This document shows, piece by piece, positions 1 to 33,536 of a stretch of DNA of 33,536 nt. The notes under the pieces were generated by a model. It saw only the letters and a list, made by a program, of their open reading frames with translations, was not told the DNA's origin and did no database searches. Source of the stretch: a virus; IMG/VR virus record IMGVR_UViG_3300032087_002492, positions 1 to 33,536 of that record. The stretch is one strand, 5' to 3'. Each line of letters begins with the position of its first letter. Position 1 is the stretch's first letter. The position numbers and the translations under genes were made by a program.

Positions 1-35
1 GCTCTATCTGGGGCGCCTTTTTCTTTGGAGTTTTC

Positions 36-3000
36 ATGGCAACACCAGGTAGACAGGCGGCGGCTGCACTGCAGTCCGGCGGGGTGACGCGCTTTGCCGA
101 CACAAACCCGACCGACGATGATGGCATCCAGCTTGCTGGGTTCCTTGGCAAGCTGATTCAAAACTCGGCCAAGGGTACAGCTCGTGAAGGCACCATTGTG
201 CCTGAGCCTCCGACCGAGCGCCTGCTGCCAGAAGGCAAGACAACCGAATCAGTCCAAGAAAATCTGGCACCACAGATGCTGTCCGAAGACGGCCAGGCGC
301 GGTTTGAAAGCGGCGGCGGTGATGCGCGTACCGCTATCGATATGCCAACTGCGCGTGAGATTGATGAAGCCGGGCCAATGGTCGAAGCCGAGCCGCCAGC
401 TGCGCCGGCTGATGAGGTTGTGACCGAAACGGCCAAGAAGGCCAACCAAGGTTTTAGCACCGGCCTGGCAGACGAAGGTGACGCCGACGACCTGATCACG
501 TCGATCACCACGCCTGGCATGGTCGATGACGCTACTGGCATTGATTTTAATTTCGATAGATTTGACAGCGGCGAAGACATCAACCGGGTCATCAATTCGA
601 TGTCCGAGATCATTGCCAACCCCACAGAGGCAGCAAAGCGCGGCGTCCGCACCAATGATGAGACACTGGCTGCAGCTGATCAGCTACTGGCCGACGAGCT
701 CGGGCTGACTAAAGCTCTGTTGAGAAAAAAGGCTGGCAGCGTTCTCAATGCTGAAGAGATGACCGCTGTGCGGATCTTGCTGCAGCGCTCAGCTGCACGG
801 CTAGAAACAATGGCCAAGCAGATCCAGGCCGGCGAAGGCAGCCCGGCGTTGCTTGTCGAGTTCCGGCGTCAGATGTCTATCCATGCCGGCATCCAGATGA
901 AAGCCAAGGGCGCACAGACCGAGATCGCTCGTGCGCTCCAGGCGTTCAAGATCCCGGCCGGAACCCAGGTGCCAGCTGAGGCGCTCAATGCCATGCTGCA
1001 GGAAACAGGCGGCAGCAAGTTGGCTGAGAAGATGGCTGAGGGGTACCTGACTGCGCTGAAAGAAGGTGGCCAGGCTAACGCGAACAAGTATGTCAACGGT
1101 GCCTGGGGCCAGCGTATCGAAGGCGTTTGGATGGAGGTCTACATCAATGGCCTGCTGTCCTATTTCCCAACGCATCTAAAGAACGCTTTGGCGACCCCGC
1201 TGTTTATGACCTACAACATGATGGCAGATCTCGGCGCGGCCACCTGGGGGTCGGCTTTCCGCGCAAGCGCTCGGATGGTCGGCAAAGAAGGAGATCCAGA
1301 AGGCGTTTATTTTCAAGACGTGTTTGCTCGCGCTTACGGCTTTACCCAGGCCTTTGGCGATGCATGGGTGACTGCCGGCAAGACGTTTTCTCAAGAAGCG
1401 CCTGCTGACGTTCTGAACAAGGTTGAGGCTGGCAGCCTGCGAGCTATCGATGCTGAGAACCTGGGTATCACAAATCAAACTCTCGGCAGGGCTGTCGATC
1501 ACCTGGGCCGGGTCATCCGGTTGCCAGGTCGAGCTCTGATGGCAGCTGATGATTTTTGGCGCGTGATTTCTTCGCGTGGCGCCCTGTATGAAGAGGCGAT
1601 TAGGACAGCAAGAAAGTCTAAGGCAGCCGGTCGGAATGACAGCGAGGCGCTTGATGACGCCATGATGGTGCTGCTTGACCCTAAGTTTGCCGGCGACGAA
1701 ATGGACGCTGCGTCCCGCTACGCCACCATGACTGACGATCTGGGCGACGGCATGATCGGCACGTTCAGCACCAAGTTCCGCTCGCACCCGCTTGGCAAGC
1801 TGGTGATGCCGTTTGCTAAGGCGCCAACCAATTCGATGTTGCGTATCGCCGAAGGCCACCCGCTGATCAATGCTGCGGCCATGCTCAACTCTAACAGCAA
1901 AATCCGCAACAATCTGCTGGGCAACAACGGCCCAAGGGCGCAGCAACGAGCGCTCGGACGTCTGTCTATGGGCGCGGCAACTTTGGGCATCATGCACGAG
2001 ATGGCCCTAAACGGCCGCATCACTGGGTCATACCCATCTGACAAGCAGCTGCAGCGGATGCTGCCGCCAGGCTGGCAGCCATATAGCTTTGTGTTCCGGG
2101 GCGAGGGCTTCCCTGTCGATGAAGACGGCGACCCGCTGCCGCTATACAATCCAGAGACCGGCCTGCCCAATGGGCCGCTGACCTATATCAGCTACCAGGG
2201 CTTGGAGCCTGTCAGCGCCTTTGTCGGCATTGCAGCCAGCACGGCGCAGCACCAGACGATGTTCGTGGATCCCGAGGACAGGCTGAATTATTTCAGCGCT
2301 TCGGCTGTCGCGACGGCAGAGTATTTCCGAGATCTGCCTATGCTGCAGGGTATCGGCAGCATCATGCGCGCGTTCCAGTATGAAGATCCGACGATCATCA
2401 CAGACGGTTTCCTGGGCGGTACCACTGCTGTGTTCCCCATGCCGTTCAGCTCGGCAGTCCGAAATATTGACAGGCTGAACAACACTGAGAAACGCAGTGT
2501 CGAAATGCCGTATCAGTTCTATACGGTTGAAGACGTCCAAAAGCTGTATGAGGACAGCCTGGATACAGACAACCCATATCCAGAGGTTCCTTACAGCCTG
2601 GTGGGTACCGTTAAAAACTGGAAAGACGCGAGCTGGTCAACGACCTTCCATGACATGGTCGCGTATGGCTGGAACGTGCAGATCATGAATCTGCCCGGCG
2701 TCGATAAGAGCCGCACCAATTTCGAGTACCAGTACGACATGCTGGGCAACAAGAAAGAGCGCGGTGTTCGGTTTGACGTGAACCCGGTGCAGGCGATCTG
2801 GAACAGTGTGACGCCGTTCAAGGTGGCCTTCGGGGAAGAGGTAGAGCCTTGGCACAAAGAGCTGATTCGTCTTGGCGCGCCGCTCAAAGAGAGCCGTGAC
2901 AAGAAGAAGATCAACGGCGTAACGCTCGACCCGATACAGCGTGGCGAGCTGACCAACATAGCCAAGAACGTCATTGCTCTGCCGCTACAGATTATGACAG

Positions 3001-3242
3001 AGCGCGGCCTGCGCCAGCAGGGGCCGGCTGAATACCAGTTCCGCGATTATCTCAAGGTTCTTATGACCCACCCTATGTATGTCGCAGAGGACGACGAAGG
3101 GCGCGTCAACATGATCAAAAACGCAGAAGCACTATTTTACCGGGCAGCACTGCCTGTCCTACTGGCACAGCCAGGCAACCAGGAGCTGGCCACCGCAATG
3201 GCACAACGTGACCAGCTGAAGGAGATGGAGGCAATTCAGTGA
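36..3242 (+). CDS. Large internal virion (ejection) protein, gp16-like, C-terminal portion
   Basis: A 1,068-residue open frame lying directly before the tail fibre gene, where T7-like phages carry their largest internal virion protein (T7 gp16, 1,318 aa). The first ~220 residues are acidic, Pro/Ala-rich and probably disordered. The middle is mostly helical, with YINGLLSYFPTHLKNAL near residue 370 and RLPGRALMAADDFWR near 495, a style typical of giant phage ejection/polyvalent proteins. Such proteins enter the cell with the DNA and help form the conduit across the envelope. ATG 36 has a GGAG five bases upstream. However, the frame is open leftwards to position 3 and is in phase with the unfinished frame at 31292-33536, so this may be the C-terminal half of one protein. 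The stop overlaps the GTG start of the tail fibre. Role is inferred from position and style; no catalytic motif was recognised. Confidence 0.75.
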   Translation: MATPGRQAAAALQSGGVTRFADTNPTDDDGIQLAGFLGKLIQNSAKGTAREGTIVPEPPTERLLPEGKTTESVQENLAPQMLSEDGQARFESGGGDARTAIDMPTAREIDEAGPMVEAEPPAAPADEVVTETAKKANQGFSTGLADEGDADDLITSITTPGMVDDATGIDFNFDRFDSGEDINRVINSMSEIIANPTEAAKRGVRTNDETLAAADQLLADELGLTKALLRKKAGSVLNAEEMTAVRILLQRSAARLETMAKQIQAGEGSPALLVEFRRQMSIHAGIQMKAKGAQTEIARALQAFKIPAGTQVPAEALNAMLQETGGSKLAEKMAEGYLTALKEGGQANANKYVNGAWGQRIEGVWMEVYINGLLSYFPTHLKNALATPLFMTYNMMADLGAATWGSAFRASARMVGKEGDPEGVYFQDVFARAYGFTQAFGDAWVTAGKTFSQEAPADVLNKVEAGSLRAIDAENLGITNQTLGRAVDHLGRVIRLPGRALMAADDFWRVISSRGALYEEAIRTARKSKAAGRNDSEALDDAMMVLLDPKFAGDEMDAASRYATMTDDLGDGMIGTFSTKFRSHPLGKLVMPFAKAPTNSMLRIAEGHPLINAAAMLNSNSKIRNNLLGNNGPRAQQRALGRLSMGAATLGIMHEMALNGRITGSYPSDKQLQRMLPPGWQPYSFVFRGEGFPVDEDGDPLPLYNPETGLPNGPLTYISYQGLEPVSAFVGIAASTAQHQTMFVDPEDRLNYFSASAVATAEYFRDLPMLQGIGSIMRAFQYEDPTIITDGFLGGTTAVFPMPFSSAVRNIDRLNNTEKRSVEMPYQFYTVEDVQKLYEDSLDTDNPYPEVPYSLVGTVKNWKDASWSTTFHDMVAYGWNVQIMNLPGVDKSRTNFEYQYDMLGNKKERGVRFDVNPVQAIWNSVTPFKVAFGEEVEPWHKELIRLGAPLKESRDKKKINGVTLDPIQRGELTNIAKNVIALPLQIMTERGLRQQGPAEYQFRDYLKVLMTHPMYVAEDDEGRVNMIKNAEALFYRAALPVLLAQPGNQELATAMAQRDQLKEMEAIQ

Positions 3243-5959
3243 CCGTATCAACCACCACGAACAAGGTGAGCTACTCTGGCACCGGCAGCCAGACCGTGTT
3301 CGCTTACACGTTCAAAATCTTTGCAGACGGCGATCTGGATGTTTACATCCGCGACACCAATGGCACAGAGACACTGCAGACCATTACCACCAACTATACC
3401 GTGTCCGGCGCCGGGGCCGACGCGGGTGGCAATGTGACGTTTGTCACTGCGCCTGGGTCAACCGACACTGTCGTTATTCAGCGCAAGCTGGCTCTGACAC
3501 AAGGTACCGACTATGTCGCCAACGACCCATTCCCGGCTGAAAGCCACGAAGACGCGCTCGACCGGCTGACGTTTATCACGCAGCAGATCCAGGAAGAGGT
3601 AGACCGCTCCATCAAGGCTTCGGTCACCAACACGATCAGCTCGACCGATTTCGCTATCAGCGCATCTGACCGAGCCAATAAGATCTTTGCTTTTGATGCG
3701 TCGGGCGACCTGGCTGTCACGCAAGAGATCGGAACGTTCCGGGGCAACTGGGCGGCAAGCACCGACTATGAGCAGCGTGACCTGGTCAAGGATACCAGCA
3801 CCAACAATATCTTCATCGTCAACACAGCGCATACCAGCTCAGGCGCTCAGCCCCTGACCACCAATGCCAACAGCGCTAAATACGACCTGATCGTTGATGC
3901 AGCATCCGCAACGACATCAGCGACCACGGCGACAACCCAGGCAACAGCAGCTGCCACGTCTGCCACAGCAGCGGCAACGTCGGCAACTAATGCCGCGACA
4001 TCCGAATCAAACGCATCGACGTCTGAGACAAACGCTGCGACCAGCGCGACAAGCGCTGCCACTAGCGCAACCAATGCCAGCACATCAGCTACAGCTGCTG
4101 CTGCAAGTGCGACTGCTGCAAGCGCAAGCGAAACTGCTGCCGCCGCAAGTGAAACCGCTGCAGCTGCATCTGAGACTGCTGCCGCCGCTTCTGAAACAGC
4201 TGCGGCAACCAGCGAGACCAATGCGTCTACATCAGCTTCGACCGCCACCACAAAGGCGTCTGAGGCTGCAACCAGCGCAACCAATGCGGCCACCTCTGAG
4301 ACTAACGCATCGACAAGCGCGACCACAGCCACGACCAAGGCATCTGAAGCCTCTACAAGCGCAACCAACGCGGCGACATCTGCCACGGCTGCGGCTGCAT
4401 CACAGACTGCTGCGGCGGCTAGTGCTGCATCTGCTGCGTCTGCGTTTGACAACTTTGATGACACCTACCTTGGCAGCAAGACCAGCGACCCGACAGTTGA
4501 TAATGACGGTGACGCTCTGACAACAGGCGACCTGTATTTCAACAGCACCGCCAACGAGATGCGGGTCTATGACGGTGCCAACTGGATTGCCGCCACATCT
4601 GCCGGGAATGTCAGTCTCATCTTGTATGAATACACAGCGACGGCAGGCCAGACCACATTTAGCGGCACAGACGACAACGCCGCCACGCTGTCTTACACGG
4701 TGGACAATCTGCAAGTCGTGATGAACGGTGTTGTCCTTGACCCATCTGACTTTACAGCTACCAACGGCACCAGCGTTGTGCTGGCCTCTGGTGCGGCTCT
4801 TAATGACATTGTGAACATCTATGCGTTCAAGTCATTCACGACGGCTGACATGGTATCTGCATCTGCTGGCGGTACGTTTTCTGGTAACGTCAATTTTAGC
4901 GGCAACATAGATGTAGATGGCACAACTACTGTTGATGGCCTCACCTCAAGTGAGGCGTTAGATGTAACCACATCTACCCACGCAAATGCCTCTGTCTTTA
5001 AGTCTACCGGCACCACGCAACTGTTTTTGCAAGACACAGACGCAACCGCAAACGATCAGTTCTGGGGCTTTCAAGTTAGCGGCGGTTCTTTGAATATTCT
5101 TACTTGTGACGACGATAGGTCGGGTGGGTTCTTAACGCCAATCGAATTAACGTCAACCGGAGTTATCAATCATTCTGTCAGCGCAAGTGGTGATATTGCA
5201 AAGTTTGTTACAAGTGCAAACAGTGGCACAGGGCTTTTTCTTAACAGTCAAACTACCAATCAAATTGATATTGTTGGTTACGATGGCAGCGCAGCCAATG
5301 CTGTGAACATCAGGTCTGGCGGTTCTTCTGGTGCAGGGTTGAATGTAAACACAAGTAATCAGGTCAGTGTCGGCACGACCAGCGCTAGTGGTAGGGCGCA
5401 TGTTAAATCAGACGCTAGTGAGATTGTAACTTTCATTGAAGCCAACGCCAGTAGCTACACTGGTGAAATACTGTATGTGCAGACAACACGCACAGCAAAT
5501 AGCACCCATCGGTATTTCAAGGCTAATGAAAATGGCGGTGCTGCCACAAGCATACAAATTATTGGCAATGGCGATGTGCAAAACGCTAACAACAGCTACA
5601 CCGCTATTTCTGATGAACGCATCAAACAAGATATAACTGATGCTAATTCTCAGTGGGATGACATCAAGGCACTCAAAGTTAAAAACTTCAAGTTAAAGTA
5701 TAGGGCATCAGTCGATGGCGATGATGCACCGATGCACATAGGCGTAGTAGCGCAAGACCTTGAAGCTGCTGGCATGAATGGCTTGATACAGAACTTGGAG
5801 CCAGACACTTATCAAAAAGATACGCTTGGAATTGAGGAAAATGTTAAGTCGGTCAAATACAGCATCCTGTACATGAAAGCAGTCAAAGCCTTGCAAGAAG
5901 CAATGACCCGCATTGAAACTCTTGAAACTAAGGTCGCAGCACTGGAGGCAGCAGAATGA
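3239..5959 (+). CDS. Tail fibre protein with T7 gp17-type N-terminus and C-terminal S74 chaperone
   Basis: The 906-residue protein mediates host adsorption as a virion tail fibre. Residues 1-~150 match the T7 tail-fibre N-terminal domain that docks to the tail (YSGTGSQTVFAYTFKIF, then DYVANDPFPAESHEDALDRL). Residues ~220-402 are a low-complexity Ala/Ser/Thr heptad-like repeat, probably a trimeric coiled coil. A beta-rich receptor-binding region follows. From residue 791 there is a peptidase S74 intramolecular chaperone with the ISDERIKQDI signature; Ser791 is the expected self-cleavage residue. The protein ends in a coiled coil (ALQEAMTRIETLETKVAALE). GTG 3239 is the start: it overlaps the previous stop and has GGAGG seven bases upstream. 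The C-terminal third is much richer in A/T than the rest of the window, suggesting exchange of the receptor-binding part. Confidence 0.93.
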   Translation: MTVSTTTNKVSYSGTGSQTVFAYTFKIFADGDLDVYIRDTNGTETLQTITTNYTVSGAGADAGGNVTFVTAPGSTDTVVIQRKLALTQGTDYVANDPFPAESHEDALDRLTFITQQIQEEVDRSIKASVTNTISSTDFAISASDRANKIFAFDASGDLAVTQEIGTFRGNWAASTDYEQRDLVKDTSTNNIFIVNTAHTSSGAQPLTTNANSAKYDLIVDAASATTSATTATTQATAAATSATAAATSATNAATSESNASTSETNAATSATSAATSATNASTSATAAAASATAASASETAAAASETAAAASETAAAASETAAATSETNASTSASTATTKASEAATSATNAATSETNASTSATTATTKASEASTSATNAATSATAAAASQTAAAASAASAASAFDNFDDTYLGSKTSDPTVDNDGDALTTGDLYFNSTANEMRVYDGANWIAATSAGNVSLILYEYTATAGQTTFSGTDDNAATLSYTVDNLQVVMNGVVLDPSDFTATNGTSVVLASGAALNDIVNIYAFKSFTTADMVSASAGGTFSGNVNFSGNIDVDGTTTVDGLTSSEALDVTTSTHANASVFKSTGTTQLFLQDTDATANDQFWGFQVSGGSLNILTCDDDRSGGFLTPIELTSTGVINHSVSASGDIAKFVTSANSGTGLFLNSQTTNQIDIVGYDGSAANAVNIRSGGSSGAGLNVNTSNQVSVGTTSASGRAHVKSDASEIVTFIEANASSYTGEILYVQTTRTANSTHRYFKANENGGAATSIQIIGNGDVQNANNSYTAISDERIKQDITDANSQWDDIKALKVKNFKLKYRASVDGDDAPMHIGVVAQDLEAAGMNGLIQNLEPDTYQKDTLGIEENVKSVKYSILYMKAVKALQEAMTRIETLETKVAALEAAE
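3899..4445 (+). repeat. Ala/Ser/Thr heptad-like repeat tract inside the tail fibre gene
   Basis: The encoded tract is built from short units such as SETAAAA (four nearly identical copies around 4129-4209) and a longer unit (SETNASTSA-TATTKASEA-TSATNAATS) occurring twice. The amino-acid repeats are almost perfect, but the codons differ from copy to copy. The tract probably forms the fibre's extended coiled-coil shaft. Confidence 0.85.
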
Positions 5960-6681
5960 GCAGAGCAAGAGATATCGCTGACGGCAAGTTTGCCAATGAC
6001 CTGACCGTTGACACCAACACGCTGTTTGTAGACAGCACGAACAACAAAGTCTCTATCGGCAAAACTGGCCCATCCTACAAGACAGAGATTTCAGATGGCA
6101 CGGTAACATTTGGCGTAAACCCACTGTCTGCCTATTCAACCGCATATGTTGGCACAACAACCAATCATGCGATGAACCTGATTACAAATGGCAATACAAG
6201 GGCCACATTGCTTGCTGGCGGCGGCCTCACCTTCAACGGCGACACGGCGGCGGCAAATGCGCTAAATGATTTTGAGTTTGGCACTTGGACAGCGAACATC
6301 AATTTTGGCAGCAACACTGGTAGTAGCACAGGCGCAACCTACTCAAATACCTTGGGTAATTATGTAAAAATCGGCAACCTTGTGCATGTGCAGTGTCGAA
6401 TTACATTTACAGCAAAAGGTTCATCCACAGGTAACGCCAACATTACAGGCATCCCTTTCACCTCTAATGGTGGAGGAACGCCTATTGTACCTATGTCTTG
6501 CTGGTATTCAGGTTTTACAGGTGTAACGAGGGGGCAGGTGATAATTGGTAGAATCGACAATAATTCTTCGGGTATTGAACTGCGTTTCTTGGATGGAAAT
6601 AATGAAGCGGTTTTGAATGATACCCATCTAACAAACACCTCTAATGTCGCTATCGGTGGCACTTATTACACCACCCAATAA
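5956..6681 (+). CDS. Putative tail fibre tip / receptor-binding protein
   Basis: A 241-residue protein starting at an ATGA overlap with the fibre stop, so translationally coupled. The N-terminus (MSRARDIADGKF) followed by a Val/Thr/Asn-rich beta segment (TVDTNTLFVDSTNNKVSIG) resembles tail and fibre proteins of marine phages, where the same opening is attached to varied C-termini. The C-terminal half (FGTWTANINFG, then YVKIGNLVHVQCRITFTAKG) looks like a beta-sandwich receptor-binding head. Base composition is low in G+C (one 60-base line, 6541-6600, is 35%) compared with the structural genes (one line, 22681-22740, is 65%), matching the adjacent end of the fibre gene. It may be an accessory tip protein or an alternative adhesin; that is inference from position and style. 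Confidence 0.7.
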   Translation: MSRARDIADGKFANDLTVDTNTLFVDSTNNKVSIGKTGPSYKTEISDGTVTFGVNPLSAYSTAYVGTTTNHAMNLITNGNTRATLLAGGGLTFNGDTAAANALNDFEFGTWTANINFGSNTGSSTGATYSNTLGNYVKIGNLVHVQCRITFTAKGSSTGNANITGIPFTSNGGGTPIVPMSCWYSGFTGVTRGQVIIGRIDNNSSGIELRFLDGNNEAVLNDTHLTNTSNVAIGGTYYTTQ

Positions 6682-6702
6682 CCCCACCAGCCGGTAGGGG
6701 TC
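6681..6702 (+). other. Stem-loop after the tail module
   Basis: ACCCCACC can pair with GGT-A-GGGGT with a single bulged A and an AGCC loop. No T-run follows, so it is not a standard intrinsic terminator. It may protect a 3' end or separate the tail and lysis messages. Confidence 0.35.
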
Positions 6703-6741
6703 GGACAGGTCGCACAGCGACGGTAAACAGAAGGAAAGACA

Positions 6742-7017
6742 ATGGCACTCACTAAAGAATTTGAATACGACTGCGAGGTGCGTGGGCCGTACAAGGCCGT
6801 GCAAGTTCGTCAAGCCACGGTCATCAAGGATGGCGACGACGAGATTAGCCGTACCTATCACCGGCACGTTCTGCAATGCCGTACAAAGACCGGCGATAGC
6901 TGGGGCGACACCGACATCTCTGGCGAGGACGCCAGCGTACAGGCAGTGTGCAACGCCGTGTGGACTACTGAAATTAAGACAGCCTTTGAAACATTCTCAG
7001 ATAGTCAGAGTGTTTGA
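6742..7017 (+). CDS. Conserved hypothetical small phage protein
   Basis: A 91-residue soluble protein starting at an ATG with AAGGAAAG upstream. The segment GPYKAVQVRQATVIKDGDDEISRTYHRHVL, written here only as a landmark for residues ~14-43, resembles a small protein often found between tail and lysis genes in marine phages. I know of no assigned function. It has no membrane segment and no recognisable catalytic motif. It opens the run of small genes that ends with the endolysin; its stop overlaps the next start (TGATGA). Confidence 0.8.
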   Translation: MALTKEFEYDCEVRGPYKAVQVRQATVIKDGDDEISRTYHRHVLQCRTKTGDSWGDTDISGEDASVQAVCNAVWTTEIKTAFETFSDSQSV

Positions 7018-7187
7018 TGAGCAAGCCTACCGTCACATCTGTCAAAGCTGAACTCGACACCCATGAGGCGGTGTGCGCCGAGCGGTGGAAGGAAACCATC
7101 CTGCGTATTAAGCGCATCGAAACCATCATGATCGGCACTGCCGGCACCACCATTGTCCTGCTTTTAGGCGTTCTGCTGGGGCAGTGA
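7017..7187 (+). CDS. Small membrane protein, XhlA/holin-like
   Basis: A 56-residue protein with ATG overlapping the previous stop by one base. An amphipathic charged segment (AERWKETILRIKRIETI, residues 21-37) precedes one C-terminal transmembrane helix (residues ~38-54, GTAGTTIVLLLGVLLG). This charged-helix-then-membrane layout is that of XhlA-type haemolysin/holin accessory proteins, which help breach the inner membrane at lysis. Lack of family-specific residues makes the assignment tentative. It lies in a cassette of small membrane proteins upstream of the endolysin. Confidence 0.65.
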   Translation: MSKPTVTSVKAELDTHEAVCAERWKETILRIKRIETIMIGTAGTTIVLLLGVLLGQ

Positions 7188-7363
7188 TACACGCATTTTT
7201 GCTGTTCGTGTTTTTGGACGGCAAGCTAGTTTCAAACGATCTTTATTTTCGCAATCTGGACGAGTGCTTGTCCTTCTCTCAGCGCATTGCGCGTCAGGGG
7301 AAGACGATCACCTCGTACTGCCTGCCTCAATACATCGATCCCGAATCTGTGAGGGTATACTAA
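7184..7363 (+). CDS. Small conserved phage protein with GTG start and hydrophobic N-terminus
   Basis: A 59-residue protein starting at GTG 7184, which overlaps the previous stop by four bases (GTGA); its own stop overlaps the next start (TAATG). The protein begins VIHAFLLFVFLDGKLVSND and ends SYCLPQYIDPESVRVY. The N-terminal 10-12 residues are hydrophobic and could act as a signal or anchor. A similar small protein (hydrophobic start, LVSND, then CxP-ID/NPE-V-VY) occurs in the lysis neighbourhood of other marine podophages. Function unknown. Tight overlaps on both sides support translation despite the GTG start. Confidence 0.7.
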   Translation: MIHAFLLFVFLDGKLVSNDLYFRNLDECLSFSQRIARQGKTITSYCLPQYIDPESVRVY

Positions 7364-7794
7364 TGCTGGCCGAGCTCGCTGCAGCCAATGCCGCGTTTGC
7401 TGTGATCAAGCAAGCTGTGGCCAACGGCAAAGAGATAGCCTCTGCCGGCAATGCCATTGCTCAGTTCGTGGGTGCCAAAGAGAAGCTGCAGCAAAAGGCC
7501 TTGAAGAAAGGCAACGGCTCTGACCTGGAAGAGTTCATGGCCCTGGAGAAGATCCGGGAACAGGAAGAGCAGCTCAAGCAGATTATGATCTACACCGGCC
7601 GGCCCGGCTTGTGGAACGATTGGCAGCGCTTCCAGGCAAAGGCCAGGGTGGCCAGGCGTGAGGCTGAGATCGCAGCGGAACGCAGGCGCAAAAAGATGGT
7701 AGAGGGCGCGCTGATTGGGTTCTTCATCTTATGCATCATTGCGGTGCTTGGCGCGCTGGTAGCGCTGATACTGCACCATCAGGGGAGACTGTGA
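7363..7794 (+). CDS. Membrane-anchored coiled-coil phage protein
   Basis: A 143-residue protein. I chose ATG 7363 because it overlaps the previous stop (TAATG); the frame stays open upstream but would run over the neighbouring gene. Residues 1-~110 are helical and charged (AKEKLQQKALKKGNGSDLEE, then EKIREQEEQLKQIM). A basic stretch (AERRRKKM) leads into a single C-terminal transmembrane helix (VEGALIGFFILCIIAVLGALVALIL). By the positive-inside rule the coiled domain should face the cytoplasm. The topology would fit a spanin-like or holin-regulating role, but no family was recognised. Its stop overlaps the next ATG. Confidence 0.8.
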   Translation: MLAELAAANAAFAVIKQAVANGKEIASAGNAIAQFVGAKEKLQQKALKKGNGSDLEEFMALEKIREQEEQLKQIMIYTGRPGLWNDWQRFQAKARVARREAEIAAERRRKKMVEGALIGFFILCIIAVLGALVALILHHQGRL

Positions 7795-8000
7795 TGTCAG
7801 TTACATTTGAAAGGATACTGGCCTGGAAGCTGCTGCCTCGCGCAGTCATGGCGACCATGCTGTTCATGTATGTCGAGGTTCTTTACTGGTTCATGGCGAT
7901 CCCGCAAGACGAGGTCAGCACACAGGCCACGGCGCTCACAGCAACCGTCACTGGTGCGATCAGCGGCGCTTTCGGACTTTGGCTTGGCCACGAAAAGTGA
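7794..8000 (+). CDS. Putative holin-like two-helix membrane protein
   Basis: A 68-residue protein starting at ATG 7794 inside a TGATG overlap. Two hydrophobic segments (residues ~15-33, MATMLFMYVEVLYWFMA, and ~45-63, TATVTGAISGAFGLWLG) are separated by a short polar loop (IPQDEVSTQ). Small size, two helices and position upstream of the GH108 endolysin suggest a class II-type holin that permeabilises the inner membrane. At least one other membrane protein nearby (8166-8570) is an equal candidate. Confidence 0.75.
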   Translation: MSVTFERILAWKLLPRAVMATMLFMYVEVLYWFMAIPQDEVSTQATALTATVTGAISGAFGLWLGHEK

Positions 8001-8197
8001 GCTGGATGGTGGTGCTGGTCACAGCACTTGGCCCTTTTGAGTTCCAGGTCACGCCGCTGACCGACGCCGAAGATTACGACATGTGCAATTTCAAAGCGCT
8101 CCTGGTGGCCGCTGATATCCAGCGCCGTCACAACCAGGAGCTCCTATGCATACAGGTGGATTACGATGTTACAGATGCTGATTGGCCCAGCGATTGA
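7997..8197 (+). CDS. Hypothetical 66-residue protein in the lysis cassette
   Basis: Read from GTG 7997, which overlaps the previous stop in a GTGA arrangement; an alternative ATG lies three codons later. It begins VSWMVVLVTALGPFEFQVTPL and continues TDAEDYDMCNFKALLVAADIQ. The short hydrophobic start could be a membrane anchor or a poor signal peptide. The 3' end overlaps the next gene by 32 bases in another frame. Function unknown; the chain of overlapping stops and starts supports it being real. Confidence 0.6.
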   Translation: MSWMVVLVTALGPFEFQVTPLTDAEDYDMCNFKALLVAADIQRRHNQELLCIQVDYDVTDADWPSD

Positions 8198-8570
8198 GCT
8201 AGCCGGGGGCTGGTTCAAATCCAAAGCTGCAACGAAAGCTGCAGAGACCGAGGCCAAGGTCGCAATGAAGAAAGCCGAGGCGAAGGTCTACGAGACCGAA
8301 GCCACGAGCACCATGCTCATGGAGCAGCAGCTGACCCGCCAGATGGAGAGCAGCTGGAAGGACGAGTTCTGGGTCATAATCTTTGGCTCGATTCTGGTCG
8401 CCTGCTTCCTGCCCTGGACACAAGAATATGTGAAGAACGGTTTCATTTTCCTGGACGAGCACACGCCGCCCTGGTTTGCGAACTGTCTCTACATATCCAT
8501 CAGCGCCAGCTTCGGGTACCGCATTGGTAAGGCGGGGCTCGGCGCCCTAGCAAACAGGAAACCCAAATGA
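8166..8570 (+). CDS. Putative holin with N-terminal coiled coil
   Basis: A 134-residue protein. After a short hydrophobic start, residues ~17-60 form an Ala/Lys/Glu-rich coiled coil (KAAETEAKVAMKKAEAKVYE). One clear membrane segment (FWVIIFGSILVACFLPW, residues ~69-85) and a second weaker one (FANCLYISISASFGYRIG, ~103-120) follow. The C-terminus is basic. Its ATGA overlap with the endolysin start at 8567 makes it the direct partner of the lysin, which has no signal peptide and so needs a holin. Assignment is by topology and context. Confidence 0.7.
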   Translation: MLQMLIGPAIELAGGWFKSKAATKAAETEAKVAMKKAEAKVYETEATSTMLMEQQLTRQMESSWKDEFWVIIFGSILVACFLPWTQEYVKNGFIFLDEHTPPWFANCLYISISASFGYRIGKAGLGALANRKPK

Positions 8571-9100
8571 GGGATAACTTTGAGCAATGCCTGTCCTGGC
8601 TGCTGAAGCACGAAGGCGGCTATGTAAATTCGGAACATGATCCCGGTGGCATGACCAACAAGGGCATCACAGCGCGCGTCTACGGCCAATGGCTGGCCGA
8701 CGCAATGGACGTCGATGCCGAGGTCACCGAAGAGGTCATGCGGAACATTCCGCAAAATCACGTCGAACAGATCTATCGCCAGGAATATTGGAACCGGGTA
8801 GCCGGCGACAAGCTGCCGTCCGGGCTCGACTGGGCTGTGTTTGACTGGGCTGTGAACAGTGGGGTCGGCAGATCCGCTCGCACCCTGCAGAAGATTGTCG
8901 GCGTCAAAGCTGACGGTGGTATCGGCCCGGTGACCCTGGGCGCTGTCGGCGTCCATGACACAGAGAAGCTGATCACCGACATGTATTCCCGGCGCCAGGC
9001 TTTCTACGAGCGGCTGAAGACCTTTGAGCATTTCGGCAAGGGCTGGACGCGGCGCAACGAAGAGACCCTAGAGCAGGCTGTGGAGCTGTGCCGTGGCTAA
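8567..9100 (+). CDS. GH108-type endolysin (N-acetylmuramidase)
   Basis: A 177-residue peptidoglycan hydrolase expected to cleave the MurNAc-GlcNAc backbone. Residues ~5-95 carry the glycosyl hydrolase 108 signature: WLLKHEGGYVNSEHDPGGMTNKGIT, with Glu16 in HEGGY as the catalytic acid, then WNRVAGDKLPSGLDWAVFDWAVNSG. Residues ~100-165 match the predicted peptidoglycan-binding domain usually fused to this family (TLQKIVGVKADGGIGPVTLGAV). Length is typical (~170-180 aa). There is no signal peptide, so release to the periplasm should depend on the holin(s) just upstream. The start overlaps the previous stop. Confidence 0.93.
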   Translation: MRDNFEQCLSWLLKHEGGYVNSEHDPGGMTNKGITARVYGQWLADAMDVDAEVTEEVMRNIPQNHVEQIYRQEYWNRVAGDKLPSGLDWAVFDWAVNSGVGRSARTLQKIVGVKADGGIGPVTLGAVGVHDTEKLITDMYSRRQAFYERLKTFEHFGKGWTRRNEETLEQAVELCRG

Positions 9101-9344
9101 GCGCAAGAAGGTCAACCTATCGGTCGGTCGCGGCGAGAAGCGGTCGATCAAACAGGGCGGCGGCCTCACAGCAAAAGGCCGGGCGAAATACAACCGGGCG
9201 ACAGGCAGCAATCTAAAGGCGCCAGTCACCGGCAAGGTCAAGCCAGGCAGCAAGGCTGCCAAACGGCGCAAGAGCTTCTGTGCCAGATCCCGGAGCTGGA
9301 CTGGCCCCAGAGGGAAGGCCGCAAGGCGTAGGTGGAAGTGTTAG
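9093..9344 (+). CDS. Small basic phage protein (possibly DUF6321-like)
   Basis: An 83-residue, very Lys/Arg-rich protein overlapping the lysin end by eight bases. The central GGLTAKGRAKYNRATGSNLK and the RRKSFCARSRSW near the end are distinctive and recur in small proteins of many environmental phages; I believe this is the DUF6321 family, but the number is from memory. No catalytic motif. The charge suggests nucleic-acid or cell-wall contact. It is the first of four consecutive tiny basic proteins. Confidence 0.8.
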   Translation: MAKRKKVNLSVGRGEKRSIKQGGGLTAKGRAKYNRATGSNLKAPVTGKVKPGSKAAKRRKSFCARSRSWTGPRGKAARRRWKC

Positions 9345-9353
9345 GAGATGCAC

Positions 9354-9473
9354 ATGTATGGCAAGAAAACCATGAAGAAGGCCGCGAAGAAGGGTGGCCT
9401 GACCAAGAAGCAGAAGACCCTGCCCAAGGCTCTGCAGTCCAAAATCATCAAAGCTAAAAAGAAGAAGCGCTGA
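9354..9473 (+). CDS. 39-residue lysine-rich peptide
   Basis: I chose ATG 9354 because AGGAG lies six bases upstream; the in-frame ATG at 9348 would sit on the Shine-Dalgarno itself. The peptide is about 40% Lys/Arg (for example KKTMKKAAKKGGLTKKQK), ends in KKKKR, and is probably unstructured until it binds nucleic acid or membrane. Its stop overlaps the next start (TGATG). No family recognised. Confidence 0.65.
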   Translation: MYGKKTMKKAAKKGGLTKKQKTLPKALQSKIIKAKKKKR

Positions 9474-9655
9474 TGGCTAAAAAAAGCCAGGTCAACAAGG
9501 CCGGCAACTATACCAAGGCCGGCATGAGGAAGCGGCTATATAAGTCGATCCTCGGCCGCGCCACGCACGGTACCGCTGCCGGCAAATGGTCAGCTCGGAA
9601 AGCCCAGCTGCTCGCCAAGGAATACAAGAAGCGGGGCGGGGGTTACCGAGACTGA
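9473..9655 (+). CDS. Small basic phage protein (possibly DUF5872-like)
   Basis: A 60-residue basic protein coupled by TGATG overlaps on both sides. AKKSQVNKAGNYTKAGMRKRL, then GKWSARKAQLLAKEYKKRGGGY, is a pattern I recognise from small proteins of many marine phages and, I believe, the DUF5872 family (name from memory). Function unknown. Its adjacency to other basic proteins suggests one short transcript producing several cationic products. Confidence 0.8.
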   Translation: MAKKSQVNKAGNYTKAGMRKRLYKSILGRATHGTAAGKWSARKAQLLAKEYKKRGGGYRD

Positions 9656-9888
9656 TGCGCGCACCACAGAAATCACTCAAGGATTGGGGCAAGCAGAAAT
9701 GGCGCACGAAGAGCGGCAAGAAGAGCAGCGAGACCGGCGAGCGGTATCTGCCGGAAGCAGCGATCAAGTCGCTCAGCTCAGCGGAATATGCTGCCACTAC
9801 GAGGGCGAAGCGCAAGGCGAAACGCCAGGGGAAGCAGTTCTCCAAGCAGCCCGAAAGCATTATGAAAAAGACCAGGCGGTTTAGATAA
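9655..9888 (+). CDS. Small basic phage protein
   Basis: A 77-residue protein. The ATG at 9655 overlaps the previous stop and is preferred over upstream in-frame starts. It contains SLKDWGKQKWRTKSGKKSSE, then GERYLPEAAIKSLSSAEYAATTRAKRKAKRQGK and a Lys/Arg-rich end. Similar proteins accompany the preceding family in environmental phages. Function unknown; nucleic-acid binding is plausible from charge. It is the last gene before attP and closes the late operon. Confidence 0.8.
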   Translation: MRAPQKSLKDWGKQKWRTKSGKKSSETGERYLPEAAIKSLSSAEYAATTRAKRKAKRQGKQFSKQPESIMKKTRRFR

Positions 9889-10034
9889 CCGTGTGCCAAA
9901 ACTCTTGGCACACAGATCGAAGCCGTGTGCCAACCGTGTGCCAAACTGGGCGGGATTGGATGGAATAGGATAGTATATGGTTGCACCATAACCCCCTGTA
10001 ATATATCGTAATGGGACATGTTGAGACGCTTTCT

Positions 10035-10064
10035 TGACAGGTTCGAGTCCCGTCACTCCCGCCA
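10035..10064 (+). other. tRNA 3'-end fragment (T-arm, acceptor strand and CCA), attP core
   Basis: The T-arm reads ACAGG-TTCGAGT-CCCGT, pairing except for one A-C position that also occurs in genuine tRNAs. It is followed by acceptor strand CACTCCC, discriminator G and CCA. No matching 5' half (GGGAGTG...) is nearby, so this is only the part that restores a host tRNA after integration. The isotype cannot be told from the fragment. Confidence 0.85.
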
Positions 10065-10070
10065 TTTAAG

Positions 10071-10104
10071 TCGCTGAAAGCATTAGCTTTCGGCGATTTT
10101 TTTT
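10071..10104 (+). terminator. Rho-independent terminator beside the attP core
   Basis: TCGCTGAAAGC (10071-10081), loop ATTA, GCTTTCGGCGA (10086-10096), then eight T. An 11-bp stem with one G-T pair is very strong. It sits seven bases after the tRNA CCA and may be the host tRNA's own terminator captured in the core; it would also stop late transcription before int. Confidence 0.9.
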
Positions 10105-10170
10105 GTGCCTGTGTGCCAAACGTGTGCCAAAGGTTGCAGAGAAAATCATAAGCGGGTGCGGGATTTCACC

Positions 10171-10199
10171 TTGACCTTGACGGAAACCGTCACTATATT
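10171..10199 (+). promoter_or_regulatory. Sigma70-type promoter of the integrase, with embedded operator
   Basis: -35 TTGACC (10171-10176), a 17-base spacer, then -10 TATATT (10194-10199). The spacer holds the dyad GACGG-AAA-CCGTC (10179-10191), related to the GACG...CGTC elements near the repressor and nuclease promoters. The predicted start of transcription is near 10206, about 23 bases before the int ATG. Confidence 0.7.
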
Positions 10200-10228
10200 T
10201 GACGTGTAAGGTCAAGAAAGGGAAAGCC

Positions 10229-11347
10229 ATGCATATCGTAATCAAAGAACACAAGTCACGCGCTAAGGCAGGACACGCAGCGTTCTGTGTAGACACCCGC
10301 TCGCTGGTCGATGGCGGCAAGCGCAGCTTCTTCGCAACCCGGCAGCAGGCCCAGGCGTATGTCGATCACATTGCGTCTGAGCTGGCGCCCAACCTGGGCG
10401 AGAGCTGGGACTGGACGTTCCAGCAGCTGCGCGACCATTTCGTGGCGCACGTCGAGCGCGCACATGAGGACGGCGACGTCACCCGGTCGAGCATGATTGA
10501 GAAGCGCCGGCACAGCCAGACCTTCATCGATCTGAAGCTGAACAACAAGGTGCTGGCCAAGTCGAAGGTGCGCGATCTGACCACCGGCCAGATCCGGCTG
10601 CAGCTGATGGACGAGCTGAAGACTGGCCGCTCCATCAAGACTGTGAAGAACATCATGGGCAACGTCCGCGTCATGCTCGACTTTGCGATTGATTCGGGCT
10701 GCCGCAACAGCAACCCGGCCCTGGGTGTAAAGGCCAAGGGTGCCAAGAGCCATGACACTGGCAAGGCCCAGCGCATCCAGCCGGCAGTGATCGAATCCAT
10801 CATTGCCCACATGCCTGAAGCCTGGGCGCTGCGCGCTCGCTTCGCTGCCACTACCGGCCTGCGCCAGGGTGAGCAGCGCGCCCTGCTGTGGTCTGACATC
10901 GATCTGGACAACGGCTATGTGTATGTCACCAAGGCTGTGAAGCACCGCGCCGAGGTAGGCGACACCAAGACCGCCAAGGGCAACCGCAAGGTGCCACTGA
11001 CCCCCGACGTCAAACAGCTGCTGCAGGAGCTCTATCTGCGCGCTGGGCGGCCGTCAGCTGGTCAGCTGGTGTTCCCTAGCACAACCGGCAACGTGCTCTC
11101 TGACAGCCGTTTCCTGGCCGCTCTGCACAAGGCCTGTGACGCAGCTGGCGTCGAGCGCATCCGGTGGCACGATCTGCGCCACTACTACGCGAGCCGGATT
11201 TTGCAGGCGTTCAACGGTGACTGGTGGACAGTGACCAACCTGATGGGCCACGAGAGCATCAAGACAACCACCAACATCTATGGCCACTGGCTCGAAAGCG
11301 AAGAGCAGGACGCCAAGATCGCGGACGCTATCTCGGGGGCGTTCTAA
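10229..11347 (+). CDS. int: Tyrosine-type site-specific integrase
   Basis: A 372-residue recombinase that should integrate the phage at a host tRNA 3' end. The catalytic set is complete: Arg212 (TTGLRQGEQRALLW), a beta-hairpin Lys near 250 (TKTAKGNRKVPL), His314 and Arg317 (HDLRHYYAS), His341 (LMGHESIKTT) and Tyr351 (NIYGHW). Residues 1-~60 are the likely arm-binding part and ~60-170 the core-binding SAM-like domain. I start at ATG 10229 because the longer open frame begins inside the predicted -10 box. The gene lies next to attP on the same strand and ends just before a strong terminator. Confidence 0.95.
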   Translation: MHIVIKEHKSRAKAGHAAFCVDTRSLVDGGKRSFFATRQQAQAYVDHIASELAPNLGESWDWTFQQLRDHFVAHVERAHEDGDVTRSSMIEKRRHSQTFIDLKLNNKVLAKSKVRDLTTGQIRLQLMDELKTGRSIKTVKNIMGNVRVMLDFAIDSGCRNSNPALGVKAKGAKSHDTGKAQRIQPAVIESIIAHMPEAWALRARFAATTGLRQGEQRALLWSDIDLDNGYVYVTKAVKHRAEVGDTKTAKGNRKVPLTPDVKQLLQELYLRAGRPSAGQLVFPSTTGNVLSDSRFLAALHKACDAAGVERIRWHDLRHYYASRILQAFNGDWWTVTNLMGHESIKTTTNIYGHWLESEEQDAKIADAISGAF

Positions 11348-11352
11348 GCAAA

Positions 11353-11381
11353 GGGGGCGCCTCAGCGCCCCCTTCTTGTTT
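11353..11381 (+). terminator. Intrinsic terminator after int, between converging operons
   Basis: GGGGGCGC (11353-11360), loop CTCA, GCGCCCCC (11365-11372), then TTCTTGTTT. The 8-bp GC stem ends the integrase message. The minus-strand operon arrives from the other side with only a short T stretch, so it may act weakly in both directions. Confidence 0.88.
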
Positions 11382-11425
11382 CTATCGCCGCCTGGTGGAA
11401 GCGAATTGCAATCTGGTCGAGCTCG

Positions 11426-11674
11426 TCAGCTGACGCTTTCCTGGTCACGAACTGGCCCAGCACTATCGCGCAGACCTTGCCCGGCACCGGGTACACCAGA
11501 AATTCCGCAGACGTCGTCAAGCACAGCTCGTGCGACATAGATCTTCTTTCCAGTTTTGATCGTCGGGACGTCATTGCTTTTAATAAGGCGCCACGTCCTT
11601 TTGTAGCTGGCGTCTGTGTCTTCCCCAAAAAGATACGCAGCTGCTTCATGCAGCGTGAGAAGATTACCATCCAT
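11426..11674 (-). CDS. Excisionase-like helix-turn-helix protein
   Basis: An 82-residue protein. The start at 11674 gives MDGNLLTLHEAAAYLFG with a G-rich ribosome site (GGGGG) about five bases upstream, and overlaps the preceding gene by 11 bases. Residues 5-60 read LTLHEAAAYL, W-RLI-SNDVPTIKTGKKIYV, ARAVLDDV, the pattern of MerR/excisionase-type winged helix domains (HTH_17-like). Such proteins bend att DNA to favour excision. Location at the end of the repressor-strand operon and next to int supports Xis, but a transcription regulator is also possible. A different-frame ORF over this stretch looks less protein-like. Confidence 0.65.
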   Translation of the reverse strand: MDGNLLTLHEAAAYLFGEDTDASYKRTWRLIKSNDVPTIKTGKKIYVARAVLDDVCGISGVPGAGQGLRDSAGPVRDQESVS

Positions 11675-12044
11675 TGCTACCCCCACTAGGCTGCGGCGAC
11701 GGTGCTGCAGGCGTTGGTGCCGGCGCGCTTCTGGCGCCATCAGGCTTGTTCACCATGAGCTGGAACGACATGACCTTCGGAAACTCTCGGACGTCTTCGA
11801 CGCCTGGGGTGCGCTCCGATATGGTAATGCCCAGCTCGACGCCGGCCTCGGCCAGCTGGTGGTAGAGATCTTCGCAGATCTGCTTTTGCTCAGCTGTCAT
11901 GGGCGCGAAGCTGCGCGTCGTGTCGTTCCACTCTGTGCGGAACTGCAGGAACGCGATGCCCCGGTACTCGACAGGCTCGCCGTGCATGTCGTTCTGACGG
12001 ACATCCCGGCGCATCTTAATTTTAGATCGTGAAAAATGCGGCAT
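11664..12044 (-). CDS. Hypothetical protein with Pro/Ala-rich tail in the recombination operon
   Basis: A 126-residue protein. Two consecutive ATGs occur; the one at 12044 has GGGAG seven bases upstream and forms a TGATG overlap with the upstream stop. It has a basic start (HFSRSKIKMRRDVRQ), a mixed alpha/beta middle (EYRGIAFLQFRTEWND; LYHQLAEAGVELGITISERTPG) and a flexible tail rich in Pro, Ala and Ser ending GGSNGW. A compact domain with a flexible tail next to a nuclease and possible annealing protein is reminiscent of single-strand-binding proteins, but the usual acidic tip is absent. Function unknown. Confidence 0.7.
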   Translation of the reverse strand: MPHFSRSKIKMRRDVRQNDMHGEPVEYRGIAFLQFRTEWNDTTRSFAPMTAEQKQICEDLYHQLAEAGVELGITISERTPGVEDVREFPKVMSFQLMVNKPDGARSAPAPTPAAPSPQPSGGSNGW

Positions 12045-12721
12045 CATCTTACTCCCGAGTTAATGCTTTCATAGCGGTTGTTGTAATGGTCGAAGAGCTC
12101 GGCATAGAGCTCGCGGTCTGCTTCCTGCAGATCTTGGCGCTGTTTCTCTGTACGGCGCGCCCAGGCCTGCATGGCGCCGAGGGTGACCTCGTTGTCCAGC
12201 TTGGCCTTTTCCTGGTCTACCCAGTCCCGCCAGGGGTTATCGTCAAAGGGTATGTTGTCAGCATCCAGCGACGGTGCCGGCGGCTGCTGAGCAGGCTTTT
12301 CCGGCTCGGGCTGTGGCACCCCGCCCATGCTGTCTGGCCGCTCTTCCTTGAAGGCGTCAGCTTCATCCTCGGAATAGACGAAGCCGGCCACGCCGATCAG
12401 TTTCAGAATCACGCGATCTTTTGCGCGCTTCTCTGCCATTGCGAAGGGATAGCTGTTCTTGTTGTTGTAGCTAGCAGCTTCACCAACAGACCATTCAAAC
12501 CGATCTTTGAGCCGGCCTGAGACAAGCACGGCTGCGTATTTCTTTTCGGCGCTCGCGTCGATTATTGTCGGCACGTCAAAGACAATACCCAGGTGTTCTG
12601 CGACCTGTTCCAGGGCTTTGTGCAGCGCTACAGGGGTGCCGTGGCAATCCCATGTGGCCTGTTCCCTGGTGAGACCTATCGCTTTGAAGATCTCAATTAG
12701 TTTCTGGGGCAAATCAGCCAT
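12044..12721 (-). CDS. Possible single-strand annealing protein (ERF/Rad52-like)
   Basis: A 225-residue protein with GGAG seven bases before ATG 12721. Residues ~25-130 include ATWDCHGTPVALHKALEQVAEHLG, then RFEWSVGEAASYNNKNSYPFAMAEKRAKDRVILKLIG and FVYSEDEADAF. The AMAEKRAKDRVILKL-type helix followed by YSE-EAD is a pattern I associate with phage annealing proteins and their relatives. The C-terminal third (PQPEPEKPAQQPP) is a linker plus a helical tail. It sits in one operon with a PD-(D/E)XK-like nuclease, the usual exonuclease/annealase pairing. The nuclease partner is clearer than this assignment. Confidence 0.6.
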   Translation of the reverse strand: MADLPQKLIEIFKAIGLTREQATWDCHGTPVALHKALEQVAEHLGIVFDVPTIIDASAEKKYAAVLVSGRLKDRFEWSVGEAASYNNKNSYPFAMAEKRAKDRVILKLIGVAGFVYSEDEADAFKEERPDSMGGVPQPEPEKPAQQPPAPSLDADNIPFDDNPWRDWVDQEKAKLDNEVTLGAMQAWARRTEKQRQDLQEADRELYAELFDHYNNRYESINSGVR

Positions 12722-13061
12722 TCATGTTCTCCAAAAAGTCGATGCCTTTGTCGGTGATCTTCCACACCACCTCTTGGCGTTTACGTTCATTCCTGGCGCG
12801 CTCGCCGCTGTCGGCGACCAGGCCCATGCGTTGCAGCTCGGTGAGCCGAGGCTTGACGCTGTAGAGCCAGGCGCCCATCCTCTCGGCAACCTGGCTTCCT
12901 GTCAGGCCGGGCTGGGCTGAGGCGAGGCTTTGCAGGGCTTGAAGCCTCAGTCCAGTTACCTTTGGTGCGATAAACTCAGCTGCTGCCAGCTCAGTGTCCT
13001 TCGCGTTCTTATGAACATTCGGGCCAGGGTCGCCTGGCCAATCCAACAGATCACCTTGCAT
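12714..13061 (-). CDS. Winged helix-turn-helix DNA-binding protein
   Basis: A 115-residue protein. ATG 13061 has AAGGAG seven bases upstream and overlaps the preceding stop (TGATG); longer in-frame starts lack this. Residues ~40-112 form a winged helix: GLRLQALQSL, LTGSQVAERMGAWLYSVKPRLTELQRMGLV, then a basic wing (ERARNERKRQEVVWKITDKGIDFLEN). This MarR/phage-regulator-like fold points to a transcriptional regulator, perhaps of early genes or of its own operon. Its stop overlaps the next gene by eight bases. Confidence 0.75.
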   Translation of the reverse strand: MQGDLLDWPGDPGPNVHKNAKDTELAAAEFIAPKVTGLRLQALQSLASAQPGLTGSQVAERMGAWLYSVKPRLTELQRMGLVADSGERARNERKRQEVVWKITDKGIDFLENMNG

Positions 13062-13171
13062 CACCACGCTCCTTCGGGTGCCAGCACCCACATGATGAAA
13101 TACAACTCGACCATCAGCAGCGCGAAGGCGATGCCGGCGATGATCTCTTTGAACCATTCCCATTTAGTCAT
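13061..13171 (-). CDS. 36-residue single-pass membrane peptide
   Basis: MTKWEWFKEIIAG is followed by a hydrophobic stretch (IAFALLMVELYFIMWVLA, residues ~14-31) and a short tail. GGAG lies six bases before the ATG. Start and stop overlap both neighbours by one base (TAATG and TGATG), so translation is very likely. A membrane peptide inside a recombination operon is unexpected; possible roles include exclusion of other phages or tethering. No family recognised. Confidence 0.7.
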   Translation of the reverse strand: MTKWEWFKEIIAGIAFALLMVELYFIMWVLAPEGAW

Positions 13172-14112
13172 TACACACTCCATATCTTCCGGGCCTCAGC
13201 CAGGTATGTTTCGGGTTCATCCCAGTAAATTGCACGCCAGTCTGGCGAGACCAGGCTGAACAACTCGTCCTGAGTTTTGGCTGCGCGCAGTATGTTTTCG
13301 GTGGTTTTGTGCTGCAGGATGATGTCGTTCAGCACGTCCTGCAGAAAGTCGTCGCGCAGCTCGGGCGCGTTGTCGGGCGTGAACACCCGATAGTCGGTCG
13401 CGTTGGCGTACACCAAGAACGGTGGCCGGTTACCATTGAGAGCCCAGAACCCAGCTGACTGATAGACATTGTTCATGTCGAACATGCCAGTCAGCGAAGA
13501 CGGCAACCCGCTTGAATGGAACGACCAACCTTTTTTGGTCTTCACTCTTTTCGACCATTTGGTTTTAAGGTCGCCGCGGTTCGCATAGTCCGGCCGGGTA
13601 TCATGGGGCAGCGCAAGACCGGGCAGGGTGTTCAACAGCTGCATCTCACCCAGGATACGGTTCTCGCTTGCCATAGCCTCTTGCAGGCCTTTGATGGCGT
13701 GTTCTGCAACCAGGGGCAGCTCTTCCAGGTATTTATCTTTCCGGGCTGCGTCGTCTTCATCTTTGGGCTCATAGGCCTGCAGCTGCTCGACGCCGGCATG
13801 GGTAGCTTCGGACAGGCTCAGTGTTTCACCCTTGTCATCCATGACCAGATGTAGGTCAGTGATGGTCTGGGTGGCCTTGCCGGCTTCCATGTTGGCTGAG
13901 CTGCGCCGACTGTTCAGACGATAAAGAACGTCTTTAGCTTTTAGCTTGTCGGCATCTGATGCGCTGGTGTTTCGCAGCACGGTGTAGGCAGCATCGATTT
14001 GCGGCCTGATCACACATTTTTCAAAAAGGTTTTTTGCCCGATCTTTCGAGCGAGGATTGGAATGGGTACGCACGTTGTGGCGCGTTGCCCAGTCCGGGAC
14101 GTCATGTAACAT
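13171..14112 (-). CDS. PD-(D/E)XK-type exonuclease
   Basis: A 313-residue protein. I prefer ATG 14112 (MLHDVPDWATRH) because GGGAG lies eight bases upstream; an ATG at 14127 lacks a ribosome site. Helical residues 1-~165 (VEQLQAYEPKDEDDAARKD, NRILGEMQLLNTLPG) precede DTRPDYANRGDLKTKWSKR, which fits the D...(D/E)xK core of RecB/lambda-exonuclease-like nucleases. A later SAGFWALNGNRPPFLVYANATDY resembles the Q-x-x-x-Y helix region and strand of the family. It probably degrades one strand of DNA ends to feed an annealing protein encoded downstream in the same operon. The stop overlaps the next ATG. Confidence 0.72.
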   Translation of the reverse strand: MLHDVPDWATRHNVRTHSNPRSKDRAKNLFEKCVIRPQIDAAYTVLRNTSASDADKLKAKDVLYRLNSRRSSANMEAGKATQTITDLHLVMDDKGETLSLSEATHAGVEQLQAYEPKDEDDAARKDKYLEELPLVAEHAIKGLQEAMASENRILGEMQLLNTLPGLALPHDTRPDYANRGDLKTKWSKRVKTKKGWSFHSSGLPSSLTGMFDMNNVYQSAGFWALNGNRPPFLVYANATDYRVFTPDNAPELRDDFLQDVLNDIILQHKTTENILRAAKTQDELFSLVSPDWRAIYWDEPETYLAEARKIWSV

Positions 14113-14120
14113 AGCAGTTT

Positions 14121-14140
14121 CTCCCATACTATTATGGGAG
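14121..14140 (-). promoter_or_regulatory. Inverted repeat able to hide the nuclease ribosome-binding site
   Basis: CTCCCAT and ATGGGAG form a perfect 7-bp inverted repeat with a 6-base loop. On the minus-strand mRNA the 3' arm contains the GGGAG that precedes ATG 14112, so folding would block translation. Transcripts starting at the local promoter (start near 14138) would lack part of the 5' arm. Confidence 0.55.
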
Positions 14141-14143
14141 AGA

Positions 14144-14176
14144 ACGTATCACCACATGACGGCAGACGTCAAGTCA
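14144..14176 (-). promoter_or_regulatory. Predicted nuclease-operon promoter with repeated operator element
   Basis: On the minus strand TTGACG (14172-14167) is followed after 16-17 bases by GATACG/ATACGT. It lies within the 19-base element GACGGCAGACGTCAAGTCA (14158-14176), which differs at one base from the copy at 14864-14882. The element contains the dyad GACG-GCAGA-CGTC. Expression of the nuclease is therefore likely tied to the same repressor. The -10 is poor. Confidence 0.5.
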
Positions 14177-14809
14177 CTTGGCTTTTACTATCTGCACACC
14201 GCGCAGATCCGGGCGCCGGATAATCGAAATAATCGGGCAGGCCCACAAAAGTTTTACACCAGAGGCGTTATTGAAACCTGGTGCGGTATTAGCGTGAATT
14301 GTGTATGTGCCACCTGGCTCGGGGTAGACCAGCCCCCACCACAGCTCACCGTCAGGCGTCATTGCATATGATGGGTGCTGAAAACACTCTTTGGATACGC
14401 GGCCTTCCAGTGCCGGCTTGTAATCGATTATCTCAAGCTGGCCGTTCCACATCTCGAAATGCCAAGGCACGTCACCATTGAGGCTAGCTCGGACGCAGGC
14501 TACATCAGCCTCGTAAAAATCGGACAGATAAACCAGGTCTGGTGTTGTATCCAAATCAAGATACGGCTGGCCTTGTTCGTTAAGACGCCAATCTGCGATG
14601 ACTGACAAAGGCTTTGTCGGAAACAGCACCTCTTGTGCCGTGCAGCCAAGGATCTTGCCGTATTGCTCGGCGTCCTGCAGCGTCATTTGTATCTTGCCGT
14701 GGACGTGACGAGACAAGGTCTCCGGCGTGATGCCCTTGGCTACCGCGACCTCTTTCTTTGACATGCCGCTCTCGGCAATCTTCTTGTCCAGATTATTAGG
14801 CATTTGCAT
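14174..14809 (-). CDS. CI-like phage repressor
   Basis: A 211-residue protein with an N-terminal Cro/CI-type helix-turn-helix (residues ~5-62: LDKKIAESGMSKKEVAVAKGITPETLSRHVHGK, then DAEQYGKILG). The C-terminal beta-rich domain (residues ~70-211: LSVIADWRLNEQGQPYLDL, DVACVRASLNGDVPWHFEMWNG, TYTIHANTAPG, ISIIRRPDLRGVQIV) resembles an S24/LexA-fold oligomerisation domain. An obvious Ser/Lys self-cleavage pair was not seen, so RecA-triggered cleavage is uncertain. GGTGG precedes ATG 14809 by six bases. It is divergent from the Cro-like gene and flanked by two copies of a probable operator. Confidence 0.85.
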   Translation of the reverse strand: MQMPNNLDKKIAESGMSKKEVAVAKGITPETLSRHVHGKIQMTLQDAEQYGKILGCTAQEVLFPTKPLSVIADWRLNEQGQPYLDLDTTPDLVYLSDFYEADVACVRASLNGDVPWHFEMWNGQLEIIDYKPALEGRVSKECFQHPSYAMTPDGELWWGLVYPEPGGTYTIHANTAPGFNNASGVKLLWACPIISIIRRPDLRGVQIVKAK

Positions 14810-14849
14810 AGCGTACCACCTTGTCGGATACCGTTAAAGCCAGAGAATA

Positions 14850-14884
14850 GAGATAAGAGGCTAGACGGCAAACGTCAAGTCATG
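14850..14884. promoter_or_regulatory. Divergent repressor/Cro promoter region with operator
   Basis: Element GACGGCAAACGTCAAGTCA occupies 14864-14882. On the minus strand TTGACG (14878-14873), a 17-base spacer and TATCTC (14855-14850) form the predicted repressor promoter. On the plus strand TAGACG (14862-14867), 17 bases, then TTACAC (14885-14890) is a weak candidate for the Cro-side promoter. The GACG-GCAAA-CGTC dyad overlaps both, as expected for a lysogeny switch. Confidence 0.6.
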
Positions 14885-14897
14885 TTACACATGGCGC

Positions 14898-15110
14898 ATG
14901 ATACTTGATGATTACAGACGCAAAAAAGGCTGGTCGTACAGCGAGCTAGCCAGGCAAGTCGGGGCATCCCATGCCACAGTCGTGCGCCGCTGGTGCCTGC
15001 CATTTGGCCATGACGACCGGCTTATTCCCAACGAAACATTCATGGATCGCATTGTTCAGATCAGTGCGGGTGAGGTGATGCCTAATGACTTCTACCTACG
15101 CCGCAACTGA
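14898..15110 (+). CDS. Cro-like helix-turn-helix protein
   Basis: A 70-residue protein, a typical Cro size. Residues ~12-32 (WSYSELARQVGASHATVVRRW) form a clear helix-turn-helix of the XRE type. It is transcribed away from the CI-like repressor across a shared operator, the classical lysogeny/lysis switch layout. No ribosome-binding site precedes ATG 14898, and the predicted transcription start lies within a base or so of the ATG, so the message may be leaderless. It is the first gene of the plus-strand early operon. Confidence 0.8.
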   Translation: MILDDYRRKKGWSYSELARQVGASHATVVRRWCLPFGHDDRLIPNETFMDRIVQISAGEVMPNDFYLRRN

Positions 15111-15474
15111 AGACGAGCTGCAGAAACAGGTTGTTGAATGGCTGAACGTGGCCCTGCCGCCTGGTTGTGTATTCCATCACAGCCCCAATGAAGGGCGCCG
15201 CCACGTCGCGTTCAAACGCAAGCTGCGCCAGATGGGTACCCAGTATGGGTGGCCGGATCTGGAGATCTTCGTGCCAGGTGACCAGGCGATGCATGGCATG
15301 AGCACCTCGATCTTTATTGAGCTCAAGCGGCCCAAGGGCGGGAAGCTCAACCCGAATCAGGAAGAGATGAAGGCCCGGCTATTGCTGGCCGGCTGTCACT
15401 GGGGGCTAGCCCGGTCTGTCGAACAGGTTCACGAGATCCTGGAGCCCCTGGTCAAGCTGAGGGCCGGCGTATGA
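15085..15474 (+). CDS. VRR-NUC domain nuclease
   Basis: A 129-residue stand-alone VRR-NUC (PD-(D/E)XK superfamily) nuclease. The hallmark residues are visible: EDELQKQVVEWL at the N-terminus, FHHSPNEGRR, MGTQYGWPDLEIF (the PD of the motif), IFIELKRPKGGKLNPNQEEMKARLLLAGC (the ExK and the conserved Q), ending in an RSVEQVHEIL helix. Length matches the stand-alone phage forms. These enzymes are thought to process branched or flapped DNA, perhaps replication or packaging intermediates. It overlaps the cro-like gene by 26 bases and the next gene by an ATGA. Confidence 0.9.
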   Translation: MTSTYAATEDELQKQVVEWLNVALPPGCVFHHSPNEGRRHVAFKRKLRQMGTQYGWPDLEIFVPGDQAMHGMSTSIFIELKRPKGGKLNPNQEEMKARLLLAGCHWGLARSVEQVHEILEPLVKLRAGV

Positions 15475-15725
15475 TCTGTGAGGGTGACGGCACATGGGAA
15501 CGCTGGCTGCGCTTTGGTAGATGCCCGAAATGCCAGACGGCGCTGTCTGACGTCCAAGGCGGTACCGTCAAATGCGAGAGCTGCAAGCTGACCATCAGGG
15601 TCGAGCCCTGCAACTACAGCGACAGCCTGGGCGAGTGTCGGGGCGGCATGATCAGGGAACCTGACGGCGACGGCTGCGTTCAATGGACGACATGCTTCAA
15701 ATGCCAGGGCAGGGGGTGGACGTGA
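15471..15725 (+). CDS. Small zinc-finger protein with DnaJ-like cysteine motifs
   Basis: An 84-residue, cysteine-rich protein: CPKC near residue 18, CESC near 34, and CFKCQGRGW at the end, the last matching the CxxCxGxG unit of DnaJ-type zinc fingers. Two zinc-binding knuckles are likely. Such small proteins in early phage operons may bind DNA or host factors, but no specific role can be assigned. ATG overlaps the nuclease stop (ATGA), and its own stop overlaps the HNH gene (TGATG). Confidence 0.8.
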   Translation: MICEGDGTWERWLRFGRCPKCQTALSDVQGGTVKCESCKLTIRVEPCNYSDSLGECRGGMIREPDGDGCVQWTTCFKCQGRGWT

Positions 15726-16333
15726 TGCGAAGCCTGGCCACAGAGATGAAGCGCCTGGGCATTGACCACCCAGACACCGGCTTTGTGTCCGCGTTCACTC
15801 GCGGCCTTTCTGGCAACGAAAAGAGCAGGCTGCGGTCTATGTTCCGGGCTGAGCTGGAGCGCCGGCAGCGGGTATGCCAGCTGACAGGCTCGCGCATCAA
15901 TCTGAAGGCATCACATATCAAACCATTCGATCACTGCGTCAGCGAAGAAGAAGCTGTGTGCAATGCAAACGGCTTATTCCTGCGGGGTGATATCGACTAC
16001 CTGTTCGATGGCGGGTTTATCTCTTTTGATGACAAGCGCCGGCTGATGATATCGCACGAAATCACCAAGCCCCTGGGTAAGCTGTGGGTGCCACAGATGC
16101 AGATAGCCATAGGCGAAGAGGCTATGCGTCATTGGGCGTCCGGCGGCGACAAGGCTAAGGTCAAGGCCTACCCGATACCCAGGAAGATGGATTTCCCGAA
16201 AGGCAGCTGGTCTGACCGTGACCAGCGCAGGCGCCGCAAGCCTGCCATTGAGGCAGCGCGGATGCGCGAAGAGTTCATGGACTATCACCGCCGGCATGTC
16301 TTCAAAGGCCCAGAGGTGCAGGCCAATGATTAG
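15725..16333 (+). CDS. HNH endonuclease
   Basis: A 202-residue protein; ATG 15725 is chosen for its TGATG overlap. The HNH core is CQLTGSRINLKASHIKPFDHC (residues ~52-72), then EAVCNANGLFLRGDIDYLFDGGFISFDD. The SHI histidine, the NANGLFL asparagine and the DYLFD strand match the HNH_2-type fold found in phage and restriction nucleases. The basic C-terminal part (DRDQRRRRKPAIEAARMREEF) may contact DNA. It could be a free-standing homing-type nuclease, a packaging accessory enzyme (usually nearer terminase) or a restriction-like partner of the adjacent methyltransferase. Confidence 0.88.
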   Translation: MRSLATEMKRLGIDHPDTGFVSAFTRGLSGNEKSRLRSMFRAELERRQRVCQLTGSRINLKASHIKPFDHCVSEEEAVCNANGLFLRGDIDYLFDGGFISFDDKRRLMISHEITKPLGKLWVPQMQIAIGEEAMRHWASGGDKAKVKAYPIPRKMDFPKGSWSDRDQRRRRKPAIEAARMREEFMDYHRRHVFKGPEVQAND

Positions 16334-16841
16334 GCAGAAGGATGACTGGTATCCAACGCCGCCAGAGGCGACAGAAGCGCTACTGCAGCACGAGACCTTC
16401 GACGACAAGGTCTGGGAGCCGGCATGTGGCGACGGCGCCATCTCGGAGCATTTGAAGCTGCACGATTACACGGTGGTTAGCAGTGATCTGAATCATTATG
16501 GCTATGGGCATTGCGGCATCGATTTCCTGATGGAGCGCAAGCGCTTTGCTGACAGCATTGTGACCAACCCCCCATTCAAACTAGCCAACCAGTTTATCAG
16601 CCACGCCATCGATATTGGTGTGAAGCGCCATGCCTGGCTGCTTCGCCTGGCGTTCCTGGAAGGCAAAGCCCGGCACGAGCAGCTGTTCAGCAAGCACCCG
16701 CCCAGGGCGATCTATGTGTTTAGCCGGCGCCTGACCATGTGGCGCGGCGATGAAGAAGCTAGCGGTACCGGCACCACAGCCTATGCCTGGTTTGTATGGC
16801 ATGAGGGATACACAGCGAACCCGGAGGTGTTCTGGGTATGA
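16326..16841 (+). CDS. DNA adenine methyltransferase (SAM-dependent, NPPF type)
   Basis: A 171-residue protein starting at ATG 16326, overlapping the HNH gene by eight bases. It opens DDWYPTPPEATEALL, typical of phage N6-adenine methyltransferases. VWEPACGDGAISEHL is the SAM-binding motif I, VVSSDL follows, and IVTNPPF is catalytic motif IV. The C-terminal half keeps strand/helix order (RHAWLLRLAFLEG; IYVFSRRLTMW). It is small, lacking a large target-recognition domain. It probably methylates phage DNA to evade restriction or regulate promoters or packaging. The specificity cannot be read from sequence. Confidence 0.88.
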   Translation: MIRQKDDWYPTPPEATEALLQHETFDDKVWEPACGDGAISEHLKLHDYTVVSSDLNHYGYGHCGIDFLMERKRFADSIVTNPPFKLANQFISHAIDIGVKRHAWLLRLAFLEGKARHEQLFSKHPPRAIYVFSRRLTMWRGDEEASGTGTTAYAWFVWHEGYTANPEVFWV

Positions 16842-17134
16842 CGCGCCGTGACTATTGCCTGCAACAAGCTGACCAAGAGATCCGCAGACTGATTCGTGAA
16901 GGATTTGGTTTGTTTAGGATAGCCGAGCTCTATGACGTGCCTGTCATACGGTACTGCAATGATGCTCGCGCTGAGCTCGACCCCAACTGGCTCAATCTGC
17001 CTGATTACATCAAGGCACAGGGTCATGGGGTCATAACAGAACCCTATCTGCGGGAAGCCCTGGCCGACCAGGTCGAGGCTATCCTGGAGCGGGATGATCG
17101 TGAGGTGACATGGCTAGACGCACGACGCGCCTAA
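16838..17134 (+). CDS. Hypothetical protein, possible helix-turn-helix
   Basis: A 98-residue protein with an ATGA overlap to the methyltransferase. Residues ~13-45 (QEIRRLIREGFGLFRIAELYDVPVIRYCNDAR) have the spacing of a helix-turn-helix (I--L-REG-G---IAE-Y-VP), so DNA binding is possible. The rest is helical and acidic. It overlaps the next gene by 25 bases. No family recognised. Confidence 0.7.
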   Translation: MTRRDYCLQQADQEIRRLIREGFGLFRIAELYDVPVIRYCNDARAELDPNWLNLPDYIKAQGHGVITEPYLREALADQVEAILERDDREVTWLDARRA

Positions 17135-17352
17135 ATGGCCACCACGCCTTGCGTGACCTGGGCCGGCAGTGCTGCGAGGCATGTGGCAAGGAACACGCCA
17201 TTGTTGCCGGCACCTGGGTCATCCTCGCTAGCGGCGCCTTTGTTTGTCACAACGACGATTGCTGGCGGGTTTTAGCAAACTGGTACAAGGAGAAGAACGA
17301 TGCCAAGAGAATGGACGAAGGAACAGCGCGCGGCGCAGTCGATCAAGATTAA
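17110..17352 (+). CDS. Small zinc-binding protein
   Basis: An 80-residue protein. CCEACGKEH and VCHNDDCW provide a CxxC pair and a C/H plus C pair that could bind one zinc ion. The middle is a hydrophobic beta hairpin (AIVAGTWVILASGAFV). The C-terminal tail is overlapped in another frame by the next small gene. Function unknown; context is the early operon. Confidence 0.65.
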   Translation: MARRTTRLNGHHALRDLGRQCCEACGKEHAIVAGTWVILASGAFVCHNDDCWRVLANWYKEKNDAKRMDEGTARGAVDQD

Positions 17353-17428
17353 AGCAGCCTGGGCTCGCAAGAAGCAGGCACAGATGACTTGGTGGCAGCG
17401 CGTCAAGTCAGCCCTCGGATTACGTTAA
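17300..17428 (+). CDS. 42-residue basic, tryptophan-rich peptide
   Basis: ATG 17300 has AGGAGAAG upstream. The peptide starts MPREWTKEQRAAQSIKIKAAW and ends ARKKQAQMTWWQRVKSALGLR. It is helical, basic and Trp-rich; the W-T-x-EQRAAQS-KIKA-WA pattern resembles a short motif seen in other small phage proteins. It overlaps the preceding gene by 53 bases in another frame. The role is unknown. Confidence 0.6.
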   Translation: MPREWTKEQRAAQSIKIKAAWARKKQAQMTWWQRVKSALGLR

Positions 17429-17433
17429 GGGGG

Positions 17434-17463
17434 TTGACAGATGACTGAAATTAAAAATAGAAT
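17434..17463 (+). promoter_or_regulatory. Strong sigma70-like promoter at the head of the AGCT-rich gene
   Basis: TTGACA (17434-17439, six of six) and TAGAAT (17458-17463, five of six) with an 18-base spacer. Transcription would begin near 17470, inside the next open frame, so its product may be a non-coding or primer RNA, or it may serve the downstream genes from 17769. Confidence 0.5.
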
Positions 17464-17782
17464 TGCCGCAGGCACACAAGCTAAGCATAAGCTAAGCTCA
17501 GCACGACGCAATGGCTCTGTGCAAGTCTCAGCAAACCCCCAAATCAATAAATTAATAAATAACATAGCTAAGGGTACTAGCTATGCTTATAGCTCAGCTA
17601 TAGCTAGAGCTAAGCAATCGCCGCTCGACGAGCTGCAACGCCGCGTATTCAAGCGGCTTCGCCCCAGGTATAGCTCAGATAGATTCGCGCAGCTGAACAC
17701 AGCTGTGTCTGCCATGCCGCCATTGGCGCGGTATGACTGGCTAGCCGAAGAACAACGCAGGCTCGACAATGAACGTCGGTAG
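17441..17782 (+). CDS. Hypothetical protein over an AT-rich, AGCT-rich stretch
   Basis: A 113-residue basic protein, beginning MTEIKNRIAAGTQAKHK and ending LARYDWLAEEQRRLDNERR. The first half is Ser/Ala/Asn/Lys-rich and may be disordered; the second half is helical (LDELQRRVFKRLRPRYSSDRF). No family recognised. Its first half lies on DNA of unusual composition, with 12 AGCT tetranucleotides in 17479-17694, an AT-rich segment at 17541-17570 and nested inverted repeats, so the DNA may have a second role such as replication origin. Confidence 0.65.
   Translation: MTEIKNRIAAGTQAKHKLSSARRNGSVQVSANPQINKLINNIAKGTSYAYSSAIARAKQSPLDELQRRVFKRLRPRYSSDRFAQLNTAVSAMPPLARYDWLAEEQRRLDNERR
17479..17694. repeat. 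AGCT cluster with AT-rich segment and nested inverted repeats (candidate origin)
   Basis: AGCT occurs 12 times in 216 bases (under one expected by chance), many flanked as TAGCTA or TAGCTC. CTAGCTAT (17577-17584) is the inverse of ATAGCTAG (17600-17607), and between them ATAGCT-c-AGCTAT (17589-17601) is a second dyad. Positions 17541-17570 are almost all A/T. Iteron-like repeats beside an easily melted segment are what a replication origin would show. No DnaA box was recognised. Confidence 0.4.
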
Positions 17783-18167
17783 AGCCAGCATCACTGAGCT
17801 GGACGAGCTCTTCATGGAAGCTGCCGAGACTGAGCGCAAGCTGCCAGCTGCTATTCGCAAGCAAAAGATGAGCTCGTGGCCAGAGTATGTCCAGGAATGG
17901 TCTGCGTATGGCTACCATGCTTTCGAGGCGCCGATCCTCAAAGCAACGCCGGCACAAATCACGAAATACGAGATAGCGCTGGAGCTCGGCATAACGAAGA
18001 TGGACGAGGAAGACAGGCGCCTGGTATGGGCTGTGGCACACTCAGCAGCCTTTCGAGAGCGTGGCCCGGCATGGTCAAAGATAGCCAGGATACTGGGCTT
18101 GAACGACCCCAGGGTCGTGAAACGCAGATACCAGGATGCGCTTGTCAGGCTGTATTACAGGCTCTGA
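17769..18167 (+). CDS. Helix-turn-helix protein, possibly DUF6362-like
   Basis: A 132-residue protein overlapping the previous gene by 14 bases. The C-terminal half (KMDEEDRRLVWAVAHSAAFR, then RGPAWSKIARILGLNDPRVVKRRYQDALVRLYYRL) is a helix-turn-helix like that of proteins preceding terminase in other alphaproteobacterial phages; I associate it with DUF6362, from memory. It may regulate the late promoter just downstream or assist packaging. It closes the early operon. Confidence 0.75.
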   Translation: MNVGRASITELDELFMEAAETERKLPAAIRKQKMSSWPEYVQEWSAYGYHAFEAPILKATPAQITKYEIALELGITKMDEEDRRLVWAVAHSAAFRERGPAWSKIARILGLNDPRVVKRRYQDALVRLYYRL

Positions 18168-18190
18168 TGACGGCATCGGACAAGCTGTTT

Positions 18191-18240
18191 GACGGTAAAC
18201 CACAAGCTGGTTGACGCGGATGCACCGAATGTAGTATGAA
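18191..18240 (+). promoter_or_regulatory. Candidate late-operon promoter with operator-like half site
   Basis: TTGACG (18211-18216) and TATGAA (18235-18240) are 18 bases apart, upstream of terminase in a stretch without a convincing gene (18168-18408). GACGGTAAAC (18191-18200) resembles the left half of the repressor-associated element GACGGCAAACGTC. This would place packaging and head genes under a host-polymerase promoter. Confidence 0.5.
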
Positions 18241-18408
18241 TATTTATAGAATGGCACAAGATATTGCCGTTCTAGTTCCTCCCTTAACAGAACCTTACGC
18301 AGCTTGGGCAGTTTCACACGAGTTTCGGCTCAGCACTACCCGGCTGCACCAGGCACTAAAGCAGGCTCATCGTTGCACGGCGGTGGGCCTGCGCTCTTTT
18401 GGATTGAT

Positions 18409-18828
18409 ATGGCAAAGACACGAGTAACGAAAAAGCAGATGCAGATCATCTGCGAGCGGATAGCTGATGGCACAAGCCTGACGCGGATCTGCAACGAGGA
18501 CAGCTCGCTGCCTTCGTGGCGTACTGTGCTGCGCTGGGTTCAGGAAGACGAGGATGCGTACACGCAGTACCGCGTTGCAAGGACATTGCAGTGCGAGGTG
18601 ATGCGCGATCAGATCATCGACCTGGTCGAAGCACCATTGCCTGATGACCCGAAGCTAGCAATGGCTGAGGTGCAACGGCGTAGGCTAGAGGCTGACCACA
18701 AGGACAAGCATATCCGGCAGATGCAACCGCTTGGCATCCGAGATAAAGCAGAGGACAGCAAGCAAAGCAGCGGGACTATCACGCTGTCGTGGGGCAATGC
18801 CGAGCCTGCAGTCTTAGCCAATGGCTGA
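18409..18828 (+). CDS. terS: Terminase small subunit (Sf6-like)
   Basis: A 139-residue protein starting at ATG 18409 (MAKTRVTKKQMQIICE). The N-terminal helix-turn-helix is typical of Sf6-type small terminases: ICERIADGTSLTRICNEDSSLPSWRTVLRWVQEDEDAYTQYRVAR at residues ~14-58, followed by a long oligomerisation helix (EVMRDQIIDLVEAPLPDD; AMAEVQRRRLEADHKDKHIRQM). The protein recognises the packaging site and presents DNA to the large subunit. A longer upstream frame exists but lacks coding character. It overlaps the next gene by eight bases; TerL follows after one small gene. Confidence 0.88.
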   Translation: MAKTRVTKKQMQIICERIADGTSLTRICNEDSSLPSWRTVLRWVQEDEDAYTQYRVARTLQCEVMRDQIIDLVEAPLPDDPKLAMAEVQRRRLEADHKDKHIRQMQPLGIRDKAEDSKQSSGTITLSWGNAEPAVLANG

Positions 18829-19132
18829 CCTGGTCGATAGGCCAGCTTGGTTGCGTAGGGCTCTTGATCCTTCGACGCCTACTACAGAGGCGCGAGAGAC
18901 CATCAAGACTATGTCAAACGATGGCAAGCTGTTCCCTACGATACGCATGATCAACGGCAAGCTGAAGAAGCTCAGCGACCGCGAGGCGTATGACATGGCT
19001 ATGGATAAGGGTGACTTCATCCAGTTCGATAGCGACGAGCAAGCCACGCAGTTCAGCAAGATGCTGAGCGATATGATTGGCAAAGATCGTGTCGAGAAAC
19101 GCAGCATCATGGGAAGCAAGAACAAGGACTAG
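18821..19132 (+). CDS. Small conserved phage protein between terminase genes
   Basis: A 103-residue protein overlapping terS by eight bases. The segment ARETIKTMSNDGKLFPTIRMINGKLKKLSDREAYDMAMDKGDFI, then FDSDEQATQFSKMLSDMI, is a domain I also associate with parts of very large phage polyvalent or ejection proteins (pattern: FPTIRM--G-L--LSDREAYD-A--). Function unknown. Its location suggests a role in packaging or a detached module of an ejected protein. Confidence 0.75.
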   Translation: MADLVDRPAWLRRALDPSTPTTEARETIKTMSNDGKLFPTIRMINGKLKKLSDREAYDMAMDKGDFIQFDSDEQATQFSKMLSDMIGKDRVEKRSIMGSKNKD

Positions 19133-19393
19133 CTATATAAAAACCTGGCTGTGTTGGCAGTGCTCGCGCGCACGAGGGTCAACCAGATTTTGGTTAACGA
19201 GCTTTGCCCAAGCTGAACGCAGCTTGGCACAGGCTTGGCACAGGGCTGGCTGTAGTACGCAGAAAACATAGCAGTGGGCGCGGGATACGAGCCTGTCGAT
19301 TACCAGGATTTGCTGAGCGACACCCCCACCCACCCCAGACCAACCCGCCGGAATCTATAGCGTATATTACCTGGACATGAGCCTGTCTCTCAC
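19133..19393 (+). other. Non-coding gap before terL with hairpin and tandem repeat
   Basis: No convincing gene lies here. CCAAGCTG-AACG-CAGCTTGG (19208-19227) is a perfect 8-bp stem with a tetraloop. Immediately overlapping its right arm, CTTGGCACAGG is repeated in tandem (19223-19233 and 19234-19244). A TATATT (near 19363) precedes terL by about 30 bases. Being between small and large terminase genes, the stretch is a candidate packaging (cos/pac) site or a promoter. Confidence 0.45.
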
Positions 19394-20674
19394 ATGAACA
19401 TCGAAATACCCTACACGCCTAGACCAGGCCAAGCGCAGCTCCACGGTGAGCTGCAGGCCAAGCGCTGGGGCGTCGTAGTCTGTCATCGTCGCTGGGGCAA
19501 GACGGTGATGGCCATTAATCACTTGCTCCGGGACGCTGTGCTGAACAGCAGGCCCAACCCGCGCTTTGCTTACATAGCGCCTACCTATCGCCAGGCTAAG
19601 GCTGTGGCGTGGGATTATCTGAAGCAGTTTGCAGGGGCTGTGCCTATGGTGCGGTTCCATGAGACCGAGCTCCGGGCAGATCTGCCTAATGGGGCAAGGA
19701 TACAGCTGCTGGGTGCTGAGAACCCTGACAGCTTGCGTGGCATCTATCTGGACGGTGCCGTGCTGGACGAGATGGCAGACATGCCTGAGAGCCTCTTCCC
19801 AGAGATCATCAGGCCGGCGCTGAGCGACCGCAAGGGCTGGGCGCTGTTCATTGGCACCCCGAGGGGCCACAACGCCTTCTTCGACCTTTACACGGCCGCT
19901 GAGGGCCAAGAGGACTGGCATACGGCCATCTACCGGGCGAGCGAGACAGGCATCCTTGATGACGAGGAGCTGGACGCTGCCAGGGCGATGATGACTGCAG
20001 ATCAGTTTGAGCAGGAGTTTGAGTGTTCCTGGGTGGCAAATGTGCCGGGGGCTGTTTTTGGAAAAGAGCTTCAAGAGATCCAGGAAAAGGGCCGCATCAG
20101 TTCAGTTCCCTATGACCCGACAGTGAGGGTGGATACCTGGTGGGATCTGGGCGTAGGTGATAGCACGGCGATCTGGTTCACGCAGTCTGTGGGCCGGGCG
20201 GTGCATGTCATCGATTTTTACGAGAACAGGGGCGAGGGCTTGCCGCATTACGCGAAGGTTCTTGCTGACAAAGATTATTTTTATGGGACGCATAACGCGC
20301 CGCATGACATTGAGGTTCGCGAGCTCGGCTCGGGGAAAAGCAGACGCGAAACTGCTTGGGATCTAGGAATTAATTTTAGGGTGGTTCCTAAGCTCCCGGT
20401 CGAGGATGGGCTTCATGCTGCACAGATGCTTATACCACGTTGCTGGTTTGATGCAGAGCTCACAAAGGCGGGGCTTGAAGCGCTCAGGCAGTATCACCGG
20501 GCCTACAATGAAAGGCTGCGGACGTTTAGGAACACGCCTGTCCATGACTGGTCGTCACATGCTGCGGATGCTTTCCGGTACCTGGCAGTCGGCCTCAAGG
20601 AAAATACGCAGTTTGACAGGCCGCCACAGGCCATAGCGGACAATGGCTACAACCCGCTGGGAGTAAGTTTGTAA
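19394..20674 (+). CDS. terL: Terminase large subunit (ATPase-nuclease)
   Basis: The 426-residue packaging motor. ATPase domain: Walker A CHRRWGKT (residues 30-37), Walker B YLDGAVLDE (Asp125/Glu126) and coupling motif IGTPRG (153-158). RNase H-like nuclease: Asp251 in WWDLGVGDST, Asp305 in HDIEVRE, and Asp392 in DWSSHAADAFRY, a complete acidic triad. It docks on the portal, translocates DNA and cuts concatemers. ATG 19394 is the only suitable start; no strong ribosome site precedes it. Confidence 0.96.
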   Translation: MNIEIPYTPRPGQAQLHGELQAKRWGVVVCHRRWGKTVMAINHLLRDAVLNSRPNPRFAYIAPTYRQAKAVAWDYLKQFAGAVPMVRFHETELRADLPNGARIQLLGAENPDSLRGIYLDGAVLDEMADMPESLFPEIIRPALSDRKGWALFIGTPRGHNAFFDLYTAAEGQEDWHTAIYRASETGILDDEELDAARAMMTADQFEQEFECSWVANVPGAVFGKELQEIQEKGRISSVPYDPTVRVDTWWDLGVGDSTAIWFTQSVGRAVHVIDFYENRGEGLPHYAKVLADKDYFYGTHNAPHDIEVRELGSGKSRRETAWDLGINFRVVPKLPVEDGLHAAQMLIPRCWFDAELTKAGLEALRQYHRAYNERLRTFRNTPVHDWSSHAADAFRYLAVGLKENTQFDRPPQAIADNGYNPLGVSL

Positions 20675-20952
20675 TGGGATTTTTGAAACCAAAGGTAAGC
20701 GTTCCCCCGCCGCCGCCACCTCCACCGCCGCCTGTTGCGGTTCCTGAACCGGTCACCCCAGATCCGGTGGTCAAGCCCAACACGGTAGTCGATGCGGTAA
20801 AGGACGAGATGACCGGCGAGAAGGCGAGCAAGAAAGCTAATATGAAAACCAACGTGAAAACGTCGGCACAGGGCGTAATGACAGACGCGCCTATCGAGTA
20901 CGCCTCACTGCTTGGGCAGTCTGGCAAAACCAAAAAACCAGGAGACGTATGA
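20674..20952 (+). CDS. Small head-region protein with polyproline run
   Basis: A 92-residue protein, stop-start coupled to terL (TAATG). After MGFLKPKVSV there are ten consecutive prolines, then a flexible Lys-rich stretch and a C-terminal motif QGVMTDAPIEYASLLGQ. The same end motif appears in the next protein (KGVIGDAPTEKSTLLGG). Ten prolines should need EF-P for translation. It is probably a disordered head-assembly or connector accessory protein; no family recognised. Confidence 0.7.
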   Translation: MGFLKPKVSVPPPPPPPPPPVAVPEPVTPDPVVKPNTVVDAVKDEMTGEKASKKANMKTNVKTSAQGVMTDAPIEYASLLGQSGKTKKPGDV

Positions 20953-21368
20953 TGGGCGGTGTAGTCAGGACGGTTCGGAAAACCTTGCGAAAAGGGGTGA
21001 GCGAGATAGCAAAAGCCGCAGGCGTGGCTCCAACTAATTCTCAAATCGCGGCGCAACAAGAAGCAGCGCGCCGCGCACAAGAACAGGCGGCAGCTCAGGC
21101 GAAAGCCCAGGCAGAAGCTGAAGCAGCTGCCAAAGCGGCCGCAGCTGAGAAGCAGCGCAAGGCTGAAGAGGCCTTGAAGGCGCAACAGGCCGTCCAGGTG
21201 GTCGATGCACCAGGTGATCCCAACAACCCTGATGACGTCATTTATTCGGGTGAACAAGGCGCGGACAAGCCCAAAAAGAAACGCAAGAAGAGCGGCACGA
21301 TTATGACCGGCTCTAAGGGCGTGATCGGCGATGCGCCCACAGAAAAATCCACGCTGCTAGGTGGCTAA
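20949..21368 (+). CDS. Alanine-rich coiled-coil head-region protein
   Basis: A 139-residue protein beginning MMGGVVRTVRKTLRKGVSE with an amphipathic basic helix. A long Ala/Gln/Glu/Lys coiled coil follows (residues ~30-82, for example EAARRAQEQAAAQAKAQAEA), then a linker and Lys-rich KPKKKRKKSG, ending in the shared KGVIGDAPTEKSTLLGG motif. Position between terminase and portal recalls T7 gp7-like proteins, but similarity is not evident. The repeated C-terminal motif in two neighbours suggests a common binding partner. Confidence 0.72.
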   Translation: MMGGVVRTVRKTLRKGVSEIAKAAGVAPTNSQIAAQQEAARRAQEQAAAQAKAQAEAEAAAKAAAAEKQRKAEEALKAQQAVQVVDAPGDPNNPDDVIYSGEQGADKPKKKRKKSGTIMTGSKGVIGDAPTEKSTLLGG

Positions 21369-22988
21369 ATGGCTGACGAAATCGCACAGATCCTGCTGAA
21401 GCGCTTCCATAGCCTGGAAACGCAGCGGCAGACATGGGAATCGCATTGGCAAGAGGTGGCCGACTATGTCGTGCCAAGGAAAGCTGATGTGACCAAGAAC
21501 CGCTCGCCAGGCGATAAACGCTCCGAGCTGGTCTTTGATGGCACCGCTATCCATGCCGCCGAGCTGCTGAGCGCATCCCTGCACGGTATGCTGACCAATG
21601 GCAGCACCAGCTGGTTCAGCCTTCGTTATTCCGACCCGGATCTGAACGGTGACGATGAAGCGATGGAATGGCTGCAGTCTGTCGAAGACGTCATGTACCA
21701 GGCTTTCAACCGCTCTAACTTTCAAGAGCAGATCCACGAGCTCTACCAAGATCTGGTGACCTTCGGCACCGCCGTGATGTTCGTCGATGCTGACGATGAT
21801 CAACAGGTGCGGTTCAGCACCCGGCACATCAAAGAGTGCTTCCTGTCAGAGGATGACAAGGGGCGGGTCGATACGGTGTTCAGAAAATTCAAAATGCCGG
21901 CACGAGCTGCTGTCGCGCGTTTTGGTGAAGAGAAGATGAACACCAAGATCTTGAAGAAGGCGGCCGAAAACCCCTACGAGCAGATCAACCTGGTTCACGC
22001 TGTGTATGAGCGCCAAGAGCGCGACATCACCAAGGTGACAGCTGACAACAAGCCTTTCGCCTCGGTCTATATTGAGCCGGAAGAAAAGGTTGTCCTGTCC
22101 GAATCAGGGTTCGACGAGTTCCCTTACATGGCGCCGCGCTACACCAAAAGCTCGTTTGAAATCGGCTATGGTCGCTCGCCGGCCATGACAGCGCTTGCCG
22201 ATATCAAGATGCTGAACAAGATGTCCGAGGTGACCATCCGGGCAGCACAGAAACAAGTTGACCCGCCGCTCCTGGTGCCAGACGACGGCTTCATGCTGCC
22301 TGTCCGCACTATCCCAGGCGGTCTTAATTTCTACCGCTCCGGGACACGCGACCGGATTGAGCCGCTCAATATCGGCGCCAACAACCCGCTGGGTCTGAAC
22401 ATGGAAGAACAGCGCCGGCAGGCAATCCGCTCGGCGTTCTATGTTGATCAGCTCATCCTGGGCCAAGGGCCGCAGATGACAGCGACAGAGGTTGTCCAGC
22501 GCACAGAAGAAAAGATGCGCCTGCTTGGGCCTCTCACAGGGCGCCTGAGCCAGGAGCTGCTGCAGCCACTGATCAGCCGGGTCTATAGCATCCTGGCACG
22601 TCAGAAGGCCTACCGGCCGGCACCGGATTTCATGCAAGACCAGAACCTAGAGATCGAATATGTATCGCCGCTCGCCAAGGCACAGCGCCAGGGCGACATC
22701 CAATCCATGACCCGCCTGCTGGAGCTGATGACCCCGCTGTCGCAGCTTGACCCAGGCATCATGGACTATGTGGACAGCGACGGCATCTCCAAGCACCTGA
22801 TCAAGATCCTGGGCGTACCGGCCACAGCTGTACGCGGTGACCGCCAGGTTCAGCAGCTGCGCGCCCAGCGCCAGCAGCAACAGCAGGAGCAAATGGAACA
22901 GATGCAGCTGATGCAAACGGCAGAGGCGGCCGGCAACGCAGCGCCAATGGTACGAGCCCTGGACGCAGCTGAGGCTCCGCAAGAATGA
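21369..22988 (+). CDS. Portal protein (head-to-tail connector, T7 gp8-like)
   Basis: The 539-residue protein matches the head-to-tail connecting protein family, close to T7 gp8 in length (536 aa). Typical features: ILLKRFHSLETQRQTWESHWQEVADYVVPR at the start, FDGTAIHAAELLSASLHGMLTNGSTSWF near residues 55-82, APRYTKSSFEIGYGRSPAMTALADIKMLNKM near 255, and QGPQMTATEVVQRTEEKMRLLGPLTGRL near 370. The C-terminus is Gln-rich (residues ~495-520). It forms the dodecameric DNA gate at one capsid vertex. Confidence 0.96.
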   Translation: MADEIAQILLKRFHSLETQRQTWESHWQEVADYVVPRKADVTKNRSPGDKRSELVFDGTAIHAAELLSASLHGMLTNGSTSWFSLRYSDPDLNGDDEAMEWLQSVEDVMYQAFNRSNFQEQIHELYQDLVTFGTAVMFVDADDDQQVRFSTRHIKECFLSEDDKGRVDTVFRKFKMPARAAVARFGEEKMNTKILKKAAENPYEQINLVHAVYERQERDITKVTADNKPFASVYIEPEEKVVLSESGFDEFPYMAPRYTKSSFEIGYGRSPAMTALADIKMLNKMSEVTIRAAQKQVDPPLLVPDDGFMLPVRTIPGGLNFYRSGTRDRIEPLNIGANNPLGLNMEEQRRQAIRSAFYVDQLILGQGPQMTATEVVQRTEEKMRLLGPLTGRLSQELLQPLISRVYSILARQKAYRPAPDFMQDQNLEIEYVSPLAKAQRQGDIQSMTRLLELMTPLSQLDPGIMDYVDSDGISKHLIKILGVPATAVRGDRQVQQLRAQRQQQQQEQMEQMQLMQTAEAAGNAAPMVRALDAAEAPQE

Positions 22989-23209
22989 CGCCGGAAGAAA
23001 CGATAGAGCTCTACAAAGAGGTGTTCACGACAGTTCAAGGTGAACAGGTTCTAGAGGACATGGGCGTGAGGTTTTGTGAACATTCTTCAACATTCTCATC
23101 CGACCCCTGTGAAACAGCGTACCGCGAAGGTCAGCGGACGGTGTTGCTGTTTATCAGATCAATGATCCGCGACCGCAAACCATTAGAGGACATTGCAGAA
23201 CATGAGTGA
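22985..23209 (+). CDS. Bbp19-like small head protein
   Basis: A 74-residue protein overlapping the portal stop. ELYKEVFTTVQGEQVLEDMGVRF, then DPCETAYREGQRTVLLFIRSMI, fits the Bbp19 family named after phage BPP-1, found between portal and scaffold genes in podoviruses. Its exact job is unknown; a head-completion or assembly accessory role is likely. It overlaps the scaffold gene by eight bases. Confidence 0.85.
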   Translation: MTPEETIELYKEVFTTVQGEQVLEDMGVRFCEHSSTFSSDPCETAYREGQRTVLLFIRSMIRDRKPLEDIAEHE

Positions 23210-24023
23210 AGAACAGGTAACTGAGGTCTCTGCCGACGCAGAGGTAACCCAGTCTGTCGCCGATGATTGGCGCTCAACAATCCCCGAAGAGATCCGGGGG
23301 CATAAATCATTAGAACATATCCAAGACGTGGGAGCCCTGGCTAAATCCTACGTTAACGCTCAGTCGATGATCGGCGCGGACAAAATTGCCATCCCAGGCA
23401 AACATGCCACCGACGAAGACTGGGGCGAGGTCTACCGCCGCCTGGGCCGGCCAGATACCCCAGAGGGTTATGAGCTGGTCAATGAGGTGCCGGAAGGCGT
23501 CGAGGCCAACGACAATATCCTGGACTGGTTCCGGGGCGCTGCTCACGAAGCAGGCCTGACACCAGGCCAAGCCCAAAAGCTGCTTGCCGGCTACAACGAC
23601 ATGCTGGGCGGCATGACCCAGGTCGATGAAGGCCAGGCAGAACAAGCCCGGCTTGACACAGAGGTCGAGCTGAAGCGCGAGTATGGCGCCGCATACGAAG
23701 ACCGTATGACCAACGGCAACGCTGTGCTGCAGGAATTTGGGACAGACGACATCACAGAGATCCCCCTAGCCGATGGCCGGCTGCTGGGCGATCACCCTGA
23801 GATGATCAAGATGATGGTTAACATAGGCGAGTTCATTAACAGCAAGATCGGCGAAGACAGCCTGGAAGGCATCAAGACATCTGGCGCAATGACACCAGCT
23901 GATGCCAAAGACAGGGTCGCCGAGCTGACTGCACAAGGCTCGCCATACTGGGATCAGCGCCACCCCGAGCATGAGTTCTATGTGAACGAAGCTCTGAAAT
24001 ATCGGGGGATGATCGGTGGCTGA
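23202..24023 (+). CDS. Capsid scaffolding protein (T7 gp9-like role)
   Basis: A 273-residue acidic protein directly before the capsid gene. ATG 23202 (MSEEQVTEVS) is preferred over an in-frame TTG. Residues ~20-100 (DWRSTIPEEIRGHKSLEHI, YVNAQSMIGADKIAIPGKHATDEDWGEVYRRLGRPDTPEGYEL) are characteristic of scaffold proteins in marine podophages. The rest is helical with a helical C-terminus that would bind capsid. It guides procapsid assembly and leaves before or during packaging. The stop overlaps the next small gene. Confidence 0.88.
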   Translation: MSEEQVTEVSADAEVTQSVADDWRSTIPEEIRGHKSLEHIQDVGALAKSYVNAQSMIGADKIAIPGKHATDEDWGEVYRRLGRPDTPEGYELVNEVPEGVEANDNILDWFRGAAHEAGLTPGQAQKLLAGYNDMLGGMTQVDEGQAEQARLDTEVELKREYGAAYEDRMTNGNAVLQEFGTDDITEIPLADGRLLGDHPEMIKMMVNIGEFINSKIGEDSLEGIKTSGAMTPADAKDRVAELTAQGSPYWDQRHPEHEFYVNEALKYRGMIGG

Positions 24024-24210
24024 CGCAGAAACAGATCGCGAGTTCCGGCTTGAGGTGCTGCGCCTGACCTTGGAGACAGGGTCGGCCGGCATCATCAGCA
24101 ACCCGCTGGAACACGCTGAAAAAAATTTGCAGTGGTGCCTGCAGCCTCTTGATAAGCCCCAGGCCCGAGAGGCGAAAGCACCCAGCAAAAAACCCGGACA
24201 AGCTGCATAG
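24016..24210 (+). CDS. Small hypothetical protein between scaffold and capsid
   Basis: A 64-residue protein reading from GTG 24016, overlapping the scaffold by eight bases. It is helical (ETDREFRLEVLRLTLETGSAG) with a Lys/Pro/Ala-rich end. Overlap with a strongly expressed gene supports translation. It may be a minor head protein; no family recognised. Confidence 0.65.
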   Translation: MADAETDREFRLEVLRLTLETGSAGIISNPLEHAEKNLQWCLQPLDKPQAREAKAPSKKPGQAA

Positions 24211-24248
24211 CCCCGGTCGGCGCAACCGTAATTGCAAAAACCTTTCGT

Positions 24249-24298
24249 CCGACATGTGTCGGGTAGCGAGCTTTTTCCAAAACTCAGTGAAAGGAGGG
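24249..24298 (+). promoter_or_regulatory. Capsid leader: short hairpin and very strong ribosome site
   Basis: CCGACA-TG-TGTCGG (24249-24262) forms a compact hairpin in the capsid 5' leader, and AAAGGAGGG precedes ATG 24303 at good spacing. The hairpin could be an RNA-processing or stability element; the near-perfect anti-16S match explains high capsid expression. Confidence 0.6.
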
Positions 24299-24302
24299 TG
24301 CA

Positions 24303-25166
24303 ATGAGCACTCAAATCACCACTGCGTTTTCCCAGCAGTTTAGCGCCAACGTACAGCTGCTTTCCCAGCAGATGGGCTCCATCCTTCGTGGAGCAGTCTC
24401 TGAGGAAGCAGTAACTGGTGAGAAGGCTTTCTTCGACCAGGTTGGCTCTGCAGCCGCTGTGAAACGCACCTCTCGTCATGGGGATACCCCGACTGTCGAG
24501 ACACCGCATAGCCGCCGCATGGTGACTATGGATTCGTATGAATGGGCAGATCTGATCGACGATGCTGACAAAGTCCGCATGTTGATCGATCCGACTAGCA
24601 CCTACGCTCGTGCAGCTGCTGCTGCAATGGGTCGTGCTATGGACGATGCCATCATCGAAGCAGCAACAGGCACAGCCAAGACTGGCAAGTCTGGCGGCAC
24701 CAGCACTTCCATGCTGTCCGGCCACCAGATCGCAGCTGGTTCTGCTGACCTGACCCTGGCGAAACTGATTGAGGCCAAGAAGATCCTTGACCTTGCTTCG
24801 GTTGACCCATCCATCCCGCGTCACATTGCCGTCGGGCCTGACCAGATTGAAGCACTGCTGAACAGCACGACTGTCACCAGTAGCGATTTCAATACGGTCA
24901 AAGCTCTGGTTCAAGGTGAGATCAACACGTTCATGGGCTTCCAGTTCCATGTTTCGACACGTCTCGCCAAGTCCGGCAATAACCGCACATGCTTTGCTTG
25001 GGCCGAAGACGGCATCAAGCTGGCTGTCGGTAAAGACGTCATGTCGCGTATCGATGAGCGCGCCGACAAATCTTACTCCACCCAGGTTTACTACTGCGCC
25101 ACCTTCGGTGCGACCCGGATGGAAGAAGAGAAGGTCGTGTCCATCGTCTGCGACGAATCAGCATAA
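24303..25166 (+). CDS. Major capsid protein
   Basis: A 287-residue protein following the scaffold gene, with the strongest ribosome site in the window. MSTQITTAFSQQFSANVQLLSQQ, VKRTSRHGDTPTVETPHSRRMVTMDSYEWADLIDDADKVRM, IDERADKSYSTQVYYCATFGATRMEEEKVVSI are typical of the HK97-fold capsid proteins of podophages infecting marine bacteria (Phage_capsid_2-like). It polymerises around the scaffold to form the icosahedral shell. No protease gene or long N-terminal delta region is evident. Confidence 0.95.
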   Translation: MSTQITTAFSQQFSANVQLLSQQMGSILRGAVSEEAVTGEKAFFDQVGSAAAVKRTSRHGDTPTVETPHSRRMVTMDSYEWADLIDDADKVRMLIDPTSTYARAAAAAMGRAMDDAIIEAATGTAKTGKSGGTSTSMLSGHQIAAGSADLTLAKLIEAKKILDLASVDPSIPRHIAVGPDQIEALLNSTTVTSSDFNTVKALVQGEINTFMGFQFHVSTRLAKSGNNRTCFAWAEDGIKLAVGKDVMSRIDERADKSYSTQVYYCATFGATRMEEEKVVSIVCDESA

Positions 25167-25180
25167 GGAGGGCTTGAGAT

Positions 25181-25645
25181 ATGGCTACTGTATATAGCAC
25201 TCAGCGCACCACGCTGACTCAGGACGACCCTTCCGGCTTCGTGCAGGCAAATGAGCTTGCAGGAAATGTTCGTGTTGCATATGGCACATACGAGGCATCT
25301 TCGCTCGCATCTGGTGATGTGATTGAGATGTTCGCTCTGCCTAACGGCGCGCGCATCCTGCAGGGTCAGCTGGCTCACGATGCACTTGGTTCGTCCACAA
25401 CCTTGTCTGTTGGCTATGCAGCCCACACTGACAGCAGCGGATCGGCTGTCGCCGCATCCGCAGCTGCCTACAAAGCTGCAGCCGCTTCGACGTCAGCTCA
25501 GATCGTGGACATTGTTGCCACGCTCGCACTGCTGAACGGCGAAGAGGTAGACGCCAACGAAGACGGCAAAGTCGTCACAGTGACTATGGGCGGTGCCGCA
25601 GGCACTGGCACTATCGCTGTCACGATGCTGTACGTCGTTGACTAA
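25181..25645 (+). CDS. Head decoration or capsid-associated virion protein
   Basis: A 154-residue Ala/Thr/Val-rich protein just after the capsid gene, with AGGAGG upstream (25165-25171 region). ATVYSTQRTTLTQDDPSG and RVAYGTYEASSLASGDVIEMFALPNGARILQGQL suggest a beta-rich surface protein, and a similar protein follows the capsid gene in other marine podophages. It is probably a decoration protein, though direct evidence is lacking. A strong terminator follows, grouping it with the capsid as a high-expression unit. Confidence 0.8.
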   Translation: MATVYSTQRTTLTQDDPSGFVQANELAGNVRVAYGTYEASSLASGDVIEMFALPNGARILQGQLAHDALGSSTTLSVGYAAHTDSSGSAVAASAAAYKAAAASTSAQIVDIVATLALLNGEEVDANEDGKVVTVTMGGAAGTGTIAVTMLYVVD

Positions 25646-25653
25646 CCATGAGA

Positions 25654-25678
25654 GGGGCAGCTTTGGCTGCCCCTTTTT
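25654..25678 (+). terminator. Strong intrinsic terminator after the capsid unit
   Basis: GGGGCAGC (25654-25661), loop TTTG, GCTGCCCC (25666-25673), TTTTT. An outer ATGAGA/TCTCAT pairing (25648-25653 and 25678-25683) extends the symmetry. Position matches the T7 terminator after gene 10, where partial stopping keeps capsid mRNA high and tail mRNA lower. Confidence 0.93.
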
Positions 25679-25695
25679 CTCATAAGGGGATCTAA

Positions 25696-26286
25696 ATGGC
25701 ATCTGTTGTTGATATCTGTAACAGCGCTCTGAACCAGATCGGCGCATCGAACATCATCAGTCTGACTGAGGATAGTAAGGCCGCGCGTCTGTGCAATCAG
25801 CGTTATACCTTTGTCCGCGATAGTGTCTTCCGCTCGCACCCTTGGAATTGCCTGACAACCAGGGCAACCCTGGCGCCGGACACCGCGACCCCCGCTTTTG
25901 AATTTAGCAAGCAATTCACGCTGCCCACCGACCCATTCTGCCTTCGCGTGTTGCAGCTCAGCAACACAGACATCCTTTACAAGATCGAAGGCCGCAAGCT
26001 GCTATGCGACGAAAGCAGCATTGAAATGATCTATGTCGGCCGGGTAGAGGACGGCAATCAGTATGATATGCTGTTGATCGAAGCGCTGGCCGCAGCGATG
26101 GCAGCTGACCTGGCATATCCGCTGGTCGGCAGCTCGGCCCTGGGCGCCAACATGTATCAGCTCTATCAGAACAAGCTGACCGAGGCGCGCTTTGTTGACG
26201 CGACCGAGGACAACGACATCAATACATCTGTGCTTTCTGACAGCCGGACAGTCGCAGCCGATACCTTTATCAACGCGAGGTTCTAA
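25696..26286 (+). CDS. Tail tubular protein A (T7 gp11-like)
   Basis: A 196-residue protein, the same length as T7 gp11. VVDICNSALNQIGASNIISLTEDSKAARLCNQRYTFVRDSVFRSHPWNC is the family signature (N-terminal helix bundle, then RD--LR-HPW-). It forms the dodecameric gatekeeper ring under the portal. AAGGGGATC lies before the ATG. The stop overlaps the next ATG. Confidence 0.95.
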   Translation: MASVVDICNSALNQIGASNIISLTEDSKAARLCNQRYTFVRDSVFRSHPWNCLTTRATLAPDTATPAFEFSKQFTLPTDPFCLRVLQLSNTDILYKIEGRKLLCDESSIEMIYVGRVEDGNQYDMLLIEALAAAMAADLAYPLVGSSALGANMYQLYQNKLTEARFVDATEDNDINTSVLSDSRTVAADTFINARF

Positions 26287-28559
26287 TGGCGAAGGCGTCA
26301 CCAGCGTTCACTAATTTTACAGCCGGCGAGCTGAGCCCCAGGCTTGATGGCCGGACTGACGTTGGCAAGTATTTCAACGGCTGTAAGAAGCTGCAGAATT
26401 TTGTCGTGCATCCGCATGGCGGCGCCAGCCGGCGCCCCGGCACTATCTTTGTTCGTGAGGTCAAGAACAGCGCTCACAATGCGCGCCTGATCCCTTTCGA
26501 GTTTAACGTCACCCAGACCTATATCCTGGAGTTCGGCGACCAATATTTCCGCGTTCACAAGGACGGCGGTACCGTAGTTTCGAGCGGTGTGCCTGTAGAG
26601 ATCACAACGCCCTACGCCCACACAGATCTGGACAAGCTAAAGTTCACGCAGTCAGCTGACGTGATGTATCTGGTGCATCCTGACTTTGCGCCGCGCAAGA
26701 TCACCCGCACCAGCCACACAGCCTGGACAATCACCGAGGTGGATCTGCTGCGCGGCCCGATGGCCGAAGATAACGCAACCAGCACAACGCTGGTATCAGA
26801 CGCCCGGACAGGCAATGTGACTATCACAGCAAGCGCAAACACGTTTGCCAGCAATGACGTCGGCCGGCTGATCAGACTGCATGACGGCTTCGTAAAGATC
26901 AGCAGCTACACGTCTGCCACGTCTGTCGATGCTGACGTGCAAGAAAACGCCGACGGCCGCACCGAGCTGATGCCGAGCTACACGGCGACAACCATATCGG
27001 CCCATGAAGGCGACCCATCTGCCACCGGCCTAGAGCACAATGACCGCTTCCAGGATTCGAGCGGCCAGTTTGTGACTCAGGGCTTCAAGGTCGGCATGAA
27101 GGTATCTGTCACCGGGTTCACCGACAGCAACAACAACGAAAGCTCGGCGATCATCGTCAAGGTCACAGATGACACGCTGCTTCTCGCACCGTCTTCGGAT
27201 CTGACCGACGAAGCGGCCGGCGACAGCGTGACGATCAGCGGCGACCTGACTGCCAGCACAGATTGGGCTCTAGGCGCCTTCTCAGCGTCCACTGGCTACC
27301 CTTCTGCTGTTGCCTTCTATGAACAGCGCTTGGTGTTCGCATCGACCACTGAGCAGCCTCAAACGCTGTTTTTCTCGGTAGGTGGCAGCTTTGAGGATTT
27401 TGCTGCCGGCACCGACGCCGATGACGCCCTGACATACACCCTGGGTTCAAACCAGGTAAACATCATCAGATATCTGCAAGCCGGCCGTGTGCTGCTTGTC
27501 GGGACATCTGGTGGCGAGTTCGTTGTGACAAGCTCCGAGGATGCGCCTCTGAGCCCCACCAACGCCGTTGTGAAGCGCCAGGCCACATATGGCTCGGCAG
27601 ACATCCAGCCGGTACAGGTGGCCAACGTGACGCTGTTTGTGCAGCGAGCAAAGCGAAAGCTGCGTGAGTTGGTCTTCGATCTGAACACAGATTCATACCA
27701 AGCGCCGGACATGACCATCCTGGCAGAACACATCACCGACGGCGGCATCAAAGAGATGTCACTCCAACAAGAGCCGGACAACGTGGTGTGGTGCGTCCTA
27801 GAGAATGGCAAGTTCGTCGGCATGACCTACCGACGTGAAGAGAATGTGATTGCCTGGCATGAACATTTGATCGGTGGCGGTTTTGGTTCAGATGCGTTTG
27901 GCCACGTCGAGAGTGTGGCAACTATCCCAGGCGACCTTAACGAAGATGACACTTATGTCGTGGTCAAACGCACGGTCAACGGTGGGACAAAGCGCTATAT
28001 CGAATATTTCAGCAGCTTTGATTTTGGCGATGATATTGAAGATGCGTTCTTCGTGGATAGCGGCCTGACCTATTCCGGGTCAGCTGCAACGTCGATCAGC
28101 GGACTAGATCACCTGGAAGGCGAGACCGTTTCTATCCTAGCCAACGGCGCTGTCCACCCGGATAAGACAGTCAGCTCGGGATCTGTGACGCTCGACTACT
28201 CGGTGACCAAAGCGCATATCGGGCTGAATTTCAGCTCGACGCTGCAGACAATGCGGATTGAGGCCGGCGGTACCGAAGGCACTGCCCAGGGCAAAACCAA
28301 GCGCATCCATGAGGTTGTGCTGCGGCTGTTCAGAACGGTCGGTGTAAAGGTAGGCAGCTCGGAGACTGAGCTCGACCGCATACCGTTCAGATCGTCAGCT
28401 GCAGCTATGACGGCCGCGATCCCGCTTTTTACAGGCGACAAGGAGATTGAGTTTCGCGGTGGCTTTGACACCGACGGCTTTGTGGTTGTCCAGCAAGACC
28501 AGCCGCTGCCGCTGACCATCATTGGCATCTTCCCGAGACTGATCACCTTCGACCAGTGA
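26286..28559 (+). CDS. Tail tubular protein B (T7 gp12-like nozzle)
   Basis: The 757-residue protein is close to T7 gp12 (794 aa) in length. It starts ASPAFTNFTAGELSPRLDGRTDVGKYFNGCKKLQNFVVHPHGGASRRPG, the hallmark of the family. Later landmarks are YPSAVAFYEQRLVFASTTEQPQTLFFS near residue 340 and a beta-propeller-like body with FGHVESVATIPGDLNEDDTYVVVKR. It forms the hexameric tail nozzle, and fibres attach at its junction with gp11. Translation is coupled to both neighbours. Confidence 0.96.
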   Translation: MAKASPAFTNFTAGELSPRLDGRTDVGKYFNGCKKLQNFVVHPHGGASRRPGTIFVREVKNSAHNARLIPFEFNVTQTYILEFGDQYFRVHKDGGTVVSSGVPVEITTPYAHTDLDKLKFTQSADVMYLVHPDFAPRKITRTSHTAWTITEVDLLRGPMAEDNATSTTLVSDARTGNVTITASANTFASNDVGRLIRLHDGFVKISSYTSATSVDADVQENADGRTELMPSYTATTISAHEGDPSATGLEHNDRFQDSSGQFVTQGFKVGMKVSVTGFTDSNNNESSAIIVKVTDDTLLLAPSSDLTDEAAGDSVTISGDLTASTDWALGAFSASTGYPSAVAFYEQRLVFASTTEQPQTLFFSVGGSFEDFAAGTDADDALTYTLGSNQVNIIRYLQAGRVLLVGTSGGEFVVTSSEDAPLSPTNAVVKRQATYGSADIQPVQVANVTLFVQRAKRKLRELVFDLNTDSYQAPDMTILAEHITDGGIKEMSLQQEPDNVVWCVLENGKFVGMTYRREENVIAWHEHLIGGGFGSDAFGHVESVATIPGDLNEDDTYVVVKRTVNGGTKRYIEYFSSFDFGDDIEDAFFVDSGLTYSGSAATSISGLDHLEGETVSILANGAVHPDKTVSSGSVTLDYSVTKAHIGLNFSSTLQTMRIEAGGTEGTAQGKTKRIHEVVLRLFRTVGVKVGSSETELDRIPFRSSAAAMTAAIPLFTGDKEIEFRGGFDTDGFVVVQQDQPLPLTIIGIFPRLITFDQ

Positions 28560-28999
28560 GGATTATTGACTACGACCAAAGCCATCTTCACGAGCTGATG
28601 GATGGCCCACTTAACGACGGCGCACCCGAGCACATTGGGTATATGAAGGACTATGCCGGCGAGCTGCAGCAGCCCGGCTGGTCATACACGCTGATCGAAA
28701 ACGGATACATTATCTGCTGTGCCGGCATCGTCGATATGTGGCCGGGCGTAGGTGAGGCCTGGTTTATAGCCAGCAACAAAATACACGAGTACCCGCGACC
28801 CTTCATTAGGTTCGCCAAGACCGACGTCATGCAGAAGGTCGTGGACGAAAACAAGCTGTGGCGGGTGCAGGCGGTATGCAAATCGGATTGGCCTGCGGCG
28901 CTCAAGTTTGCGCGCTTCATGGGCTTTGAGCCGGAAGGCGTCATGCGAAAGTATGGCCCCGAGGGCATGGACTACATCAGGGTGGCATGGGTTAGATAA
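28556..28999 (+). CDS. gp13-like protein with acetyltransferase (GNAT) fold
   Basis: A 147-residue protein at the position of T7 gp13 (138 aa). GTG 28556 overlaps the previous stop. The fold reads as GNAT: PGWSYTLIENGYIICCAGIVDMWPGVGEAWFIA, then VVDENKLWRVQAVCKSDWPAALKFARFMGFEPEGVMRKYGPEG. The last segment is the classic GNAT ending (A-KF---MGFEPEG). The strict acetyl-CoA loop is weak, so it may be non-enzymatic. In T7 this protein is needed for virion assembly. Confidence 0.8.
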   Translation: MRIIDYDQSHLHELMDGPLNDGAPEHIGYMKDYAGELQQPGWSYTLIENGYIICCAGIVDMWPGVGEAWFIASNKIHEYPRPFIRFAKTDVMQKVVDENKLWRVQAVCKSDWPAALKFARFMGFEPEGVMRKYGPEGMDYIRVAWVR

Positions 29000-29445
29000 T
29001 GGGCTTTTTATTTGAATTATCGGCAGGCCGGCAAGAGCAGGCTGCCTACAACTACAACGCTGACATCAACGAGCGAAACGCCAAGGCGTCCGACCAGGAA
29101 GCTGCTCAGCTGATTTTTGCTGAGGAAGAAAAGATCGTTGAGTTCCGCGAACAGTTCTCGGATCTGTCAGACGCTCAGGCACAGGCTTACAGATACAACG
29201 GCTGGATAGCGGAGGAAGGCACCCCGCTGAAGGTTGCCCTGGCAAGCGCCCAGGAAGCAGACGAAGAGATCGCGGCACGGCGTTACAACGCCAAGGTCGG
29301 CAGCTCCGAGATCAAAGAGGCCGGCGTCCAAGAGCGGATGCAAGGCACATTGAACCGCATGTATGGCAAGGCTGCTGCGACACGCGGCAAGGCCCGAGCT
29401 GCAACTAGCTTGATCAACACTGCAACCAGAATAGCGATGGCGTGA
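28999..29445 (+). CDS. Internal virion protein (T7 gp14-like position)
   Basis: A 148-residue, helical and Ala-rich protein. After a hydrophobic MGFLFELSAG it is a long coiled coil (AAYNYNADINERNAKASDQEAAQLIFAEEEKIVEFREQ), then YNAKVGSSEIKEAGVQERMQGTLNRMYGKAAATRGKAR. Shape and order match gp14, which forms the outer-membrane pore during DNA ejection. It is shorter than T7 gp14 (196 aa). Overlaps couple it to both neighbours. Confidence 0.82.
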   Translation: MGFLFELSAGRQEQAAYNYNADINERNAKASDQEAAQLIFAEEEKIVEFREQFSDLSDAQAQAYRYNGWIAEEGTPLKVALASAQEADEEIAARRYNAKVGSSEIKEAGVQERMQGTLNRMYGKAAATRGKARAATSLINTATRIAMA

Positions 29446-31292
29446 TGCGAGTTCCTACCTATCAAAGACAGACAGCGACCACAGCAAAGACCGGGGCTAT
29501 CAATTTCTCGGTCAGGGCAAACCCTGGTGCGCTTGCCGCCGGCCAACGAGCTGTCGGTGATCTGTTCGCTGCGGTAGAAAACACAGCGCTCAGCTGGTAC
29601 GAGCAAGAGCAAAAGCTGAAGCGCCAGGAAAGCCTCAGCCAGGCAGAGATAGAGCTCGACAACGCGCTGGAGACACTCAAGACAGAACAGCGTAATCGCA
29701 ACCCGATGTTGATTCTGGACGGCGACCCGGCCAAGAACGAGCTCAGTTTTGGCGAGCTGGCCCAGCAAGAACTAGATAGAATTGCTAGCGGTCTTGATGA
29801 TAAGCGGGTACGCAACGCCTTTATCTCTGGCGCCCGGCAGACCGTCAATCGCAAGCAGATCTCGGTGAACCAGGACGCCCGGAACCGTTTGATCGATCAG
29901 CGAGCTGCTACGGCTCTGCAGGCAGCAGCCAAGCTGGAAGACCAGATTGTTATGGGCAATGGCGCTGACCGGGCAGAAGCAAATCTGAAGCTGTTCGGCG
30001 GCCAAGATTCAAACGGCACCCAGGTAATCGGCGCATATTATCAAATGGCAGCTGATGGCCTAATCACCAACGTGAAGGCACAGCAGCTGACCAGATCGGC
30101 TGAGAAGAATGTCCGGGAACGCAAGAGGGAAGCAGACGCGGCTATCCTGGATATCAACACCGGCAAGCGCGTACTGATAGCTGGCGACATCAATCAGCCT
30201 ATTTCAGCGAGAGAGGCAGCAGTCAAAGATGGGGTCGAGGCAATCACCGCTGCCGTTGAAAACAACACGATCACGCGAGACAAGGCCGAAGAGCTGCTTG
30301 CCAAGGCGACAGACGACACAGTGCGTTCGATCGGCCTTGGCCTGATGACATCGTCGAGCGATGCGACCGGCACCGCGCTGGCAATCTTCTCGGGGAATGT
30401 AGAGCTAGATCCCATTCTGAGCGATATGCTTGGCACTATGGATCCCAGTGACAGAACAAAGGTGATGAATGATTTCTTCACCATTGCCACCAAGATCGAC
30501 ACCGAGCGCCGCGAGCAAGAAGAGGCCGAGGAAGAAAAGGCCGACCAGGCAAACGTCAATATGTTCGATGCCATCATCAACGTGGACACAACCAGCGAAA
30601 GCTCTATGGCCTTGGCCCTAGATATGCACAAGATGCTGCTGCAGCGTAATTGGTACAACGCCACACAGCGTAAAGCTGCTGAGACCATCCTGGGGCTGAA
30701 CAAGTCGACAAAGCCGGAACAGGTAGAGACCAGCGCAGAGGCTGTAAGGATCTTAAACCGCGCTGACAATGACAACATCCTAACCCTGGATCTTGTCGAG
30801 AAGTATGCCGGTCAGCTTTCGACCACTGACTACAATGCGTTCTTTAAGCGCGCTATCGCTGAAGGCAGAGATGGCCGGACAGCTGGCAAAGCATTGATCT
30901 CCAGCAAGCTGCGTTACAACGAGTTCAAAGACAGCAACAACGCTCTCGGCGATGCAGCTGACATGATGTTCCAGCAAAGCATGTTTGAGCTTGATGACTG
31001 GCTGAACACGCCAAAGGCTGATGGCGGTGGCATGGGCGCCACCTATCAAGAGGTCGTTGCTAAGGCTCGCGACATTAACACGAACAACGAAACTCAATAT
31101 CAGAAGATGATGAAGGAAGCCTTTATTGGCTATCTGCAGAGCTCACAAACCCTGGTGCCTAATCTGCCGGTCGATCTGGACAACCCAGTCGCCTCGGCCA
31201 AGGAATGGCTCGCCACACAAAATCAGTCTGACCCGATCATCCGGGGCATCACACAGACCATTCAAAGTTACGTTAAGATAGGGGTGCGCTAG
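29445..31292 (+). CDS. Internal virion protein (T7 gp15-like position)
   Basis: A 615-residue, almost wholly helical protein. ATG 29445 (TGATG overlap) is preferred over a GTG one codon earlier. Near residues 15-35 it reads TGAINFSVRANPGALAAGQRAVGDLF; then come helical repeats (AQQELDRIASGLDDKRVRNAFISGARQTVNRKQISVNQDARNRL). In T7, gp15 (747 aa) joins gp16 to make the periplasmic conduit. Assignment is by order, size and helical style; sequence similarity to T7 itself is not evident. Confidence 0.85.
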   Translation: MRVPTYQRQTATTAKTGAINFSVRANPGALAAGQRAVGDLFAAVENTALSWYEQEQKLKRQESLSQAEIELDNALETLKTEQRNRNPMLILDGDPAKNELSFGELAQQELDRIASGLDDKRVRNAFISGARQTVNRKQISVNQDARNRLIDQRAATALQAAAKLEDQIVMGNGADRAEANLKLFGGQDSNGTQVIGAYYQMAADGLITNVKAQQLTRSAEKNVRERKREADAAILDINTGKRVLIAGDINQPISAREAAVKDGVEAITAAVENNTITRDKAEELLAKATDDTVRSIGLGLMTSSSDATGTALAIFSGNVELDPILSDMLGTMDPSDRTKVMNDFFTIATKIDTERREQEEAEEEKADQANVNMFDAIINVDTTSESSMALALDMHKMLLQRNWYNATQRKAAETILGLNKSTKPEQVETSAEAVRILNRADNDNILTLDLVEKYAGQLSTTDYNAFFKRAIAEGRDGRTAGKALISSKLRYNEFKDSNNALGDAADMMFQQSMFELDDWLNTPKADGGGMGATYQEVVAKARDINTNNETQYQKMMKEAFIGYLQSSQTLVPNLPVDLDNPVASAKEWLATQNQSDPIIRGITQTIQSYVKIGVR

Positions 31293-33536
31293 TGGACTAC
31301 GAATCAGAACGACTTGACGCATACGAAACAGCGGACGCTGAGCGCTTCCTGATCGGCTCTGTCAAAAAGTCTGAGCCTGAGCCGGAGATCTTCGGAGTTC
31401 CGCTCAGTGAGCTTGAGGACGCCAGCAACAAGGTTAAGAGCGGCGCTGCTTTCCTGGCAGATGAGGTTGGCTACCGCATGTCAGTTGGCGGCCTGCGTGA
31501 TGCTGGCCAGGCTGCCATCAAGTTCGGTCGAGACGTTCTAGAGGCAGAAGGCGAAAAGTTTCTTGAGGCCAGCGGACTGCGCGCTGTGAATGAGGCAGGC
31601 GATGTCAGCAAGATTCGCCTCAGCATCCCAGCGCCACGTCTGCCAGACGTTCCAGAGCCTCGGACATTTGCCGCCCAGCTGGGCCGTGACTTTGTGCAAT
31701 TCGCCGCAGGATATGTGGCATCACCCAACAAGTTTGGTGTGCTCAATCCTATCCTGCGGTCAGGCACAGCTGACGCTGCGTTCTTCGACCCGGAAGAGGG
31801 CGGGTTCATCCGGCCGTTGATCGACCTGGGCGTCCTGCCCGAGGCGCTGGAGTTCCTGGCTGTCGATGATGTCAACGAAGAAAGCCTGGCAGAAGATCGC
31901 TTGAGGGCTCGCCTGCAGATGGCCGGCGAAGGCGCCCTGGCCGGCGGCCTTGTCGATGGCATGATCCAAACGCTGAAGATCATCAAGAACGACAAGCGAC
32001 TGCTGCGCGCGTCTGCAATATCGATTGCTGCCGCTACAGGCGCCACTGTTGACCCTGATGAGGCGGAAGGTATGCCGGCAGGCACACTGATCAGGCGTCT
32101 GTCAAAAGCAGAGAATACCGCGATCACCAGGGACGCAACCACTGATGGTGTTGTTGATAAGAACCTGGTCACCGCTGTAAAAGAAAAAGTGCTGAGCATC
32201 AAAAACCAGTACCCAACCGGCGATGGATGGTTGCCAATCAGCGTCAACCCTGGCGGCAAGACGCCGTCTTTCAAGGTCAATAAAAAAGGTGAAATTGAGA
32301 TCAAATGGAACCAGCCCAGCTATGCGTTCCATGTCCCAAAGGGCAACACCAAGATTACGACCCACAAGCGGAACCTGGTCAATCGGACGGTCACCGATGT
32401 CAATGACGTGCTGCAGCGCGCACAGAACGGCGACGAAGCTGCGGTAGCTATCATCAACCAGGCTAACTGGTACCGCGCCATGCGGAGCCGGCTGCGCCAG
32501 GAGTTTGGTGGGCTGGGTGATGTCTTCGCTGATATCTTGGGCGCAACGTCAGCTCAGACTAACGTCCAGGTAAACTATGAAAGCGCACTCGGAGTTTTCC
32601 GGCGTTTCACCAAAGGCGAGTTCGACGAGGAAATCGCTGAGTATGTGAAGCTGATTGAATCTGGCGAGCCGCGTGGCCCCAACTTGTTTGGCCGGGACAA
32701 AGATCCCAACGATCCTTTCAAGCTGATCAGGAAGGCTAGCGGCGCTCTGTTCCAGACAAACAGCGCTGCAGCTACCGAGGCGCTGCTGGACATGTTCCGG
32801 CAAGTCAAAAAAGGCTCGTCGCCCAAGACGATTAACTTTACAGGCAACCTGATTGGATTCGGCAACGAGGCAACCATTGATGTCTGGGCTGCCAGGTATC
32901 TGCGTGACGCAGCTGGCCTGCCACGCATCCCGCCGCCAGTTGAAAAGGCTGTTGCCGGCAACCACCTGACCGGATCTACATTCGACGACCCGAAGATCGG
33001 CGGCGAGTTTGGATTTGGCCAAGAGGTGTTTTCTGAAGCAGCCACCATTCTGAACAACCAGGGCGGCATCAAAGCATTTGACCCCAACCTGGGAGATCTA
33101 GGCCCGGATGATTTGCAGGCGCTTGTTTGGTTCCTAGAAAAAGAAAAATGGACAAAGAACGGCTGGACAAACAAAGCCGGTGAAGGCGGGTCTCTGGACT
33201 ATGAAAGCGTGTTTGGCGGGTCGCCAGATAGAGAGCGGGTTTCTGAGCTTCGATCAATCATCAATGCAAAGGGCAGCAGTTCTGAGCAGATCGCAGAAGC
33301 TAGGGCCGAGCTGCAAACGCTGGAAGGCGAGCCACAGAGGATTGTTGCCGGCGTTTCTCGTGAAAGGCCTGATCAGCGCCCGACCAACCCGGAACAGGCT
33401 GAGCTCGCAGCTGAGCTGACGGCGCCGCTAAAGTCGGATGAAACTGTCATTGGCTACCAGGCAAACAACACCTATGGCGAGTTCATGGGTGAGGCTGAGC
33501 GCGCACTCAACTTTGAGATCGTGACGCAGACTAACT
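31292..33536 (+). CDS. Large internal virion protein, gp16-like, N-terminal portion (runs off the window)
   Basis: Open from GTG 31292 (TAGTG overlap with gp15-like gene) to the right edge with no stop: at least 748 codons. It begins VDYESERLDAYETADAERF and has an amphipathic N-terminal part. Residues ~290-460 (WLPISVNPGGKTPSFKVNKKGE; INQANWYRAMRSRLRQEFGGLGDVFADILGATSAQTNVQVNYESAL) resemble a domain in giant phage proteins ejected with DNA. No lysozyme or transglycosylase motif was recognised. The reading phase at 33536 matches that of the first gene in the window (position 3 onward), so both may be one polypeptide. Confidence 0.82.
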   Translation, partial: MDYESERLDAYETADAERFLIGSVKKSEPEPEIFGVPLSELEDASNKVKSGAAFLADEVGYRMSVGGLRDAGQAAIKFGRDVLEAEGEKFLEASGLRAVNEAGDVSKIRLSIPAPRLPDVPEPRTFAAQLGRDFVQFAAGYVASPNKFGVLNPILRSGTADAAFFDPEEGGFIRPLIDLGVLPEALEFLAVDDVNEESLAEDRLRARLQMAGEGALAGGLVDGMIQTLKIIKNDKRLLRASAISIAAATGATVDPDEAEGMPAGTLIRRLSKAENTAITRDATTDGVVDKNLVTAVKEKVLSIKNQYPTGDGWLPISVNPGGKTPSFKVNKKGEIEIKWNQPSYAFHVPKGNTKITTHKRNLVNRTVTDVNDVLQRAQNGDEAAVAIINQANWYRAMRSRLRQEFGGLGDVFADILGATSAQTNVQVNYESALGVFRRFTKGEFDEEIAEYVKLIESGEPRGPNLFGRDKDPNDPFKLIRKASGALFQTNSAAATEALLDMFRQVKKGSSPKTINFTGNLIGFGNEATIDVWAARYLRDAAGLPRIPPPVEKAVAGNHLTGSTFDDPKIGGEFGFGQEVFSEAATILNNQGGIKAFDPNLGDLGPDDLQALVWFLEKEKWTKNGWTNKAGEGGSLDYESVFGGSPDRERVSELRSIINAKGSSSEQIAEARAELQTLEGEPQRIVAGVSRERPDQRPTNPEQAELAAELTAPLKSDETVIGYQANNTYGEFMGEAERALNFEIVTQTN

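Follow-up and report, generated by a model that had tools for sequence, protein, structure and literature searches.

The integrase of phage lambda is bivalent, its N-terminal domain binding arm sites on both sides of the attP core and its C-terminal domains binding the core (PMC4880445). The locus described here is alike in layout, but the lambda core is not a tRNA end, and sites for IHF, Xis and Fis are known in lambda. The cluster K1 mycobacteriophages CrimD, Angelica, Anaya and Adephagia possess an attP core formed by the 3′ end of an RNA gene (tmRNA in their case), paired arm sites on both sides and a terminator between the core and the right arms (Pope et al. 2011, PMC3203893), all of which recur here. 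In these four phages a change in one base of the arm consensus was seen to go with changes at residues 17 and 19 of the integrase. Both the layout and the idea of covariation are therefore already known. Unlike the present set, the K1 case consists of four phages with one main variable consensus base and without a code. Comparing two K1 integrase sequences, we found a further Q26E change in a GK-Q/E motif, which may match residue 32 of the integrase described below, the register of the motif being uncertain. Searches of open-access papers turned up no position-by-position code backed by independent replicates. A SAR116 host was inferred from a tRNA-matching attP for the Mediterranean metagenomic group G16 phages (PMC3861242), which were linked to SAR116 through integrase and att site by the same type of inference as here. 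Arm sites do not figure in the passages of that paper considered here.

The stretch of DNA analysed here (the window), from a marine phage, is the whole of IMG/VR virus record IMGVR_UViG_3300032087_002492, 33,536 bp long, linear and without end repeats. Its portal was 59% identical to that of HTVC010P-type pelagiphages over 99% of the portal length, and its head and tail genes were those conserved in this type, the portal having been compared directly and the remaining genes by family only. Genome size was also similar. Unlike these pelagiphages, the window had a G+C content of 56%, and no phage with a closely related integrase was found in INPHARED, where the best matches listed were at about 23-31%. 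Both contig ends lay inside one late region that was co-linear in the relative G444, with about 0.73 kb missing between them. The window is thus a near-complete genome of an HTVC010P-like podophage, opened in its late genes. An 1829-aa open frame joining the window end (33536) to its start (1) was considered as proof of circularity and rejected. This join is a coincidence, because G444 has two separate frames about 0.73 kb apart.

Phage genes were found on both sides of the attP, as the initial annotation had stated. To the left were genes for an internal virion protein, a tail fibre and an endolysin, followed by small basic phage ORFs. To the right were the integrase, a repressor-like gene on the opposite strand, a DNA methyltransferase, the large terminase, the portal, the capsid and tail genes. 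The repressor-like gene (14174-14809, minus strand), which matched transcriptional repressor PHROGs, fits a temperate phage. The small basic ORFs stand in a row from the endolysin to the attP (9093-9888) and are kept in L041 and other relatives. The last of them (phrog_14910; 9586-9888, plus strand) adjoins the attP and holds the same place in L041. This contig (WTIT01000165.1, 1-6201) was binned as a Euryarchaeota MAG but consists of phage DNA with GGTCACA-type arm sites, and the assignment is almost surely due to mis-binning. Its right end is co-linear with the window up to about 10.2 kb. The DNA left of position 9889, a host origin of which would have refuted the initial reading, is consequently phage DNA. 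An uncut attP with arm sites and phage DNA on either side cannot be a single integrated prophage, so the earlier reading of a non-integrated form was upheld. By itself, finding an attP intact in a phage genome is nothing out of the ordinary.

The attP contained six exact copies of the arm-type site GTGTGCCAA, all on the plus strand except one, in the arrangement of three direct and one inverted copy to the left and two direct copies to the right that had been described initially. The outermost left copy (9891-9899) was found in the same place in L121, L123 and L124. It was followed by the inverted copy (9905-9913, minus strand), which most relatives keep, and by a direct pair 11 bp apart (9925-9933 and 9936-9944). 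The right pair (10111-10119 and 10122-10130) had the same 11 bp spacing. No further exact copy was detected in the whole window. When the 340-bp attP stretch was shuffled 2000 times with dinucleotides preserved, any 9-mer reached at most three copies and never six, and no other 9-mer was present six times inside any other 340-bp stretch of the window. Six such repeats around a tRNA 3′ end are far above chance. The core GGTTCGAGTCCCGTCACTCCCGCCA (10040-10064, plus strand) was the last 25 nt of a tRNA-Asp(GTC), from the T loop to the CCA, and ARAGORN detected no complete tRNA in the window. Between the core and the right pair was an intrinsic terminator (10068-10104, plus strand), whose stem-loop with a T tract occupies 10068-10099 (-20.2 kcal/mol, z -5.5) and which is kept in relatives. 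A putative integrase promoter, TTGACC-17-TATATT, was recognised by consensus match at 10171-10199 (plus strand). It is surrounded by a dyad, CTTGACC...GGTCAAG (10169-10216), which has a similar form in relatives and is possibly an operator or an excisionase site.

The adjacent gene (10229-11347, plus strand) encodes a tyrosine integrase of 372 aa, recognised by its catalytic domain (PF00589, 7.8e-25) and by the integrase PHROG. The catalytic residues R212, H314, R317, H341 and Y351 were invariant among 14 relatives. An N-terminal arm-binding domain of the beta-beta-beta-alpha form was predicted for residues 1-56 (10229-10396, plus strand) by AlphaFold2 run on the domain alone (mean pLDDT 80), with strands at residues 5-7, 19-22 and 32-35 and a helix at 38-52. 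Three strands and a helix fit the description that PMC8138268 gives of arm-binding domains in integrases of the lambda and Tn916 types. Pfam Arm-DNA-bind_4 was matched weakly, in two of 60 members, and a PDB sequence search with the N-domain found nothing. Fold searches with the domain returned no integrase match, a result that carries no weight against an arm-binding fold, but neither they nor the Pfam search confirmed it.

Integrase relatives were fetched from viral contigs. Their attP keep the layout, with repeats flanking the core on both sides and paired at 11-12 bp spacing in dozens of phages, but the repeat itself varies (GTGTGCCAA, GGGTGCCAA, GGGTCACAA, GCATCACAA, CAGTGCCTA and others). 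A change is common to all the sites of one attP, and repeats differ even between close relatives. Motifs were identified de novo as clusters of 7-mers that included a direct pair; the integrase played no part in this step, and the register of the motifs was set by iteration. When all integrase columns were compared with all motif positions, the five strongest associations (residue 16 with base 2, 32 with base 5, 32 with base 6, 25 with base 8 and 14 with base 2) fell within the first 32 residues. Lysine or arginine at residue 16 went with G at base 2 in 30 of 31 loci (one ambiguous), histidine with T in 8/8, tryptophan with C in 12/12, and leucine, isoleucine, valine or glutamine with A in 6/6. 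At residue 32, arginine went with G at base 5 in all 33 loci and glutamine or glutamate with C in 23 of 24. At residue 25, tyrosine went with T at base 8 in 16 of 17 loci and serine, threonine, alanine or glycine with A in 37 of 37. The single misses at residues 32 and 25 were the same locus, L186, the motif of which was out of register; it was corrected by hand for the tree and the cross-validation, and the counts given here are without this correction. In the window, H16 (codon 10274-10276), R32 (10322-10324) and S25 (10301-10303), all on the plus strand, predict T2, G5/C6 and A8 respectively, which is GTGTGCCAA. In the lambda system, Glu34 of the integrase and C as base 5 of the arm consensus would agree with the glutamate-cytosine pairing.

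Shared ancestry was controlled for with a tree of the catalytic part, from which the N-domain was left out, by counting independent pairs on well-supported branches. The pairs agreed for R32/G5 (9/9, p 0.004), K/R16/G2 (13/14, one pair undecided and none against, p 0.0002), H16/T2 (8/8, p 0.008), Y25/T8 (11/11, p 0.001) and L/I/V/Q16/A2 (5/5). When whole clusters at 70% identity were left out, columns 16, 32 and 25 predicted their bases in 95, 98 and 100% of cases, against baselines of 54, 58 and 66%. These columns were the best among all 372, the next best reaching 79, 84 and 77%. The R/Q rule, which was noticed in the earliest set, held in loci fetched later. Rules fixed in writing before use were correct in loci outside the fit for base 5 (6/6), base 8 (4/4) and base 2 (5/6, failing in L171). 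Exceptions to the code were L171 and L434 (R16 with A2), L434 (Q32 with T5) and L381 (R32 with A5). In distant clades (hmm score <400) the R32-G5 pairing held in most cases (L194, L196, L202, L217, L375, L442, L446 and L453, with motif registers partly read by eye), L381 and L434 departing from it. The residue-16 and residue-25 rules are inapplicable there because loop lengths differ.

Since the repeats lie on both sides of the core and track three residues of the integrase N-domain, we take them to be the integrase arm sites. The simplest reading of the covariation is that residues 16, 32 and 25 would lie opposite bases 2, 5-6 and 8, respectively, within the major groove. Very probably, then, the attP in the window is complete and non-integrated and belongs to a temperate HTVC010P-like podophage targeting the tRNA-Asp(GTC) of SAR116-type Alphaproteobacteria, with arm repeats that are read position by position by the integrase N-domain.

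It could be argued that linkage alone produces the correlation: recombination would swap the attP together with the 5′ end of int, and the residues would make no base contact. The attP and int do adjoin, and close pairs differ far more in the arm sites and the first ~120 bp of int than elsewhere. We nevertheless consider this explanation improbable. Linkage predicts a similar correlation for most columns of the N-domain, yet one column per base stands out (16, 32 and 25), and each residue pairs with the same base in distant clades. Moreover, in the pair L135/L138 the 60 bp before int are without any difference although they lie between two divergent zones. Among close pairs, differences were found at 31% of positions inside the arm sites and 7% outside in L135/L138, and at 67% and 12% in L290/L291. 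The window and L124, which share a motif, differed at 4% inside and 24% outside, and the inside/outside contrast was absent from the motif-switched pairs window/L121, L140/L141 and L155/L336. In the tree, the catalytic domains of L160 and L317 were identical, whereas their N-domains and motifs differed. The divergence of N-domain and arm sites would be explained by selection against cross-reaction between integrases that share a tRNA, or by repeated local recombination.

Binding of the repeats by an excisionase, a repressor or a host factor in place of the integrase is extremely improbable. Repeats near int can be regulator sites, and the CTTGACC/GGTCAAG dyad also flanks the int promoter, but in dozens of phages these repeats stand as spaced pairs to either side of the core, and they follow integrase residues specifically. 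There is likewise very little to recommend an integrated tandem prophage or a chimeric assembly over a free, replicating or virion genome. A tandem double prophage would also have an internal attP, and the record is linear and without end repeats. However, no host gene was recognised in the window, L041 and the contigs of relatives show the same gene order across the attP, and the contig ends of the window lie in late genes that are co-linear with G444 across the break.

The core sequence GGTTCGAGTCCCGTCACTCCCGCCA was present in well over 100 genome contigs, mostly of Alphaproteobacteria, and was the end of tRNA-Asp(GTC) in all 14 loci scanned. The initial annotation had proposed a 30-base core ending a tRNA gene. 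A real tRNA gene end was indeed found, but identity with host genes extends over 25 nt, from the GG before the T loop to the CCA, and the three preceding nucleotides are ACA in the window and GCG in the hosts. The same annotation had placed the terminator inside the shared core, so that integration could preserve the host's own, and nearly the same terminator does follow some SAR116 tRNA-Asp genes (L257 and L100). These loci, however, have decayed arm repeats as well, together with sequence of the phage promoter region, and are thus remnants. In SAR116-family tRNA-Asp genes free of remnants, the match with the phage stops at the CCA plus a few nucleotides, whereas the phages have the terminator in common on their integrase side. 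A shared core that takes in the terminator is therefore very unlikely. The terminator is phage DNA that comes to lie behind the restored tRNA, and integration hands the tRNA a phage terminator instead of the host's.

Integrated relatives were represented by decayed copies. L257, which belongs to the SAR116-family genome G012, has an intact tRNA-Asp with a phage-type terminator behind it, then a pair of TGTGCCA sites spaced 11 bp apart and a stretch resembling the phage pre-int region. The tRNA, the terminator and the TGTGCCA sites make up an attL-type remnant. Next come one 646-aa gene and, with a further right-arm remnant, a second fragment of a tRNA 3′ end. A left-arm remnant ending at AAGGTTCG is last in the series, about 2.4 kb past the attL-type remnant. 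The 646-aa gene (L257 2300-4240), standing between two att remnants, encodes a secreted or surface-type protein, and a similar gene seems to come after the remnant in L064. A tRNA-Asp 3′ fragment with a similar remnant and GGTCACA sites was detected in the SAR116 single cell AG-895-F06 (G001). Decayed copies of related phages with split arms at this tRNA, as in SAR116 loci L257 and L064, indicate that the tRNA-Asp site has been used in SAR116. Searches of 385 Alphaproteobacteria and 61 SAR116-family genomes revealed no intact prophage, and for this reason we infer the host from tRNA identity and the remnants. The tRNA-Asp 3′ end is common to Pelagibacter and many others, while the remnants were found in SAR116 and the G+C content of the window is 56%.

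Under the preferred reading, the phage would insert at the 3′ end of tRNA-Asp(GTC), the adjacent integrase cutting and rejoining the core somewhere within the 25-nt tRNA end. The N-terminal beta-sheet domain of each subunit would hold 9-bp repeats on both arms, residue 16 reading base 2, residue 32 bases 5-6 and residue 25 base 8. Integration would place the phage copy of the tRNA 3′ end and the phage terminator behind the 5′ part of the host tRNA. The direction and specificity of phage integration depend on arm sites, which usually need footprinting to be mapped. If the three-residue code is true, arm sites, and hence att sites, could be predicted from integrase sequences in uncultured phages, and dispersed sites and their reader would be seen to change together within closely related phages. 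The code yields single-residue predictions that are open to direct bench testing, and it hints at integrases that are naturally orthogonal while sharing one tRNA target. With slightly less than even confidence, we suggest that the arm-binding domains of this integrase clade recognise DNA through a modular code, and that selection against cross-excision and re-integration among phages sharing one tRNA drives repeated switching of this code in step with all five or six arm sites and so gives rise to orthogonal integrase/att pairs.

The attP of L135-L141, a subclade of the same integrases, contained a different tRNA 3′ end, GGGTTCGAGCCCCGTCAACCGCGCCA, and the target tRNA has therefore changed within the integrase family. 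In a planctomycete MAG (L021, 3832-4279), three tRNA-Asp 3′ ends were found in tandem, about 210 bp apart. In the SAR116 cell AG-895-F06, the tRNA-Asp of L259 is followed, after position 1496, by repeats of another type, TTGTTGTAG, and a different terminator. The same tRNA-Asp may thus serve a second family of phages or islands.
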